Assembly: GCF_002272135.1 (NCBI RefSeq)
Contig: NZ_NPBF01000004.1
Coordinates: 186,001-250,000 of the forward strand
Direction of reading: 5' to 3'
DNA: 64,000 bases
Source: Virgibacillus sp. 7505
GTDB lineage: Bacteria > Bacillota > Bacilli > Bacillales > Amphibacillaceae
Every line of letters begins with the position of its first letter. Position 1 is the first letter of the stretch. Positions 1-64,000 of this stretch are shown here, one piece after another. The notes below the pieces were generated by a model, which saw only the letters and a list, made by a program, of their open reading frames with translations, was not told where the DNA came from and ran no database searches. The position numbers and the translations under genes were made by a program.

Positions 1-277
1 GCTCTGCAATCATTGCAACAGCATGGGGCACGATTACATTTAGAAGCATAGCGCCAATCAAACCGATCTGAAGGTACTGAAAATATATATTAGATGGCCA
101 GAGCAGATACAATGTACCAATAGAACATGCAAGTAATGTTATGACAGTTACAGCAAAATGGAATACCTTTGGTTCCACTGTCTTTTGATACTTGCTTGTC
201 TTAGACCAAGCAGGCAAAAAGATAGCTTCCTCTATATTATGTAATGTAACTGCGATAAGGAAAAGCAGGACTTCCAT
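1..277 (-). CDS. HXXEE-domain membrane protein, 3' end cut by window edge
   Basis: An open frame reads from an ATG at 277 to the window edge, 92 codons with no stop, so the C-terminus is missing. A strong ribosome site (GGGGAGGGGGG) lies just upstream. The protein opens with a hydrophobic stretch, and residues 13-17 are H-N-I-E-E, the motif that names the HXXEE family. Further hydrophobic segments lie near residues 45-60 and 70-90, so it is an integral membrane protein. The biochemical role of the family is not established. The gene follows the P450 gene by only 41 bases on the same strand, so the two are probably co-transcribed. Family assignment rests on the motif and hydrophobic pattern only. 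Confidence 0.75.
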   Translation of the reverse strand, partial: MEVLLFLIAVTLHNIEEAIFLPAWSKTSKYQKTVEPKVFHFAVTVITLLACSIGTLYLLWPSNIYFQYLQIGLIGAMLLNVIVPHAVAMIAE

Positions 278-318
278 ATAAAAACCCCCCTCCCCTTCAT
301 TATCGCATATTAACCAAA

Positions 319-1560
319 TCAGTTGTTTAACTTCCGAATATCAGCTAGTATCATTTGACTCTTCGGCATACTCGGCATGGCAGAATGACTATAGCTATAA
401 TCCTGCTTTGGAACATTATATTGCAGGCGGTTTGTAAGAAAGTCAATGCTAACTTCCATCACCTGTATCGTGACCCATTCTCCAGCACAGCGATGTCCCA
501 TGTCAAAGTCCCCGCCGCCCTGTGGGATAAAGTCAAATGGGCTTTCCTTCCAATCGAGGAATCGGTCTGGATTGAATAGATCCGGCTGCTCCCATAAATG
601 CGGATCATGATTGTTACCATACAGATCCAGCAAGGTCATGGTACCTTCCTTGAATTGATAGCCTTCCCATTCGAAATCCTTTTTCACTTTTGCCATGGTT
701 GCGGGGAAGAATGGATAGAAGCGGCGGGTTTCTTGTACGAACCTGCGGATACTGCCATCCCCCTTTTTCAGCCGTCCTCTTTCTCCCGGAAACTGATGCA
801 GGGCAAGTGCAGCAAAAGTAATATAAATACTGATGGCGACTATAGGCCGCAGTATGTTCAGCACTTCTACAGCAACTATCTTTTCAGGAAGCAGCTTCCC
901 ATCACTATCCCGATGCTCGGAAAAAACGCGGAGTGCGCCTTCCTTAGTCGCATGCAGATTCCCTTTCCTTACCTGCTCAACAAGTCCGGCAATCCAGTTC
1001 TCCGCATCAGAACGGGAGGTTCGTCCTTTCCAGTGGGCGGGTCCTACGGCTGCTGGCGATTCGAATAGGTGTCGCATTTGATTTGTCCTTTTTTCCTCAT
1101 CATCCAGCGGCACCCCTGCCCAATCACATGCGGCCTTCATCAGGATTTTCTGTGATTCTTTATATAACGTTATCTGATCGATTTTTTCCCATTGCTCGCT
1201 AGCCTTCTCCCATTCCGATTCCAACAATTTATCGAGCTGCTGCAGCTGAGCCTTAGACATGATGGACATGAACATCCCCTTGCGATTACGATGCTGTTCC
1301 CCATCCAGCGTCTGAACACCGCCTTCGCCAAATAGTGTTTTAACAAGCCGATTCGGAGCAGCTCCAGCACGAATGAACTTATCTGGGTCATAAAAGAGCG
1401 CTGCACCTTCTTTTCCACCAAGACAAATAGCCTTTTTTCCGAGCAATGTAGTCTCAAACACATTTGACTGAAAACTTTTTCTCCTATGCAGGATGAATTC
1501 ATAGCCTTCTTTTAAAAAAGCTAGACTATGATCTAATCCTTCTTCCTTCGGCATGGACAT
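319..1560 (-). CDS. cypC: CYP152-family fatty-acid peroxygenase (cytochrome P450)
   Basis: 413 residues, normal for CYP152 enzymes such as B. subtilis P450BSbeta (CypC/YbdT), which hydroxylate long-chain fatty acids at the alpha or beta carbon using hydrogen peroxide and need no reductase. The haem-ligand loop is visible as GHRCAG with Cys358. The Arg-Pro pair that binds the fatty-acid carboxylate in this family is R238-P239. The residue that helps separate hydroxylases from olefin-forming OleT enzymes is Gln83 here (GGVQTLDG); OleT has His at that place and P450BSbeta has Gln. Hydroxylation is therefore the likelier main reaction. It is cytosolic, with no signal peptide. It lies directly upstream of the HXXEE membrane protein gene. 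Confidence 0.93.
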   Translation of the reverse strand: MSMPKEEGLDHSLAFLKEGYEFILHRRKSFQSNVFETTLLGKKAICLGGKEGAALFYDPDKFIRAGAAPNRLVKTLFGEGGVQTLDGEQHRNRKGMFMSIMSKAQLQQLDKLLESEWEKASEQWEKIDQITLYKESQKILMKAACDWAGVPLDDEEKRTNQMRHLFESPAAVGPAHWKGRTSRSDAENWIAGLVEQVRKGNLHATKEGALRVFSEHRDSDGKLLPEKIVAVEVLNILRPIVAISIYITFAALALHQFPGERGRLKKGDGSIRRFVQETRRFYPFFPATMAKVKKDFEWEGYQFKEGTMTLLDLYGNNHDPHLWEQPDLFNPDRFLDWKESPFDFIPQGGGDFDMGHRCAGEWVTIQVMEVSIDFLTNRLQYNVPKQDYSYSHSAMPSMPKSQMILADIRKLNN

Positions 1561-1621
1561 ATCATGTCACCCTTCCCTGTTTAGTTTGTCTATTTCCCTT
1601 GGATTGCAGGATGAAAACGAA

Positions 1622-1656
1622 AAGTACCTTGCTTATTTTCTCTAAGCAAGGTACTT
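1622..1656 (-). terminator. Terminator of the Nudix gene
   Basis: Perfect 14-bp stem (AAGTACCTTGCTTA and its complement) with a 7-base loop. On the minus strand it is followed by a T-rich tail (TTCGTTTTC). It sits just after the stop codon of the Nudix gene and before the P450 promoter region. Confidence 0.85.
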
Positions 1657-1664
1657 CCTATGTA

Positions 1665-2069
1665 TTAAAATGCTACATAAAGTGGGTGCTGATTCTCATC
1701 AAGGCAGTTCTCGATCCGTTCCAGGAAGTTTCCCCAGGTTACCATTTCCTTTACTTCTTCAAGCGGAAAATAGCCAACTTCCAGACTTTCTTCCGAAGGC
1801 GTACAAACACCGCCAATCGGTTTGCCTAGGAAAAGGGTATTGCAGATACTTTTTTCTGTATTTTGATAGACTCCGCAAAACCTGTTCACTTCTATATCGA
1901 TTCCGCTTTCTTCCTTCACTTCCCGAATTGCTGCCTGTTCAAGTGATTCTCCTTCTTCCACTTGTCCTCCCGGCATCTCCCAGCCTCGTTTTGGTCCTTT
2001 AATCAGTAAAATATGTCCTTGGTCGTTCCGAACAATTGCTGCGGCGGAAACAATATGTTTTGGTGGCAT
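1665..2069 (-). CDS. Nudix hydrolase (MutT/YtkD-like, 134 aa)
   Basis: A small single-domain Nudix protein. The Nudix box runs from GGQVEEGE to REVKEESGID at about residues 35-58, with all the metal-binding glutamates of the G-x5-E-x7-REV-x2-EE-x-G pattern. Enzymes of this type hydrolyse nucleoside diphosphates linked to another group; the substrate cannot be told from sequence. The ATG is preceded by AAGGAGGAG. It is a single-gene unit with its own terminator, divergent from the LysE exporter gene. Confidence 0.88.
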   Translation of the reverse strand: MPPKHIVSAAAIVRNDQGHILLIKGPKRGWEMPGGQVEEGESLEQAAIREVKEESGIDIEVNRFCGVYQNTEKSICNTLFLGKPIGGVCTPSEESLEVGYFPLEEVKEMVTWGNFLERIENCLDENQHPLYVAF

Positions 2070-2195
2070 CTTAAACTCCTCCTTCTTGTTTCTTTCCCTA
2101 GCAGGGACGACGGTTCCTGCTGCTATAAAGATTTTTTATGAGCATTTCTCCCATCTTCCGTTAATGGTAGAATCTAAAAAAAGGAGGCCATTCAA

Positions 2196-2834
2196 TTGCC
2201 TGAGATCATTCTTCTTGGATTCGCTTTAGCTGCTACGCCAGGCCCTGATTTTTTGCTTATGACACGAAGCACCTTGTCGCATGGCAAAGGATTCGGGTTC
2301 ATCACATTGCTCGGCAACCGCTGCGGCCTGCTCATTCACATCAGTTTTGCCTTACTCGGACTATCGATGATTCTGCAGGAATCTGTAATCCTGTTCACTA
2401 GCATCCGGCTGCTTGGGGCATGTTATTTGATTTATCTTGGCATCCAGAAAATCATTCATCTTTTACGCAGCAAAAAAAGCACGCATGATAGCGCAGCATT
2501 TACCATCACAAAAGTGCAGGCTTTCCGGATGGGGTTCCTAAGCAACTTCCTGAATCCAAAAGTCAGCTTATTCTTCCTGAGTATCTTCCCCCAATTCGCT
2601 AGTACCGACCAGCTGCAAAACCCATTTCTGCTTATCATCTGCTTCCTGCTTGGCAACAGTGCGTGGTACGTTGGGACATTGCTGCTTGTCGGCATGAAAC
2701 AAATCCGTATGATTGTCGTCAAATTTCAATCTTACTTGGATGTAGTGTTTGGCTTTGTCTTCCTCATCTATGGCGGAAAAATCGTCTGGGAAGATGTGCT
2801 GCGCAAAATCACCTTTTCTCCCCGCCTGTATTAA
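2196..2834 (+). CDS. LysE/RhtB-family amino-acid exporter
   Basis: 212 residues with about six hydrophobic segments and the family's N-terminal signature ATPGPDFLL at residues 13-21. LysE/RhtB proteins export amino acids such as lysine, homoserine, threonine or leucine from the cytoplasm; the substrate here is unknown. The start is TTG at 2196, chosen because AAGGAGG (2181-2187) lies 8 bases before it and the next in-frame ATG is far inside the family domain. A monocistronic unit closed by a hairpin that also serves topB from the other side. Confidence 0.88.
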   Translation: MPEIILLGFALAATPGPDFLLMTRSTLSHGKGFGFITLLGNRCGLLIHISFALLGLSMILQESVILFTSIRLLGACYLIYLGIQKIIHLLRSKKSTHDSAAFTITKVQAFRMGFLSNFLNPKVSLFFLSIFPQFASTDQLQNPFLLIICFLLGNSAWYVGTLLLVGMKQIRMIVVKFQSYLDVVFGFVFLIYGGKIVWEDVLRKITFSPRLY

Positions 2835-2835
2835 A

Positions 2836-2863
2836 AGAAGCCCTGCCAAATGGCAGGGCTTCT
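2836..2863. terminator. Bidirectional terminator, lysE / topB
   Basis: 13-bp perfect stem AGAAGCCCTGCCA / TGGCAGGGCTTCT with a 2-base central loop, between two convergent stop codons. T-rich on both sides. Confidence 0.85.
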
Positions 2864-2867
2864 TCGT

Positions 2868-5048
2868 TTATTGTTTCTTAAATTTAGCAAGTGCATCAGC
2901 CAATGCAGTATTTGCGAAGCTATCATCTTGCTGATTCTTCTTCAGATACTTCTGTACATCACGCTTACTCGCTTTATTGGTTTTCTCTTTCTTGCGGCGT
3001 TCGTTGAACGTACTCAGCTTTTCACGATGTCCGCATTTGCAGAAGAAAATCTGACCTTCCCCTTCACCGCGCAGTTCCAAACGTTTATGACAGTTCGGGC
3101 AGCGTGCATTCGTCGTTTTGGCGATATTTTTCTTATGCCCGCATTCCCGGTCCTGACAAACGAGCATACGACCACGTTTGCCATTGACTTCAAGCATCAG
3201 TTTCCCGCAATCCGGACACTGTGTGCCCGTCATATTATCGTGCTTATACTTATGCTCGCTGTTCTTGATTTCGGCAACGACTTCTTTCGCATACTGCTTC
3301 ATTTCAGAAATGTATTGCTGCTGGTTCAGCTTCCCTTCCGCGATGGCACTTAGCTTCATTTCCCATTCTGCAGTCAATGCTGGTGATTTCAAGTCTTCCG
3401 GTACAAGCTCAAGCAGCTGTCGGCCTTTGGAAGTCATTTTCAGATACTTGCCTTGTTTCTCGATATAGAATGTATTGAACAGTTTATCAATGATATCAGC
3501 ACGTGTCGCAACTGTGCCAAGTCCGCCAGTCTGGCCGATCGTTTTGATAAGATCCTTGTTCTCACCAGCCATGAAACGGACCGGATTTTCCATCGCATGA
3601 AGCAAGGTGCCTTCTGTGAATCGTTCCGGCGGTTTCGTCTCGCCCGTCGTCATCCGATACGCAAGCGACCACTCCTCGCCTTTTTCGACGTTCGGCAACG
3701 TTTGATCGTCATCTGCTTCCTCGTCATCAAAGTTGTTCGCATAGACTTCCTTCCAGCCTTGCTTTTGTACGATTTTACCTTTGGCAGTGAATGTTTCTCC
3801 AGCTGCCTCAACAGTCAATGTTGTCTGTTCATATTCAAACGGCGGGAACAGGACAGCGAAGAAACGCTTGATGACCAAATCATAGATTTTCCGTTCCTTA
3901 TCGGAAAGGTCAGCACCATACGCATTCTGATCTGTTGGAATGATTGCGTGGTGATCAGATACCTTCTTGTCGTCAACAAATGCTTTTGTCGCTTTAATTG
4001 GTGCGTTCGTAATTTTCGTTGCCAGACGGCCGTAGCTTCCTACACCTGCAGCTTTAACCCGATCCTTCAGCGTAGGAACGATATCAGAAGAAAGATAACG
4101 TGAGTCCGTACGCGGATATGTGAGAAGCTTATGACGCTCATACAGCTGCTGCATGATATTGAGTGTTTCTTTACCGCCAAACCCAAACAGACGGTTCGCA
4201 TCGCGCTGAAGTTCAGTCAGATCATACAATTGTGGAGCATAGCTCTTCTTCAGCTTCTTCTCCACTTCCTTCACTGTAGCCTTGACCTGATTCAGCTTCT
4301 GAAGCACCTGCTCTGCCTTATCTTTAGAGAACGTCCGTGTACTGTTATGCTTCTGATCCTTCCAGACGAGGCGCAAGCCTTTCTGAGTCTTTGCTTCGAT
4401 GCCATAGAATGTCTCTGGCTTGAAGTTCTTTATCTCTTCTTCCCGGTGATGGATCATCGCCAAAGTCGGCGTCTGCACGCGTCCACTGGACAGCTGTGCG
4501 TTGAATTTCGTCGTCAATGCACGTGTTGCATTCAGACCGACATACCAATCAGCCTCAGAGCGGGCTACCGCTGCTTTATAGAGGTTCTCGAACTGCTTGC
4601 CGCTTTTCAGGTTTTTAAAACCGTCCTTGATCGCCTTATCCGTAACCGAGGATATCCACAACCGTTTCACAGGCTTGTTCACACGAGCTTTCTCTAGGAT
4701 CCAGCGTGCAACAAGCTCCCCTTCACGCCCGGCATCAGTAGCAATGACAATATCACTGACGTCGCTTCTGTTCAATTGCGTTTTTACTGTGCTGAACTGC
4801 CTGCCAGTCTGCTTGATCACAACAAGCTTCAGCTTATCCGGCAGCATCGGCAAGTCCTCTATTTTCCAAGTTTTATATTTATCGTCATATGTCTCCGGGT
4901 CCGCCAATGTCACTAAATGACCAAGCGCCCACGTTACAATATAGTCTTTTCCTTCCATATAGCTGTTCGTCTTCTTCGTACAGCCAAGAACACGCGCTAT
5001 ATCGCGGCCGACAGATGGCTTCTCTGCCAGTACAACCGTTTTACCCAT
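2868..5048 (-). CDS. topB: DNA topoisomerase III
   Basis: Type IA topoisomerase of 726 residues, the usual Bacillus TopB length. It relaxes and decatenates single-stranded or intertwined DNA. The Toprim domain opens the protein (VVLAEKPSVG; acidic cluster ATDAGREGE near residues 103-111). The active-site tyrosine is Tyr311 in LLTYPRTDSRYL. The C-terminus carries two four-cysteine zinc ribbons (CPDCGK...CQDREC and CPNCHK...CKCG). I start at the ATG at 5048 because it begins exactly at the conserved MGKTVVLAEKPSVG and has AAAGGA upstream. An in-frame extension to 5123 exists but adds 25 unconserved residues. Confidence 0.96.
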   Translation of the reverse strand: MGKTVVLAEKPSVGRDIARVLGCTKKTNSYMEGKDYIVTWALGHLVTLADPETYDDKYKTWKIEDLPMLPDKLKLVVIKQTGRQFSTVKTQLNRSDVSDIVIATDAGREGELVARWILEKARVNKPVKRLWISSVTDKAIKDGFKNLKSGKQFENLYKAAVARSEADWYVGLNATRALTTKFNAQLSSGRVQTPTLAMIHHREEEIKNFKPETFYGIEAKTQKGLRLVWKDQKHNSTRTFSKDKAEQVLQKLNQVKATVKEVEKKLKKSYAPQLYDLTELQRDANRLFGFGGKETLNIMQQLYERHKLLTYPRTDSRYLSSDIVPTLKDRVKAAGVGSYGRLATKITNAPIKATKAFVDDKKVSDHHAIIPTDQNAYGADLSDKERKIYDLVIKRFFAVLFPPFEYEQTTLTVEAAGETFTAKGKIVQKQGWKEVYANNFDDEEADDDQTLPNVEKGEEWSLAYRMTTGETKPPERFTEGTLLHAMENPVRFMAGENKDLIKTIGQTGGLGTVATRADIIDKLFNTFYIEKQGKYLKMTSKGRQLLELVPEDLKSPALTAEWEMKLSAIAEGKLNQQQYISEMKQYAKEVVAEIKNSEHKYKHDNMTGTQCPDCGKLMLEVNGKRGRMLVCQDRECGHKKNIAKTTNARCPNCHKRLELRGEGEGQIFFCKCGHREKLSTFNERRKKEKTNKASKRDVQKYLKKNQQDDSFANTALADALAKFKKQ

Positions 5049-5121
5049 GAAAACATCCTTTCTCGAATCACTTCCTATAGTGTAGCACATGGCGGCTTTT
5101 TTCGGGAGCAAGCGGCATAGC

Positions 5122-5147
5122 AAAGGCAGTGCCAGCGCACTGCCTTT
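5122..5147 (-). terminator. Hairpin after the S9 peptidase gene
   Basis: 10-bp stem AAAGGCAGTG / CACTGCCTTT with a 6-base loop, just beyond the stop codon of the peptidase gene. The following T-run is poor, so termination may be partial and topB may be read through. Confidence 0.5.
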
Positions 5148-5155
5148 CCCTTTAC

Positions 5156-6955
5156 TTATCCAATCGGATGATCCAACCTCTGCTTATCGAGAAACTTGAC
5201 AATCTGTTCAAAGACTAACAGTTCATTTTCTTTCTTAGAGAAGCCATGCCCTTCATCCTCAAGCAGCAAATACTCTACTTCCACTCCTTTATCCCGTAAT
5301 GCGTTTACGATTTTATCCGACTCTGCTTGTACGACACGCGGATCATTCGCTCCTTGTACAACCATCATCGGTTTTATCATATTTTCTAAATATGTAATTG
5401 GCGAATCCTCGATGAACTTCGCTTTATCTCGGTCCGGATTTCCTACGAATTGATCCATCATTTGCTTCCAATGATCCGGCACAGAATGATAAAAAGTGAA
5501 CAAGTCACATGGTCCGAAAATGTCGACAAATGCCCGGAACAAATCACTATGCCTTCCATGCAAGAGCAAGGTCATGTAGCCGCCATAGCTGCCTCCGACA
5601 CAATAAAGTGTTTCTGGTGTGGCATACCCTTGATCAAACAGCCATTCGGCACCTTTTACACAATCTAAGCGTGGACCGTAACCCCAATCCCTTTCCACCA
5701 TTTTCATAAAGTCTGACCCATAACCGGCGCTGCCGCGGAAGTTCGGAGCAAAGACGGAATAGCCATTTGCCAGCCAATATTGGAAATAAGCACGGAAAGC
5801 TTTCGTTTCCAAACTTTGCGGTCCACCGTGCGGCCAGAAAATTGTAGCCCGGTTACTGACTTCATCAGAAGCTTTGAACCACAAAGCTTCGATTTGTAAG
5901 CCATCAAATGATGAATATGTAATCGTTTCGGCTTCGACAAGCATCTCTTCCGGCACGCCCGGCACGCGATTCGTGACAATTGGCTCCCACTCTGAACCAG
6001 TAAACGTAAAAATTTGCATCGGTGAAGTGGAAGTAGAGCCAAGAACATAAAGCGCACCGCTTGCAGCAATCTTCAAGCTTAGAATCATATCAAATGGCGT
6101 AACTACTTCCCTCCAACCTTTATCCGCAATTGTAAGACGATAAAGCCTCGCAATCGCGCCTTCCAAAGTCCTAACATATAAACAATGATTAGCAGCATCA
6201 TAATCCAGTTCATCCATCGAAGCATTAGGAAGTTTTTTTATAATAGTAGTCAATTGCTCATCTAAATCGTAAGCGGCCAAATAATGATGATCTTCATGCA
6301 AGTTTGTCAGGTAATACACTTTTCTGCCTGCTACAACGGCTTGGCGCATTTCCTGTATTTCTTCCGGTTCAGATGAGAGCACATGTGTCTTGTCTCCGTC
6401 CAAAGCTTCGATCAAGCTATGCGTGTTGCTGAATTTTTTCACATAAGCAATGATATAACCGTCTTCGCTAACAGATTCAATTGTCGTTAATGCATCTTCT
6501 CCAACAACAAGCAGTTCTTCCTCACCTGTCATTACATTTCGCCTAAAACTATTGAAGTATTCAGGATTACCCTGACTCGTTGCATAGTATAGATATTCAC
6601 CATCATCGGACAGATGTGAAATGAATTGCTTCGTCTCCTGTTCTGCAGGAATTAAAGATTTAGCCTGGCCTCCTGCTGGAGAAATGACTTTGATTTTGTA
6701 ATTCTCATCTCCGTCTACGTCGCTGGTAATTAGCGTATATCTGCCTTTTGGATCACCATGAACACTCCCGATAGACTGATTTTCGAACGTGAGCTGGCTG
6801 GGGAAACCGACTGGAAGTGCTTTGCTCCACAAATTCATCTTACCGCTTAAATTGGATACAAACAGAAGTTTATCCTCGTTACTTGTTACAGCGAATTTCC
6901 CAAGTGTCAAGGTTTGCAGGAATTGCCTTGCCGCTGGTTTTGGAAAATCAATCAT
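5156..6955 (-). CDS. S9-family prolyl-oligopeptidase-like serine peptidase
   Basis: 599 residues without a signal peptide, so cytoplasmic. The N-terminal ~330 residues resemble the beta-propeller of S9 peptidases (repeated DG-type strands). The C-terminal alpha/beta hydrolase domain has the oxyanion region HGGPQ (376-380) and the nucleophile elbow GGSYGGY with Ser456. The other likely triad residues are Asp538 (GANDPR) and His570 (EDEGHGF). Such enzymes cleave short peptides, acyl-aminoacyl peptides or dipeptides; B. subtilis YuxL is similar in architecture. It may share a transcript with topB downstream, about 100 bases away. Confidence 0.9.
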   Translation of the reverse strand: MIDFPKPAARQFLQTLTLGKFAVTSNEDKLLFVSNLSGKMNLWSKALPVGFPSQLTFENQSIGSVHGDPKGRYTLITSDVDGDENYKIKVISPAGGQAKSLIPAEQETKQFISHLSDDGEYLYYATSQGNPEYFNSFRRNVMTGEEELLVVGEDALTTIESVSEDGYIIAYVKKFSNTHSLIEALDGDKTHVLSSEPEEIQEMRQAVVAGRKVYYLTNLHEDHHYLAAYDLDEQLTTIIKKLPNASMDELDYDAANHCLYVRTLEGAIARLYRLTIADKGWREVVTPFDMILSLKIAASGALYVLGSTSTSPMQIFTFTGSEWEPIVTNRVPGVPEEMLVEAETITYSSFDGLQIEALWFKASDEVSNRATIFWPHGGPQSLETKAFRAYFQYWLANGYSVFAPNFRGSAGYGSDFMKMVERDWGYGPRLDCVKGAEWLFDQGYATPETLYCVGGSYGGYMTLLLHGRHSDLFRAFVDIFGPCDLFTFYHSVPDHWKQMMDQFVGNPDRDKAKFIEDSPITYLENMIKPMMVVQGANDPRVVQAESDKIVNALRDKGVEVEYLLLEDEGHGFSKKENELLVFEQIVKFLDKQRLDHPIG

Positions 6956-7105
6956 ATGCTCATCCCTTCCTTTTTATGTAAGTATAGCAAACACCTCATA
7001 ATAAAATCAGACTTTATTACAAAATTTTGAACATTGACTTACACTCTTATTTCCCGTAAGCTTAAGGCATGCGTGACATTTTTGATCATGGAGGAAAAGG
7101 TATAC

Positions 7106-8725
7106 ATGATAACGGTAAATAATGTAGGTCTACAATATGGCGACAAAAAGCTATTTGAAGAAGTTAATATAAAGTTCACCCCTGGAAACTGCTATGGGGT
7201 TATAGGTGCAAACGGTGCCGGAAAATCCACTTTCTTGAAAGTACTTTCTGGTGATATTGAGCCGCAGGTAGGTAACGTAGCGATTGGTGATGGAGAGCGT
7301 CTAGCCTTCCTGAAACAGAACCACTTCGGATATGAAGAGCATGAAGTTCTGCAAACGGTCATGATGGGTCATGAGCGTCTATTCAAAATCATCGAAGAAA
7401 AAGATGCGCTTTATGCAAAAGCAGACTTCTCTGAAGCAGACGGCATGCGTGCCGCTGAACTTGAAGGTGAATTCGCAGAGCTTAACGGTTGGGAAGCAGA
7501 ATCTGATGCCGCTGTTCTATTAAAAGGCTTAGGTATTTCTGAAAACTTGCATGATAAAAAAATGGCTGAACTGACTGGTTCCGAGAAAGTGAAAGTGCTC
7601 CTTGCACAAGCCTTGTTCGGCAACCCTGATGTTTTGCTTCTGGATGAGCCTACCAACGGACTTGATTTGCAGGCGATCCAATGGCTGGAAGAATTCTTGA
7701 TCAATTTCGATAACACAGTTATCGTCGTATCCCACGACCGTCACTTCTTAAATAAGATTTGTACGCATATCGCGGATGTTGACTTTGGTAAAATCCAGCT
7801 TTATGTGGGTAACTATGACTTCTGGTATGAATCCAGCCAGTTAGCTACACAAATGGCACAGGATGAGAACAAGAAAAAAGAAGAGAAAATCAAGGAATTA
7901 CAAGCCTTCGTCGCGCGATTCAGTGCGAATGCTTCGAAATCCAAGCAAGCGACTTCCCGTAAGAAGATGCTTGATAACATCACATTGGAAGACATCAAGC
8001 CTTCTTCCCGCCGCTATCCGTATGTAGGATTCCAGCAAGAGCGCGAAATCGGTAATGATGTACTTACTGTCAAAGGCATTTCGAAGACAATCGACGGTGT
8101 CAAAGTACTCGATAACGTCAGCTTCACAATCGGCCGTGAAGACAAACTTGCCCTTGTCGGCCGCGATGAGATCGCGAAAACAACACTATTGAAAATCATC
8201 ATGGGTGAAATGGAGCCTGACGCTGGTGAGTACAAGTGGGGTATCACTACTTCCCAATCGTACTTCCCGAAAGACAACTCCAAATACTTTGATGGTGTGA
8301 ATTTGACTTTGGTGGAATGGCTTCGTCAGTACTCTCCTGAGGACCAGACAGAGACGTTCCTTCGCGGATTCCTTGGACGTATGCTATTCAGCGGGGAAGA
8401 TGCACTGAAAGAAGCGAACGTGCTTTCCGGAGGAGAAAAAGTACGCTGTATGCTATCGAAGATGATGCTCAGCAAATCGAATGTATTGGTAATGGATGAA
8501 CCGACGAACCACTTGGATCTTGAATCCATCCAGTCCTTGAACGAAGGATTGATCAAATTCAAAGGTGTTCTTCTCTTCACTTCCCATGACCAACAGTTTG
8601 TGAACAGTATAGCGAACCGTCTGATCGAGATCACTCCAGCTGGTATCGTAGATAAAGAAATGACGTATGATGAATATGTTTCTGACAAAAAGCTGCAGAA
8701 AGAAATTGCGGCAATGTACAGCTAA
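7106..8725 (+). CDS. ykpA: ABC-F family ATPase (YkpA/YbiT type)
   Basis: 539 residues, two ABC domains in one chain and no membrane segments: an ABC-F protein. Members act on the ribosome in translation control or antibiotic protection rather than in transport. Domain 1 has Walker A GANGAGKST, signature LTGSEKVK and Walker B VLLLDEPTN. Domain 2 has signature LSGGEKVR and Walker B VLVMDEPTN. The second Walker A is degenerate (VGRDEIAKTTLL, with Ala in place of the last Gly before Lys). The start at 7106 is set by GGAGGAAAAGG 5 bases upstream; an in-frame ATG at 7034 would add 24 residues and lacks a good ribosome site. Divergent from the S9 peptidase gene. Confidence 0.9.
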   Translation: MITVNNVGLQYGDKKLFEEVNIKFTPGNCYGVIGANGAGKSTFLKVLSGDIEPQVGNVAIGDGERLAFLKQNHFGYEEHEVLQTVMMGHERLFKIIEEKDALYAKADFSEADGMRAAELEGEFAELNGWEAESDAAVLLKGLGISENLHDKKMAELTGSEKVKVLLAQALFGNPDVLLLDEPTNGLDLQAIQWLEEFLINFDNTVIVVSHDRHFLNKICTHIADVDFGKIQLYVGNYDFWYESSQLATQMAQDENKKKEEKIKELQAFVARFSANASKSKQATSRKKMLDNITLEDIKPSSRRYPYVGFQQEREIGNDVLTVKGISKTIDGVKVLDNVSFTIGREDKLALVGRDEIAKTTLLKIIMGEMEPDAGEYKWGITTSQSYFPKDNSKYFDGVNLTLVEWLRQYSPEDQTETFLRGFLGRMLFSGEDALKEANVLSGGEKVRCMLSKMMLSKSNVLVMDEPTNHLDLESIQSLNEGLIKFKGVLLFTSHDQQFVNSIANRLIEITPAGIVDKEMTYDEYVSDKKLQKEIAAMYS

Positions 8726-8731
8726 TCTATC

Positions 8732-8760
8732 AAGCTCCAAGGCTTTCCGCTTTGGAGCTT
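8732..8760 (+). terminator. Terminator-like hairpin after the ABC-F gene
   Basis: 9-bp stem AAGCTCCAA / TTGGAGCTT with an 11-base loop, followed by ATTTCTT. It lies between the ABC-F stop and the ogt ribosome site. The weak T-tract allows read-through into ogt. Confidence 0.6.
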
Positions 8761-8778
8761 ATTTCTTAGGAGGCAATC

Positions 8779-9234
8779 ATGTCTTATACAAGTAATATCG
8801 AGACGCCTTTAGGTAATGTACAGATTACAGCAACAGATCAACTCATAACAAGCATCCTATTCGGTGAACAGCTGCCTGCTAACGAAAACATGCTGACAAA
8901 ACTGGCTCAAACTCAGCTGCAGGCTTATTTTAACGGTGAACTTACCAATTTCCAGCTGCCACTGGCGATGAACGGAACTTCGTTTCAGCAGCGTGTGTGG
9001 GAACAGGTCAATCAAATACCATATGGCAGTTCCGCTTTTTATAGCACAATTGCCGAAGATGCAGGTAATGGACGAGCCGTTCGGGCAGCAGCCAGTGCGG
9101 TCGGGCGAAACACATTCGCCATCGTCATCCCCTGCCATCGGGTTGTCGGCAGGAGCAGGATTGTAACAGGTTACCGCTGGGAGCCGTGGCGTAAGAACTG
9201 GCTGTTGGAATTCGAACAACAAAGGAGCAGATGA
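8779..9234 (+). CDS. ogt: Methylated-DNA--protein-cysteine S-methyltransferase
   Basis: 151 residues, the size of Ogt/MGMT proteins. It repairs O6-alkylguanine by a one-time transfer of the alkyl group to its own cysteine. The active site PCHRV is at 118-122 with Cys119. The DNA-binding stretch (FQQRVWEQVNQIPYG) and the asparagine-binding region before it fit the family. The usual glycine after GY near the end (GYAGG in most) reads GYRWEP here, a small departure. The ATG has TAGGAGG 7 bases upstream. It ends 3 bases before the next gene, so the two form an operon. Confidence 0.93.
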   Translation: MSYTSNIETPLGNVQITATDQLITSILFGEQLPANENMLTKLAQTQLQAYFNGELTNFQLPLAMNGTSFQQRVWEQVNQIPYGSSAFYSTIAEDAGNGRAVRAAASAVGRNTFAIVIPCHRVVGRSRIVTGYRWEPWRKNWLLEFEQQRSR

Positions 9235-9237
9235 AAG

Positions 9238-10002
9238 ATGAAAGTACTTGTGACAGGAGCTGCCGGTCATATTGGCAAGAATTTAGTCAAGGCTATCCAC
9301 GATCAATATGATCTAGTGATGACCGATATTAAACAAGACGAAGACTTAAATCAATTCGGTACATTTAAACAAGCTGATCTTGCTGTAGCAGAAGAAGTCG
9401 AACAGCTGGCAGAAGGTGTGGATGCAATCGTCCATTTGGGCGGGATTGCAACAGAAAGCACATACGAGAAGATTAACCGAAACAACTTCAATGGAACCTA
9501 CCATGTATATGAAGCAGCCCGGAAACATGGTATCAAACGCATCGTTTTCGCCAGCAGCAACCACGCTGTCGGCTTCCATCCGATCAATCAATCGATCGGA
9601 CCAGATGCCCCTCACCTGCCTGATACATACTACGGTTCCAGCAAAGCATTCGGAGAGAACCTGGCGAATATGTATCACAAAAAGCATGGCATTGAAACGG
9701 CCAGCCTGCGCATCGGCAGCTATTTGGAGAAACCCGCGGAGCATCGCAACCTGAATACATGGATCAGTGTCCGGGATATGAATCAGCTGATTGTCTGCTG
9801 TCTGGAGGCGGACCAAATCGGCACGAGTGTCTTTTATGGCGTGTCTTCCTTGCATAATGACTACTTTGATAATCGAGATGCAGCCAAAATCGGCTATGAT
9901 CCCGACGACAATCCTGAGGATTACAGGGAAGAAATAGAAAATGTGAAGATGGAAAATGTGACTGACTTTGTTGGCGGTATATTTACCAACTTCGGAAGAT
10001 GA
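9238..10002 (+). CDS. NAD-dependent epimerase/dehydratase, uronate-dehydrogenase-like
   Basis: 254-residue short-chain dehydrogenase of the extended type. The Rossmann nucleotide motif is GAAGHIG at residues 7-13. The catalytic YxxxK is in YYGSSKAFGE, with the upstream serine in ASSNHAVGF. The phrase NLNTWIS with the following RDM matches uronate dehydrogenases, which oxidise glucuronate or galacturonate to the aldarolactone with NAD+. Other sugar-nucleotide or reductase activities remain possible. Translationally close to ogt (3-base gap) although no pathway link between them is evident. Confidence 0.82.
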   Translation: MKVLVTGAAGHIGKNLVKAIHDQYDLVMTDIKQDEDLNQFGTFKQADLAVAEEVEQLAEGVDAIVHLGGIATESTYEKINRNNFNGTYHVYEAARKHGIKRIVFASSNHAVGFHPINQSIGPDAPHLPDTYYGSSKAFGENLANMYHKKHGIETASLRIGSYLEKPAEHRNLNTWISVRDMNQLIVCCLEADQIGTSVFYGVSSLHNDYFDNRDAAKIGYDPDDNPEDYREEIENVKMENVTDFVGGIFTNFGR

Positions 10003-10005
10003 TTC

Positions 10006-10047
10006 GAACTATCCTATCCGGCCAGTCTGGATGGATAGTTCTTTTTT
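10006..10047 (+). terminator. Terminator of the ogt operon
   Basis: Stem GAACTATCC / GGATAGTTC with a smaller inner stem in the loop, followed by six T residues. Confidence 0.88.
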
Positions 10048-10128
10048 ACATAGATAGTAAAGGAATCTCGCAATCTGCCGCGAAATCCTTACAGGAATGA
10101 AATAAAACATAGTAAAGGATGAACTTAC

Positions 10129-10557
10129 ATGGTACAAGGAATCAATTCTTATATTGTGACAAACGGCAATGGACAAGAAGCAGTCAAATTATATGAGGAG
10201 GCCTTAGGGGCTCAAGTACTGCATATACAAACTTTTGGTGAGATGCCGGAGGATCCTAACCACCCAATTCCGGCTGAAGCAAAGGATCGCGTTTTGCATG
10301 CGCATTTAAAAGTGGGCGGCAACGACTTGATGCTATCTGATACATTCCCAGGTCAGCCGCTCGAGTTAGGGGACCAAGTAGGAATTGCCGTTATTATCAG
10401 CACTCCGGAAGAAACAAAGGATGTATTTGAGAAGCTGTCAAGCGGCGGCCAAATCATTATGGAACTGCAGCAGACCTTCTGGAGTCCTTTATATGGGCAG
10501 GTCAAAGATAAGTTCGGTGTAACATGGCAGGTATCTACTGCAAATGAGGCGCAATAG
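10129..10557 (+). CDS. VOC-superfamily protein, PhnB/YjdN type
   Basis: 142 residues with the glyoxalase-fold layout of the PhnB-like VOC group: N-terminal GQEAVKLYEEALGA, central GGNDLMLSD and C-terminal KDKFGVTWQV. Members include metal-dependent lyases, dioxygenases and resistance proteins, and many have no known reaction. The HxE/E metal pattern is incomplete, so a catalytic role is uncertain. The ribosome site is AAAGGATGA before the ATG. A single-gene unit with its own terminator. Confidence 0.82.
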   Translation: MVQGINSYIVTNGNGQEAVKLYEEALGAQVLHIQTFGEMPEDPNHPIPAEAKDRVLHAHLKVGGNDLMLSDTFPGQPLELGDQVGIAVIISTPEETKDVFEKLSSGGQIIMELQQTFWSPLYGQVKDKFGVTWQVSTANEAQ

Positions 10558-10586
10558 AAGATTGGCAAGGTATAAAGCGTAGCTAT

Positions 10587-10615
10587 AGCTCCCGCCTAAG
10601 CGGGAGCTTATTTTT
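10587..10615 (+). terminator. Terminator of the VOC gene
   Basis: 9-bp GC-rich stem AGCTCCCGC / GCGGGAGCT with a 4-base loop and a TATTTTT tail. Confidence 0.88.
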
Positions 10616-10672
10616 AACAAAAAACGTACAGAAAACAAGAAGTTCTCTGCACGCTCAACAATCTTACCATAT

Positions 10673-11923
10673 CTATTTTTTTATATTTCCTGATAGCTTT
10701 AACGCTTCCTTCAGCTGATTGAATGATCCGCCTTTACCATACATCAATACGCCGCCGCGATAGATTTTAGCAGCAATCCAAGCAATCAGCGTAATGGTTG
10801 CTACAAGGATTGCGATGGAAAGGGCTATTTCCCAGGCAGGAACGCCAAGCATTCCAATACGTAAAAACATAATCATCGGTGTGAAGAATGGAATGTAGGA
10901 TGTCACGACTATGAGTGGTGAATCGGGTGAGCTAAGTCCATAGATAGATAGAAAGAATGCTCCCATCACCAAGAAGATAACTGGACTTACAAGCTGCTGG
11001 ACATCCTCCATTCTGCTTACAACCGATCCGAGCCCTGCACAAATTGTGGCATATAAGAAGTAGCCTAGGATAAAGAAAATCAACGCAAAGGTTAATGTGA
11101 CCGGCGATGCATCAGCGATACCAATAAAATCGAAGAAGCCTCCGCCCAGTTCTTCCCCGCGGATCTGCACCATTGCATACACTGCTACCGTGATTAAAGC
11201 GACTTGTGTAAGTCCTACCATTCCTATCGCCAGAATCTTGGCGAACATTTGGCCGACCGGCGAAGAGCTGGAGATCAATATTTCCATCACTCTTGATGAT
11301 TTCTCATTGGTGATATCCGTTGCGATCATCATGCCGTAAACAATCACACTCATATATAGAGCAAAAACTAAAATATAAACAAGTCCATATGATCCTGCCA
11401 ATTCTTCTTCCGTTTTTGCATTATCATCAAGGGCATCCCGCTGGAAAGACACTGGTGCATATATATCCTGCATCGTCGCTTCGTCAACGCCTGCCTGAGA
11501 AGCTGCTTGGGCAACTTTGATTTGCTGCAGCTGTGCTTCTATTGTTTCACTGGTACTGTTCGTGAGCTGCATACTGTAAAAAGCGGCTTCTGGCAAGCTT
11601 TGTTCAGACTGACTTAAAACGAGCAGTCCTTCATATTCCTCATTCTCTACTGCATCTTTCGCTTCTTCTTCGCTTCCATTGAATAATTCTGGCTGATATT
11701 CTTCTGCACTGGCATGTAATGCTTCATAGGTCTGCTGATTTTCTGTTTCATCTATAACAGCTACGACCGGTTCTTCAGAATCGCCGGTAAAACGGTCGAT
11801 AATATCCGGCACATAAAAGATTCCGCAGATAACAAGTAAAAATATCGCACTCGAAATGACATAACCTTTTGTTTTTACTCGAGAGAGATAGGTATGCGAA
11901 AACACCGTCCAAAACTTACGCAT
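10673..11923 (-). CDS. ABC-2 type permease, NatB/YhaP-like
   Basis: 416 residues. One N-terminal membrane helix (about residues 20-40) is followed by a ~140-residue extracytoplasmic domain and then five or six helices in the C-terminal half, the ABC-2 exporter layout of NatB/YhaP. B. subtilis NatAB extrudes sodium; the substrate here is not shown by sequence. The ATG at 11923 (MRKFWTVFSH) overlaps the stop of the ATPase gene by 8 bases and has AGGTGAG upstream. A longer frame to 11944 adds only seven residues. The pair is a translationally coupled two-gene operon. Confidence 0.88.
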   Translation of the reverse strand: MRKFWTVFSHTYLSRVKTKGYVISSAIFLLVICGIFYVPDIIDRFTGDSEEPVVAVIDETENQQTYEALHASAEEYQPELFNGSEEEAKDAVENEEYEGLLVLSQSEQSLPEAAFYSMQLTNSTSETIEAQLQQIKVAQAASQAGVDEATMQDIYAPVSFQRDALDDNAKTEEELAGSYGLVYILVFALYMSVIVYGMMIATDITNEKSSRVMEILISSSSPVGQMFAKILAIGMVGLTQVALITVAVYAMVQIRGEELGGGFFDFIGIADASPVTLTFALIFFILGYFLYATICAGLGSVVSRMEDVQQLVSPVIFLVMGAFFLSIYGLSSPDSPLIVVTSYIPFFTPMIMFLRIGMLGVPAWEIALSIAILVATITLIAWIAAKIYRGGVLMYGKGGSFNQLKEALKLSGNIKK

Positions 11924-12821
11924 AAGACTCACCTGCCTTTTCAATGAAGATATCGTTCAGCGTTGGTTCTTCCACTTCAAATTTGCTGACAAATCCTTTC
12001 TCGGTCAGCTGCTTCCATACAGAAACGGCATCTTCTGATGATGCAATCTGAAGTCGGCATCCCTGCTGCGTCTGATGGTACTTCACCACACCTGATGCTT
12101 CTTTTAAAAAGGTTAAGTCATAGTCTGCTGATATGGTAATGTTCTTCTTGCGGAAGGATCGCTTTATTTCGATTAAGTCGCCCTCTACGACCGGCTTTCC
12201 GTGCTTCATAATACAAAGAAAACGACATAGTTCTTCTACATGCTCCATGCGGTGAGACGAGAAGATGATTGATGTTCCATTATTTTTCAGGTCCATTACG
12301 GCTTGCTTCAGCATTTCCACATTAACTGGATCCAGTCCTGAGAATGGTTCATCCAATATCAATAGGCGAGGATTGTGCAATACAGCGGATATGAATTGTA
12401 TTTTCTGCTGGTTTCCTTTAGAGAGCTCTTCCACTTTCTTGTTTTCATATTCTGTTATATTAAATCGATCAAGCCAGTTCTTTATTGCTTTCACACTGTC
12501 TGCCTTTGCCATCCCCCTAAGCTTGGCTAGATACACGAGCTGATCCTTTACGGTAAGCTTTGGATAAAGTCCGCGTTCCTCCGGAAGGTAGCCAATTTCA
12601 TCACTCTGGTCATACGTAATCTTTTTACCACGCCAGAATATCTCTCCTTCTGAATTCTCCAATAAGTTAAGAATCATACGGAAAGTAGTCGTTTTACCAG
12701 CACCGTTAGCTCCTAGGAATCCAAAAATTTCTCCTTCTGGTATCGACAATGTCAGCTGGTCGACAGCAGTATGCTTGCCGAACCTCTTCGTCACATCTTT
12801 TAGTTCAAGCACTAGCACCAT
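11916..12821 (-). CDS. ABC exporter ATP-binding protein, NatA/YhaQ-like
   Basis: 301 residues: one ABC domain (Walker A GANGAGKTT, signature LSKGNQQK, Walker B LLILDEPFSG, switch SSHRME) plus a ~80-residue C-terminal extension common in ABC-2 exporters. It powers the permease encoded immediately downstream. The signature reads LSKGNQ rather than LSGGQ, which is usual in the NatA group. The first ATG (12821) abuts an AAAGG element with no spacing; a GTG three codons in (12812) has AAAGGA at good spacing and may be the true start. Confidence 0.9.
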   Translation of the reverse strand: MVLVLELKDVTKRFGKHTAVDQLTLSIPEGEIFGFLGANGAGKTTTFRMILNLLENSEGEIFWRGKKITYDQSDEIGYLPEERGLYPKLTVKDQLVYLAKLRGMAKADSVKAIKNWLDRFNITEYENKKVEELSKGNQQKIQFISAVLHNPRLLILDEPFSGLDPVNVEMLKQAVMDLKNNGTSIIFSSHRMEHVEELCRFLCIMKHGKPVVEGDLIEIKRSFRKKNITISADYDLTFLKEASGVVKYHQTQQGCRLQIASSEDAVSVWKQLTEKGFVSKFEVEEPTLNDIFIEKAGESYA

Positions 12822-12936
12822 CCTTTCTTTTTCCTCTTAATGAATCTACGGATGGTTGCCGGAAATGTTTCACTGTATTATAAGTTTGAACTAAGCGTTT
12901 CGGGCTGGGGACAGACAGACCTTTCTCCTCTTAAAC

Positions 12937-12972
12937 AAAAAAAGCGCAGAGAAAACATGATTTCCCTGCACT
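12937..12972 (-). terminator. Terminator of the trp operon
   Basis: On the minus strand, a 12-bp stem (AGTGCAGGGAAA against TTTCTCTGCGCT region, two G-U pairs) is followed by seven T residues. It lies 25 bases past the trpA stop. Confidence 0.88.
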
Positions 12973-12996
12973 CCAACTATAACGAAAACAAATCAT

Positions 12997-13776
12997 TTAC
13001 ACTTGCTTCCTTGATCTAATCAACTCTTCCACTTGCTGTCTGTCTCCTTGATGCAATGCATCGACAATCTTACTTCCGACCACTACTCCATCACAATATT
13101 GGCTCAGTTCCTTCACATGCGCTGGTGTAGAAACTCCGAAACCAGCCAGTACTGGTGCGTTGCTGATTTTTTTCAGCTCCTGCAGATGTGTTCCCAGCTG
13201 ATCGACGAATGTCGCTCTCTCCCCTGTGGTACCTGAAACTGTCACGGCATAAAGAAAGCCTTCAGCGCGCTCAGCGAGTGCCCGGATCCTTTCTGGTGTA
13301 CTGGTCAAAGCGACCAAACGGATCAGAGCTATTTCATGCTTTTGAAGGGCTTCGACAACAAGTCCTTCCTCTTCAAGCGGCAGATCAGGCAGGATAAGAC
13401 CAGATATCCCTGCTGCAGCACAGGCTGACGCGAAGTCTTCCACACCAAAGGCGAAGACTGGATTCAAGTACGTCATGATAACAAGCGGCACATGGCAGCT
13501 GGCTTTTTCCTTAGCAACCTCATCGAGTACTGCACGGACAGTCGTGCCTGCCTCCAATGCGCGAATTCCAGCTGCCTGGATAGTTGGCCCGTCTGCGACT
13601 GGATCTGAAAAAGGAAGACCAAGCTCGATTGCTGTTGCACCACTATCAGCAAGAAATTGAATGCGTTCATTCAAACTGTCCAAGCCGCCATCACCAGCCA
13701 TTATATATGGTACGAAAGCTTTTTCCCCAGCTTGTGATACCGTTTGAAATGCATTATCCAGCATAGCTTTACTCAT
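12997..13776 (-). CDS. trpA: Tryptophan synthase alpha chain
   Basis: 259 residues. Cleaves indole-3-glycerol phosphate to indole and glyceraldehyde-3-phosphate inside the alpha2-beta2 complex. Catalytic Glu51 and Asp62 lie in [17 protein letters not shown]. Later motifs ([23 protein letters not shown]) fit the family. I start at the ATG at 13776, 6 bases after AGGAGGAGA; the longer frame to 13797 would place the ribosome site inside the gene. It overlaps the end of trpB by 8 bases. Last gene of the operon. Confidence 0.97.
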
Positions 13777-14983
13777 ACAGATCTCCTCCTGTTTCATGCG
13801 CTTCCCTGATTGTGTTTACATCCTTATCCCCGCGTCCGGACAAACAGACAACAAGCACATCCTCTCCACCCATCACTGGCGCCAGCTTTTTACAGTATGC
13901 GACTGCATGCGCGCTTTCCAGTGCTGGTATGATTCCTTCTGTTCTGGATAGAAGTCGCACAGCCTCTAGCGCTTCTTCGTCGGTAACAGCATCGTACGTA
14001 ACTCGACCAGCATCTTTTAAATAGCTATGCTCCGGACCGACGCCTGGATAATCCAATCCGGCCGAAATGGAGTGAGGCTCCTGTACCTGACCGTCTTCAT
14101 TTTGAAGCAAATAGGATAATGATCCATGCAGAATTCCCGCTTTCCCCTCTGTAAGAGAGGCTGCATGCTTACCTGTTGGTAGCCCCATACCTCCTGCTTC
14201 CACACCGTACATTTTAACACCGCGATCATCCACGAACGGATAGAACATGCCAATTGCGTTACTTCCTCCTCCAACGCAGGCAACAATTGCTTCCGGCAGC
14301 TTGCCTTCTGCCTCGATGATCTGCTTGCGGGTTTCATCGCCGATAATCCGCTGGAAATCACGGACGATTTGCGGGAATGGATGCGGGCCGGCAGCTGTAC
14401 CGAAAATATAATGTGTATCTTCTACATTCGCCGTCCAATAGCGCATCGCTTCGTTTACTGCATCCTTCAAGGTGCCGTTACCCTGATCGACGGATACGAC
14501 TTGAGCGCCTAAGAGCTCCATCCGGTATACGTTCAATGCTTGTCGTCTGACGTCTTCTTTTCCCATGAAGATGATGCATTCCAATCCTAGCAACGCACTG
14601 ACTGTCGCAGTGGCAACACCATGCTGGCCAGCGCCTGTTTCCGCCACAACCTTTTTCTTGCCCATCCGCTGTGTGAGCAACGCCTGCCCGATTGTGTTGT
14701 TGATTTTATGTGCCCCTGTATGGTTAAGGTCTTCTCTTTTCAAATAGATCCTCGGTCCGCCAAGAGTTGCTGTTAAGCGTTCTGCAAAATAAAGCGGGGT
14801 CTCCCGTCCGATATACTGTTTCAAGTAATAGCGCATCTCTTCTTGGAAGGCAGGATCTCCCTTCGCTTCCTTGAATGCTTCTTCTAGTTCCAAGATGGCT
14901 GGCATGAGTGTTTCTGGTACAAATCGGCCGCCAAAGCTTCCATAATGCCCGGTTTCTGTCGGATATGTTGCCATGTTTTTCAC
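13769..14983 (-). CDS. trpB: Tryptophan synthase beta chain
   Basis: 404 residues. Condenses indole and serine to tryptophan using PLP; the PLP lysine is Lys93 in HTGAHKINN, and the phosphate-binding GGGSNA loop follows later. The start is GTG at 14983, overlapping the trpF stop as GTGA, which suggests translational coupling; an ATG three codons in is an alternative. Standard trpB1-type length. Partner of the trpA product encoded next. Confidence 0.97.
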
Positions 14984-15588
14984 TGTCCTCTCTTTGCCGC
15001 TGTAATGAATTGTTTTATTTTAATCGGATCCTTTTGTCCATCTGTCTCCACGCCGCTGCTGACGTCGACCCCAGCAGGACTCACTTCCTCAATCGCCTGC
15101 TGTACATTGCCAGCATGCAATCCGCCTGCAAGAAAGAGCCTTTCCCTCGGAATTGTTTCTGAGCTTGCCAGCGACCAGTCGAATGTGGTGCCGTTCCCTC
15201 CCCTATATGCTTCAGCCGGACTATCCAGCAGATAATAATCACATGGGTAATCAGCCAGCTGCTTCAGGTCATCCTCTGAACCTACCGAAAAAGCTTTAAT
15301 GACAGGCTTGCGGATAGCTTTAATGTAGTCTGGTGTTTCGTCGCCATGCAGCTGAATATAATCCAGTTCTGCCGTCTCGGCTATGACCAGCAAACTCTCG
15401 ATCGGCTCATTGACAAATACACCTACTTTTTTCACATGATCTGGAAGCTTTTTCCCGATGCCGGCAGCTTGCTCAGGTGACACTCTCCGTCTGCTGTCCG
15501 CAAAAACGAATCCGATCATATCAGCTCCTGCAACCACCGCTGTCTGCCCAGCCTCCACAGACTGAATGCCGCAAATCTTGACGATCAT
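14980..15588 (-). CDS. trpF: Phosphoribosylanthranilate isomerase
   Basis: 202-residue TIM-barrel enzyme, third committed step of tryptophan synthesis. The general base is Cys7 in MIVKICGIQ and the acid is the Asp in [11 protein letters not shown] context (GVDVSSGVE). It overlaps trpC upstream by 4 bases (ATGA type) and trpB downstream by 4 bases. It is a separate gene, not fused to trpC as in enterics. Confidence 0.96.
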
Positions 15589-16367
15589 GACTGCTCCGCT
15601 CCAACCGGAACTTGGAGTGTCTCCAGTACTGCTGCTATATCGTCAGCTCGCATAAGTGTTTCCCCAACAAGGATTCCCCTTGCCCCTGCTTTTGCTGCAC
15701 GAGATGCATCAGCTGATACCGTTATGCCGCTTTCGCTGATAACAAGAATATTTGAGGACTCAATTCTCTCTATCAATCTTTCTGTTACACCCAAATCCAC
15801 CTCGAAGGTTTTTAGATTTCGATTATTGATGCCGATGATATTGGCACCAAGCTTCTGCGCTTGCTCTAATTCTTCTTCATTGTGCACCTCTACCAGCACA
15901 TCCATCTCTTTGGATTTTGCATACTGATAGAGAGCGTGCAATCGCTCTTCTTCCAATGCCGCTACAATCAATAGAATTACATCAGCACCATAATCAGCTG
16001 CTCGGTCTATCTGAATTTCATCAAGGATGAAATCTTTATTCAATATCGGTACTTCCACTGCCTCCCGGACAGCTGCCAAATCATCCATCGTGCCTTTGAA
16101 AAACGGTGTATCAGTCAACACTGAAATTGCACCCGCTCCTGCGGCTTCGTAAATCTTTGCCTGGTCCGCAGGTACAACATCGGGATTGATCATTCCTTTG
16201 GAAGGTGAAGCACGCTTGATTTCTGCGATAATCTGCAGCTGTTTCTGTTCTTTGAATCGTTCATATAACGATATCGGCTTGCGCTGCGCTGCTGTCGGTC
16301 GATATGTTTGCTTCATTGTACTAATTTCCGTTCGCTTCTCTTCTAGTATCCTTGCTAAGAATGTCAT
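15585..16367 (-). CDS. trpC: Indole-3-glycerol phosphate synthase
   Basis: 260 residues. TIM-barrel enzyme closing the indole ring. Family motifs: IAEIKRASPSKG near residues 46-57 (substrate-binding Lys and Ser), VLTDTPFFKG, NKDFI and GINNRNL. It overlaps trpD and trpF by 4 bases each, so the run is tightly coupled. Cytosolic. Confidence 0.97.
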   Translation of the reverse strand: MTFLARILEEKRTEISTMKQTYRPTAAQRKPISLYERFKEQKQLQIIAEIKRASPSKGMINPDVVPADQAKIYEAAGAGAISVLTDTPFFKGTMDDLAAVREAVEVPILNKDFILDEIQIDRAADYGADVILLIVAALEEERLHALYQYAKSKEMDVLVEVHNEEELEQAQKLGANIIGINNRNLKTFEVDLGVTERLIERIESSNILVISESGITVSADASRAAKAGARGILVGETLMRADDIAAVLETLQVPVGAEQS

Positions 16368-17383
16368 GATCTCACTTCCCTTTGTTTATAATCGATCAAG
16401 TATTGCAGTTTCTGTCTAGCAGCTCCGCTATCAATGCTTTCCTTAGCAAGCTCGATGCCTTCCTGTATAGAAGCCACTTTTCCATTCGCAAATATGCCAA
16501 GTCCTGCATTCAAAACCACTGTGTCCCGATGGACACCTTTCTCCCCATTCAACACACGCAGCAGAATGTCTGCATTCTCAGCTGCATCACCGCCCTTGAT
16601 TGCTTCAAGCGGATAAACCGGCAGGCCAACCTCATCCGGATGAAGAGTGAAAGCTGTCTGTTTACCGTCCTCCAGCAGGACAAGATGGTTCTCTCCTGCA
16701 AGTGATGCTTCATCCATATATCCTGCTCCATTAATGACAATCGCTCTTTTGCGTCCCAGCTTATGGAGCGCTTCGGCCATCATCCCAAGCATATCGCGGC
16801 GATAGATGCCGAGCAGCTGTGAATCAAGCTGGACCGGATTCGTCAATGGCCCGATTAAATTAAAGATCGTAGGAATTCGCAGTACTTTGCGCAGCTGCAT
16901 CACCTGCTTCAGACCTGGATGAACATGAGGCGCGAATAAAAAGGCGATACCATTCTCCTCAAGCAGATGCGTCATCTCCTCTGCCGGCAAATACAATGGG
17001 ATCCCCAGCTTCTCCAGTACATCCGCACTTCCGGTTCTGCTTGATATGCTGCGATTCCCATGTTTGGCAATCGTAATACCCGCTCCAGCAATGACAAAGG
17101 CTGCAGTCGTACTAATGTTGAAGCTTTGCGATCCATCGCCTCCGGTACCGCAGTTATCCATCACATTTGCTGCCTGAAGGGGAATTGTCTGCGCTTTTTC
17201 CCGAATTGCAGCCACCATACCAGCTACTTCATCCGCTGTTTCCCCTCGGGTTTGCAGCATCGAAAGAAATGCACCTGCCACAGCATCAGGCATACTGCCA
17301 TCCAGCAATTCCCGGGATGCCTGCAGCGTTTCTGCATATGTCAAAGCCTGTGTATTCGTAAGCTTAGCCAATAATGGTTCCAT
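16364..17383 (-). CDS. trpD: Anthranilate phosphoribosyltransferase
   Basis: 339 residues, the usual length. Transfers phosphoribose from PRPP to anthranilate. The PRPP loop is DNCGTGGDGSQSFNIST at about residues 82-98, and the anthranilate site KHGNRSISSRTGSADVLE follows. It overlaps trpG by 20 bases. It is a stand-alone protein, not fused to the glutamine amidotransferase. Confidence 0.97.
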   Translation of the reverse strand: MEPLLAKLTNTQALTYAETLQASRELLDGSMPDAVAGAFLSMLQTRGETADEVAGMVAAIREKAQTIPLQAANVMDNCGTGGDGSQSFNISTTAAFVIAGAGITIAKHGNRSISSRTGSADVLEKLGIPLYLPAEEMTHLLEENGIAFLFAPHVHPGLKQVMQLRKVLRIPTIFNLIGPLTNPVQLDSQLLGIYRRDMLGMMAEALHKLGRKRAIVINGAGYMDEASLAGENHLVLLEDGKQTAFTLHPDEVGLPVYPLEAIKGGDAAENADILLRVLNGEKGVHRDTVVLNAGLGIFANGKVASIQEGIELAKESIDSGAARQKLQYLIDYKQREVRS

Positions 17384-17966
17384 TACTTTCCCCTTCTTTC
17401 ATGGTTAGGATATAATGCTTCACGATCTCCTTACCTGCTTCTGTTCCGATTGATTCCGGGTGGAACTGCAGTCCGTAAACCGGATAGCGGATATGCTGGA
17501 CAGCCATGATTTCCTCGTCATCCTCTGAATAAGCGGTAACTTTCAATTCATTCGGAATATTGTGCTTATCGATGACTAGAGAATGATAGCGCATGATCGG
17601 CAAATCCTTAACTATCCCTTCGATTGCAGGTTCTCCCTCATATCGAAGCGTCGATGTCTTGCCATGCTTGATTTGCCCTGCACGGATAATGTCCGCACCG
17701 AAGGCTGTACCGATTGCCTGGTGACCAAGACATATGCCGAGTATCGGAATTTTTCCTGTAAAGTGGCGGATTGCATCGACACATATTCCTGCATCTTCCG
17801 GTCTGCCCGGACCAGGTGAGACGATGATTGCCTCGGGTTTCAATGTTTCGATGTCCTGGATGGAGATTGCATCGTTACGTACAACCTTGACTTGTTCCCC
17901 AAGCTCCGCTGTGTATTGGAAAAGATTATACGTAAAAGAATCATAATTATCGATCAGCAGTATCAT
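17364..17966 (-). CDS. trpG: Anthranilate synthase glutamine amidotransferase subunit
   Basis: 200-residue class I amidotransferase that feeds ammonia to TrpE. Catalytic triad visible: Cys79 in ILGICLGHQ, His169 and Glu171 in LQFHPES. It overlaps trpE by 20 bases. In B. subtilis the operon lacks this gene and an amphibolic PabA in the folate operon does the job; here a dedicated copy sits in the trp operon. Whether it also serves folate synthesis depends on whether a pabA exists elsewhere. Confidence 0.94.
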   Translation of the reverse strand: MILLIDNYDSFTYNLFQYTAELGEQVKVVRNDAISIQDIETLKPEAIIVSPGPGRPEDAGICVDAIRHFTGKIPILGICLGHQAIGTAFGADIIRAGQIKHGKTSTLRYEGEPAIEGIVKDLPIMRYHSLVIDKHNIPNELKVTAYSEDDEEIMAVQHIRYPVYGLQFHPESIGTEAGKEIVKHYILTMKEGESNGTIIG

Positions 17967-19350
17967 GTAATCCGACCTCCGTTAAAGATTTCGCTTTATG
18001 CAGCGTCTCGTGATATTCTGTCTCGGGGTCGGAATCATACACTAGTCCGGCTCCCGCCTGTACATACGCCTTGTTGTCTTTTATGATCATCGTTCGAATA
18101 GCCAGCGCCAGATCGAGATCGCCATTCATATTTATATAGCCTACCGCCCCGGCATAGAGCCCTCTTTTTTTCTTTTCAAAATGATTGATCAATTCCATTG
18201 CCCTAATCTTAGGAGCACCTGATACGGTTCCAGCAGGAAGTGCTGCAACCAATGCGTCCAATCCAGTCATATTATCTGCTAGTTCTCCTTGTACTTCAGA
18301 GACGATGTGCATGATATGCTGGTACTTTTCCACCGTCATATACTTTGTCAGCTCGACGGTGCCGACCTTACACACACGTCCCAGATCATTGCGGCTTAAG
18401 TCGACAAGCATCCGATGCTCTGCCAATTCCTTTTCATCGGCCAGCAGTTCAGTCGTCAGCTGTTCATCTTGCTCTGTCGTTTTACCACGGGGCCTTGACC
18501 CAGCAATCGGGTTAGCTGTCACTTTATTGCCGCTAGCTTTGATCAAGCTTTCAGGGGAAGCACCGAGTACGGTATAGTCCTCAAAATCGAGGAAGAACAT
18601 ATACGGCGAAGGATTGCTAGCCCGAAGCTTTCGGTAAAAGCTGAAAGCATCTCCATGGAAGTCTGCTGTCAATCGCTGCGAAAGCACTATCTGGAATACA
18701 TCACCGGCTTTGATGTACGCCTTGGCATCTTCCACCATCTGCATAAATGTTGCTTGATCCGTCTCAGGCTGGAAATAGACTGGCTTCAATACTGCATCGG
18801 GTATGTTCTTGAAGGTTGTAATCTCTCGCTCCATAACCTCCAAACGAGCCTGGAGCATATCCGCCGACCGGTTTCTCGCGCCATCAATAGCCAGTAAAGT
18901 GATCTGCTGATGCTTATGGTCATAAATGATGATATCCTCATAAAACATAAAATGAACTTCCGGCATACCAATCGGATCCTCTGGCACTTCTCCAATCACT
19001 TCGTATTGCCGGATCGAATCATATGCCATATATCCGACAGCACCGCCATAGAAAGGAAACTCAAGCGGCAGCTCCATTCCGCTTATCTGTTTCTTCAGAA
19101 CCTCTAACGGTTTATCTGCCAGCTTCTCTTCCTGTCCTGAAGACTTCAGCGTTGTATCCTGTCCCTGCCCAATCAATTCTTTATAAGGATTAGCTCCAAT
19201 GATGGAATAGCGACCCTTTCCTGTATGGTGTACCGAACTTTCCAGCAAAAACTTCTTTTCTCCTGCCAGCCGTTTATAAATTACGACAGGTGTGAGTGTA
19301 TCTCCGTTCAATTGCTTCTTCTGAAATCGAACACTATCCGTAACCGTCAT
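17947..19350 (-). CDS. trpE: Anthranilate synthase component I
   Basis: 467 residues. Converts chorismate to anthranilate with ammonia from TrpG. The tryptophan feedback element LLESS is at about residues 34-38, and the chorismate-binding core shows PIAGSRPRGKT, ELAEHRMLVDLSRND and AGTVSGAPKIRAMELI. I start at the ATG at 19350 because AAAGGGAG lies 8 bases upstream; the frame is open to 19398 but that segment encodes the T-box terminator. First gene of the operon. Confidence 0.96.
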   Translation of the reverse strand: MTVTDSVRFQKKQLNGDTLTPVVIYKRLAGEKKFLLESSVHHTGKGRYSIIGANPYKELIGQGQDTTLKSSGQEEKLADKPLEVLKKQISGMELPLEFPFYGGAVGYMAYDSIRQYEVIGEVPEDPIGMPEVHFMFYEDIIIYDHKHQQITLLAIDGARNRSADMLQARLEVMEREITTFKNIPDAVLKPVYFQPETDQATFMQMVEDAKAYIKAGDVFQIVLSQRLTADFHGDAFSFYRKLRASNPSPYMFFLDFEDYTVLGASPESLIKASGNKVTANPIAGSRPRGKTTEQDEQLTTELLADEKELAEHRMLVDLSRNDLGRVCKVGTVELTKYMTVEKYQHIMHIVSEVQGELADNMTGLDALVAALPAGTVSGAPKIRAMELINHFEKKKRGLYAGAVGYINMNGDLDLALAIRTMIIKDNKAYVQAGAGLVYDSDPETEYHETLHKAKSLTEVGLHDTADR

Positions 19351-19374
19351 CTTTTTCGCTCCCTTTTCTTTGAA

Positions 19375-19655
19375 ATAAAAAAACCGTCCCCTATGCACAT
19401 GATTGGTTCATGTGCATAGGGGACGGTTTTACACCGCGGTGCCACCTCTATTGAAAGCTCTTTTGCTTTCCTCTCATTCGGATACGAAAGCTTTAGCCTT
19501 GATATCCTATCCCGGTAACGGGGGAAGCCGGATTCCCCTACTATGTTTCAAGGAATCTCTCTGAAGTCCATTCCATGCTGCCGATTTGACCTGGATCTCA
19601 CCACACCAGGCTCTCTGTGCAAATCAAGCAGCATGTACTCCTCTTCATCAACGAG
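19375..19655 (-). promoter_or_regulatory. Promoter-proximal-to-trpE tryptophan T-box leader
   Basis: Second of two tandem T-boxes read in the minus direction. Seen in order: AGAGGAGTA near 19640, the stem I distal region with AGAGAGCC and GGTG, a specifier loop GAATGGACTTC with TGG (Trp) at 19570-19568, the T-box sequence AGGTGGCACCGCGG at 19447-19434, then a terminator with a ~21-bp stem and a run of T (19429-19375). Uncharged tRNA-Trp would pair with the specifier and the T-box bulge and favour the antiterminator, allowing trpE transcription. Confidence 0.93.
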
Positions 19656-19664
19656 TTATGTGTA

Positions 19665-19910
19665 TAAAAAAAGGGCAATCTCTCCAATAAAGGACGAGAT
19701 TACCCGTGGTACCACCTTTGTTAGCTAACGAACTAGCTCACTTTGCTCCTGCTATCGGGGGAGTTGCCGCCACAGCCTACTGGTCATTTCAGCTATGGTG
19801 CTCGGAAGTCCATTCACGTATGTGTCACACCGGTTTCCACCATCCACCGGCTCTCTGAAGTGACCACATAAGCTACTACTCTTCGTCTTCGCTCACGTAT
19901 CAGATATGTT
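19665..19910 (-). promoter_or_regulatory. Upstream tryptophan T-box leader (first of tandem pair)
   Basis: A complete T-box unit upstream of the other. Visible: AGTAGTAGC near 19875, CAGAGAGCCGGTGG (stem I distal part), specifier loop GAATGGACTTCC with TGG at 19812-19810, T-box AGGTGGTACCACG at 19717-19705, and a terminator stem GGGTAATCTCGTCC with GGAGAGATTGCCC (one bulge, one G-U) followed by seven T. Both units carry the same codon, so transcription must pass two tRNA-Trp checks in series. Confidence 0.92.
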
Positions 19911-19916
19911 GGATTC

Positions 19917-19945
19917 ATTGTATTACCCTTGTTTTCATTTGTCAA
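19917..19945 (-). promoter_or_regulatory. Sigma-A promoter of the trp operon
   Basis: Minus strand: -35 TTGACA (19945-19940), 17-base spacer, -10 TACAAT (19922-19917). Start of transcription expected near 19910, giving a ~560-base leader holding both T-boxes. It lies against the end of the helicase gene. Confidence 0.85.
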
Positions 19946-19952
19946 GGGCAAT

Positions 19953-21104
19953 TTACTCTGCATCCAGTAAATCAGGCTTGCCATTCTCTCCGAAAACAAG
20001 TTCTTTTCGCGGCAGATGCTGTTTTGTTTCTTTTTCAATTTGTTTTATTTGATGTCTGTCGCGAGGTGTCACAAAGGCTACCGTTAAGCCCGTACTGCCT
20101 GCCCTGCCTGTACGGCCGATGCGGTGGATATAGCTTTCAGTATCCTCCGGAAGATCGTAATTGAATACATGGGTCACACCTTCAACATCCAACCCCCGAG
20201 CTGCTACATCTGTTGCAACAAGGAACTGCGTCTTATACTCCCGGAAATTCTTCATAGCACGTTCCCGCTTTGCTTGTGATAAATCACCATGCAGTTCATC
20301 CGATTCGAAACCCTGCGCGCGCAAATACCCATGCAGCTCAGAAGCACGTCTTCTTGTCCGGCAGAAGATAATAGCAGCAAATGGACGATACATTTGCAAT
20401 AACACCTTCAATGCATTCCGCTTCTCACGATCAGACATTTCCAGGACAATCTGCTTTATTTCCTTCAGAGTCACATTGGTTGTTTGAATGGTGATTTCCT
20501 TTGGCTTTTGCATCTGGGAGGATGCCAGCTGGCGGATTTCCTTCGGCATTGTAGCAGAGAACAGCAGTGTTTGTTTCGTATTCGGCAATGCATTTGCAAC
20601 GTCCTTTACATCATGCCAGAATCCCATATGCAGCATCTGATCTGCCTCATCCAGCACGAATGTCCGGACATGGGAAAGATCCACTGTGCCGCGCCGCATA
20701 TGGTCGAGCAGACGTCCCGGTGTCGCGACAACGATATCCACTCTGCCTTCCAGCTTCTTAAGCTGCTTGACGATATCCTGACCGCCATAGACTGCCAACG
20801 TACCAATTTCTTCTTCCGGATGAATCAGCTTCGCCAGTTCATCATAGATCTGGATAGCCAGCTCCCTCGTCGGGCTCAGAATAAGTGCCTGAATGCCAGC
20901 ACTATCAGCTTCCAGCATTTCCAATATCGGCAGCAGGAATGCAAGTGTCTTACCAGTACCTGTCTGTGCTTTGGCAATCACATCTTTTCCAGCCAAAATT
21001 TCTGGAATAGCTTGCTTTTGAACAGGTGTTGGTTCTGTCAGACCTAATTTATGTAATATTTCCAAACGATTATTTTGTAAGTTCAGATCATTGAACACGT
21101 TCAT
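19953..21104 (-). CDS. DEAD-box RNA helicase (YfmL/CshE type)
   Basis: 383 residues, nearly only the helicase core, without the long basic tail of CshA. Motifs in order: Q motif (GLTEPTPVQKQAI), I AQTGTGKT, Ia PTRELAIQ, II VLDEADQM, III SAT, V TDVAARGLD, VI HRIGRTGR. The short size and spacing fit the YfmL-like group, linked in B. subtilis to ribosome assembly and cold growth. Start at 21104 after AGAGGGAA. Its 3' end touches the trp promoter. Confidence 0.92.
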   Translation of the reverse strand: MNVFNDLNLQNNRLEILHKLGLTEPTPVQKQAIPEILAGKDVIAKAQTGTGKTLAFLLPILEMLEADSAGIQALILSPTRELAIQIYDELAKLIHPEEEIGTLAVYGGQDIVKQLKKLEGRVDIVVATPGRLLDHMRRGTVDLSHVRTFVLDEADQMLHMGFWHDVKDVANALPNTKQTLLFSATMPKEIRQLASSQMQKPKEITIQTTNVTLKEIKQIVLEMSDREKRNALKVLLQMYRPFAAIIFCRTRRRASELHGYLRAQGFESDELHGDLSQAKRERAMKNFREYKTQFLVATDVAARGLDVEGVTHVFNYDLPEDTESYIHRIGRTGRAGSTGLTVAFVTPRDRHQIKQIEKETKQHLPRKELVFGENGKPDLLDAE

Positions 21105-21213
21105 GTTGTTCCCTCTTTCATACTTTTTCCATAATTATTATGTGAAGTTTCCATAGAAGTACGCGCGAAAAGTTTGTAAGATACTAGTATACACATAAAA
21201 AGGGGGAAATTAT

Positions 21214-21342
21214 ATGCAAAAGTGGCTGATCGGCATTTTTGTCCTGCTGATCATCAGTTTCAGCATAATCGGTCTTTTTCGAGGGGAAGGAAATATCCAA
21301 AGCATTAACGAGACAAGTAAATCTTCTGTAAATTTAAAATAG
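21214..21342 (+). CDS. Small membrane protein, 42 aa
   Basis: An ATG at 21214 with AGGGGGAAA 5 bases upstream opens a 42-codon frame. It encodes one hydrophobic helix (WLIGIFVLLIISFSIIGLF, residues 4-22) and a short polar tail. The upstream stretch has TATACA-like AT-rich sequence. The good ribosome site and membrane-helix pattern argue for a real small protein. I do not recognise a family. Convergent with the YocH-type gene. Confidence 0.6.
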   Translation: MQKWLIGIFVLLIISFSIIGLFRGEGNIQSINETSKSSVNLK

Positions 21343-21391
21343 TGATGCGTTTATCCTGCACACATGCGGGTAAACTATAATATAAATAAAA

Positions 21392-21425
21392 ACAGGCAGA
21401 GCAAACCGCCATTTGCTCCACCTGT
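21392..21425 (-). terminator. Terminator of the YocH-type gene
   Basis: 14-bp imperfect stem (ACAGGCAGAGCAAA with TTTGCTCCACCTGT, two mismatches), T-rich on the minus-strand exit side (TTTTATTTATATT). Confidence 0.7.
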
Positions 21426-21438
21426 TACGCTATTTGTA

Positions 21439-22281
21439 TTAGTCTAGTACTTTTACTGTTACAGTTTTACGTCCCCAGTTCAAAGCAGTTCCTTGATCAG
21501 GTACGTGTACATCGATCTTATTACCTTTGATTGCACCGCCAGTATCGCCTGCAATTGCTTCACCATAGCCTTCAACCCATACTTTGGATCCCAAAGGAAT
21601 GACACTAGGGTCTACTGCAATAACTTTCGCATTAGGATTAGCGTTCAAATCGATACCAGTTGCTGTTACACCAGAGCAACCTTCACATTGGCCAGTATAT
21701 GCAGTTGCGGATACTGTCAATTCTTTCGTTGCTTCTTGGCTAGTACTTGTAGCTGCTTTTTCTTCTTGGGCAGGAGCTGCTTCTTGTTTAGCAGGTTCTG
21801 CTTTTTGTTCTGTTTGTGCAGGTGCTTCTTGCTTTTCTTCTTGTTTAGGAGCTTCCTGTTTAGGAGCTTCTGTCTTAGCAGCTTCCTGCTTCACTGGTGC
21901 TGTTTCAGTTACAGCCCCGCCAGTTACAGCTAGTTGCTGACCTATTACAATCAAATCGGAATTAAGGCTGTTCCAAGATTTCAACTCGCCTACCGATATA
22001 TTGAACTTCCCTGCGATCTTAGAAAGAGAATCGCCTTTTTGTACTGTGTATGAGTCTGTTTGGTTTGTTTCTTTATCTATAGTTAATTTTTGATTAGGAA
22101 AGATTAGGTCAGAATCAAGTTGGTTAAGCTCTTTAAGCTGATCTACACTCACTTCGTATTTGTCTGCGATTTTCCAAAGAGAGTCCCCTGTTTGAACATT
22201 ATATTCAGCAGCTGATGCTGTTGTACTGAATGCCCCCGCAATTACTAGTCCTGTAGCTAAAGATACGACTGTTTTTTTCAT
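21439..22281 (-). CDS. yocH: Secreted LysM / 3D-domain cell-wall protein (YocH-like)
   Basis: 280 residues. Signal peptide 1-24 (cleavage after ASA). Two LysM domains (about 26-69 and 76-119, each with GDSLWKIA/GDSLSKIA) bind peptidoglycan. A Gln/Glu/Ala/Lys/Pro-rich linker (about 125-185) follows. The C-terminal 3D domain (about 188-280) has the three aspartates in AVDPSVIPLG, GDTGGAIKG and KIDVHV. The fold is that of MltA-like muralytic enzymes. B. subtilis yocH is a WalRK target, and a WalR-type site lies upstream here. Ribosome site AAGGAGGTAA. Confidence 0.93.
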   Translation of the reverse strand: MKKTVVSLATGLVIAGAFSTTASAAEYNVQTGDSLWKIADKYEVSVDQLKELNQLDSDLIFPNQKLTIDKETNQTDSYTVQKGDSLSKIAGKFNISVGELKSWNSLNSDLIVIGQQLAVTGGAVTETAPVKQEAAKTEAPKQEAPKQEEKQEAPAQTEQKAEPAKQEAAPAQEEKAATSTSQEATKELTVSATAYTGQCEGCSGVTATGIDLNANPNAKVIAVDPSVIPLGSKVWVEGYGEAIAGDTGGAIKGNKIDVHVPDQGTALNWGRKTVTVKVLD

Positions 22282-22656
22282 ACGTCGTTTACCTCCTTAA
22301 ATTTCTAACAGAACTTATGGTATCACATGGGCTTAGCCAGGTGGGTTACAGGAAGTTTAAGGTTATATTACAGGCTAGGCCTCCAGCAATACTATTGTTA
22401 CACTGTAATCTTTCTGTAATAAAACATTCGATAACCAAGCTTTTAGGGGCTTTTTTGTAATAAAAGGCCTCTCTTTATTCCATTAATTGTAAAATGACAA
22501 AATTAAATTTCTTGTTGACTTTGTTTGCACTCGCTTTTTTTCATTCGGTTTTTGTCGTTTTTCCGGCTTTATTGGGACAAATGTTACAAAATCAATCCTT
22601 GATTTCCCTTTTTTATTCCAATTACAGTAGAAAACAGGAGCGGGAGCTCCTGTTTT
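22282..22656. other. 375-base intergenic region upstream of yocH
   Basis: It holds the yocH leader and promoter region, the WalR-type box at 22404-22420 and the hairpin at 22627. On the minus strand two further TGTAA half-sites (TGTAAT near 22366, TGTAAC near 22344) lie 22 bp apart, on the same helix face. A 73-codon frame from 22494 runs into the nucleotidase gene and looks spurious. Confidence 0.6.
22404..22420 (+). promoter_or_regulatory. WalR (YycF) box
   Basis: TGTAAT-CTTTC-TGTAAT: two perfect half-sites of the WalR consensus TGTWAH separated by 5 bases. It is ~125 bases upstream of the YocH-type start codon. Control by the essential WalRK cell-wall system is expected from B. subtilis. 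Confidence 0.8.
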
Positions 22657-22660
22657 CTAC
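22627..22660 (-). terminator. Hairpin overlapping the nucleotidase stop codon
   Basis: 15-bp perfect stem GTAGAAAACAGGAGC / GCTCCTGTTTTCTAC with a 4-base loop. The stop codon lies inside the stem. The exit side on the minus strand lacks a clean T-run. Confidence 0.6.
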
Positions 22661-24234
22661 TTCTTCACTACCCAATTATGATTGCAAGTTGCTTCGATTA
22701 CATTTCGCTTGCTGATGTAATCTGCAATTAGTTCCGTCATATCTGTTGTGATCTCCCTGACAACATGCTTTCCTTTGAACATGACGTAATCTCCACCGCC
22801 AGCTGCCCGGTAATTATTCATTACTACCTCATACATCTCATCTGCAATGACAGGTGTGCCCTTGATGGTCAATTCCTGTACACGGTCTCCAATTTCACGG
22901 CTGATATCCAATGTATAGTCTATTCCTTCCCACATGTCATAATTGTAGTGCTGCGGCTTAGGTTCCAGGAAGGAGCGGCTCACCTCAAGCTCACCCTCTT
23001 GATCCAAATTGAAGTAAGTAGCAGAGAGTTCGAGTGCATGCTTCATATCTGCTCCAGAAATCTCAATCACCTTTAACGTGTTTGGATAGATATAATTGGA
23101 GACGATATCGCGCATCGTAATATTCTGCGGAAAACCAGGCGAAGCATTATGAAACAATGCTGTACTGGAGATGGCAACATTTGCTGCATCCATCTGAACT
23201 TTATTGATGAACTCAATAAATGGTGTCTCCTTCACCCTCGTTTCAAAGGCATCATGGATGATCATATCTCCATTTATTTTCCCGATCGGCTGGTCCAGCC
23301 ATTTCTGTGTTTCCTCTTCATAGGAAGAAACTAGTCTCAGAATCGTTTCATCAGGCTGAATTTCATTCGTGATCGTATGTAATTTCGTCTCTGATGTGAC
23401 ACGTTTTCTACTATTATACAGATGCTCGACAGCAATCGAGACTTCTCCTAGGAATGCACCATTGGATCCAGGCTGCACAACGGTCACATTATTCACCTTT
23501 TCAGCAAGTGATCGATGCTGGTGACCGGTGACCAGAATATCAATTCCTTCTATTGAATGGCAAATTTCATAGCCTACATTTTCGCCAGTAAGTGATTCTG
23601 TTGGTTCTCCGGTTTCCAGATCACGTTCGAACCCGCCATGATAAGCAACGATAAGGACATCAGGCTGTTCTTTTTCCCGAACTTCCTTCACCCATCTTCT
23701 CGTCGATTCCAGGACATGCTCGAACGTAAGCCCCTCAATGTGGTTCGGATCTTCCCAGTTAGGAATGAAATGAGTGGTGACACCAATGACCGCCAGTTTC
23801 ACGCCATCAATCTGCTTGATTTCATATGGTCTGCCAAAGACAGGTTCCTTTTTCGTCTCATCAAGTATATTGCCACAAAGGTAAGGAAACTCTGCAAGCT
23901 GGATTGCTGACTGCAGATACGGCATGCCATAGTTGAATTCATGATTTCCTATTACCGCAGCATCATATTTGAGCTCGTTCATGCATCTGATCAAGGGGTT
24001 ATCCTTATCTGCTTGGTATTTTGCATGATGATACGTCAGCGGTGTCCCTTGTATCATATCCCCATTATCCAGCAGCAGAACATGCTTCTTTTCTTCTCTT
24101 ATTCTTTTAATCAAGGTAGCTACCCGTGCCAGTCCCTGAGGAGCTGGTTCGTGATCCCGGTATGTAGTAGGAAAGATATTTCCATGCACATCACTAGTAA
24201 CGAGCATGGTGATATTTGTCACTTTTTCAGACAT
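22657..24234 (-). CDS. Cytoplasmic 5'-nucleotidase / 2',3'-cyclic phosphodiesterase-like metallophosphatase
   Basis: 525 residues without signal peptide. The N-terminal calcineurin-like domain has the dimetal motifs TSDVHGN (13-19), DNGDMIQG, GNHEFNYG, AYHGG and TGHQH. The C-terminal 5'-nucleotidase domain (about 335-525) ends in NYRAAGGGDYVMFKGK, the nucleoside-stacking region. The layout matches YunD-type and CpdB/UshA-type enzymes, but the absence of an export signal implies an intracellular nucleotide or cyclic-nucleotide substrate. Strong ribosome site TCGGAGGAA. Divergent from the phn importer; the shared intergenic region carries PhoP-type repeats. Confidence 0.9.
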   Translation of the reverse strand: MSEKVTNITMLVTSDVHGNIFPTTYRDHEPAPQGLARVATLIKRIREEKKHVLLLDNGDMIQGTPLTYHHAKYQADKDNPLIRCMNELKYDAAVIGNHEFNYGMPYLQSAIQLAEFPYLCGNILDETKKEPVFGRPYEIKQIDGVKLAVIGVTTHFIPNWEDPNHIEGLTFEHVLESTRRWVKEVREKEQPDVLIVAYHGGFERDLETGEPTESLTGENVGYEICHSIEGIDILVTGHQHRSLAEKVNNVTVVQPGSNGAFLGEVSIAVEHLYNSRKRVTSETKLHTITNEIQPDETILRLVSSYEEETQKWLDQPIGKINGDMIIHDAFETRVKETPFIEFINKVQMDAANVAISSTALFHNASPGFPQNITMRDIVSNYIYPNTLKVIEISGADMKHALELSATYFNLDQEGELEVSRSFLEPKPQHYNYDMWEGIDYTLDISREIGDRVQELTIKGTPVIADEMYEVVMNNYRAAGGGDYVMFKGKHVVREITTDMTELIADYISKRNVIEATCNHNWVVKK

Positions 24235-24311
24235 ACTTTTGATTCCTCCGACCTATTTTTCAGAATTAAAACAGTTTTTGCTATTATCTATCATAACATG
24301 CCAAAACTATC

Positions 24312-24339
24312 TTTACATTCTTATTACAGTAAGTTAACA
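24312..24339 (+). promoter_or_regulatory. PhoP-type box (three direct repeats)
   Basis: TTTACA-N5-ATTACA-N5-TTAACA: three copies close to the TT(A/T/C)ACA repeat bound by Bacillus PhoP~P, each 11 bp apart. A -10-like TATAGT follows at 24360-24365. The start codon of phnD is at 24407. Induction under phosphate starvation is inferred. Confidence 0.72.
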
Positions 24340-24406
24340 TAAACTGGAACAAGTCGTGATATAGTTGTTCATGCAGTGCAAATTAAACAATTTTTGGGGG
24401 TATATC

Positions 24407-25333
24407 ATGTTTAAGAAAATTGCAGGTGTTGGCGCGACTCTATTTCTTGCAGCAGGGTTGCTAAGTGCGTGCGGATCTGACGATTCCAGTGCAGATGGCG
24501 GCAGCAACGGAGATTTGAAAGAATTGCGTGTGCAGTTCGTTCCTTCTCAGAATGCAGAAACACTTGAGGCAAAAGCAGAGCCGCTTGCAGATCTTCTCGA
24601 AGAAGAACTGGACATTCCTGTTGAAGTAAGTGTATCTACTAACTACAACACTATCATTGAGGCAATGGCTTCCGGCCAAGTAGATGTCGGTTTCCTACCG
24701 CCTACAGCATATGTATTGGCACATGACAAAGGTGCTGCAGATGTTATCCTCCAGTCCCAGCGTTACGGTGTCAATCCAGAAGACGGTTCGCCAACTGACG
24801 AATTAGTAGATTTCTACTTAGCACAATTCGTCGTGAAGAGCGATTCTGGTATTGATTCTCTTGAAGATTTGAAAGACAAGACGATTGCTGTTCAGGATGT
24901 AACATCCTCTGCAGGTTATGTATGGCCTGCCGGTGCACTTGATGCTGCTGGTTTGGACATTCAGTCCGACTTGACTCCAACGACTGTAAAAGGTCATGAT
25001 GCTGGTATCATCAGCGTATTGAATGGCGACACAGATGCTGCTGTAACATTCCAGGATGCACGTAACGTCGTTAAAGCTGACTACCCAACTGTATTCGAGG
25101 ATACAAAAGTAATTGCTACTACTGAAAAGATCCCGAATGATACGATCGCAGTCACTCCTGAAATCAATGACGAGTGGAAAGAAAAAATCACGGATGCCTT
25201 CATCAACATCGGTAAAGATCCGGAAGGTTTGGAAATCATCCGCGATGTTTACACACATGAAGGTTACGTAAAATCCGATGACAGTAAATTCGAAGTTGTT
25301 CGCGAGTATTCCGAAAAATTCGCACAAGAATAA
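24407..25333 (+). CDS. phnD: Phosphonate/phosphite/phosphate ABC importer, substrate-binding lipoprotein
   Basis: 308 residues. Lipoprotein signal with lipobox LSACG (Cys at about residue 22), then a low-complexity Asp/Ser/Gly linker and a type II periplasmic-binding fold of the PhnD family (VQFVPSQNAETLEAKAEPL; VSTNYNTIIEAMASGQVDVG). It captures oxyanions with a P-C or P-H bond outside the membrane and delivers them to the PhnE permeases. Start at 24407 after GGGGGT; an ATG at 24365 is in frame but lacks a ribosome site and would precede the signal peptide. No phosphonate-cleavage gene (C-P lyase, phosphonatase) is nearby, so phosphite or phosphate are possible ligands. Confidence 0.92.
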   Translation: MFKKIAGVGATLFLAAGLLSACGSDDSSADGGSNGDLKELRVQFVPSQNAETLEAKAEPLADLLEEELDIPVEVSVSTNYNTIIEAMASGQVDVGFLPPTAYVLAHDKGAADVILQSQRYGVNPEDGSPTDELVDFYLAQFVVKSDSGIDSLEDLKDKTIAVQDVTSSAGYVWPAGALDAAGLDIQSDLTPTTVKGHDAGIISVLNGDTDAAVTFQDARNVVKADYPTVFEDTKVIATTEKIPNDTIAVTPEINDEWKEKITDAFINIGKDPEGLEIIRDVYTHEGYVKSDDSKFEVVREYSEKFAQE

Positions 25334-25354
25334 TTGAATAATCAAGCTTTCAAT

Positions 25355-25394
25355 CCAGCCAGCCTGAGATTTCCTTAGACTGGCTGGGCTTTTG
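25355..25394 (+). terminator. Attenuating hairpin between phnD and phnC
   Basis: 13-bp stem (CCAGCCAGCCTGA with TTAGACTGGCTGG, two G-U type pairs), 7-base loop, GCTTTT tail. Such partial terminators leave more binding protein than ATPase. Confidence 0.7.
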
Positions 25395-25469
25395 TCTGTA
25401 TGTATATCTTTTCTTAACCGTATTTTTTCTGCTTTACTATTAAACTACATAAAAAGGTTGGTATAGAAA

Positions 25470-26252
25470 GTGATAGAATTTCGCAACGTTTCGAAAACAT
25501 ATCCGAATGGCGTCAAAGGTTTGAAAAACATCAACTTGACTATCGAAAAAGGCGAGTTTATTGTCATTGTTGGTCTTTCCGGTGCCGGTAAGTCTACATT
25601 GCTACGCTCGATTAATAGATTGCATGAAATTTCCGAAGGCGAAATCATGATCGATAATGAATCCATTACAGCTGCAAAAGGAAAGAACTTGCGTCATATC
25701 CGCCGTGATATCGGCATGATTTTCCAAAACTTCAATCTCGTTAAACGTTCTACTGTTCTGCGGAACGTACTTTCTGGCCGTGTCGCTTACCATTCTACTT
25801 TAAGAACTGTTTTCGGCTTATTCCCAAAAGAAGATGTCAACTTGGCCCTTAACGCTCTGGATCGTGTAAATATCATCGATAAAGCGTACACGCGCTCGGA
25901 TCAGCTTTCTGGCGGACAGCAGCAGCGTGTATCGATTGCCAGAGCTTTGGCACAGGAAGCTAAAATCATCCTTGCTGATGAACCAGTGGCCTCCCTTGAT
26001 CCGCTGACAACAAAACAAGTAATGGATGATTTGAAAAAGATCAACCAAGAGCTTGGCATCACGACTGTTGTCAACCTTCACTTCATTGATATTGCACGTC
26101 AATATGCAACACGCATTATCGGTTTGAATGCAGGAGAGGTCGTGTTCGACGGACCAGTAGAAGAAGCGACAGATGAGAAATTCCAGGAAATTTACGGACA
26201 GCAGCTGGAAAAAGAACAGCAGCGAGGGCCAATTGGAGCGGGTACCGAATGA
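25470..26252 (+). CDS. phnC: Phosphonate-type ABC importer ATP-binding protein
   Basis: 260 residues. Single ABC domain: Walker [10 protein letters not shown] (about 34-42), Q loop FQNFNLV, signature LSGGQQQR, Walker [14 protein letters not shown]. The family phrase [14 protein letters not shown] opens the protein. The start is GTG at 25470; a weak AAAGG lies 13-17 bases upstream, and no ATG fits the conserved N-terminus. Overlaps phnE by 4 bases. Confidence 0.94.
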
Positions 26253-27040
26253 GTCAGCCTCCGAAGAAGACGATTCCGAAACCGCCTACCAGAATTAAGC
26301 ATTATCTGACAGCGGCAATCGTACTTGCCCTGCTTGCCTTAAGTTATATTCAAACTGGCTCAAGCTTCATGGATTTGATTACGAACCGTGATCAAATGGC
26401 CAGCCTTATCATCGATATGTTCCCGCCAGACTGGGCTTATTTTGAAAACATCATCGAACCGATGCTCGAGACGATCCGCATGGCTGTCATCGGGACGACA
26501 TTCGGAGCTATCATCTCCGTACCAGTAATTCTGCTATGTGCTAACAACGTAAACCGGATACCTTGGATCTCTTATCCGGCGCGATTTGTACTGAACTTGA
26601 TTAGAACAGTTCCAGAACTATTGCTAGCCGCAATCTTCGTAGCAATTTTTGGTTTAGGCATGATTCCTGGTATCTTTGCTCTGACAATCTTCTCCGTGGG
26701 GATTATCGCAAAATTGACATATGAATCTGTCGAAGGAATCGACAAGGGACCTATGGAAGCCATGACAGCGGTTGGTGCGAATAAAGTCCAGTGGATCACT
26801 TTCGCTATCATTCCGCAGGCTGCTGCCTATTTCGTTTCGTATGTGCTGTATACATTCGAAGTGAATATCCGTGCCGCTGCCATCCTTGGCCTTGTAGGAG
26901 CTGGTGGTATCGGTCTTTACTACGACAGCAACCTTGGTTTCTTGAATTATCCACGTGTCAATACCTTGATCATTGCGACACTTGCCGTTGTGTTGATCAT
27001 CGATTATGTGAGTAACAAACTACGGGAGAAATTACTATGA
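26249..27040 (+). CDS. phnE: Phosphonate-type ABC importer permease, first copy
   Basis: 263 residues, about six membrane helices, with the BPD-permease EAA loop near [15 protein letters not shown] that docks PhnC. C-terminal [13 protein letters not shown] is typical of PhnE. ATGA overlaps on both sides show translational coupling. It probably forms a heterodimer with the second PhnE. Confidence 0.93.
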
Positions 27041-27849
27041 GCCAATTACCTACACATACTGTCGATAAACCGAAAGGCCGCGGTAAAAAGGTCTTCAACC
27101 GTGTGTTGATCCTAGTTATCCTGGCTGCCATCTATGTTTGGGCTTTTTCTGGGATAGAAGAATTTGAAATCAAGGAAACTGCCGGTCAGATTTCCAAGGC
27201 GATTTTCGATGGTATCATCCATCCGGACTGGGCATTCGTCAATGAAGAGGAAGGCCTTATCTTCGGATTGATCGATACACTTGCCATCTCCATCCTTGGT
27301 ACGTTCATTTCTGCTATTCTTACGATACCATTCGGTTTCTGGGCCGCGAGCCGCCGTGATAAATCCGGCTTCTTCGTTACTGGCCTGGGCCGATTCGTAC
27401 TTAGCTTCATCCGTGTATTCCCAGAGGTTGTCCTGGCGATTATCTTCATTAAAGCAGTCGGCCCTGGATCATTTGCCGGTGTACTTGCCTTGGGTCTGCA
27501 CTCCATCGGGATGCTCGGTAAACTATTTGCTGAGGAAGTAGAAGCAATCGATCATGGGCCACGTGAAGCCTTGATCGCAACAGGTGCTAATCGTATCCAG
27601 GTACTTGTCTATTCTGTATTCCCGCAAGTACTGCCTGGTTTCATCTCCTATACACTCTATCGTTTCGAACTGAATGTCCGTGGAGCTTCCATCCTCGGTA
27701 TTATCGGCGCAGGTGGTATCGGAGCACCGCTTATCTTCGCTTTGACTTCCCGTAACTGGCCGCGAGTTGGTGTCATTTTGCTTGGTATCATTATATTGGT
27801 ATCCGTTATTGATTTAATCTCCGGCTATTTACGTAAAAAGATCGTATAA
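27037..27849 (+). CDS. phnE: Phosphonate-type ABC importer permease, second copy
   Basis: 270 residues, same fold as the preceding permease: EAA loop GPREALIATGANRIQ and C-terminal IGAGGIGAPLIFAL. Two diverged PhnE genes in tandem are common in Firmicutes (phnE1/phnE2). Last gene of the phnDCEE operon, closed by a strong terminator. Confidence 0.93.
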   Translation: MSQLPTHTVDKPKGRGKKVFNRVLILVILAAIYVWAFSGIEEFEIKETAGQISKAIFDGIIHPDWAFVNEEEGLIFGLIDTLAISILGTFISAILTIPFGFWAASRRDKSGFFVTGLGRFVLSFIRVFPEVVLAIIFIKAVGPGSFAGVLALGLHSIGMLGKLFAEEVEAIDHGPREALIATGANRIQVLVYSVFPQVLPGFISYTLYRFELNVRGASILGIIGAGGIGAPLIFALTSRNWPRVGVILLGIIILVSVIDLISGYLRKKIV

Positions 27850-27851
27850 AG

Positions 27852-27888
27852 AAAACAGCGATTCTGCTTTGAACAGAATCGCTGTTTT
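27852..27888. terminator. Bidirectional terminator, phn operon / nitroreductase
   Basis: 15-bp perfect stem AAAACAGCGATTCTG / CAGAATCGCTGTTTT with a 7-base loop and T-runs both ways. Confidence 0.92.
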
Positions 27889-28452
27889 TTAGTTCAATAC
27901 AGTTGTACGTTCGCTTGCAGGCACTCTTGGCTTCGCTTTCGGTTCCTTCCCGATAAATCCGACTTGCAGGAGTCCGATATTACGCTCCCCTGGCCTGATT
28001 TGCAGTAATTCCCTCGCATCTGCATTCTCAAGCAATGCATTCGTCTTCCAGATCGTCCCGATGCCTTTTTCCCAAGCAAGCAGACTGAAATTCTGGATCA
28101 GCATACTGGCAGAAGCATAATCTTCTTCCCGGAATTTCATTTGTGTATTTTCCTCTAGGACGACCGCAATCCAAAGCGGGACATCGGTAATCTTCCTTCT
28201 TAGCGCCTCTGCTTTTTTCTCTTTCTCTTCGGCAGTTGCAGCACCTTTCGCCCCTTGCTTCGCATTGATGTCCCCAAGCCTTTGTTTCGTATCGCCATCA
28301 ATCAGGATGAAACGCCATGGCTGCGTCATCTTATGATTTGGCACCCAAACTGCTATATCAAGCAATTTCTGTATCTCCTCGTAAGAGATCCTTTTACTCG
28401 TATCATAATTCGTTATGGATCTTCTGTCCTTAATCAGCTGCTCCAATTGCAT
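27889..28452 (-). CDS. Nitroreductase-family FMN protein
   Basis: 187 residues, a compact NfnB/YdjA-type flavin reductase. The N-terminal FMN-phosphate contact RRSI is at residues 10-13, with PNHKMTQPWRF and the C-terminal GLLQVGFIGKEP. It reduces quinones, nitro compounds or similar with NAD(P)H; the substrate is unknown. I start at the ATG at 28452 with GAGGAGTGA upstream; the frame is open 29 codons further, across the Fur-like box. The box at 28493 suggests iron control. Confidence 0.87.
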   Translation of the reverse strand: MQLEQLIKDRRSITNYDTSKRISYEEIQKLLDIAVWVPNHKMTQPWRFILIDGDTKQRLGDINAKQGAKGAATAEEKEKKAEALRRKITDVPLWIAVVLEENTQMKFREEDYASASMLIQNFSLLAWEKGIGTIWKTNALLENADARELLQIRPGERNIGLLQVGFIGKEPKAKPRVPASERTTVLN

Positions 28453-28492
28453 CTGTCTCACTCCTCTTCCCATCTCCGTGCTTTTCTTTAAT

Positions 28493-28507
28493 TGAAAATC
28501 ATTATCA
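28493..28507 (-). promoter_or_regulatory. Fur-type box upstream of the nitroreductase
   Basis: Minus strand TGATAATGATTTTCA, one mismatch to the Bacillus Fur 7-1-7 inverted repeat TGATAATNATTATCA. It lies 41 bases before the chosen start codon. Confidence 0.75.
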
Positions 28508-28627
28508 ATATCATATCTGAATATTCCATACACTGTCAATGTGCGAGTAATTTGGAAAAAATCTTACTTTTTTATGAAACTTTTCGGATAACGCTTGAAC
28601 AGACACCAATTTTGTGACAATATAAAT

Positions 28628-28646
28628 GATAACGAATCTCATTCTC
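28628..28646 (+). promoter_or_regulatory. Fur-type box upstream of the siderophore ATPase gene
   Basis: GATAACGAATCTCATTCTC agrees with the 19-bp Fur consensus at 14 of 19 positions. It lies 32 bases before the start codon at 28679. Confidence 0.68.
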
Positions 28647-28678
28647 AAAGCAACGAGAAGAGGAAAGGGGTACCAGTA

Positions 28679-29512
28679 ATGGGACGTTTACAGACGGAAT
28701 TACTCGAAGTAGCCTATGGAGATAAATCAATCGTAAAAGATTTGACTATAGAAATACCTAAAGGAAAGATTACAGCTCTTGTCGGAGCGAATGGTTCCGG
28801 CAAATCCACTATACTTAAAACGATGGCACGTGTCATGAAACCGAAGAACGGCACGGTACTATTGGACGGGAAAAGTATCCATAAACAATCAACGAAGGCT
28901 GTCGCGAAGCAGCTTGCCATCCTGCCGCAGAATCCTGTTGCACCCGAGGGTTTGACAGTGTCTGAGCTTGTTGCATATGGCCGCTATCCCCATCAGAAAG
29001 GCTTCGGCACACTTACTTCTTATGATAAGGAAGTCATAGCTTGGGCAATCGAAGTGACAGCAATGGAAGATTTCGCACAGCGTGCGGTCGATCAGCTTTC
29101 CGGCGGACAGCGTCAGCGCGCTTGGATTGCAATGGCATTGGCACAAGAAACAGAGACTCTCTTCCTTGATGAGCCGACGACATTCCTTGATATGGCGCAT
29201 CAGCTGGAAGTGCTTATGCTGCTGCATAAACTGAATCGTGAAGAAAATCGCACAATTGTCATGGTCGTACATGATCTCAATCATGCGACACGTTATGCAG
29301 ATCATATGATTGCTATCAAAAAGGGACAGGTCATTTGTGAAGGTTCACCCGCTGAAACCGTCACTGCGGAAAACCTGCGGGAAGTATTCAATATCGAAGC
29401 TGATGTGATCATCGACCCGCGTTCAGGAGTGCCTCTTTGCTTGCCATATAATATTCTCGGAAGTACCGCTCCTGTTGAGCCAGAACGTATGATGGAGAAA
29501 ACTTTAGCATAA
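28679..29512 (+). CDS. yusV: Iron-siderophore ABC importer ATP-binding protein (YusV-like)
   Basis: 277 residues of the FecE/FhuC class. Walker [10 protein letters not shown] (37-45), signature [10 protein letters not shown], Walker [14 protein letters not shown]-loop VVHDLNH. No permease or binding protein lies beside it. In B. subtilis YusV is likewise an orphan ATPase shared by several siderophore importers (bacillibactin, schizokinen systems); the same is inferred here. Start at 28679 after AGAGGAAAGGGG; the longer frame to 28595 runs through the Fur-like box. Confidence 0.92.
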
Positions 29513-29548
29513 ATAAAACGCGTTGCAGCTTTCTGCAACGCGTTTTAT
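29513..29548. terminator. Bidirectional terminator, yusV / ansR
   Basis: 16-bp perfect stem ATAAAACGCGTTGCAG / CTGCAACGCGTTTTAT with a 4-base loop between convergent genes. Confidence 0.92.
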
Positions 29549-29877
29549 AATGCCTGCTCTTCTTCGATTTGTCTTGTTGCTCGGATAAAAGCTATTGCTC
29601 CGCCTATCTCCTTTTCGGTCATCTTCCTTTGATCGACTGACAGCTCTGTATTCCCCCGCTCTGTCAGCTCCAGACTTCTATCAAAATGACGTCCCAGCAA
29701 ATCGTCACAGCTTGTTCCAAATAAGTCTGCCAGCATAATCAGTGCCTCAAATGACGGACGCCGATATCCGGATTCGTAGCCTGCATATGTGCTCTTGGCT
29801 ATACCAAGACGGTCTGCGGTATCTTGCAGCGACCAATTTTTCTTTTTCCTTAATTCAGATAACCGATCCAGATTCAT
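29545..29877 (-). CDS. ansR: XRE-family repressor of the ans operon
   Basis: 110 residues (116 if the ATG at 29895 is used; both have purine-rich ribosome sites). The N-terminal helix-turn-helix (about residues 5-60) reads LRKKKNWSLQDTADRLGI...STYAGYESGYRRPS, very close to what I recall of B. subtilis AnsR. AnsR represses the asparagine-use operon in the absence of asparagine. Divergent from ansA, with a strong inverted repeat over the ansA promoter between them. Confidence 0.93.
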   Translation of the reverse strand: MNLDRLSELRKKKNWSLQDTADRLGIAKSTYAGYESGYRRPSFEALIMLADLFGTSCDDLLGRHFDRSLELTERGNTELSVDQRKMTEKEIGGAIAFIRATRQIEEEQAL

Positions 29878-29949
29878 CCTACTTCCCCCGCTCATTTTTC
29901 CTTCCTATTATTATAGCATCGTTTCGTACGCGATACGAATAATATAATC

Positions 29950-29987
29950 TTGATTAACCCTAATACCTTCTCTATAATTAGGGTTAA
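29950..29987 (+). promoter_or_regulatory. ansA promoter with candidate AnsR operator
   Basis: -35 TTGATT (29950-29955), 17-base spacer, -10 TATAAT (29973-29978). An 11-bp perfect inverted repeat TTAACCCTAAT (29954-29964) / ATTAGGGTTAA (29977-29987) covers both promoter elements. Repressor binding there would block RNA polymerase. Confidence 0.82.
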
Positions 29988-30038
29988 AGTACGCAATTAG
30001 CGAATAACATTTTGAGATAGATAGAAGAGGTGCAGGGA

Positions 30039-31034
30039 ATGAAGAAGCTATTATTACTTACCACCGGCGGCACCATTGCATCAGTCGAAGGAACAAATGG
30101 CCTGTCACCGGCTGTAGATGCGAATGAATTATTAAGCTATGTTTCCAATATGGATAATGATTATACAATGGAAACAATCTCGCTTATGAATCTGGACAGC
30201 ACAAACATGCAGCCGGAAGATTGGGTGACGATGGCAGAGGCAGTCAAAGAACATTATGATGCTTACGATGGCTTTGTCATCACGCACGGAACCGATACGA
30301 TGGCTTATACGGCAGCAGCTCTATCCTATATGCTGCAAAACGCAAACAAACCGATTGTGATCACCGGATCGCAAATCCCGATTACGTTCCAAAAAACAGA
30401 CGCCAAGAAAAATATCAAGGATGCCATCCGCTTTGCTTGTGAAGAAGTTGGCGGCGTCTATGTTGTATTTGATGGCCGAGTTATACAAGGAACACGGGCA
30501 ATCAAGCTCCGAACGAAAAGCTATGATGCATTTGAAAGCATCAATTACCCGTACATCGCCTTCATCCATGAAGATGAGGTCGAATACAATAAAAAAATTC
30601 AAAGCGAAAAAGTCCCGTTTACCGTTGATACTTCCCTCTGTACTGATGTACTCTTATTAAGGTTGTATCCGGGCTTGAAGCCCGAGATATTGGATGCTTT
30701 AGGAAGCATGTATAAAGGAATAGTAATCGAGAGCTATGGCAGCGGCGGTATTCCATTCGAGGGACGCGACCTTCTCCAAAAGATAAACGAATTGGTGGAA
30801 AGAGGCATTATCGTCGTCATCACTACACAATGCCTGGAAGAAGGCGAAGACATGAGTATCTACGAAGTCGGCCGGCGCATCAACCAGGATTTGGTGATTC
30901 GTTCAAGCAATATGAACACAGAGGCAATCGTACCGAAACTCATGTGGGCACTAGGCCAATCCACTGATCTTAAAGAAGTGAAACGCATGATGGAAACACC
31001 GATCGCTGAAGATATTACTATATGGCCCTCTTAA
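30039..31034 (+). CDS. ansA: L-asparaginase
   Basis: 331 residues, type I-like, no signal peptide, so cytoplasmic. Hydrolyses asparagine to aspartate and ammonia. First catalytic Thr12 in TTGGTIAS and the second Thr85-Asp86 pair in THGTDTMAY. Start at the ATG at 30039, 8 bases after GAAGAGG; a GTG three codons upstream is possible. First gene of ansA-ansB-mleN. Confidence 0.96.
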
Positions 31035-31059
31035 ATAAGTGAAAAGGAAGGTTCAGTTC

Positions 31060-32487
31060 ATGGCAGACTTACAAGAGAACTACCGGATTGAGAAAGACTT
31101 TCTGGGAGAAAAACAAATTATAAAGGATGCCTATTACGGCATTCAAACGCTGCGTGCGTCAGAGAATTTCCCTATAACGGGTTACCGCATCCATGAAGAA
31201 ATGATCAAAGCACTTGGTATCGTGAAAAAGTCAGCTGCTCTTGCCAATATGGATGTAAAACGCTTGTATGAAGGACTCGGCAATGCAATTGTTCAAGCAT
31301 CAGATGAAATCATTAACGGCCAATGGCATGATCAATTTATCGTAGATCCAATCCAAGGCGGTGCTGGAACTTCTATTAATATGAATGCGAATGAAGTCAT
31401 CACGAACCGCGCCCTGGAAATCCTCGGTCATGAAAAAGGCGATTATCAGCATTTAAGCCCAAACACACATGTAAATATGTCTCAATCGACGAATGATGTA
31501 TTTCCGACAGCCATCCATATTTCGACATTGAATATGCTTGAGAAATTACTCGATACGATGGAATATATGCAGCAGGAATTCAAGAAGAAAGCAAAACAAT
31601 TCGATTCTGTCATCAAAATGGGGCGTACGCATCTTCAGGATGCAGTGCCGATTCGTTTAGGACAGGAATTCGAAGCGTATAGCCGTGTGCTGGAAAGAGA
31701 TATCAAACGAATCAAGCAGTCCCGTCAGCATCTGTACGAGGTCAATATGGGAGCAACAGCGGTCGGTACAGGTTTGAATGCAAACCCGAAATATATCGAA
31801 CATGTTGTCGAACATTTGGCTGCCAACAGCGGCCTGCCGCTTGTAACTGCTGAAAATCTTGTCGATGCAACACAGAATACGGATGCCTATACCGAGGTTT
31901 CCGCTTCTCTGAAGGTTTGTATGATGAACATGTCCAAGATTGCCAATGACCTACGCTTGATGGCTTCTGGCCCGAGAGCAGGACTGAACGAAATCAACTT
32001 GCCGGCACGTCAGCCAGGATCATCCATCATGCCTGGGAAAGTGAATCCAGTCATGGCTGAGATGATCAACCAAATCGCATTCCAAGTAATCGGCAATGAT
32101 AACACGATTTGCCTGGCATCCGAAGCTGGACAGCTGGAATTGAATGTCATGGAACCTGTGCTTGTGTTCAACCTATTGCAGTCCATCAGCATCATGAATA
32201 ACGGCTTCCGCTCCTTCACCGATAACTGTTTGATCGGCATTGAGGCAAATGAAGCTTTATTGAAGGAATACGTAGATAAAAGTGTTGGCTTGCTAACGGC
32301 AGTCAATCCGCATTTAGGCTATGAAGTTGCAGCACGGATTGCACGTGAAGCGATCCTTACTGGTAAATCTATCCGTGAACTTTGCCTCCAATATGATGTC
32401 TTAACTGAAGAAGAGCTTGATATTATCTTAAATCCTTACGAAATGACAAAACCGGGTATTGCAGGCGAGGAGCTTTTTGATAGATAA
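31060..32487 (+). CDS. ansB: Aspartate ammonia-lyase
   Basis: 475 residues. Converts aspartate to fumarate and ammonia, the next step after AnsA. Family signature GSSIMPGKVNPV and the substrate regions GAGTSINMNANEV and HVNMSQSTNDV are intact. Start at 31060 after AAGGAAGG. 25 bases after ansA. Confidence 0.97.
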   Translation: MADLQENYRIEKDFLGEKQIIKDAYYGIQTLRASENFPITGYRIHEEMIKALGIVKKSAALANMDVKRLYEGLGNAIVQASDEIINGQWHDQFIVDPIQGGAGTSINMNANEVITNRALEILGHEKGDYQHLSPNTHVNMSQSTNDVFPTAIHISTLNMLEKLLDTMEYMQQEFKKKAKQFDSVIKMGRTHLQDAVPIRLGQEFEAYSRVLERDIKRIKQSRQHLYEVNMGATAVGTGLNANPKYIEHVVEHLAANSGLPLVTAENLVDATQNTDAYTEVSASLKVCMMNMSKIANDLRLMASGPRAGLNEINLPARQPGSSIMPGKVNPVMAEMINQIAFQVIGNDNTICLASEAGQLELNVMEPVLVFNLLQSISIMNNGFRSFTDNCLIGIEANEALLKEYVDKSVGLLTAVNPHLGYEVAARIAREAILTGKSIRELCLQYDVLTEEELDIILNPYEMTKPGIAGEELFDR

Positions 32488-32504
32488 TAGAAAAATGTGC
32501 GTGC

Positions 32505-32530
32505 GACCTATTTCTTTAAAAAAATAGGTC
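32505..32530 (+). terminator. Weak hairpin between ansB and mleN
   Basis: 9-bp stem GACCTATTT / AAATAGGTC with an 8-base A-rich loop, within a wider GTGCG...CGCAT pairing. No good T-run, so probably only attenuates. Confidence 0.45.
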
Positions 32531-32596
32531 ACAGGGCGCATGTTTATCCGTTTCTATTTGTAAGCGGGTTCATTATTATTTTTAGGAGGACTGGTT

Positions 32597-33994
32597 TTGA
32601 AAGAAGCAAGATTACCAAAAATTACTGAGATAATCATCATACTAGGAATATTTCTAGCGCTTGTATTATCATTCACAGTCTATCTTGACCTGCCGATTCA
32701 GCTGGCAATTTTCATATCATGGTTTGTTGTCATCATACTTGGCATACGACTTGGTCACCGGTATCAGGACTTGCAGAAATCGATTATGGGCGGTATATCG
32801 AACGGATTGGAAGCAATCCTGATTCTTGTTGCCGTTGGAGCATTGATTGGTACATGGATCGCCGGTGGTGTCGTACCGACATTAATATACTATGGTCTTG
32901 AATTCATTCACCCTAGTATCTTCCTGCTTGCAACCTTGATCATCTGTTCCATCATGTCCGTCGCTACAGGAACATCCTGGGGAACCGCTGGTACAGCTGG
33001 TATCGCGATGATGGCGATCGGCGAAGGACTAGGTATGCCGCTGCCGCTAGTAGCTGGAGCAGTACTGTCCGGATCTTATTTCGGGGATAAGCTCTCCCCT
33101 TTGTCTGATAGTACAGTGCTTGCTGCATCTCTCTCCAAGGTAGATGTATTGGAACATGTTCGAGCTATGCTGTTCCTGTCACTACCAGCGTTCGTCATCA
33201 CGGCTATTCTTTTTACAGGGGCTGGATTCCTCTATGCTGGCGATGATATAGACCAAGCAAGGGTAGATTCACTCAAAACTGCTTTGTTAAATAACTTTGA
33301 TATCAGCATCCTTATGCTGATCCCAGCGATAGCAGTACTTGTTTTACTGGCCATGAAGAAACCATCCTTGCCGGTAATCGTTACCGGAGCCCTGCTGGGC
33401 GCGATTTGGGCATCCCTGTTCCAGGGAATGAATTTCGCAGAAGCGCTTGGCACTGCTTATAATGGCTTCTCAATAGACACAGGTGTGAACTTCATTGATG
33501 GCATCCTCAACCGAGGCGGCGTAATGGGTATGCTCGACACACTGATGGTCATCATCTTCGGTCTTGGTTTCGGTGGATTACTGGAGAGGCTTGGCGTCCT
33601 GCAGGTTATCGTTTCCACTTTCGAAAAGAAACTTGTATCAGCAGGCAATACGACAGTAGCTACACTTATAGTTGCATTCCTTGGTAATGTACTTGGCTGT
33701 GCCATGTATGTTGCCTTGATCCTAACACCAAAAATGATGGAAAAAACGTACGACAGGCAGCAGCTTGACCGTCGTGTTCTGTCCCGTAACACAGAAGTCG
33801 GCGGTACATTGACATCCGGTATGGTACCTTGGTCAGACAATGGCATATACATGGCTGGTATTCTTGGCGTTTCTACATTATCCTATCTGCCTTTCATGTG
33901 GCTGAGTTTTGTAGCTATCGGACTTGCAATCATTTACGGTTACACCGGAAAGTTCATTTGGTATAATAAAGAAAAAACAGCAGCCGAAAGCTAA
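32597..33994 (+). CDS. mleN: NhaC-family antiporter, malate/lactate type
   Basis: 465 residues, about twelve membrane helices. NhaC-family core GTSWGTAGTAGIAMM and SGSYFGDKLSPLSDST. In B. subtilis the gene after ansB is mleN (malate-2H+/Na+-lactate antiporter); position and family make this the ortholog. With AnsA and AnsB yielding fumarate and then malate, exchange of C4/C3 acids fits the operon. The malic enzyme gene mleA that follows in B. subtilis is absent. The start is TTG at 32597 after AGGAGG. Confidence 0.9.
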   Translation: MKEARLPKITEIIIILGIFLALVLSFTVYLDLPIQLAIFISWFVVIILGIRLGHRYQDLQKSIMGGISNGLEAILILVAVGALIGTWIAGGVVPTLIYYGLEFIHPSIFLLATLIICSIMSVATGTSWGTAGTAGIAMMAIGEGLGMPLPLVAGAVLSGSYFGDKLSPLSDSTVLAASLSKVDVLEHVRAMLFLSLPAFVITAILFTGAGFLYAGDDIDQARVDSLKTALLNNFDISILMLIPAIAVLVLLAMKKPSLPVIVTGALLGAIWASLFQGMNFAEALGTAYNGFSIDTGVNFIDGILNRGGVMGMLDTLMVIIFGLGFGGLLERLGVLQVIVSTFEKKLVSAGNTTVATLIVAFLGNVLGCAMYVALILTPKMMEKTYDRQQLDRRVLSRNTEVGGTLTSGMVPWSDNGIYMAGILGVSTLSYLPFMWLSFVAIGLAIIYGYTGKFIWYNKEKTAAES

Positions 33995-34032
33995 AAAACA
34001 CCTTCAAGCAATAATTGCTTGAAGGTGTTTTT
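33994..34032. terminator. Bidirectional terminator, mleN / yhcR-like gene
   Basis: 18-19-bp stem AAAAACACCTTCAAGCAA / TTGCTTGAAGGTGTTTTT, tiny loop, between convergent genes. Confidence 0.92.
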
Positions 34033-34035
34033 GCA

Positions 34036-37000
34036 TTACCAGCTCCAGAACAGGTTCTTCACCCAATTCCACACAGTACCGATAATATCTTTGACGATGT
34101 CCACAATCGGATGATTTGGTGTTTCGTCTTCATCCGGCTGATCAGGTTCGGTCGGTGGTTCTTCCGGATCCACTGGCGGATCCTCGGGTTCTGTTGGAGG
34201 ATCAGTCGGTGTATTTCCGCTCACCTCTGAAATGCGTCCCTCTGCTGCATAGCTTATCGGCTTCATTTCGAAGCTGCGTACATATTCCACAGTAGCCTCC
34301 AGGTCCTCTGGTCCCATTATAGGGTTGCGTCCCAGCTCGCTTATCGGACGATATTTATCTCCTAATGAAGTTCCCATGAAGTTATTCACTGTCAGCGTAT
34401 ATACTTCATCGTCGTCAATAGGCGAACCATCAGGAAGCTTGATGTCCACAACCTGATTTGTTTCTCCATCCCACGTATACGTAAAGCCGCTTATACTGTA
34501 ATCCGGACCGTAGGAAGTGATCTGGGCATTCAATATAGGTGCCAAATCAGCTCCATCGATTTCAAATGTCATGAGTGTATTATTGAAAGGCTGGATATTG
34601 AAAAGCTCACCCCAAGTAATGTCACCTTCCAATAAATCATCCCTGATTCCTCCGCCATTCATCATAGCGAAATCACTATTCATTGCATGATTCATGCCAT
34701 CAGCAAGCAAATTGCCAAGTGCATTATCACCTATTTCCCCTTTAACGGCATAACCGCCAGTCATCGTATTAGCTGCGACACCTACAACTTCGTTCATGAT
34801 TGGCGCCACTTCTTCTGCGTATTTAGACAGTATAGCTCCGACTGCCGGATCAGGTGTATAGGCCGCTTGATCTGTCCAGACAATTTCAGCTTGCTTGGAT
34901 ACGATATCGCCAGTTTCACGGTCGATTTCCAGGTCCACATCAGAGAAAGCCTTGCCGTATTCAGATGCTTGTACTATAAGTTTATTGTCTACAGTTGCGT
35001 TGACAACAGCATGGTTATGCGCTGCAAAGATGATATCAACTTCGTCATCTACCGCGTTTGCCATGTCAGCTGCGTCACCTGTAGCACTATCTCCGCTCTG
35101 CTCCGCTGGCATATGAGACAGAACTACAATAGCCTTCACGCCTTGCTCCTTCAGTTCTGCTGTTGCTTTGTTGACTGCTTCTACCTCATCTGTAATGGTA
35201 ATGTCTTGAATTCCTTCCGGCATGACCATACCAAGGGATGCTGTCGTATTTACTCCGATAAAGCCTATTTTTTCTCCGTCCACTTCCTGAATGCTGTAAG
35301 GAGGAAGAATTGTCTCACCACTGTCTTTGTAGACACAGTTCGCACAAAGTGTGGCAAAGTTCGTACCATCATAGCCTGAAGTCCCATTCGGGTGCTCCCC
35401 GCCTTCCACGATACGCAGTAGCTCTTCTGTTCCTTCGTCCAATTCATGGTTGCCAATTGTACCGACATCGAAGCCCATCGCTTCCATAATCTCGATTGTC
35501 GGCTCATCCTGAAGCAGAGCTGATACAGGTGAGCTGCCGCCGATCATATCTCCGGCATGTACTAACAAACTATTTGGATTCTCTGCTTCCCGCTGCTTGA
35601 TAGCGGCAGCAGTATAATCCATACGGCCGAATGTACCATCCATCGTACCATCTTCGTTTGTATCAAGTTCGTATTGCTGATCAATCTTCCCGTGCAGATC
35701 ATTCATACCAAGCAGCTGCACCGCCAAGTTATCTTCATTAGCTGGAGGCTCTGTACCATCATCTGCAGTATAGCCTTCTGCAATGGCATCCTCTTCTGTC
35801 CAGAAGAAGATACGCTTATCAACCGGAATAGATTCCCATTCAGTTGGAACTACATATTCCTTTGTATCCGAGTTTCCAACATATTTATCCAGACCGCCGC
35901 CATCATAGCGGGCCCGGAATTCAAATGGCAGTTCCTCCAGCGGCGAATCAGGATTCCAGATACCTCTTTCCTGTTCTTTTGCATCCGCAACAGCTTGCTG
36001 GAAGATGTCATATTCGTCTGTATCCCCTATTGGTGCGATGAAATAAGTGACTGCCAGTCCTTCTTTCACCAATTCGAGGTTCATATTTTCGCCTTCATCA
36101 GTGATGACCTGTGCCAGCAAACGGCCGTAGTTATCTGTCGGCTCTTCACCCACTTTCAGGGTAATTTCCTCGCCTGCAGAAAGCTTTGTCTTCAAATAAT
36201 CAGACGCAGCTTTTCCATGATCCAGCTGGTTCTGATCCAATTCATTTTTTACAGAGTGGAATGTCTCAGGCGTATCCGCATTTACAAAACGCACACGATC
36301 CGAGCCTAAAACAGGGTCTTGAAGACGGATTGTGTCTCCGTCTGTGACAGATTCCACAATTGCTTTGTACGTACCTTCCGTATGAGGTGCTTCTGGCTGT
36401 TCTGCCGCAACCTGCATATCCTCCTGACTACGAGGAAGAATTTGATAGCTGTCATATTGGCTCAGGATAGCGGTAACGTCATACCACTTACCTTCTTCGA
36501 CAGTCGAAATATCCAAGGCGGATTCCATGATACGCAATGTAACAGATTCATAGTTTTCATTGATAAACTGCACATTGTAGCCACCGCCAGCTGGGCTTTC
36601 CGGAATATCCTTGATGTAACCTGTCACCTGGACAAGCTTTCCTTCAGCCGGTTCAGCTGATGTTTCATCCTGAAGCTGACTGATTGTCATTTCTTCAGCT
36701 AAAGGTATCTCATTACCGACAGAAACGATTGTGACGCCATCTTCTGCTGGTTCTATTTCAGTTAGTCCTTTATAACTCGTAATTTTCCCAGTAACGCGGA
36801 TAAGGTCGCCTTCCTTGATATCCGGAAAAGCAGCTGTATCCGTATGATAGATATTGATACCAGCTGTATCGTCTTGAAGGAATGTGGATAACCTCCCACC
36901 GCCGATACTAGCATTATCTGCTGTAGCAATTCCTTCCACTGTTACCGTTTCACCAGTCTTGCTCTTCACATCGGCTATCGGCTGGACTGTACCTGCCTCC

Positions 37001-37587
37001 GGCTCTTCTTCAGGATTCTCACCAGGCTGCTCTTGCCTGTGAGAGCCGATAGTGTTAAACGTATCCTTTTCCGTTACCTCCCACTGCTCTGAAACGAAGA
37101 CTGTGTTGCCTTCGGTCACTTCAGTGGACCGGATAAGGCCGATATCCTTGGCTGTTTCCCGATCATTCCCGATTTCACCAACCACATCCAGAACAGCACC
37201 ATCCTGCTGGAGAGCAACTGCATCATTTCCATTGAAGTTAATGACGCTTCCGTTTGTCTGATCCGCCGCTGCAAGCAATTCTTCGCCAGCACGCGGGTTG
37301 GCGATCACATATGTAGCACCAGATTCCAATGTACCCGATAATGTCAGGGAAGCAGTCGCTTCCGTATTGCCATTGAAATATCCTGCCAGTTCGAATTGAC
37401 TTAGGTCAATCGGCTCGCTTGTCGGATTATAAAGCTCGATCGCTTTATTATAAGAGCTTCCTTCTACGTATTCCGATAGAATTGGTGCCGCAGCACGTTC
37501 TGCAGCTTGTACCGAAGAAAAGCTCGGCAAAATCCCGGAACAAATAAGTGTGACTATTGCAAAAACAGATATGATCCTTTTGCCCAT
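34036..37587 (-). CDS. yhcR: Secreted multidomain nuclease / 5'-nucleotidase (YhcR-like)
   Basis: 1183 residues. Signal peptide 1-28 (VQA). Domains: lamin-tail-like domain about 34-165; two OB-fold segments about 200-395; thermonuclease (SNase) domain about 406-547 with Asp417, Arg431/433, Asp438, Glu441 and Arg489; 5'-nucleotidase metallophosphatase from about 622 (GMNDLHG, VHAGDMIGG, GNHELDEG); nucleotidase C-terminal domain to about 1110. A Pro/Glu/Asp-rich stalk (about 1128-1160) follows. It should cut extracellular nucleic acids and dephosphorylate the nucleotides. Unlike B. subtilis YhcR, no LPxTG-type sortase signal is present; the chain ends in an aromatic amphipathic segment. Promoter region has a PhoP-like repeat pair. 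Confidence 0.93.
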   Translation of the reverse strand: MGKRIISVFAIVTLICSGILPSFSSVQAAERAAAPILSEYVEGSSYNKAIELYNPTSEPIDLSQFELAGYFNGNTEATASLTLSGTLESGATYVIANPRAGEELLAAADQTNGSVINFNGNDAVALQQDGAVLDVVGEIGNDRETAKDIGLIRSTEVTEGNTVFVSEQWEVTEKDTFNTIGSHRQEQPGENPEEEPEAGTVQPIADVKSKTGETVTVEGIATADNASIGGGRLSTFLQDDTAGINIYHTDTAAFPDIKEGDLIRVTGKITSYKGLTEIEPAEDGVTIVSVGNEIPLAEEMTISQLQDETSAEPAEGKLVQVTGYIKDIPESPAGGGYNVQFINENYESVTLRIMESALDISTVEEGKWYDVTAILSQYDSYQILPRSQEDMQVAAEQPEAPHTEGTYKAIVESVTDGDTIRLQDPVLGSDRVRFVNADTPETFHSVKNELDQNQLDHGKAASDYLKTKLSAGEEITLKVGEEPTDNYGRLLAQVITDEGENMNLELVKEGLAVTYFIAPIGDTDEYDIFQQAVADAKEQERGIWNPDSPLEELPFEFRARYDGGGLDKYVGNSDTKEYVVPTEWESIPVDKRIFFWTEEDAIAEGYTADDGTEPPANEDNLAVQLLGMNDLHGKIDQQYELDTNEDGTMDGTFGRMDYTAAAIKQREAENPNSLLVHAGDMIGGSSPVSALLQDEPTIEIMEAMGFDVGTIGNHELDEGTEELLRIVEGGEHPNGTSGYDGTNFATLCANCVYKDSGETILPPYSIQEVDGEKIGFIGVNTTASLGMVMPEGIQDITITDEVEAVNKATAELKEQGVKAIVVLSHMPAEQSGDSATGDAADMANAVDDEVDIIFAAHNHAVVNATVDNKLIVQASEYGKAFSDVDLEIDRETGDIVSKQAEIVWTDQAAYTPDPAVGAILSKYAEEVAPIMNEVVGVAANTMTGGYAVKGEIGDNALGNLLADGMNHAMNSDFAMMNGGGIRDDLLEGDITWGELFNIQPFNNTLMTFEIDGADLAPILNAQITSYGPDYSISGFTYTWDGETNQVVDIKLPDGSPIDDDEVYTLTVNNFMGTSLGDKYRPISELGRNPIMGPEDLEATVEYVRSFEMKPISYAAEGRISEVSGNTPTDPPTEPEDPPVDPEEPPTEPDQPDEDETPNHPIVDIVKDIIGTVWNWVKNLFWSW

Positions 37588-37698
37588 CTACTTGATTCCC
37601 CCAAAATATTAGTAAGTTCGGCAAATACCGGCGAACTCCGTCATTTACATACTAGCGGGAATGCCGCTTTCCTGATATAGGAGGATAGTTTTGATTCT

Positions 37699-37715
37699 GG
37701 TTAATTTTCTGTAAA
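37699..37715 (-). promoter_or_regulatory. Possible PhoP-type repeat pair upstream of the yhcR-like gene
   Basis: Minus strand TTTACA-N5-TTAACC, two repeats 11 bp apart (6/6 and 5/6 to TT(A/T/C)ACA). A third in-phase hexamer (CAAAAC) is poor. A -10-like CTATAT follows ~19 bases downstream. Confidence 0.4.
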
Positions 37716-37743
37716 GCAACCGGGTGTTCTGGGCAAAAAGGAA

Positions 37744-37765
37744 AAAAGCAGCCGAAGCTGCTTTT
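37744..37765 (-). terminator. Terminator of the amidase gene
   Basis: 9-bp stem AAAAGCAGC / GCTGCTTTT with a 4-base TTCG-type loop on the minus strand, then TTCC. Confidence 0.85.
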
Positions 37766-39172
37766 CTAACGTAGTGGATAGGCGTCCATATAAGCTTTGG
37801 CTGCACGAAGCACACGGGCATCCTGAAATCGGTTGGCAGCTAGCTGCATGCCGATCGGCAAGCGCCCTTGTGATAGACCTGCTGGCAGGGAAGCTGCCGG
37901 AAGACCAGTCACATTATAAGCATGTGTCATCATCCAGTCTGCATCTTCCTTTACTTGCTGCCCATCAATGACAGACGGACCTAACAACTGATAGTCGAAT
38001 GCTGGAACTGCCAGTGTCGGCGACAGCACCAAATCGTAATCCTGTAGTACCGTCTGCAGCCTGTTCCAGACTGTCGAGCGATTTCTTTCGTATGCACGAT
38101 AATCCGAGGCCATCAATGGCTTGCCTTTTTCGATCATATCGCGATAGGAATCTGACACCCATTCTGGATTGGTTTCAAGCAATTTGGCACTGCCTGCAGC
38201 TGAAGACGCATACCACATACTTGTAAAGAATCCATTGAATTCATGTCTATCCATATCAAAGTTAAGATCTACTGTCTCAATAGACATTCCGAGCGACCGC
38301 CAATTATCAAATGTTGCTTCGACGACTTTCCTCACTTCTGGATCCACAGCATACATGCCGAAATCCGGTGTATAGGCGATACGCAAACCTTGAGCTTGTT
38401 CCTCCAAATAGGAAGAGCCGATATGACTATCCAGAAGTGGCAGACTGAAAGGATCTGTTGTGGACGGACCCTGAACTGCCTCAAGGAAAAGCGCACTGTC
38501 ATCTGGATGTTTGGAGAGCGGTCCATGATTGACGAACGGAGAACTTGATCCAAATACATTACCTAGATTGTTATCCATCGGAATACGGCCATATGTCGGC
38601 TTAAAGCCAAATACACCGCAAAGGCTGGCCGGAATTCGAATGGAGCCTCCTCCATCGCTTCCCTCTGCCAGCGGCACCATTCCTGCTGCAACAGCTGCAG
38701 CGGCCCCGCCGCTTGATCCGCCTGCTGTCTTGGTATGATCCCAAGGATTCACAGTCGCACCGAAGACCATATTATCCGTCGTACCTTTATGACCGAATTC
38801 AGGCGTGTTCGTCTTGCCCATGATCAGAGCACCTGCTTGGCGCAGACGCTTGACGATCGTAGCGTCCCTATCAGCAATATGATTCTTATAAGCCGGTGAA
38901 CCAAAAGTGGTACGCATACCTTTTACCGGAGTAAGATCTTTGATCCCGACTGGAATACCATGCAAGAGCCCTGTCTCTTCGCCGCGCATCACTGCCGCTT
39001 CTGCCTCTTTCGCCTCCGCAAGCAGCTCATCATTCATGGTAACGAACGCATTGATCTCGCCGTTTTTACTCTCTGTCTGCTCCAAATAATAAGAAGCAAC
39101 CTCAACTGGTGAGATTTCCTTATCTTTGATAGCCGTCACTAATTCGCGTACTGTTTTGCCTTCCACTGTCAT
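37766..39172 (-). CDS. Amidase-signature family hydrolase
   Basis: 468 residues. The Ser-cisSer-Lys triad of the amidase-signature family is visible: Lys in [12 protein letters not shown] (about residue 79), cis-Ser in the GGSSGG loop and nucleophile Ser in [12 protein letters not shown]. Cytoplasmic. Family members hydrolyse small amides; without gatB/gatC neighbours it is unlikely to be GatA. The substrate is not determined. Ribosome site AAAAAGGGG. Confidence 0.9.
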
Positions 39173-39228
39173 CGCCCCTTTTTATCCTCTACACGTATCA
39201 TAACGCTAGCATGTCCAGCGTTCAACCG

Positions 39229-40554
39229 TCAGAGGATCATCGCTGCAATCCAGCCTAGTGCGATTACAGGCAAGTTGTAATGGAGAAATGTCGGGACGAC
39301 TGTATCCCACATGTGATCATGCTGTCCATCTGCATTTAAGCCGGATGTAGGGCCAAGTGTACTATCAGAAGCAGGCGATCCTGCATCACCAAGCGCACCT
39401 GCTGTACCAACCAACGCAATGATAGCCATCGGACTGAAGCCTAGTTCGATTGCCAAAGGTACAAAGATCGTTGCGATTACTGGCACTGTTGAGAATGAAG
39501 ACCCAATTCCCATAGTTACAAGCAAGCCAACAACTAGCATCATCAATGCACCAAGAGCCTGGCTGCCATGAATTGCTTTTGCTGCAGTCTCGACCAGCGA
39601 TTCAACATCTCCGGTAGCACCAATTACGCTGGAGAAACCGGAAGCGGAGATCATTACGAATCCAATAAAAGCCATCAGGCGCATGCCATTGGTCAAGATT
39701 GTATCCGCTTCTTTCCATTTGAGTGTTCTTGTAACATAGAGCACGATAATACCGGCCAAAGCACCGAATACCATGGAGTCAGTCCAAATCTGAACGGCTA
39801 GTGCTGCAACAATGGATAAAATGGAGAAGATTAAGGTAGAACGTTTCAGATTCACATTCTCTTCTTTCACTTCATCTGGGACTGGCAGTTCGACAGTTTG
39901 ATACTGTCTTGGTTTTCGATAAGAAAATAGTGCAATAATCAGACCTGCCACCATTCCCAAGGATGGAATAAGCATTGCAGTCGGGATTTGATCCGGATTC
40001 ACTTCCAAACCGCTTGCTGTCATATTCGTTGCTACGATTTCATGAAAAATCTGGCCATAGCCTGCTGGCAGAAGCATATATGGCGTTACCAAACCAAATG
40101 TCAAAATGGTAGCCGTCAAGCGGCGGTCAATTTGCAATTCATTCATGATCTTCAACAGCGGCGGAATCAATAATGGTATAAATGCTATATGCACAGGAAT
40201 CACATTCTGCGAGAAGCAGGCCATGATTAAAATCAAAATAAGAATGAGTGCGCGCGTACGTTTTTTAGCGTAAGCTGTATCTTTCTTTCCACTGATGGAA
40301 ATGATGCCTCTTACCATCGCCTCTGGAAGACCTGTGCTAGCAATTGCGACAGCAAATCCACCGAGCATTGCATAGCTTAAGGCGACATTTGCCCCTCCTC
40401 CTACACCATCTGTGAACGCACTAAGCGTTCCATCTATTCCTAGCCCTCCGATTAATCCGCCGATTAGGGAGCCTAATATCAATGAAAAAACAACGTTGAT
40501 TCGCAGCAAACTGAGAACCAGCACTGCGATAACTGCTATAACAACTGCATTCAC
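39229..40554 (-). CDS. Na+/H+ antiporter-family membrane protein (YuiF-like)
   Basis: 441 residues with about eleven hydrophobic segments. N-terminal NAVVIAVIAVLVLSLL and the NhaC-like segment GTAGALGDAGSPASDST near the end match YuiF-type transporters, which may carry amino acids or sodium. I start at GTG 40554 because GGAGGAA lies 7 bases upstream; the ATG at 40569 precedes that element. Upstream of the amidase gene, gap 56 bases, so perhaps one transcript. Confidence 0.85.
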   Translation of the reverse strand: MNAVVIAVIAVLVLSLLRINVVFSLILGSLIGGLIGGLGIDGTLSAFTDGVGGGANVALSYAMLGGFAVAIASTGLPEAMVRGIISISGKKDTAYAKKRTRALILILILIMACFSQNVIPVHIAFIPLLIPPLLKIMNELQIDRRLTATILTFGLVTPYMLLPAGYGQIFHEIVATNMTASGLEVNPDQIPTAMLIPSLGMVAGLIIALFSYRKPRQYQTVELPVPDEVKEENVNLKRSTLIFSILSIVAALAVQIWTDSMVFGALAGIIVLYVTRTLKWKEADTILTNGMRLMAFIGFVMISASGFSSVIGATGDVESLVETAAKAIHGSQALGALMMLVVGLLVTMGIGSSFSTVPVIATIFVPLAIELGFSPMAIIALVGTAGALGDAGSPASDSTLGPTSGLNADGQHDHMWDTVVPTFLHYNLPVIALGWIAAMIL

Positions 40555-40661
40555 TTCTAATTCCTCCATCGCTTTATTATGGTAAAGTATTAAAGTACAA
40601 TAACAGATAATCCAACTTTTTGTCAATGTAATCTAAATTAATCGGAATATTCAAGACAAAA

Positions 40662-40685
40662 GAAAAACCAGCATTCCTGCTGGTT
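40662..40685 (-). terminator. Terminator of adeC
   Basis: 8-bp stem AACCAGCA / TGCTGGTT with a 4-base loop; TTTTTCTTTT tail on the minus strand. Confidence 0.85.
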
Positions 40686-40695
40686 CCCCTCCCTC

Positions 40696-42489
40696 TTATT
40701 CTGATATGATTACATCAATCAGCTTGAATGTCGTAACATCGGCAAGTCCGCGATTCGTTACACGAATCTCCGGAATGACTGGTAAAGCAATCAAGGAGAA
40801 CGTCATAATCGGGTCTGTAATGCTGCAGCCCAGCTTTTCCCATGCTTTTACTAGCTCCCCTACTTGACCGACAACTGTTTCCAATGGCTGATCAGACATC
40901 AATCCGGCAATCGGCATCGGTAATTCTGCCAAGATCTCGCCGTCCAGAACAGCCACAAGGCCGCCTCCGATTTCTGCTAGCCTATTAGCAGCGATGGCCA
41001 TATCTTCTCGATCGACACCCATGACAAGCAGATTATGACTATCATGTGCAACAGTCGAAGCGACTGCTCCACGCTGGAACTGGAACCCATGCACGAAGAC
41101 GTTGGATATCTGTCCGGTTCCTCTATGTCTTTCAATATTAGATAAATGGATGATGTCCTGTTTCTTATCTATTTGCACCGCTCCATCCTTGACTTGCAGT
41201 GAAGCGGTCATCTTCTCTGTCCGCGCACTTCCTTCAATTGCTTTGATGACATTCACCTGCACGTCACCGTCCGGACGATCTGTCCGATACAGGAAATCAT
41301 CCGCTTGCATGTCACGCGTGAGATGCACGGATCTTCGCACAGCATCCGGATACGTATACGCTGGGAATGCTTGCTGCAGCTCACCATTTTCAAATTGGAT
41401 GCTTCCATCCGCGATAACAGTAGCTGCTTCCATCTGCTGCAAATCCTCGATTAAAAGCAAATCAGCAAATTTACCAGCACTGATGCTGCCAATATCATTT
41501 TCCATATGGAAATATCGAGCCGAGTTGATCGTAGCCAGCTGAATTGCTGTCACAGGATCAAGCCCTTCCTCGATCGCACGGCGGACAACATGATTCATAT
41601 GTCCTTTTGTAATCAAAGTTTCTGGATAAACGTCATCCGTCACCAAGGAAATGTTGCGTGTGTCGACATTATACTCCGTGATTACCTTGATAACTTCCTT
41701 CACGTCACGCCAAGCTGAACCTTCGCGAATCTGCACATGCAATCCTGCACGAAGCTTAGCCAATGCATCTTCTTTGGCAATCGTTTCATGATCAGATGTA
41801 ACACCTGCTGCAATATATGCTTGCAGCGCATACGGATCCTCTGAAGGGAAATGGCCGGTAACTGTCTTCCCTGCTTTGATTGTCTCCGCTATTTCGCCAT
41901 GCATTTTGCTATCTCCATAAACGACACCAGGGAAGTTCATTACTTCTCCCAGTCCTTGGACATTCTCCCACGTAAGTCCTTCCTGTATATCTGCTACAGT
42001 GAGGCTTGCTCCCGCATCCTCCAAGTCATCCGTTGCCGGGACACATGACGGGAACGTCGTATACACTTTCAATGGCAGCTGCTGCCCTTCTTCGTGCATA
42101 TAACGAACACCTTCAATCCCGAATACATTCGCTATCTCATGGGGATCCATGAATACCGTCGTCGTACCTTTTGCGAGTGCTGCTTTGGAGAATTCCGTCA
42201 CGGAAAGCATCGTACTTTCCACATGCATATGGCCATCGATCAGCCCTGGAACTATGTACTGTCCGTTTGCTTCTATCACTTTTGTATCTTGTCCTTCATG
42301 CTCCTTCAGTGCTTTACCGACTAGCGCTATCCGGTCGCCTGATACGACAACATCGGTATGCTCCAGCAGTTCTCCTGTGAATACGTTGACTAGCACACCA
42401 TCTCGGATAATCAAATCAGCGGGACGCTTTCCTAATGCAACCTCACCTAATCGCTTTGCTGCTTCATATAATTTCGTTCTTTTTCCCAC
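40696..42489 (-). CDS. adeC: Adenine deaminase
   Basis: 597 residues. Converts adenine to hypoxanthine and ammonia (purine salvage). Amidohydrolase motifs VPGLIDGHMHVESTML and FMDPHEIANVFG are intact, and the C-terminal adenine-deaminase domain has GLMSDQPLE and MTFSLIALPVIPEIR. The start is GTG at 42489, 9 bases after AGGAG; the TTG at 42498 sits directly on that element. The ~120-base leader shows no purine-riboswitch core that I can recognise. Confidence 0.95.
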   Translation of the reverse strand: MGKRTKLYEAAKRLGEVALGKRPADLIIRDGVLVNVFTGELLEHTDVVVSGDRIALVGKALKEHEGQDTKVIEANGQYIVPGLIDGHMHVESTMLSVTEFSKAALAKGTTTVFMDPHEIANVFGIEGVRYMHEEGQQLPLKVYTTFPSCVPATDDLEDAGASLTVADIQEGLTWENVQGLGEVMNFPGVVYGDSKMHGEIAETIKAGKTVTGHFPSEDPYALQAYIAAGVTSDHETIAKEDALAKLRAGLHVQIREGSAWRDVKEVIKVITEYNVDTRNISLVTDDVYPETLITKGHMNHVVRRAIEEGLDPVTAIQLATINSARYFHMENDIGSISAGKFADLLLIEDLQQMEAATVIADGSIQFENGELQQAFPAYTYPDAVRRSVHLTRDMQADDFLYRTDRPDGDVQVNVIKAIEGSARTEKMTASLQVKDGAVQIDKKQDIIHLSNIERHRGTGQISNVFVHGFQFQRGAVASTVAHDSHNLLVMGVDREDMAIAANRLAEIGGGLVAVLDGEILAELPMPIAGLMSDQPLETVVGQVGELVKAWEKLGCSITDPIMTFSLIALPVIPEIRVTNRGLADVTTFKLIDVIISE

Positions 42490-42645
42490 TGTGTTCAACT
42501 CCTATTATCCTTATACGTTATGCCCATAAACGTGTAAAAAATTCCCGGCATCGTGGAACTCAAGCTCGGTAAACTCTCTTTCTAATACGCATTTATTTCT
42601 ATTTATAGAATCATATATCAGATGCTTGCGTCAACCCCGACATAC

Positions 42646-42671
42646 GAAAAAACCGCCCTGCCAGGCGGTTT
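42646..42671 (-). terminator. Terminator of the ring-cleaving dioxygenase gene
   Basis: 8-bp stem AAACCGCC / GGCGGTTT with a 6-base loop and a TTTTTTCG tail on the minus strand. Confidence 0.87.
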
Positions 42672-42678
42672 CAAGTTG

Positions 42679-43644
42679 TTATTTCTTTTTAGTATCAAGC
42701 GGTGTCAGCTTAGCTTCAATACTCTCCCGCTCACCTTCGAGAAACGGCGGCAGCGCCAATGTCTCACCTAAAGCATCCGGATCTTCATCCGTTGCAAATC
42801 CAGGTCCGTCTGTGGCAAGCTCAAACAAAATACCATTCGGCTCCCGGAAATAAAGAGATTGGAAATAATAACGGTCCACCAGTCCCGAATTCGGCAAGTG
42901 AGCAGCATATAGGATTTTCTTTGCGCGCTCCAATTCGTCCCTGTCTTTCACCCGGAAAGCTACATGGTGCACACTTCCGCGGCCAGGACGCTCCCGCTGT
43001 AAATCAGGTACAACTTCTACCATTATTTCCGCGCCTGTGCCGCCTTGGCCAACTTCATATATATGCAAATTCGTTCCAGCAAGCTGTGCCTCTGTTTTCT
43101 TACGGAATCCCATAAGCTCTACTAAGACACGTTCTGTCGGTGCAAGCTCCGGCACAGTCAGCTTTACAGGCCCAAGACCAATGATGGCAAACTCCGCCGG
43201 TACATCGGCATCTTCCCAAGGAACTCCTGCAGAGACACCTTCGTTCTGTTCATCCGAAACAAGCATGAGCCGCTGCTTTTCCGGATCCTCAAAGAAGAGA
43301 ACCTTACGCCCCTGCAGTTCCACCTGCTGTGATTGGATATCATAATCCTCCAAACGATTCGCCCAATAGCGAATTGCTTCATCTGATGCGACACGCAAGG
43401 AAGTGAGGGAGATACTGTTGTTTCCCGTATACGTGCGGCCAGCACGATGAATTTCGAAAAAAGTTAGATCTGTTCCCGGACTGCCAAGCTTGTCAGCATA
43501 GAAAAGGTGATACATCGACGTATCATCCTGGTTGACTGTCTTTTTGACAAGACGCATCCCCATCACTTTTGTATAAAAATCATAGTTATTCGCTGCGTTT
43601 GCTGTTATGGCTGAAACGTGGTGAATACCGTGAAGCTCCATCAT
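42679..43644 (-). CDS. VOC ring-cleaving dioxygenase (MhqO/MhqE type)
   Basis: 321 residues, two glyoxalase-fold repeats. Metal ligands are likely His8 or His9 (HGIHHVSAIT), a His in GSVHHVAFRV and a Glu in GILFELATDGPG. Relatives in B. subtilis (MhqA, MhqE, MhqO) protect against catechol and quinone stress. Start at 43644 after AGGGGGCG. An inverted repeat resembling a quinone-sensor operator lies upstream. Confidence 0.88.
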   Translation of the reverse strand: MMELHGIHHVSAITANAANNYDFYTKVMGMRLVKKTVNQDDTSMYHLFYADKLGSPGTDLTFFEIHRAGRTYTGNNSISLTSLRVASDEAIRYWANRLEDYDIQSQQVELQGRKVLFFEDPEKQRLMLVSDEQNEGVSAGVPWEDADVPAEFAIIGLGPVKLTVPELAPTERVLVELMGFRKKTEAQLAGTNLHIYEVGQGGTGAEIMVEVVPDLQRERPGRGSVHHVAFRVKDRDELERAKKILYAAHLPNSGLVDRYYFQSLYFREPNGILFELATDGPGFATDEDPDALGETLALPPFLEGERESIEAKLTPLDTKKK

Positions 43645-43675
43645 CTGCTTCGCCCCCTAAACGTACAATGTATTA

Positions 43676-43694
43676 GTTACTTACAAAATGTAAC
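43676..43694. promoter_or_regulatory. Candidate operator upstream of the dioxygenase gene
   Basis: GTTAC-TTACAAAAT-GTAAC inverted repeat, containing TTACTTACAAAATGTAA. From memory it resembles operators of the DUF24-type quinone sensors YodB/CatR. It lies 32 bases before the start codon. Confidence 0.45.
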
Positions 43695-43761
43695 CTAGTT
43701 CAAATAAAAATGCAAATGCCCCCTCTCTTTATTGATAGAATTAAAGGGAAGGAGGACAATT

Positions 43762-44310
43762 ATGCTGACAACTCTTTATGTTGTGCGTCATGCGCATACT
43801 ATTTATACACCAGATGAACGGAACCGGACATTATCCGAGAAAGGATATCGTGATGCGAGGATAGTTCAGAAGCTTTTAGCAGCCGAACAAGTAGATACCT
43901 ATATCTCCAGTCCCTATCGGCGTGCTTGGGAAACGATCGTGCGTAATGCTTCCGCTGCTGTTCTGGATGAAAGACTGCGAGAGCGGCAAGTTGCCGCTGC
44001 ACCGGTTGAAGACTTCCAAGGAGCTATGGACCGTTTATGGTCACAGGAAGAATATCAGTTTCCGGGAGGTGAATCGAATAGGAGCGCTAGAGCAAGAGGC
44101 GTAGATGCCTTTCAGGATATACTCGCTGCTTGTGCTGGCAAACGGATCGCTATCGGAACGCACGGTAATCTGATGGTGCTGACAATGGGCCATTACGACA
44201 CCCGATTCAATTATGATTTCTGGAAACAGCTGAACATGCCCGCTATCTGGAAGCTAACGTTCGATGGCCAGCAATACATACAGGCAGAGCCTTTATCCAT
44301 ACAAAAATAG
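43762..44310 (+). CDS. Histidine-phosphatase-family protein
   Basis: 182 residues. Phosphohistidine motif VVRHAHT with His10 (usual form RHG/RHA), later SSPYRRAWET and second catalytic His in GTHGNLMVL. Resembles phosphoglycerate-mutase-like phosphatases; the substrate is unknown. Start at 43762 after GGAAGGAGG; an upstream ATG at 43732 lacks a site. Confidence 0.88.
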   Translation: MLTTLYVVRHAHTIYTPDERNRTLSEKGYRDARIVQKLLAAEQVDTYISSPYRRAWETIVRNASAAVLDERLRERQVAAAPVEDFQGAMDRLWSQEEYQFPGGESNRSARARGVDAFQDILAACAGKRIAIGTHGNLMVLTMGHYDTRFNYDFWKQLNMPAIWKLTFDGQQYIQAEPLSIQK

Positions 44311-44334
44311 CGGACATCATCTGTCCGCTATTTT
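44304..44334. terminator. Bidirectional terminator, phosphatase / GNAT gene
   Basis: 13-bp perfect stem AAAATAGCGGACA / TGTCCGCTATTTT with a 5-base loop, overlapping the end of the phosphatase gene and the end of the GNAT gene. Confidence 0.9.
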
Positions 44335-44826
44335 CCATCCATATGCAATTTCAGGGTAAGATACCCCTTCAATCTGAAGCTTGTCTTCAGCGATTTTCAC
44401 TCCGCCTAAGCTTTCATAGAAATGCCTGGCATCATTTCCGACGAGCATCCATGCCACCACGCCTGTCATCCCTTCGGCCGCAAGCCGATTTTCCAAAGAT
44501 CGAATAAGCATCTTTCCAATCCCACGATTCTTATTGGCAGGATCAAGATAAACTGCGTATACCTCGCCATCGTAATCCGGATGTATATTATCCCGGCATC
44601 TGCCTCCGCTGATGAAGCCGACAACCGTCTCTCCTTCTTCTGCAACAAGCAGTAAGGATCCGGACTCCAGCACCATTTCAAACCGAGCTGCTCTTTCTTC
44701 CGGTCGAATGGCAGTTAGATAATCAGCAGGCAATATATCCTGATAGGCAAATTGCCAGCCAAGCATACTAATTTCTCCGATCCTATTACAGTCAGCTTTT
44801 CTTGCTTCACGTATGGTAACTGTCAT
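44317..44826 (-). CDS. GNAT-family N-acetyltransferase
   Basis: 169 residues. Acetyl-CoA pyrophosphate loop NKNRGIGKML (Q/R-x-x-G-x-G/A) near residue 97, preceding strand GEVYAVYLDP and later FYESLGGVKI. The acceptor is unknown. Ribosome site AAAAAGGGGGA. Downstream of the 2-oxoglutarate dioxygenase gene (19-base gap), likely the same transcript. Confidence 0.9.
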   Translation of the reverse strand: MTVTIREARKADCNRIGEISMLGWQFAYQDILPADYLTAIRPEERAARFEMVLESGSLLLVAEEGETVVGFISGGRCRDNIHPDYDGEVYAVYLDPANKNRGIGKMLIRSLENRLAAEGMTGVVAWMLVGNDARHFYESLGGVKIAEDKLQIEGVSYPEIAYGWKIADR

Positions 44827-44845
44827 CCTGATCCCCCTTTTTAGA

Positions 44846-45598
44846 TTAAGCTAATACAGTAGGCTGAAAATCTATCAATAAAACAGCTCGTACACCTGGA
44901 CGATCTGCTTCCCCTTTTTGGATTGGGCTGACATAGTGACTGACTGCCTCATCATGTACTCCGTAGGATTCCAACGGCTTATGGATTTCAAAGCTTTCGT
45001 GGAATTGACTGGAGTCAGCGTCTTTAGGCAGCTTTCCGGCACAAGCAGGAGTCGCAATGATATTAAGCCCTCCAACGACATTATCCCGCTTGATAAGATG
45101 GGCAAATGTGAATGGTTCGCCATCCTGATGAATCAGATTCGGCGAAGATACGCCCTCTTGTCCCTTTTCAGTCACTTCCAGCTTTACGAAATGAATGCCC
45201 GCATGAACCGGTAAAATCAAATCCTCTTTACGCCAGAATGTTTCGTGATAATCATGCATGATGATTTTCTGTAATAATTTGTTTTCCAGGATATGATCCG
45301 GCAGGGCCGGAAATTCACGGTAAGAATCCACATACTCCGGATTGAAGCGTCCCTGGAAATACTGCGCCATGCTTCCGTTTTCCCGTTCGATACCCGGCAG
45401 CCATTCCAATCGGTCATCCTTGTCGAAGATGATTGCCCGTGAATAGCGACGGTAACGATTTAAATCAAGCGCATAGCTATCTGCCGGCAATGTATCGAAA
45501 ACTGCCTGTATTTCAGCTAAATCCTGTTCCATCCCCTCATATGCCAGATCCTTTTGTAAATCATATATGCTGTATCCTTGTTTCTCTAATGCATTCAT
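44846..45598 (-). CDS. 2-oxoglutarate/Fe(II) dioxygenase, isoleucine-hydroxylase (IDO) family
   Basis: 250 residues. The iron-binding HxD is His157-x-Asp159 in IHQDGEPFTFAHLI, the distal His is probably His221 (SHYVSPI), and Arg237 (GVRAVLLIDF) is the likely 2-oxoglutarate anchor. The pattern matches the PF10014-type family that includes Bacillus thuringiensis L-isoleucine 4-hydroxylase, which oxidises free amino acids. The substrate here is not known. The ATG follows GGAGG by 8 bases. It precedes a GNAT acetyltransferase, which could act on the product, but that is speculation. Confidence 0.82.
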   Translation of the reverse strand: MNALEKQGYSIYDLQKDLAYEGMEQDLAEIQAVFDTLPADSYALDLNRYRRYSRAIIFDKDDRLEWLPGIERENGSMAQYFQGRFNPEYVDSYREFPALPDHILENKLLQKIIMHDYHETFWRKEDLILPVHAGIHFVKLEVTEKGQEGVSSPNLIHQDGEPFTFAHLIKRDNVVGGLNIIATPACAGKLPKDADSSQFHESFEIHKPLESYGVHDEAVSHYVSPIQKGEADRPGVRAVLLIDFQPTVLA

Positions 45599-45705
45599 GC
45601 TTAAACCTCCACAAAACTATAATCTTTCTCTATCATAATACATGCAGAGATAAAGGAACATGCTTTCGTTTGCGATTTTGTGACATTTGAAAAGGAGTGG
45701 ACCAT

Positions 45706-46212
45706 TTGAGAAAATCAAAAGCAGAATTTGAAAAGCTATTCCAGACAGCTTCCAACCTCCAAAAGCTGCTTCAGGCTGGTGACGTACTGTACAGTTCGAT
45801 TGGTCCTTCCACCTTCTTCTTCAGCCACGCTGGTATAGTCGGCAGTGACGGGCGGATTTTCCATGCACACCCATCAGGCGGTATCACCGAATCATTGACA
45901 GTGTATCTGTCCCGTCACCGCTACGGCGGAACAATCACGCTGCTCCGGCCAAAAATAGATCCGTCTGGTGCAGCGGATTGGGCAAAACGTTCCATCAGCT
46001 TAATGAAAGGATACAGTTTCAGCCGCACCTTGGCAGACCCTGCTTGGAATTATTGCACCAAGTTCGTCTGGCAGGCGTTTTGGAGCGGCGCCAGCACCGA
46101 TTTGACCAGTGCTCGAAAACAGCTGCCCAAACGCTGGATCTTTCCGCACCATATCAAGCACTCCACCCATTTTGAGCCGATTGCAAAATTCTCTCTTGAG
46201 TATCGGCTCTAG
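45706..46212 (+). CDS. YiiX/NlpC-P60-like permuted papain-fold hydrolase
   Basis: 168 residues. LQAGDVLYSS (GD after a hydrophobic strand), FFSHAGIVG with the likely catalytic His, and WNYCTKFVWQAFW with the likely catalytic Cys follow the circularly permuted NlpC/P60 (YiiX/YycO-like) order, His before Cys. No signal peptide, so probably cytoplasmic. Substrate unknown; amide or ester hydrolysis is expected. The start is TTG at 45706, 8 bases after AAAGGAG; GTG at 45697 touches that site. Confidence 0.78.
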   Translation: MRKSKAEFEKLFQTASNLQKLLQAGDVLYSSIGPSTFFFSHAGIVGSDGRIFHAHPSGGITESLTVYLSRHRYGGTITLLRPKIDPSGAADWAKRSISLMKGYSFSRTLADPAWNYCTKFVWQAFWSGASTDLTSARKQLPKRWIFPHHIKHSTHFEPIAKFSLEYRL

Positions 46213-46266
46213 TCATAATTTTCTGGTAAAATGATGAAGATAGTATAATTAAAGGGGGATCTTGAC

Positions 46267-47496
46267 ATGCAATTTGAACAGAAATTAGAGAAATATGCCA
46301 AGCTGCTGCTGCATATCGGCTTGAAAGTTAAGCAAGGACAGGACTTGATGATTGTAGCTGATCTAGCTGCTGCACCTTTTACAAAGGTCGTAGCTGAGAA
46401 AGCATACGAAGCCGGCATGCGGGACGTAATTGTCGATTATCAGGATGATAATATTACAAAAGCAAAAGTGAAGCATGCAAAAGAAGAAGATTTGGATTAC
46501 TTCACCCCATTCCGAGGCCGTGTGTATGAAGAACTAGCAGCAGCGGACACAGCTTTCCTGGAGCTCAAGACACCGAATCCATCTCTTTTTGACGGAATTG
46601 ATCCAGCAAGGGTTGCACGCTATACAAAAGCAGTGGGTGCTGCCAGACAAGGGTATCAAGCTCACAAAACAAATGGCCGTATTAATTGGCTGATCGCTTC
46701 GGTACCAACTGTCGAATGGGCAGAGTCTGTCTTTCCCGACTCACAGGGACAGGAAGCTATCGATAAGCTGTGGGATGCTATCTTCTTCACAACTCGCTCC
46801 GATCTGGAAAATACAGTCGAGCTGTGGGAACAGCATGTTGCAGCCATGAAGAAGAATGCTGACCACTTAAATGCACGCGACTATCGCAAGCTCCATTATA
46901 CGGGGCCAGGTACTGATTTAACGATTGAACTGCATCCTGATTCCTTCTGGACTTGCGCAGAATTCATGAAAGAAGATGGCTCTACATATATCCCGAATCT
47001 TCCTACAGAAGAAGTATTTACGATTCCAGTTAAAAATGGAGTAAACGGAACAGTTAGCAGTACAAAGCCCTTGAATTATGCTGGTACGTTGCTGGAGAAC
47101 TTCTCCCTTACCTTCGAAAATGGAAAAGTAGTAGATTTCAAAGCCGAAAAAGGCTATGAAACATTGAAGAACTTGCTGGAAACGGACGAAGGCGCACAAT
47201 TTCTTGGAGAGGTTGCACTTGTACCGCATCAATCACCGATTTCCCAGTCGGGAATCGTCTTCAATAATACCTTATTCGATGAGAATGCTTCGTGTCATTT
47301 GGCTCTCGGACAAGCGATTGGCATGTGCGTGAAGGATGCCCGCGAGAAATCAAAAGGAGAACTAGAGGCAATCGGCTTCAACTACAGTCTCACACATGTT
47401 GATTTCATGGTTGGCTCTGGGGAATTATCCATCACGGGCGAAACACCAGATGGCACCGTGGAACAAATCTTCGAAAATGGAAACTGGGCTTTTTAA
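46267..47496 (+). CDS. ampS: M29-family aminopeptidase
   Basis: 409 residues, matching AmpS/PepS (about 410). Metal-dependent leucyl/arginyl aminopeptidase of peptide turnover. Characteristic C-terminal stretch FNNTLFDENASCHLALGQAI followed by LTHVDFMVGSGELSI carries the metal ligands. Start after AAAGGGGGA at 46267. A TATAAT element lies about 20 bases upstream of the ribosome site. Confidence 0.94.
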   Translation: MQFEQKLEKYAKLLLHIGLKVKQGQDLMIVADLAAAPFTKVVAEKAYEAGMRDVIVDYQDDNITKAKVKHAKEEDLDYFTPFRGRVYEELAAADTAFLELKTPNPSLFDGIDPARVARYTKAVGAARQGYQAHKTNGRINWLIASVPTVEWAESVFPDSQGQEAIDKLWDAIFFTTRSDLENTVELWEQHVAAMKKNADHLNARDYRKLHYTGPGTDLTIELHPDSFWTCAEFMKEDGSTYIPNLPTEEVFTIPVKNGVNGTVSSTKPLNYAGTLLENFSLTFENGKVVDFKAEKGYETLKNLLETDEGAQFLGEVALVPHQSPISQSGIVFNNTLFDENASCHLALGQAIGMCVKDAREKSKGELEAIGFNYSLTHVDFMVGSGELSITGETPDGTVEQIFENGNWAF

Positions 47497-47504
47497 GAAT
47501 ACAG

Positions 47505-47533
47505 AAAAGGAGCAGCATTACGCTGCTCCTTTT
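47505..47533. terminator. Bidirectional terminator, ampS / Nudix gene
   Basis: 12-bp perfect stem AAAAGGAGCAGC / GCTGCTCCTTTT with a 5-base loop between convergent genes. Confidence 0.9.
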
Positions 47534-47534
47534 G

Positions 47535-48125
47535 CTATGTACGGCAGATCATGAGTACTTCTCGGTAATAGCCAAGCTGATGAGGACAAAGTTCTTCATG
47601 TGCAACCTCGATCCGCTGACGTGGAGCTCCTGCCACAATTTCCGCTTCTACGCTTGCTGCTTTTCCTTCGACGAGCTTCTCCAAATCATTAACCCGCATC
47701 CGTACGATTTGTACCACTTCTTCATTCAGAAGAATATCCGGGAGTTCCTCCAAATAATAAAAGAATTGGTGACAGAACTCTCGATCAACCAGGTTTTCAG
47801 CAAATAACTCTTCTTGAATGATTCCTTTATAAAAAAGATCGCTCTCCTGGAGCGTCACACCCAATTCTTCCTGCACTTCACGTAAACCTCCGACCACAGG
47901 CGTTTCGCCGCTTTCCAGATGACCAGCTGCGGTAATGTCGTATTTCCCGGGAAATTCACTTTTATTGAAAGAACGCTGCTGTAGATAAATGTATAGTTCT
48001 GTACCATCATGTTCCACGAACCAGCAGTGAAAAGTCTCATGCCAGTCTCCATCACGATGGACTTCCTCTCTTTCCTTCACCCCAAGCTCCCGATGCTGCT
48101 CATCGAAAATCGTCAATAGCTCCAT
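47535..48125 (-). CDS. Nudix hydrolase, IPP-isomerase-like (YfcD type)
   Basis: 196 residues. Nudix box GHLESGETPVVGG...REVQEELGV at about residues 67-89. The N-terminal LLTIFDEQHRELG and HETFHCWFV resemble type 1 isopentenyl-diphosphate isomerase and YfcD-like hydrolases. Probably a hydrolase rather than isomerase, but sequence alone does not decide. Single-gene unit. Confidence 0.88.
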   Translation of the reverse strand: MELLTIFDEQHRELGVKEREEVHRDGDWHETFHCWFVEHDGTELYIYLQQRSFNKSEFPGKYDITAAGHLESGETPVVGGLREVQEELGVTLQESDLFYKGIIQEELFAENLVDREFCHQFFYYLEELPDILLNEEVVQIVRMRVNDLEKLVEGKAASVEAEIVAGAPRQRIEVAHEELCPHQLGYYREVLMICRT

Positions 48126-48199
48126 GTTTTGCCCCCATACTTATTCCTTTTTTTCTAATGTAAGCGATATCGCCAGGCTTGTCTACCGTATATTTCCAA

Positions 48200-49219
48200 T
48201 CAAATCGAGTTATCGCGCATTTCCTCGACTAATGGCATGATTTCCTTAGTAAAACGTTCCATTTCCTGCTTGTGCGGCGAAAATTGAAGCAGCAGAAGAC
48301 TGACGCCGGCATGCTCGTAGGCAAGTATCCGCTGCGCAATTTGCATCGGCGTCCCAACCAGATGCGGCCGCAAGCCCCTTGCAGAAACAGCATCGTCGCT
48401 GATCTTGCTTTTTTGTGCCAGCTCTTCCTCTGTTACATATGATTCGTAATCCGCACCGGTAATTCTTTCCCATTCCTGGTAAGCTTCTTCCTCCGTTTCG
48501 CGGCAAATGACATAAGCTGTCATGCCAAATTCTGTAAACGGAGACTTGCCGGCTGCTTCACGGCGAATCTGCATATCAGCGATCATACTGGCCACTTCCT
48601 GTACAGTACCGCCCTTCATTACATAGGCATCGCATGTCTCGGCAATTGTCTGTCGTAAATAGTCGCTCTCGCCGCCTGCGTATAATGGCGAGATCTCTTT
48701 GCTCTTGCCAGCTGGTAAATAATCGACGTGCTGAACTTGATAGTACAAACCATCATAGGTGTAATTGCCAGCTGCCCAAACTCCGCGCAGCACTTCGAAA
48801 AATTCCTCGGTTTGCATATAGAAATCCTCTGATCCAGCGATATCGCCATCTTGGCGCTTTTGTTCCTCTTCGCGCAAGAAAGAAACGACTGCCAGGGAAA
48901 AACGGCTATTACTTACCTGATCAATCATTACTGCTTGTCTCGCGGCTTCCGCGGGCTGATCAATGCTCGGCCGGACTGCTGCCATGATGTGCAGTCTATC
49001 GGTTGCTTCCGCAATAGCACCAGCAGCTTCCCAAAAGTTAAGCTGCTGATCGGCATTTTTCCCTTGGTATAGGTAGGTATCTGGAAGAAAGACGGCATCG
49101 AACCCTAAATCCTCCGCCAGATGCGCCGTTTCCTGCACATCTGACAAACTTAGCGGTCCACCATCCTCCACATGACGCAGCCAGCTGCTTGAAACTGGCT
49201 GCCAGTATGCATATTTCAT
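48200..49219 (-). CDS. LLM-class FMNH2-dependent monooxygenase (SsuD/SfnG-like)
   Basis: 339 residues of the bacterial luciferase-like TIM barrel. N-terminal YWQPVSSSWLRHVEDGG, then VFLPDTYLY, RLHIMAAVRPS and YAGGESDYLRQ follow SsuD/SfnG-type monooxygenases that release sulfite from sulfonates or sulfones using FMNH2. The SAM riboswitch directly upstream ties the gene to sulfur limitation, which strengthens that reading. No ssuABC importer or flavin reductase is adjacent. Start at 49219 after AAAGGAG. Confidence 0.88.
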   Translation of the reverse strand: MKYAYWQPVSSSWLRHVEDGGPLSLSDVQETAHLAEDLGFDAVFLPDTYLYQGKNADQQLNFWEAAGAIAEATDRLHIMAAVRPSIDQPAEAARQAVMIDQVSNSRFSLAVVSFLREEEQKRQDGDIAGSEDFYMQTEEFFEVLRGVWAAGNYTYDGLYYQVQHVDYLPAGKSKEISPLYAGGESDYLRQTIAETCDAYVMKGGTVQEVASMIADMQIRREAAGKSPFTEFGMTAYVICRETEEEAYQEWERITGADYESYVTEEELAQKSKISDDAVSARGLRPHLVGTPMQIAQRILAYEHAGVSLLLLQFSPHKQEMERFTKEIMPLVEEMRDNSI

Positions 49220-49274
49220 TGTTATTACTCCTTTTGCACATAGGAAATCCTACCGAACGACACATCGATTCTAC

Positions 49275-49437
49275 TAAAAAAGCTTCTTCGATGAGGAAGA
49301 AGCTCTGTATTGCAGCCGTCGTCATCTTATCACGCAGCTTTCGCTGCAGGTCGTAGCACCTTCCTGCAGGACTGCCCTCCTGCAGTGGGTTGCCGGGCTT
49401 CATCGGGCCTTTCCCTCCGCCACTCGTTATAAGATTT
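49275..49437 (-). ncRNA. SAM (S-box) riboswitch
   Basis: Minus strand, 5' to 3': ATCTTATAACGAG, GGCGGAGGGAAAGGCCCGAT, GAAGCCCGGCAACC, AAGGTGCTA, GACCTGCAGCGAAAGCTGC, GTGATAAGAT: all conserved S-box blocks, with P1 formed by the first and last. A terminator follows (AGCTTCTT / AAGAAGCT at 49304-49281, then TTTTTT). High SAM should stop transcription of the monooxygenase gene. Confidence 0.95.
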
Positions 49438-49456
49438 CTTATGAATTGTACTTCCT

Positions 49457-49486
49457 ACTATACCAGATTTGCAGTGTCAGATTCAA
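49457..49486 (-). promoter_or_regulatory. Promoter of the S-box unit
   Basis: -35 TTGAAT (49486-49481), 18-base spacer, -10 TATAGT (49462-49457), immediately before the riboswitch. It lies just inside the 49499 boundary of the preceding gene's downstream gap. Confidence 0.7.
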
Positions 49487-49498
49487 ACAGAACAACTG

Positions 49499-50497
49499 CT
49501 ATGCCATTTGCATATACGCCTCCATCAAAAGGCGGAACCCATCCTGTCTTGCTTTTTCTTCATAAACAGGACTGGTGAGCATGAACTCAATCTCCCCGCC
49601 GTAGTAGTCTTCCAGCTCTCCAAGCTGCTGCAGCACCTCAGCTGGTGTTCCGATTACCATGGTTGGACGATTGTCCTCAAGACGCTCCTTTTCATAAGGA
49701 GACATTTTATAATCTGCTGCTGTATCTGGACGCAGCATCCCTTTGACGGGCCTTCCCTGTTCCTGAAGCAGCGATGCAACCTCATGGCTCTTTGCCAGTG
49801 CTTCTGCAGCTTCTGTTGTCTCTGCACAGAACAAAAACAGACTGACCATCATTTGCGGCTGCTGCTTCCCTTTCCGGAAGGATTTCTGATACACATCCAG
49901 CACTGCCGCATCCTTTTCTCCCCGTATGAATTGGGCATAAGCGAATCCGATTCCATGATATGCAGCAAGACCTGCACTGCCAGCGCTGCCGCCCAGCAGC
50001 CAGACAGATGGGGCGGTGCCAATGCTCGGCATCGCTACCAAGTCCCCGAACCGATGTTTTTCTTCTTTTCTTATATTCAAATAATGAAGCAAATCGCGTA
50101 TCTGCCGATCATACCAATCCTCCGGCACAGCTCTATGCTCTTGCAGCGCTCTTTTCGCTGCCGGCATTCCTCCTGGCGCACGCCCGATACCAAGGTCGAT
50201 TCTTCCTGGATGAAGCGCTTCGAGCAATCTTGCATTTTCTGCAACTTTATACGCACTATAATGAGGCAGCATAACACCGCCTGAGCCGATACGGATACGG
50301 GATGTTTTAGCAGCAAGATGCCCCATCAGAAGCTCTGGACTGCTATGGGCGAGGCTGCCGGCGTGATGCTCGGACACCCAGAAACGCACATAGCCAAGCT
50401 GATCGGCAAGTTCGGCCAGCCGCACTGTTTCCTCCAATGCCTCTGTTGCATTACCGTCTTCTTTGATTCGGGATTGATCCAATATACTAAGCTTCAT
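49499..50497 (-). CDS. LLM-class flavin-dependent oxidoreductase (MsnO8-like)
   Basis: 332 residues, luciferase-like fold of the YvbT/MsnO8-type group. MKLSILDQSRI opens the protein; FWVSEHH, IRIGSGGVMLPHYSAYKVAE and HPGRIDLGIGRAPGG are family landmarks. Substrate unknown. Start at 50497 after AAGGAG; the frame extends three codons to a GTG. It lies upstream of the S-box unit on the same strand, so any read-through would have to pass the riboswitch. Confidence 0.88.
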   Translation of the reverse strand: MKLSILDQSRIKEDGNATEALEETVRLAELADQLGYVRFWVSEHHAGSLAHSSPELLMGHLAAKTSRIRIGSGGVMLPHYSAYKVAENARLLEALHPGRIDLGIGRAPGGMPAAKRALQEHRAVPEDWYDRQIRDLLHYLNIRKEEKHRFGDLVAMPSIGTAPSVWLLGGSAGSAGLAAYHGIGFAYAQFIRGEKDAAVLDVYQKSFRKGKQQPQMMVSLFLFCAETTEAAEALAKSHEVASLLQEQGRPVKGMLRPDTAADYKMSPYEKERLEDNRPTMVIGTPAEVLQQLGELEDYYGGEIEFMLTSPVYEEKARQDGFRLLMEAYMQMA

Positions 50498-50600
50498 ACT
50501 ATCCACTCCTTCTTTGTATCATATCCTGTGCGAAAGACTTTTAAAAACAATCCGTTTTTCTGTATGCTAGAATTGACTGAATAAAAAGGATGGTGCTCAT

Positions 50601-51461
50601 ATGATTGGATTTATCGGATTAGGAATCATGGGTCAAAACATGGCAGCTAATCTGCTCGAAAAGGGCGAACAGTTAGTTGTCTATAATCGTACAAAAGAAA
50701 AAGCTCAAGCACTATTGGACAAAGGTGCTGTCTGGGCAGATTCCCCCCGGAAAGTCGGAGAACAAGCTAATATCGTATTTACGATGCTGACAGATCCTGC
50801 AGCTGTCCAAGCAGTTGCTTACGGAGAAGATGGGCTTTTCAGCGGGATGCAGGAAAACAGTTTATGGGTGGATGTCAGTACTGTTAAGCCAGCGTTCACA
50901 AAAGAGATGGCAGAAGCCGCTCGCGCGCATCATATCCGTTTTGTTGATGCCCCTGTATCTGGTTCAAAGGCACCAGCACAGCAAGGTAAACTGCACTTCC
51001 TTGTTGGCGGAGACGACCAAGATGTAAAGGAGATCGCCCCCCTGCTTGAGAAAATGGGACAAAGCATCCAGCATATGGGCGCCAATGGGAATGGCTCAGC
51101 TACTAAGCTGGCAGTGAATATGCTGCTCGTTCAATCCTTGACTGGTCTATCTGAAGCAATCAGCTTCGGCGAAGCAGTCGGCCTTGATAAAGAGCATCTG
51201 ATGGATGTATTGCTTGCCCTTCCAGTTACAAGCGATATTCAAGCAGGCAAAAGGGATACGATTCTCCAGCAGAACTTTGAACCGCAATTCCCTCTGGAGC
51301 ATGCTTACAAGGACTTGCAGCAGATTTCCGAAACAGCTTATGAAGCAGGCGCTCCCCTTCCAATGACAAACAGCGTGAAAGAACTGTATGCATTAGCGAA
51401 GAAAAATGGTTATGGCAAACAGGATGTCGCTGCCGTTTTTGCACTTTTAGCAAAAGATTGA
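50601..51461 (+). CDS. NAD(P)-dependent beta-hydroxyacid dehydrogenase (3-hydroxyisobutyrate dehydrogenase family)
   Basis: 286 residues. Rossmann motif GFIGLGIMGQNMAANL (3-18), substrate motif FVDAPVSGSKAPAQQGKLHF and catalytic Lys in NGNGSATKLAVNML. Family members oxidise 3-hydroxyisobutyrate, tartronate semialdehyde or glyoxylate-related acids; B. subtilis YkwC is similar. Ribosome site AAAAAGGA. Own terminator follows. Confidence 0.9.
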   Translation: MIGFIGLGIMGQNMAANLLEKGEQLVVYNRTKEKAQALLDKGAVWADSPRKVGEQANIVFTMLTDPAAVQAVAYGEDGLFSGMQENSLWVDVSTVKPAFTKEMAEAARAHHIRFVDAPVSGSKAPAQQGKLHFLVGGDDQDVKEIAPLLEKMGQSIQHMGANGNGSATKLAVNMLLVQSLTGLSEAISFGEAVGLDKEHLMDVLLALPVTSDIQAGKRDTILQQNFEPQFPLEHAYKDLQQISETAYEAGAPLPMTNSVKELYALAKKNGYGKQDVAAVFALLAKD

Positions 51462-51474
51462 GACGAATCAGACT

Positions 51475-51507
51475 AAGAATCCGAATTTTTTCGGATTCTT
51501 TTTTTAT
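51475..51507 (+). terminator. Terminator of the dehydrogenase gene
   Basis: 10-bp stem AAGAATCCGA / TCGGATTCTT followed by a long T-run. Confidence 0.92.
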
Positions 51508-51767
51508 TCTCATTTATTTTTTTTAATTAACATTGGCATATTAACAAGAGGCGCAAGGTATCAAGCTCTGAGATACTTAATTTATGTGAAGTAAATTTTT
51601 TGCTTATTTTCACCAAATTATAATCATTATCATCTGACTGATTTATTAAATTTTTTAAATCGGACAAAAGCATACTGGGACTGAACAGAATACTTTCATA
51701 TCAATATTTTTATGCTAATATAATTATGGTTTTATTAATTTCATTACTTTTAAAAGGAGTCTTCATC
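51508..51767. other. AT-rich intergenic region before the DASS symporter
   Basis: It holds a probable promoter (TTCATA 51695-51700, 18-base spacer, TATAAT 51719-51724) and an isolated Fur-like sequence TTATAATCATTATCA at 51618-51632, one mismatch from the 7-1-7 repeat but ~63 bases upstream of the -35. I see no open frame or RNA motif in the rest. Confidence 0.5.
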
Positions 51768-53201
51768 ATGGCTGATTCATCTAACAAACCAAAACGGGAG
51801 GTCAAGTGGATTCCGCTCCTGATCACTGTATTGATCGGCGTAATTATTTGGTTCGTCCCTTCACCAGATGGTGTTAAAGCAGAAGCATGGCATTTATTCG
51901 CTATCTTCGTTGCTACGATCATCGGTCTGATCATTAAACCGATGCCAATGGGCAGTGTCGCCATCCTTTCGCTGACGGCTATCGTTTTGACGAAGACACT
52001 TGGATTAGAAGAAGCGCTGAGCGGCTTCCAGAACAGTACAATCTGGCTCATCGTCATTGCATTCTTTATTTCCAGAGGTTTCATCAAAACCGGCCTCGGA
52101 TCCAGAATTGCCTATTTGTTCGTACGTCTATTCGGTAAGAAGACTTTAGGCTTGTCTTACTCGTTGATTGGCAGTGACTTGATCCTGTCACCGGCTATGC
52201 CATCCAATACAGCTCGTGCCGGCGGTATCATTTTCCCGATTATCCAGTCGTTATCAAACTCATATGGCTCTAAAAGCGGTGATGGTACGGAGCGCAAAAT
52301 CGGTTCCTTCCTGACTTTTGCTTCCTATCAGGGAAACGGGATTACTTCCGCAATGTTTCTGACAGCAATGGCAGCAAACCCATTGGCAGCTAGTGCTGCA
52401 GAGAGCGTCACTGGCCAATCCATCTCTTGGGGCAGCTGGATTCTCGCTTCCATCGTTCCTGGTATCATCAGTTTGATCGTTATTCCATTCGTCATCTTCA
52501 AGCTGTATCCTCCTGAAATCAAGGAGACACCGAAGGCGACTGAAATGGCAACAGAAAAATTGCAAAGCATGGGTAAACTGAAGCGTTCTGAATGGTATAT
52601 GATCGGCGTATTCTTATTGCTGCTCGTATTGTGGATCTTTGGTGAGAGCTTCGGAATCGGCTCTACGACTGCAGCTTTCATCGGACTAGTCGTACTATTG
52701 CTGACTGAGGTTTTGACTTGGTCTGATATCAAGCAGGAACAAGGTGCATGGGACACACTTGTATGGTTCGCTGTGCTTGTCATGATGGCAAATTACTTGA
52801 ACGAACTTGGCCTTGTCCCTTGGTTCAGTGACATTATGGGAAATATCGTAAGTACACTTTCCTGGCCTGTCGCTTTGCTCATATTAGCTATTGTGTACTT
52901 CTACTCCCACTATTTCTTTGCGAGTAACACAGCACACGTTAGCGCTATGTACGCAGCCTTTCTTTCAGTAGTTGTGGCTGCCGGCGCGCCGCCATTATTG
53001 TCAGCCCTGCTGTTAGCTTTCTTCAGTAACTTGTTCGGCTGTTTGACACACTACGGCAGCGGTCCAGCACCTGTATTCTTCGGAGCAGGCTTCGTCACCC
53101 AGCAAAAATGGTGGGGACTTGGCTTCCTCATCTCCATCATCCATCTTGTCGTCTGGATCGGTATCGGCGGACTTTGGTGGAAACTGATTGGTCTATGGTA
53201 A
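51768..53201 (+). CDS. DASS (SLC13) family Na+/dicarboxylate symporter
   Basis: 477 residues, about twelve membrane helices. Both SNT motifs that bind Na+ and carboxylate in DASS carriers are present: SNTARAGGIIFP near residue 145 and SNTAHVSAMY near residue 400. Resembles YflS-type 2-oxoglutarate/malate carriers; the exact acid is unknown. Start at 51768 after AAAAGGAG; an upstream frame to 51726 lacks a ribosome site. Confidence 0.9.
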   Translation: MADSSNKPKREVKWIPLLITVLIGVIIWFVPSPDGVKAEAWHLFAIFVATIIGLIIKPMPMGSVAILSLTAIVLTKTLGLEEALSGFQNSTIWLIVIAFFISRGFIKTGLGSRIAYLFVRLFGKKTLGLSYSLIGSDLILSPAMPSNTARAGGIIFPIIQSLSNSYGSKSGDGTERKIGSFLTFASYQGNGITSAMFLTAMAANPLAASAAESVTGQSISWGSWILASIVPGIISLIVIPFVIFKLYPPEIKETPKATEMATEKLQSMGKLKRSEWYMIGVFLLLLVLWIFGESFGIGSTTAAFIGLVVLLLTEVLTWSDIKQEQGAWDTLVWFAVLVMMANYLNELGLVPWFSDIMGNIVSTLSWPVALLILAIVYFYSHYFFASNTAHVSAMYAAFLSVVVAAGAPPLLSALLLAFFSNLFGCLTHYGSGPAPVFFGAGFVTQQKWWGLGFLISIIHLVVWIGIGGLWWKLIGLW

Positions 53202-53207
53202 ATAAAT

Positions 53208-53240
53208 AAAAACAGGAATCCTTCGTGGATTCCTGTTTTT
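53208..53240. terminator. Bidirectional terminator, DASS gene / helD
   Basis: 14-bp perfect stem AAAAACAGGAATCC / GGATTCCTGTTTTT with a 5-base loop. Confidence 0.92.
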
Positions 53241-55553
53241 TTAATTGCTTGTATAAGTAGCTGCATCTGCTGCTTCAATAAACGGACTCAAGTTACCAAT
53301 GCTGTACATATGCAATTCATGCATCGCACGTGTACATGCTGTATAAAGCAAGGTACGTTCTGATTCATGGCCATACGCCTCATCTGAGACATCGTACAGA
53401 ATGACAGCATCGAATTCGATACCTTTGGCAAGATATGCCGGAATAACCGATAACCCTTTTTTATACTGGGAAGTTGTCTCTGTAATCAAATCTGCTTCCA
53501 TTTCATCCTTGATCCAGTTATGCGCTTCTTTGCTTTCTTTACTAGTTTTGGCGATAACAGCAATCGTCTCATAACCAGCTTCCTTCAAGGAGTGGATTTT
53601 CTCCAAGACCAGCTTGCGTCTCTCTGTATCATCAGCTGCTTTCGTCAGTGTCGGAAGATCTCCATCACGGTTGAATGGCTGGATTCGCTTTGCATGATCC
53701 AAAAGCTCCTTTGTAAAATCAACAATCTGCCTCGTTGAACGGTAGCTGCGCCATAGCTCGATCCGATGGCTGTCAACTGTGTTGCCGGAGAGCACATTCT
53801 CCCCTGTCAGCGCATGCGCCTGAATGGCCTGATTGATATCCCCAAGCAATGTCATCCGTGCGTTAGGGAATGCCTGCTGTAAATAAGCGAATTGGAAAGC
53901 AGAATAATCCTGCGCTTCATCAATAAGCACATAACGGATGGTTTTATCCGAACGGTCACCAAGTACTTTATCACGGAAATAGACAAACGGCGTCACATCT
54001 TCCCAGCTCATGTACTTGCGGATGAGATTTTGCTTGGTTGTTTCATATAGTTCCGTCCATGATGCTGGCATTTCCGGTCGTCTTTCAGCTGTCAGCATAC
54101 GTAAATAGGATTTTTTCACATTGATGAAGGCATGCTTGCGCACTTTCTTGATCAACGGGCGAAGCTTTCGTTCTACAACCCATTTGCGAAGGATTTCTTC
54201 TTCCTGTTTGTTTTCCTCAAAATCATCTGTTTCTGTGCGGTCTTTCTTTTGAAGCTCGGAAAAGGCCTCGACATAGTCTTCCTTCTCCATCAGCTCTACT
54301 TCTTCCCGGACCCAATCTTTCCTTGTCTCCCAATCACCCCAAAGCTGCAGCTTTTCTACGATCCAAGCTGCCGTCAGCTCTGCTCGGTTCGAAATCGGCA
54401 AAGTGTTGGATAGGCTGTAGAAATAAGATTGAATCTCCTGTTTGCTCACTATACGCTGCTTGCGGAAGCTGACGTCCTTGAATATAAGGCCGGCGCGCTT
54501 GAATTCATCCAGCTTGTCATCGATATACTGTTTAAAATCAAGGCTTGCTTTATACTGGATTCCAGCCAGCCGCTGCTCTTTTTCCTCACTGGAAGCAAGC
54601 AGCATATACTCCATCTGTTCAAATGGTGTTTCGATCGTTTCTCTGCCTTCCAGCTGGGCATCCATATGGGCATAGAAGGTGGCTTGCCTCATATTATCTT
54701 CGCCAAGCTCCGGTAGGACATTGGAAACATAGCTATTGAACAGCGGATTCGGCGACAGCAGTACAATATTCTCAGCCGTAATGCGGTCACGATAATGGTA
54801 TAGCAGGTAAGCAACACGCTGCAGTGCTGCTGAAGTTTTCCCGCTGCCTGCCGCACCTTGTACGATCAGATTAGCTGCTGATTCATTACGGATGATTTGA
54901 TTTTGTTCCTTCTGAATCGTGGCAACAATACTTTTCATCTCTGTACTGGCATTACCGCCCAGAACATACTGCAGCAGACTGTCTCCTATCGTCACTCCAG
55001 TATCGAACAAGGCTACAAGCTTGCCATTCCGGATGATGAATTGACGTTTGAGTGTCATATCACCCTGAATCTTGCCTTCTATCGTTTCATACGAAGCACC
55101 ACCAGGAGAGAAGTCATAGTACATACTGGAGATTGGTGCACGCCAATCATAAATAAGGAAATCCTCTTCTTTCTCATCCATCAGACTCGCTAAGCCTACA
55201 TAGATTTCTTCGTCTTGATCAGCACCCTCTTCCCGGAAGTCGATACGACCAAAATAAGGGTTGCGCTGCAGCCGATCCAGCGTCTTCACTTCATTGTGAA
55301 TCTGCTGATGCGTTCGTTCCCGCTCCCCCAGAAGCTCTGCTTGCTGCTTCAAGCTGGCTTGTGTTTCGTTCACATCATCCGGTTCATCCAGGTTTACGGT
55401 CACATCCTCCCAGAAGTTTTTCCGAAGATCAATTACTTTCTCCCGCAGACCCTGTATCATGCCTGCCGTTTTCTCACGCTTCTTTTCGATCGTCTTCTGG
55501 ACACGGGCCACACGGGCTTGTTCGTCCTTCAAATCCTTTTCATCTTCTGTCAT
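53241..55553 (-). CDS. helD: HelD, RNA-polymerase-associated UvrD-like helicase
   Basis: 770 residues, as in B. subtilis HelD (about 774). It removes stalled RNA polymerase from nucleic acid using ATP. A charged N-terminal coiled coil (about 1-95) precedes superfamily 1 motifs: Walker A VQGAAGSGKT (231-240), Walker B VLIDEAQDYSAFQF, later WRSYRSTRQI and TACTRAMHELH. Start at 55553 with GGAGGGA 6 bases upstream; the longer frame opens at a TTG that precedes that element. Confidence 0.94.
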   Translation of the reverse strand: MTEDEKDLKDEQARVARVQKTIEKKREKTAGMIQGLREKVIDLRKNFWEDVTVNLDEPDDVNETQASLKQQAELLGERERTHQQIHNEVKTLDRLQRNPYFGRIDFREEGADQDEEIYVGLASLMDEKEEDFLIYDWRAPISSMYYDFSPGGASYETIEGKIQGDMTLKRQFIIRNGKLVALFDTGVTIGDSLLQYVLGGNASTEMKSIVATIQKEQNQIIRNESAANLIVQGAAGSGKTSAALQRVAYLLYHYRDRITAENIVLLSPNPLFNSYVSNVLPELGEDNMRQATFYAHMDAQLEGRETIETPFEQMEYMLLASSEEKEQRLAGIQYKASLDFKQYIDDKLDEFKRAGLIFKDVSFRKQRIVSKQEIQSYFYSLSNTLPISNRAELTAAWIVEKLQLWGDWETRKDWVREEVELMEKEDYVEAFSELQKKDRTETDDFEENKQEEEILRKWVVERKLRPLIKKVRKHAFINVKKSYLRMLTAERRPEMPASWTELYETTKQNLIRKYMSWEDVTPFVYFRDKVLGDRSDKTIRYVLIDEAQDYSAFQFAYLQQAFPNARMTLLGDINQAIQAHALTGENVLSGNTVDSHRIELWRSYRSTRQIVDFTKELLDHAKRIQPFNRDGDLPTLTKAADDTERRKLVLEKIHSLKEAGYETIAVIAKTSKESKEAHNWIKDEMEADLITETTSQYKKGLSVIPAYLAKGIEFDAVILYDVSDEAYGHESERTLLYTACTRAMHELHMYSIGNLSPFIEAADAATYTSN

Positions 55554-55711
55554 TCCGGCGTCCCTCCAAAACAATTGACATTTATATATAAATAATGTAT
55601 AATTTTAAATGGTTTGCTAAATTATGTTATATTAGCAGAACATCCTCTATTTTATCATGTTCATTGTTCCCCTGCAATTTTTCTCTATCCTGTCATTTCC
55701 AAGCTATCCTT

Positions 55712-55741
55712 TTGCATATCCTTTCTATTCGTGTGTATAAT
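55712..55741 (+). promoter_or_regulatory. Promoter of the MFS exporter gene
   Basis: -35 TTGCAT (55712-55717), 18-base spacer, perfect -10 TATAAT (55736-55741), 46 bases before the start codon. Confidence 0.65.
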
Positions 55742-55787
55742 TAGTTAGGGAATCGAAATATTAACGCGAAAGAAGTGTTTTTCATTC

Positions 55788-57011
55788 ATGACGGACGAAC
55801 AGCTCGCAAAGCGTAATCTGTTTATCATGTGGTTCGCCAACTTCTTCATCTCGGCGAGCCTGAGTATGATCATGCCATTTCTATCCTTATATATTTCATC
55901 ATTCGGCACATTATCTGAACGGGAGGTTCAGAGCTGGTCAGGTATCATTTTCGGGGTAACTTTTGTTACCGCATTCATCTGTTCGCCATTCTGGGGTAAA
56001 ATCGGCGATCGGTATGGACGAAAGCTGATCCTGATTATATCTTCCTTCGGCATGGGGGTTTCCATTCTCCTGCTCGGATTCACCGAAAATGTATGGCAGC
56101 TATTCATGCTACGTGTGTTCATGGGGATCTTTACAGGCTTCATCGGTATATCCCAAGCATTCATCTCGACTCAGACGCCCAGCCACATTGCTGGACGTGT
56201 GCTAGGCACCTTACAGACCGGAAGCATCACCGGTATGCTTTTCGGACCAATGATTGGCGGAATACTCGCAGACAGTATCGGCTTCCACGGTACGTTCCTG
56301 CTCGTATCGATAAGTGTCTTCACCTCTGCTCTCTTGGTCACCTTCGGAACAAAGGAATATCCGGTCAAGATTCAAAAAGGCGAAAAGTCACACTATACCT
56401 TTAAGGAAGTGCTCGCACATATTCTGCGGGACCCGATTTTATTGGTCGTACTCATCTTAAGTTCATTGATTCAAATTGCCAATTTCAGTGTACAGCCTAT
56501 TTTATCCTTGTATGTGCAAGAACTGCACGGACCTGAGAATATAGCATTCTACTCTGGTATCGCCTTTTCAGCGGCTGGCCTTGGCAATCTGCTCATGACA
56601 AGGACTTGGGGGAAGCTTGGCGACCGTATCGGATATGTGAAGATTCTGATTGGGCTTATTTTTGCAGCTGGTATCGTTTATATACCCGGCGCACTGGTCG
56701 GCTCCGTATGGGAACTCGCTGCTATCCGCTTGCTCCTCGGTATGGCGATAGGCGGCATCATTCCTTTACGCGTCGCCTATATCAGGCAAGCTGCTCCGCT
56801 TACGATGCAAGGAGAAGTACTCGGATATAATAACAGCCTCCGCTTCCTCGGAAACTTCATCGGTCCGATACTTGGCGGGATGATGGCTGGATACTTCGGA
56901 TTCTCAGCTGTATTCTACATGACAAGTGCGCTGCTCATCATCTGCGGCATTACCTTGCTCACTGCCCATATCCGGAATGCTCGTGCACAAACACGAACTT
57001 CTTCCATTTAA
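55788..57011 (+). CDS. MFS multidrug-type exporter (DHA1)
   Basis: 407 residues, twelve predicted membrane helices. The MFS loop motif GKIGDRYGRK (about residues 70-79) and antiporter motif C-like GPMIGGILAD are visible, with a second-half copy GKLGDRIG. Similar to Gram-positive drug exporters (YttB, Lde, PmrA group). No regulator is adjacent. The ribosome site is weak (GAAAGAAG about 12 bases upstream). Confidence 0.88.
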   Translation: MTDEQLAKRNLFIMWFANFFISASLSMIMPFLSLYISSFGTLSEREVQSWSGIIFGVTFVTAFICSPFWGKIGDRYGRKLILIISSFGMGVSILLLGFTENVWQLFMLRVFMGIFTGFIGISQAFISTQTPSHIAGRVLGTLQTGSITGMLFGPMIGGILADSIGFHGTFLLVSISVFTSALLVTFGTKEYPVKIQKGEKSHYTFKEVLAHILRDPILLVVLILSSLIQIANFSVQPILSLYVQELHGPENIAFYSGIAFSAAGLGNLLMTRTWGKLGDRIGYVKILIGLIFAAGIVYIPGALVGSVWELAAIRLLLGMAIGGIIPLRVAYIRQAAPLTMQGEVLGYNNSLRFLGNFIGPILGGMMAGYFGFSAVFYMTSALLIICGITLLTAHIRNARAQTRTSSI

Positions 57012-57046
57012 AAAAAGATTGCCGAACAAATCGGCAATCTTTTTTT
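57010..57046. terminator. Bidirectional terminator, MFS gene / ridA
   Basis: 15-bp perfect stem AAAAAAGATTGCCGA / TCGGCAATCTTTTTT with a 5-base loop between convergent genes. Confidence 0.92.
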
Positions 57047-57047
57047 C

Positions 57048-57434
57048 TTACATATTAAAGCTTCGTACGGCAATCGCTTCGATTTCAACATTCGCACCTT
57101 TAGGCAGTTTGGAAATCTCTACTGTTGCACGTGCCGGGTATGGCTCGGACAAATGACGCCCGTATACTTCATTCACCGCTGCAAAATCATCTAAGGATGT
57201 AAGGAAGATTGTTGTCTTCACGACTTGATCAAATGACAAACCTGCTTCTTCCAAAATAGCGGACAGGTTCTTCATCACCTGATCTGTCTGTTCCTCAATC
57301 GTTCCTGCCATCTCTCCTGTTGCCGGATCCAATGGGATCTGACCGGAAATATAAACCGTCCCTGCAGTTTCTACCGCTTGAGAATAAGGTCCGATTGCTT
57401 GTGGTGCTTTGTCAGTTTGGATGATGTTACGCAT
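57048..57434 (-). CDS. ridA: RidA-family enamine/imine deaminase
   Basis: 128 residues. Hydrolyses reactive 2-aminoacrylate-type intermediates made by PLP enzymes. Family stretch AIGPYSQAV, the ISGQIPLDPATG segment, catalytic Arg in YPARATVEISKLP and the end VEIEAIAV. Ribosome site AGGAGAG. It lies 39 bases from the end of the DUF1002 gene upstream and could share its transcript. Confidence 0.94.
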   Translation of the reverse strand: MRNIIQTDKAPQAIGPYSQAVETAGTVYISGQIPLDPATGEMAGTIEEQTDQVMKNLSAILEEAGLSFDQVVKTTIFLTSLDDFAAVNEVYGRHLSEPYPARATVEISKLPKGANVEIEAIAVRSFNM

Positions 57435-57472
57435 TCGTATCTCTCCTATTTAAACAGATTTAATTATGAAGT

Positions 57473-58384
57473 CTAAAATAGATTTTTGAAAAAGTCACCT
57501 ATCGACTTGAAGAAATCCTTCACACTTTGCCAGAAACCATCATTTCCAGCCACTTCATCTATCTTATCCTGGATAGTAGTAGCGATGTCATCAAGCTGTG
57601 ATTTCACGCCATCGAAATTGATGTCCAGCTCACGCATCTTATCGAATAGATCGATAAGCAGCTGACGATCTTCATCGCTAAGGCTGATTTCCAGCTTGCT
57701 CAGCTGATCCGTTACGATCTGCTCCACATCTTCCCGTGTTGCAGGATTCTGCTCTGCGATTTCTTGCTTGATATCTGTTAAGAGCTGGGTAACCTTTTCG
57801 TTATCCAAGCCTTCTTTTTGCGCAAGATCTGTAGCCAGATCAAGCTCTTCATTAGCTACCTCTGTCCGCTCCGGATCCAGGTTCCCATCGGCTGTATCAT
57901 ACGCCTTGTAGATGCCTGTCAAAGCGGAATGTCCGCTAACCTTAACCGGGGAAGCTACATCTACTGTTGCATCCTCAATACCAGCTGTCAGCAGGGCATT
58001 TTTATACATATCCACTGTTACCTGTGTGATATTGTCAGGTGTGACGATTTGGACATCCAGCCCATGACCCTCGTCTTCTCTTGTGATCATCGCTGAGGAA
58101 TACATTCTGGAATTTGCATCTCCATTTATGTATTTCACGATATCATCGGCTGTAACCGGAATTTCTTCTATATTATCCGTATTTGTGACACCAAGGTCTT
58201 CTCTGACTTGTTCTTTTTGTGCTTCTGATAATGAATCTCCAACTACGACAATCGGCAAGCCGAATTTTTCATTGATACTATCCGTGTTCTTTCCTGTACT
58301 TGCGGATACAACATCGGAAAAGGCAAAGCTGAACATCAAAGCAACCGCGAAACAAGCCGCTATGCATTTGGTTAACCCTCTCAT
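57473..58384 (-). CDS. DUF1002-family exported protein (YpuA-like)
   Basis: 303 residues. Signal peptide about 1-28 (ending DVVSA). The DUF1002 body (about 35-245) has the family's LPIVVVGDSLSEAQKEQVR opening, the TADDIVKYING segment and YSSAMIT. The rest is acidic and helical and ends in FWQSVKDFFKSIGDFFKNLF, an amphipathic aromatic tail. Function of the family is unknown. Start at 58384 after AAAGGTGG; a GTG four codons upstream overlaps that element. No anchor motif is present. Confidence 0.9.
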   Translation of the reverse strand: MRGLTKCIAACFAVALMFSFAFSDVVSASTGKNTDSINEKFGLPIVVVGDSLSEAQKEQVREDLGVTNTDNIEEIPVTADDIVKYINGDANSRMYSSAMITREDEGHGLDVQIVTPDNITQVTVDMYKNALLTAGIEDATVDVASPVKVSGHSALTGIYKAYDTADGNLDPERTEVANEELDLATDLAQKEGLDNEKVTQLLTDIKQEIAEQNPATREDVEQIVTDQLSKLEISLSDEDRQLLIDLFDKMRELDINFDGVKSQLDDIATTIQDKIDEVAGNDGFWQSVKDFFKSIGDFFKNLF

Positions 58385-58484
58385 GGAATGATCCACCTTT
58401 TCTTCAATATGGTCTTGCTTTCCCCATTATAAGCTTTTCTAGGAATAAATAAAGCATTATCCTGACAAGCAGGAAAAGCGGACA

Positions 58485-58520
58485 TACAAAAAGAGCTGTA
58501 TCACAAGTGATACAGCTCTT
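58485..58520 (-). terminator. Terminator of the DUF2188 gene
   Basis: 14-bp perfect stem AAGAGCTGTATCAC / GTGATACAGCTCTT with a 2-base loop; TTTTTGT on the minus-strand exit. Confidence 0.88.
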
Positions 58521-58523
58521 CCT

Positions 58524-58961
58524 TTAGGAACGCTTCTGAACAGAACCGTCTTTTTTATGGATGATCGTCTCAGTCCCTTTATTATCTGCAATCTCTTTCG
58601 CTCGTTTGATTGCATCCTGCTTGTTATCAAAAACCTGTGAAGGCCGCTTTGACCCTTTTGCCTGCACTGCCCAGCCCTCATCATGCGGAACCACTTCCTC
58701 CGCATTATCGATCAGATCTGGATTACTATGGGAGGCATGCGAATCACGCTTCGTCGGGTCATCGTTCTTTAGAAAGTCCTTCACTTCCTTTTCGGAAACA
58801 TTCGACTTCCACTCTTTCGCCTGATTCGTCGCAATGGGAATAGCCCTGCCTTCATCGTAGCCTTCATCCACCATCGCATTGGCAATTTCTATGGCTTTCT
58901 TTTTCACCGGCTTGTCCAGATTCTTAAGCGATGCGGGATAATCATTCATAGTCCATGGCAT
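58524..58961 (-). CDS. General-stress protein, ChaB-like plus DUF2188 (YdaT-like)
   Basis: 145 residues. N-terminal MPWTMNDYPASLKNL with KKKAIEIANAM resembles ChaB-type small proteins. The C-terminal ~60 residues form a DUF2188 domain (GWAVQAKGSKRPSQVFDNKQ; ending TIIHKKDGSVQKR). B. subtilis YdaT has a similar make-up and belongs to the sigma-B regulon; a sigma-B-like promoter is present here. Molecular function unknown. Start at 58961 after GGAAGGAG; a longer frame to 59051 runs across the promoter. Confidence 0.85.
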   Translation of the reverse strand: MPWTMNDYPASLKNLDKPVKKKAIEIANAMVDEGYDEGRAIPIATNQAKEWKSNVSEKEVKDFLKNDDPTKRDSHASHSNPDLIDNAEEVVPHDEGWAVQAKGSKRPSQVFDNKQDAIKRAKEIADNKGTETIIHKKDGSVQKRS

Positions 58962-58997
58962 GCTAAAACTCCTTCCGATGTTTTTTATGTACTTACT

Positions 58998-59022
58998 ATT
59001 CCCCTTGCCGTATCTATAAAAC
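58998..59022 (-). promoter_or_regulatory. Sigma-B type promoter
   Basis: Minus strand GTTTTA (59022-59017), 13-base spacer, GGGAAT (59003-58998), close to the sigma-B consensus GTTTAA-N12-15-GGGWAW. Transcription would start ~30 bases before the DUF2188 start codon. Confidence 0.72.
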
Positions 59023-59098
59023 ACATTAAGCAAAAGAGTTGTATGAGCCACTTACCCGTCTTACAATTGCCCTATTACCAAAAAGGAGATGATAGCAC

Positions 59099-60106
59099 AT
59101 GGCGAAAAATGAAGAAATCCAATTAGCTAAACGTCCGGAAGGCACACCAACAGAAGAGAACTTCCGCTTTGTTGAAACAGAAATACCAGAGCCCGAAGAA
59201 GGACAGGTGCTCATCAAGAGTATCTATATCAGTGTCGACCCATATATGCGTGGTCGAATGAACGATACAAAATCCTATGTACCGCCATATGAACTCGACG
59301 CTCCCATCTCAGGAGGCATTGTTGGTCAAGTGACCGAATCCAAATCAGATAAATTCAAAAAAGGCGACTATGTACTTGGAAACCTGCCATGGGCTCGTTA
59401 CAATGCAGCAAATCCAAATAATTTGCAAAAAGTAGATCCGGAGCTAGGACCGATTTCCACCGCATTAGGCGTGATGGGAATGCCCGGACTTACAGCATAT
59501 TTCGGCTTGACTGATATCGGTGAACCAAAATCCGGCGAAACAGTCGTTGTATCAGGTGCAGCTGGCGCGGTCGGTTCTACCGTTGTCCAAATCGCAAAAA
59601 TCCTCGGTGCGCGCGTTGTCGGCATCGCAGGATCCCCGAAGAAGCTCGATTATGTGAAAAACACGCTCGGTGCAGATGAAGTAATCAACTATAAGGAAGA
59701 CAATGTAGCAGAAGCATTGGAAAGAGCGTGTCCGGATGGTGTGGATGTTTATTTCGACAACGTCGGCGGCCCCGTATCTGACGCAGTTTACCCACTGCTC
59801 AATGCGCACGCACGCATTCCGCTCTGCGGCAGCATCTCTTCTTACAATAAAAAAGAAGACCAAGGCCCGCGCGTTCACGGCTACCTTGTCAAATCCAAAG
59901 CCAAGATGCAAGGCTTCATCGTCGGCGACTACAGCGATCGGTTCGCTGAAGGAAAGAAACAGCTTTCCGAATGGTTCAGCCAGGACAAGCTTACCTTTGA
60001 AGAAAATATTGTAGAAGGTTTCGAGAATGTGCCTGATGCTTTTCTTGGACTGTTTAAGGGTGAGAATCTTGGGAAGCAGTTAGTGAAAGTAGCAGAAACG
60101 GAATAA
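59099..60106 (+). CDS. NADP-dependent MDR oxidoreductase (YfmJ/CurA-like)
   Basis: 335 residues, zinc-free medium-chain dehydrogenase of the leukotriene B4 dehydrogenase type. SVDPYMRGRM is the family hallmark, the nucleotide loop is GAAGAVGSTV and YFDNVGG follows. Reduces enones, quinones or curcumin-like compounds with NADPH. Start at 59099 after AAAAGGAG. Divergent from the sigma-B gene; single-gene unit with its own terminator. Confidence 0.92.
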   Translation: MAKNEEIQLAKRPEGTPTEENFRFVETEIPEPEEGQVLIKSIYISVDPYMRGRMNDTKSYVPPYELDAPISGGIVGQVTESKSDKFKKGDYVLGNLPWARYNAANPNNLQKVDPELGPISTALGVMGMPGLTAYFGLTDIGEPKSGETVVVSGAAGAVGSTVVQIAKILGARVVGIAGSPKKLDYVKNTLGADEVINYKEDNVAEALERACPDGVDVYFDNVGGPVSDAVYPLLNAHARIPLCGSISSYNKKEDQGPRVHGYLVKSKAKMQGFIVGDYSDRFAEGKKQLSEWFSQDKLTFEENIVEGFENVPDAFLGLFKGENLGKQLVKVAETE

Positions 60107-60110
60107 AAGA

Positions 60111-60153
60111 AAAAGCTAGTGCAGCCCCCCTTTTTGGCTTCACTAGCTTTTTT
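60111..60153 (+). terminator. Terminator of the MDR oxidoreductase gene
   Basis: Stem AAAAGCTAGTG / CACTAGCTTTT with an inner AGCC/GGCT pair and a T-run. Confidence 0.88.
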
Positions 60154-60257
60154 CGGTTATTAACAATTTTTTTCTTCATCGTAGTAGTGTTTTCGATCAT
60201 ACATTATATAATATAGTCTGTATCCTTTTTTCAGACTAGAAGAAGAGGTGTCCTACT

Positions 60258-60431
60258 ATGATATTTATAATACTATTCGGCATCCTTGCTCTTGTTATAC
60301 TAATTGCATTATTTGTAACAAGAAATCAAAAAAATGTACCAATGGATAATTATCGAAAAAGTATAGAAGAAGCCAAGATTGACGCGAAGAACCACTCAAA
60401 TAGCAACAATAACAGTAACTCTGGTTTATAA
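60258..60431 (+). CDS. Small membrane protein, 57 aa
   Basis: An ATG at 60258 with AGAAGAGG upstream opens a 57-codon frame. One N-terminal helix (IFIILFGILALVILIALFV, residues 2-20) is followed by a basic stretch, a charged segment (NYRKSIEEAKIDAKN) and an Asn/Ser-rich tail. A hairpin follows, so the unit has ribosome site, coding-like helix and terminator. I recognise no family. Confidence 0.62.
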   Translation: MIFIILFGILALVILIALFVTRNQKNVPMDNYRKSIEEAKIDAKNHSNSNNNSNSGL

Positions 60432-60504
60432 ACAATCACTATATTTACTATTGATTAACGGTGATTCCCTTCAAACAAGATACCCCTTTTACTTTTTCAG
60501 GAAA

Positions 60505-60540
60505 AAGAAAAGACACCTCTTTCAAGAGATGTCTTTTCTT
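60505..60540. terminator. Bidirectional terminator, small protein gene / queF
   Basis: 17-bp stem AAGAAAAGACACCTCTT / AAGAGATGTCTTTTCTT with one mismatch and a 2-base apex, T-rich on both sides. Confidence 0.85.
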
Positions 60541-60550
60541 TTATTTCACT

Positions 60551-61048
60551 TTATCTATTATCCACTTTCTCCGGATACATATCATGGTTCATCATGCGAT
60601 GATCTGCCATTTGCTCATACTTCGTGCCTGGACGGCCGTAGTTGACGTATGGATCGATGGAGATTCCGCCGCGTGGCGTGAACTTGCCCCATACTTCGAT
60701 GTAGCGTGGGTTCATCAGTTCTTTCAGGTCGTTCAGGATGATGTTGATGCAATCTTCATGGAAGTCACCATGGTTACGGAAGCTGAAAAGATACAGCTTC
60801 AGTGATTTGCTTTCCACCATCTTTTCATCAGGAATGTAGCTGATGTAAACCGTACCGAAATCCGGCTGGTTTGTAATCGGGCACAGCGTCGTGAATTCCG
60901 GACAGTTGAATTTCACGAAATAGTCACGGTATGTGTGTTTATTATCAAAGGTTTCGAGAACCTCAGGTTTGTAATCGAAGTCGTAAACATTGTTTTGGTT
61001 GCCAAGCAATGTTACGTCTGTCATTTCTTCAGGATTTCTTCCTGCCAT
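60551..61048 (-). CDS. queF: NADPH-dependent 7-cyano-7-deazaguanine reductase
   Basis: 165 residues, unimodular QueF. Reduces preQ0 to preQ1 for queuosine in tRNA. Catalytic Cys56 and Asp63 in [12 protein letters not shown]; the QueF motif [20 protein letters not shown] (79-98) is complete. Start at 61048 after AAGGAGG. The preQ0 synthesis genes queCDE are not beside it, unlike in B. subtilis. It lies 40 bases after rbsK on the same strand and no preQ1 riboswitch is visible between them. Confidence 0.96.
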
Positions 61049-61088
61049 TTGTATTCCTCCTTGCAAACTTTTACACAAGCGATTCTTA

Positions 61089-61979
61089 TTATAAAGGATT
61101 TTCTTCTTTTTGTCTCATGAAGGCGATGACTTCTGCATCAGTCGGCATTCCTGCCTGTGCGCCGTGTGATCCGATCTGTAAGGCAGCAGCTGCATTTGCA
61201 TAGCTGCATGCTTCCGCCAACGTGCTGCCGCTTGCCAGCTTCAGTCCAAGTGCTGCATTGAATGTATCGCCCGCACCTGTTGTGTCTACTGCTGAGACAG
61301 GGAATGCTGCCACATGACCGCCACTGTAGACAACGCCTTCCTCACCCTTTGTAATGACAAGCTTGTCGGGAAATTCCTGTAATGCTTTATCCGTATCTTC
61401 AAATAGGATTGCCGCTTCTGACTCATTCGGCGTAATGTAAGCAGCCTGGTTGATAATTTCATAAGGAAGCGGCTGCGCTGGAGCTGGATTCAATATGTAA
61501 GGCACATTTGCCTCTTTACAGCACTTTGCAGCTGCTGCTACTGTCTCTAGTGGAATCTCTAGCTGGATAAGGACGATATCACTGTTTTGGATGACATCCC
61601 TTTTTTCCTCTATATAATCCGGCATGAGCTTAAAGTTGGCTCCTGGAATGACTGTAATGCTGTTATCTCCATCCACTACTTGGATGACAGCTACACCAGA
61701 TGATGTGTCAGCTCTTCCAATGTGCTCTGTTTTTACTCCTTCCTGACGAAGGACTTGCGTTAATTCATCCCCAAAAGGGTCCTGGCCGACCATGCCGATC
61801 ATCGTAACGTCTGCTCCCAGACGCGCTGCCGCTACCGCTTGATTGGCACCCTTACCGCCAGGAAACGTCTCAAAACGTTCGCCAAGTATCGTTTCCCCTG
61901 CTGCAGGACGTTTAGCTGAAGTTGCTGTCAAATCCATATTGAGACTGCCGATCACGGTTATCTTGGGCTGTTGCGACAT
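61089..61979 (-). CDS. rbsK: Ribokinase
   Basis: 296 residues, PfkB family. Phosphorylates ribose (or deoxyribose) to the 5-phosphate. Substrate motif GSLNMDL (11-17) and PGGKGANQA (40-48); catalytic Asp238 in [14 protein letters not shown]. No rbs importer genes are adjacent, so a salvage role is possible. Ribosome site AAGGAGG. It follows purU by 12 bases: purU-rbsK-queF look co-transcribed. Confidence 0.94.
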
Positions 61980-61991
61980 AGCTAGTCCTCC

Positions 61992-62891
61992 TTAAAATAC
62001 GATCGTTTTATTGCCGAATACGATTACCCGGTCATCTATATGCCATTTAATCGCCCGCATTAATACACTGCGCTCGACAAGACGTCCGACACGTTTCAAA
62101 TCTTCCGCTTTATCTTTATGATTGACCCGATGTATATCTTGTTCGATGATTGGGCCTTCATCCAAGTCGGAGGTCACGTAATGGCTTGTTGCACCAATCA
62201 ATTTCACTCCGCGTTCATATGCGCGTTCATAAGGCTTGGCACCGATAAAAGCCGGCAGGAAGCTATGATGAATATTGATGATCTTATTTTTAAAATTCTC
62301 CAGGAATCCAGGTGTGAGTATCTGCATGTACCTTGCGAGAATGACTGTATCGATGTTGTATTGTTCCAATAGGTCAAGCTGCTGACGCTCTGCTTGCAGA
62401 CGGATATCTTTGTTTGCAGGAATGTGATGGAAAGGAATATTGTAGGATTCCGCTAGTTCCCTTGAGTCTTCATGATTACTCACAATAACCGAGAGATCAG
62501 CCATGAGATTTCCACTCTGATATTCCCAAAGTATCTCCTGCAAGCAATGCAGCTCCTTGGAGACGAAGAGTGCCAATTTCTTCATATCCCGTACGCGCAC
62601 TAGCTGCCACTCCATCTTAAAATGGGCTGCTATGTGCTGGAAGCCTTGCTCCAGCAGCTGCTGTGTGTCGCCATCTTGCTGACACTCGAATTCGATTCGA
62701 AGAAAGAAGCTCCCTCCATCTGGATCCGTTGTGTATTGATTTGATTCCATAATATTTGCTTGCTGATTAAAAAGAAACTCGGAAACTGCTGCAACAATCC
62801 CCGGCTGATCAGGACAGGAAATGACGATTCTATATCTGTTTTCGTTCTTCTGCTGGAAAGCTTTGATTTTTTCTAGATAATGTGCGGCCAT
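61992..62891 (-). CDS. purU: Formyltetrahydrofolate deformylase
   Basis: 299 residues. N-terminal ACT-type domain (about 18-95; SCPDQPGIVAAVSEFLF) and C-terminal formyltransferase-fold domain with NIHHSFLPAFIGAKPY and the catalytic Asp in TSDLDEGPII. Hydrolyses 10-formyl-THF to formate and THF, balancing one-carbon pools. Ribosome site TAGGAGG. First gene of a probable three-gene transcript. Confidence 0.95.
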   Translation of the reverse strand: MAAHYLEKIKAFQQKNENRYRIVISCPDQPGIVAAVSEFLFNQQANIMESNQYTTDPDGGSFFLRIEFECQQDGDTQQLLEQGFQHIAAHFKMEWQLVRVRDMKKLALFVSKELHCLQEILWEYQSGNLMADLSVIVSNHEDSRELAESYNIPFHHIPANKDIRLQAERQQLDLLEQYNIDTVILARYMQILTPGFLENFKNKIINIHHSFLPAFIGAKPYERAYERGVKLIGATSHYVTSDLDEGPIIEQDIHRVNHKDKAEDLKRVGRLVERSVLMRAIKWHIDDRVIVFGNKTIVF

Positions 62892-62960
62892 GACTAACCT
62901 CCTAATATTCTTCTATCTTAACGATTGTATCTTGTTTCTACAACAGAGAATTGTGACAAA

Positions 62961-62991
62961 AAAATACGATCCCAAATGATTGGAATCGTAT
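62961..62991 (-). terminator. Terminator of argD
   Basis: 10-bp stem ATACGATTCC / GGGATCGTAT (one G-T pair) with an 8-base loop and TTTTTTTG on the minus strand, 25 bases past the argD stop. Confidence 0.87.
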
Positions 62992-63015
62992 GTATTGTAT
63001 GAGCGAAGAACAGCT

Positions 63016-64000
63016 TTATTCACCCGCAATCTGTTTCAGTGTTTCGATGCAGAAATCAACTTCCGCTTTATTTGTATTGAGCGGCGGCAATATCCGTAGT
63101 ACGCTCTCTCCAGCTACTAGCACGAGCAAACCGAGATCTCGAGCCTGATTGACGAGGTCAATCGCTTTTCCTGTTGTACCGAGACCAAGCAGCAATCCTT
63201 TTCCCCGTACATCAGTGAATGCACGTGATGCTGCTGCGATTCCTTCCAGTTCCCTACGGAAATAGTCAGCTGTCTCTTGAACTTCAATCAAAAATTGAGG
63301 ATTCGTGATTACTTCCAGTGTTGATTTGCCCGCTGCCGCAGCCACCGGATTACCTCCGAAGGTGCTGCCATGACTGCCTGCTTCAAATGCCGCAGCAGCT
63401 TTGCCCGTCGCGATCATTGCCCCGATCGGGATACCTGAACCCAATCCTTTTGCCGTTGTCAGCACATCTGGTTCCAGCTCGTACTGCTCATAAGCATAAA
63501 GGGTGCCGGTTCGACCGACTCCAGTTTGTACTTCATCCAGCATAAACAGTACATCGTGCTCCTTACAAAGGCGCTCCACTTCCTTTACCCAAGCAGGATC
63601 AGCTGGGATGACACCGCCTTCCCCTTGGACAAGCTCCAATAATACGCCGCATGTATCCGGACCGATCAGCTCATCAAGTGCTTCCACATCATTATAAGGA
63701 AGATGCCGGAAGCCCTTTGTCAGCGGTGCGAAATGCTTTTGTATCTTTTCCTGACCCGTTGCAGCCAACGTCGCTAATGTCCGGCCGTGAAACGACTGAC
63801 TGAATGTGACCACCTCATAGGCATTTGTCCCTTTCACCTTCTGGGCGTAGCTGCGCGCCAGCTTGATTGCCGCTTCATTTGCCTCTGCCCCGCTATTGGC
63901 GAAGAATACTTGATCAGCGAATGTATGACCAGTCAAAAGCTCCGCCAACTGCTCTTGAATCGGAATATGGTATAGATTGGAACAGTGCCAAATGGTGTCC
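63016..64000 (-). CDS. argD: Acetylornithine aminotransferase, N-terminus beyond the window
   Basis: The frame is open to the window edge (328 codons seen); a TTG at 63948 is internal, since DTIWHCSNLYHIPIQEQ upstream of it is conserved ArgD sequence. PLP enzyme converting N-acetylglutamate semialdehyde to acetylornithine. FFANSGAEANEAA, the LDEVQTGVGRTG aspartate site and the PLP lysine in TTAKGLGSGIPIGA are present. About 60-70 N-terminal residues are missing. Other arg genes are not in view; ornithine or GABA aminotransferases are less likely given SHGSTFGGNPVA spacing. Confidence 0.93.
   Translation of the reverse strand, partial: DTIWHCSNLYHIPIQEQLAELLTGHTFADQVFFANSGAEANEAAIKLARSYAQKVKGTNAYEVVTFSQSFHGRTLATLAATGQEKIQKHFAPLTKGFRHLPYNDVEALDELIGPDTCGVLLELVQGEGGVIPADPAWVKEVERLCKEHDVLFMLDEVQTGVGRTGTLYAYEQYELEPDVLTTAKGLGSGIPIGAMIATGKAAAAFEAGSHGSTFGGNPVAAAAGKSTLEVITNPQFLIEVQETADYFRRELEGIAAASRAFTDVRGKGLLLGLGTTGKAIDLVNQARDLGLLVLVAGESVLRILPPLNTNKAEVDFCIETLKQIAGE

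Follow-up and report, generated by a model that had tools for sequence, protein, structure and literature searches.

Introduction

In bacilli, two or three T-boxes precede trpE and thrZ (PMC2494555), and tryptophan biosynthesis is the pathway most significantly under the control of contiguous riboswitches, by way of tandem T-boxes in Bacillota; where trpE lies under contiguous T-boxes, 99% of the arrangements are double and 1% triple (PMC12452182, which lists Gutierrez-Preciado, Yanofsky and Merino 2007, on tandem Trp T-boxes, as its reference 37). Tandem riboswitches for one ligand have been described by a pseudo-cooperative scheme (PMC9481103), and a 2020 review states that the modes of action of tandem T-boxes remain unknown (PMC7583486). 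In a single T-box, the bulge, UGGN, base-pairs to the NCCA end of the tRNA such that the N of the bulge faces the discriminator base, which it usually matches; 46% of Trp T-boxes carry U against G73, wobble therefore being allowed, and the text consulted does not state which ones these are (PMC7778990). Each of these sources is cited, here and below, for the sections of it that we consulted.

The locus described here belongs to this known class. A first-pass annotation of a 64,000-nucleotide stretch of DNA from Virgibacillus sp. 7505 (the window) had placed two tandem Trp T-boxes at 19375-19945, before trpEGDCFBA, and had noted that tandem Trp T-boxes are known in some other Bacillales, which the sections consulted of PMC12452182 and PMC2494555 bear out in print. 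Ahead of the trp operon we find a pair of complete Trp T-boxes, one after the other, an arrangement that is ordinary and already known; a conserved asymmetry between the two units is slightly unexpected.

Results

Two complete Trp T-boxes before the trp operon

Scanning with cmscan against the Rfam model RF00230 (gathering score 93) gives two matches in the leader, both of which exceed the cut-off over the full length of the model. The features of the leader and operon, all of them on the minus strand, are as follows.

19917-19945, minus strand: promoter, -35 TTGACA, 17-nt spacer, -10 TACAAT (11/12 consensus matches)
19687-19898, minus strand: T-box unit 1 (upstream), complete Trp leader (RF00230, 137.1 bits, E 2.1e-30, model 1-219)
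19810-19812, minus strand: specifier TGG (Trp) of unit 1, within GAATGGACTTC
19711-19714, minus strand: T-box bulge TGGT of unit 1, variable base U at 19711
19673-19705, minus strand: terminator 1 hairpin, then T run (-20.9 kcal/mol)
19416-19660, minus strand: T-box unit 2 (downstream), complete Trp leader (RF00230, 130.5 bits, E 1.1e-28, model 1-219)
19568-19570, minus strand: specifier TGG (Trp) of unit 2, within GAATGGACTTC
19441-19444, minus strand: T-box bulge TGGC of unit 2, variable base C at 19441
19382-19428, minus strand: terminator 2 hairpin of at least 20 pairs, then T run (-41.7 kcal/mol)
17947-19350, minus strand: trpE, anthranilate synthase component I, first gene of the operon (TIGR00564, 593.9 bits)
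17364-17966, minus strand: trpG (TIGR00566)
16364-17383, minus strand: trpD (TIGR01245)
15585-16367, minus strand: trpC (NF001371)
14980-15588, minus strand: trpF (NF002300)
13769-14983, minus strand: trpB (TIGR00263)
12997-13797, minus strand: trpA (TIGR00262)

The position first assigned to the leader is right, and its parts are those that had been described. The two TGG specifiers lie in the same local sequence and fit the downstream gene trpE; each unit has its own T-box sequence, the two being GGTGGTACCACGG and GGTGGCACCGCGG, and its own terminator, a hairpin followed by T, of which a simple scan reported terminator 2 in full and terminator 1 as a 5-pair stem only. The promoter, called near-consensus at first reading, directly follows the upstream helicase gene's stop codon; shuffled regions average 0.7 (sd 1.0) promoter-like sites of at least 9/12, and the scan reported no second such site within 19330-20000, including the stretch between the units. 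The seven-gene order trpEGDCFBA, with overlapping gene ends, is upheld by NCBIfam profile matches, from which the genes are named. Rfam matches to mir-2068 at terminator 2 of three loci were set aside as chance (32.9 bits vs a cut-off of 99).

Judged by the identity of its trpE, which is 92-93% with the closest named relatives, three Terribacillus saccharophilus strains, and 87% with T. halophilus, the host is a member of the genus Terribacillus. In its draft genome (578 contigs), 19 of the 27 T-box matches exceed the cut-off, and serial T-boxes also occur at other places. Three in series (L001, L008 and L005; G000:C16:1938-2698) precede an ORF that resembles, by eye, an APC-type amino-acid permease, with U as the variable base in all three and, also by eye, a GAATTAC stretch near the specifier position; two in series (L012 and L024; G000:C8:70565-71037) precede an ORF that by eye is threonyl-tRNA synthetase-like and thrZ-like. 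Elsewhere in the window, a SAM riboswitch (RF00162, 68.7 bits; 49324-49435, minus strand) precedes a luciferase-like monooxygenase gene (48200-49219), for which the best NCBIfam match, SfnG, does not reach its cut-off.

Prevalence of the double leader

Exactly two T-boxes were found in 30/30 trpE leaders (the host, 8 genus genomes and 21 others; E up to 0.01). Forty further upstream regions of trpE/pabB-type genes comprise 12 with two T-boxes and 28 with none; over the 70 such regions of the home order, 42 have T-boxes, each of the 42 has two, and there is no leader with exactly one. Six second copies (G039, G040, G041, G053, G032 and G020) among 76 trpE/pabB-type matches were left out of this sample, which includes two short upstream stretches (L140, 996 bases; L145, 561 bases). 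Only 2 of the 84 units in the 42 tandem leaders, in L048 and L135, score under the cut-off. A phylum-wide search added two tandem matches, with C upstream in both. Upstream of a relative's second trpE/pabB-type gene (L149), group II intron matches lie within about 800 bases.

The proposition that trpE always has two T-boxes is rejected outside the home order: among the matches listed in the class sample, six loci of family f30 (L327, L329, L332, L335, L336 and L338) carry only one Trp T-box ahead of a trpE-like gene. Because of these six loci, serial T-boxes are not obligatory for the pathway.

Descent of the two units

To compare the units with each other, we used 93 tandem pairs assembled from searches of relatives, the order and the class, the order and class parts being among the matches listed. 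A trpE match lies downstream in 84 of them, four more (L125, L134, L135 and L142) come from trpE places, and the other five, all members of family f196, lie before a different gene, trpD-like by eye in L308. The class sample comprises 40 places beyond the loci given, among the matches listed. Left out were repeats (L165, L186, L192, L194, L196, L197 and L303-L305), one listed match that was not considered a T-box (G582:C18), places with no T-box (L181, L283, L284, L286, L289, L292 and L300) and, from the pairs, L344, which is in three fragments. Because of its shortness, one unit of L177 is missing from the tree; it also gave no base, which leaves 92 downstream units and 92 determined pairs.

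On a FastTree phylogeny of 185 units, one branch (support 0.997) has the 93 upstream units on one side and the 92 downstream units on the other, without exception among the matches listed. Recent duplication of one unit from the other is rejected, as host units 1 and 2 are 54% identical to one another, less than the medians of 66% and 62% that they share with units of the same position elsewhere. In five alignment columns, upstream and downstream units each keep a different base in at least 85% of cases among the matches listed, and three of these columns are in the antiterminator. Two of the three make up a single pair of helix A1, which is A-T in 93/93 upstream units and, in the 92 downstream units, G-C in 87, G-T in 3 and A-T in 2, and the base after the bulge ACC is A in 85/93 upstream and G in 88/92 downstream units (both among the matches listed). 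The idea of a weaker helix A1 in unit 1 was dropped, since host unit 2 has an A-C mismatch beside this pair (by eye). As judged from the tree and the alignment, the two units are old, diverged paralogues of separate descent, and neither is a copy of the other. With 115 single Trp T-boxes included in the tree, the downstream units stay together (92/92 with 6 singles, support 0.992) and the upstream units are loose (90/93 with 3 singles, support 0.064), again among the matches listed; given the latter support, the separateness of unit 1 from single T-boxes is not secure. The first-pass annotation had described both units as complete T-box leaders, as they are, and had not remarked that they are diverged paralogues and that their bulge bases differ. 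In two relatives (L045 and L048), unit 1 has the T-box GGTGGCATAACG in place of GGTGGNACCRCG, departing from the T-box core; these two also have C upstream and U downstream.

If one unit did all of the regulation, the other being a decaying or passive duplicate, one might point to the single T-box that precedes the host's trpS (L011, gene named by eye), to the six f30 trpE-like genes with only one T-box among the matches listed, and to the wobble that unit 1 has at the discriminator position. The motif GAATGG (GAANTGG in the class sample), which holds the specifier, is nevertheless present in both units of 91/93 pairs, and a hairpin of -12 kcal/mol or lower stands before a T run behind 182/186 units, compared with 5/186 shuffled controls (both among the matches listed); in addition, 0/70 home-order trpE/pabB-type regions have exactly one T-box. 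We therefore consider it unlikely that one unit works alone, and favor two working units. Terminator 2 is the more stable of the two in 72/93 pairs among the matches listed.

The base facing the tRNA discriminator

No tRNA-Trp gene was found in the host draft genome of 578 contigs, and its discriminator base is taken from relatives, in which G73 is present in 32/32 distinct tRNA-Trp gene copies read (28 relatives, including 8 copies in 4 genus genomes), as found by a search with one fixed pattern, of whose matches part was read and which could miss a divergent copy. The copies come from 30 loci minus L088, L092 and L110, which are not tRNA-Trp (L088 unscanned), plus 8 stretches, less three repeats. 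Set against G73, the UGGU bulge of unit 1 would form a G.U wobble and the UGGC bulge of unit 2 a G-C pair. On the strength of this single base pair, the grip of unit 1 on the tRNA end is predicted to be the weaker. Grundy, Rollins and Henkin reportedly found in 1994 that, in a B. subtilis tyrS leader with a Trp specifier, a T-box base matched to G73 improved induction.

It is also conceivable that the units read different tRNA-Trp isoacceptors, one with A73 and one with G73, as might be expected from their different variable bases, U and C, given that this base usually matches the discriminator base (PMC7778990). Both units carry the UGG specifier, however, and a second tRNA-Trp with A73 behind the U of unit 1 was not found among the 32 distinct copies read, every one of which, including the 8 in 4 genus genomes, has G73. 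Two isoacceptors are thus a very improbable cause of the difference, and we favor tRNA-Trp with G73, which would meet a wobble in unit 1 and a G-C pair in unit 2.

How general this asymmetry is depends on the family. Among the matches listed, the upstream and downstream bases of the home-family pairs (n=43) are U,C in 35, C,C in 4, C,U in 3 and U,U in 1, whereas C,C is commonest outside the home family (32/49, against 10/49 for U,C); all determined pairs (n=92) comprise 45 U,C, 36 C,C, 10 C,U and 1 U,U. U upstream with C downstream is accordingly rejected as a general rule. Since the pattern is limited in this way and single Trp T-boxes also carry U (30 of 114, the other 84 having C, among the matches listed), tandem position may explain a share, and no more than a share, of the 46% of Trp T-boxes that carry U, at least in the home family. 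A search of the literature, outside which most subscription papers lay, found no link between the U/C base and tandem position.

One might ask whether the two bases are coupled. Double U (1/92 pairs) is rarer than independence predicts among the matches listed (Fisher p = 0.007, with kinship ignored). On the tree, unit 2 changes to U eight times, and at the end of seven of these branches unit 1 carries C (p = 0.03, from end-of-branch states set against branch lengths assigned by start-of-branch state); scored by start-of-branch state, the same eight changes give 5/8 with C in unit 1 and no signal, and the clustering of unit 2 changes scarcely exceeds that seen after shuffling (8 vs a mean of 10.6, minimum 8), all among the matches listed. 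The evidence for coupling of the two bases is weak.

TRAP and anti-TRAP

The operon had been proposed to answer to tRNA-Trp charging and not to TRAP as in B. subtilis, and a search of the genome for mtrB and rtpA supports this. Neither TRAP (PF02081) nor anti-TRAP (PF15777) has a match in the host draft genome, the B. subtilis control being positive for both; TRAP was found in 0/9 Terribacillus genomes (the host and 8 others); and TRAP-spaced (G/T)AG triplets in the leader never run to more than two in a chain. Hence neither the mtrB gene with clustered (G/U)AG triplets of a TRAP-controlled trp operon nor the rtpA gene of anti-TRAP control was found here. TRAP is widespread in relatives, being present in 41/61 genomes of the wider sample, and one might imagine that it governs this operon as in B. 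subtilis, with the T-boxes secondary; but with no TRAP match in the host or the 8 other genus genomes and no triplet chain in the leader, we regard this as extremely improbable. Because TRAP and anti-TRAP were not found in the host, nor TRAP in any of the nine genus genomes, attenuation by uncharged tRNA-Trp is the best reading, and on these searches tRNA-Trp, not TRAP, is well supported as the signal for the operon.

The 59 genomes with a trpE match (six second-copy trpE/pabB-type matches of the 76 being left out) divide into 20 with tandem T-boxes without TRAP, 22 with both, 17 with TRAP and no trpE T-box found, and 0 with neither. TRAP is thus also encoded in 22/42 genomes with tandem Trp T-boxes at trpE, so tandem T-boxes by themselves do not exclude TRAP control.

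Discussion

The leader is very probably composed of two typical transcriptional T-box riboswitches in series that read uncharged tRNA-Trp before the trp operon. Transcription would start just downstream of 19917, and unit 1 would be made first. With charged tRNA-Trp the transcript would end at terminator 1; uncharged tRNA-Trp would pair both with the UGG specifier and, by means of the GCCA at its 3' end, with the T-box bulge, thereby favoring the antiterminator and allowing polymerase to reach unit 2. Unit 2 would then repeat the charging test before trpE, such that full expression would need uncharged tRNA-Trp to be read by both units, and the two read-through probabilities would multiply, giving lower basal expression and a sharper response, as in the pseudo-cooperative scheme of PMC9481103. 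We infer the tRNA binding, the antitermination and the product of the two tests from established T-box biology; the low basal level and steep switch that the first-pass annotation expected from two serial terminators are reasonable. The units might also divide the labor, the wobble unit requiring more uncharged tRNA and so setting the threshold, and the stronger terminator 2 guarding against leak.

We tentatively suggest, as a possibility that we hold to be less probable than its opposite, that the units are non-redundant: that they stem from one old duplication, have since stayed separate and differ in tuning where they meet the tRNA 3' end, with G.U as a stringent gate and G-C as a sensitive gate, double wobble being avoided and the wobble-bearing unit being able to swap. 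If true, this differential tuning would mean that position in the tandem explains part of the G.U exception noted for Trp T-boxes. Two single bases, 19711 and 19441, follow from the fixed differences as places to test whether the gates differ in tuning; if they do not, the leader is one more well-kept tandem attenuator.

The closest system to that described here is the tandem Trp T-boxes of Bacillota trp operons (PMC12452182), which likewise have complete serial Trp T-boxes before trpE of trpEGDCFBA; only the species and details differ, not the arrangement, and the sections of that paper that we consulted do not mention unit-specific T-box bases. The host's own trpS leader (L011, gene named by eye) is also an RF00230 T-box, with N = C, but has one unit, which is 56% and 57% identical to the two trp units. 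The trp operon of B. subtilis, controlled by TRAP and anti-TRAP, serves the same pathway and also senses uncharged tRNA-Trp, through the T-box of the anti-TRAP gene, so far as the sources consulted go; here, in contrast, TRAP and anti-TRAP were not found and the T-boxes sit on the trp operon itself. Finally, the locus resembles the pseudo-cooperative tandem riboswitches, as described in the sections consulted of PMC9481103, in having independent serial switches for the same ligand; it differs from them in that the ligand is a tRNA, that the units have diverged at the point of ligand contact, and that the arrangement is known here from sequence.
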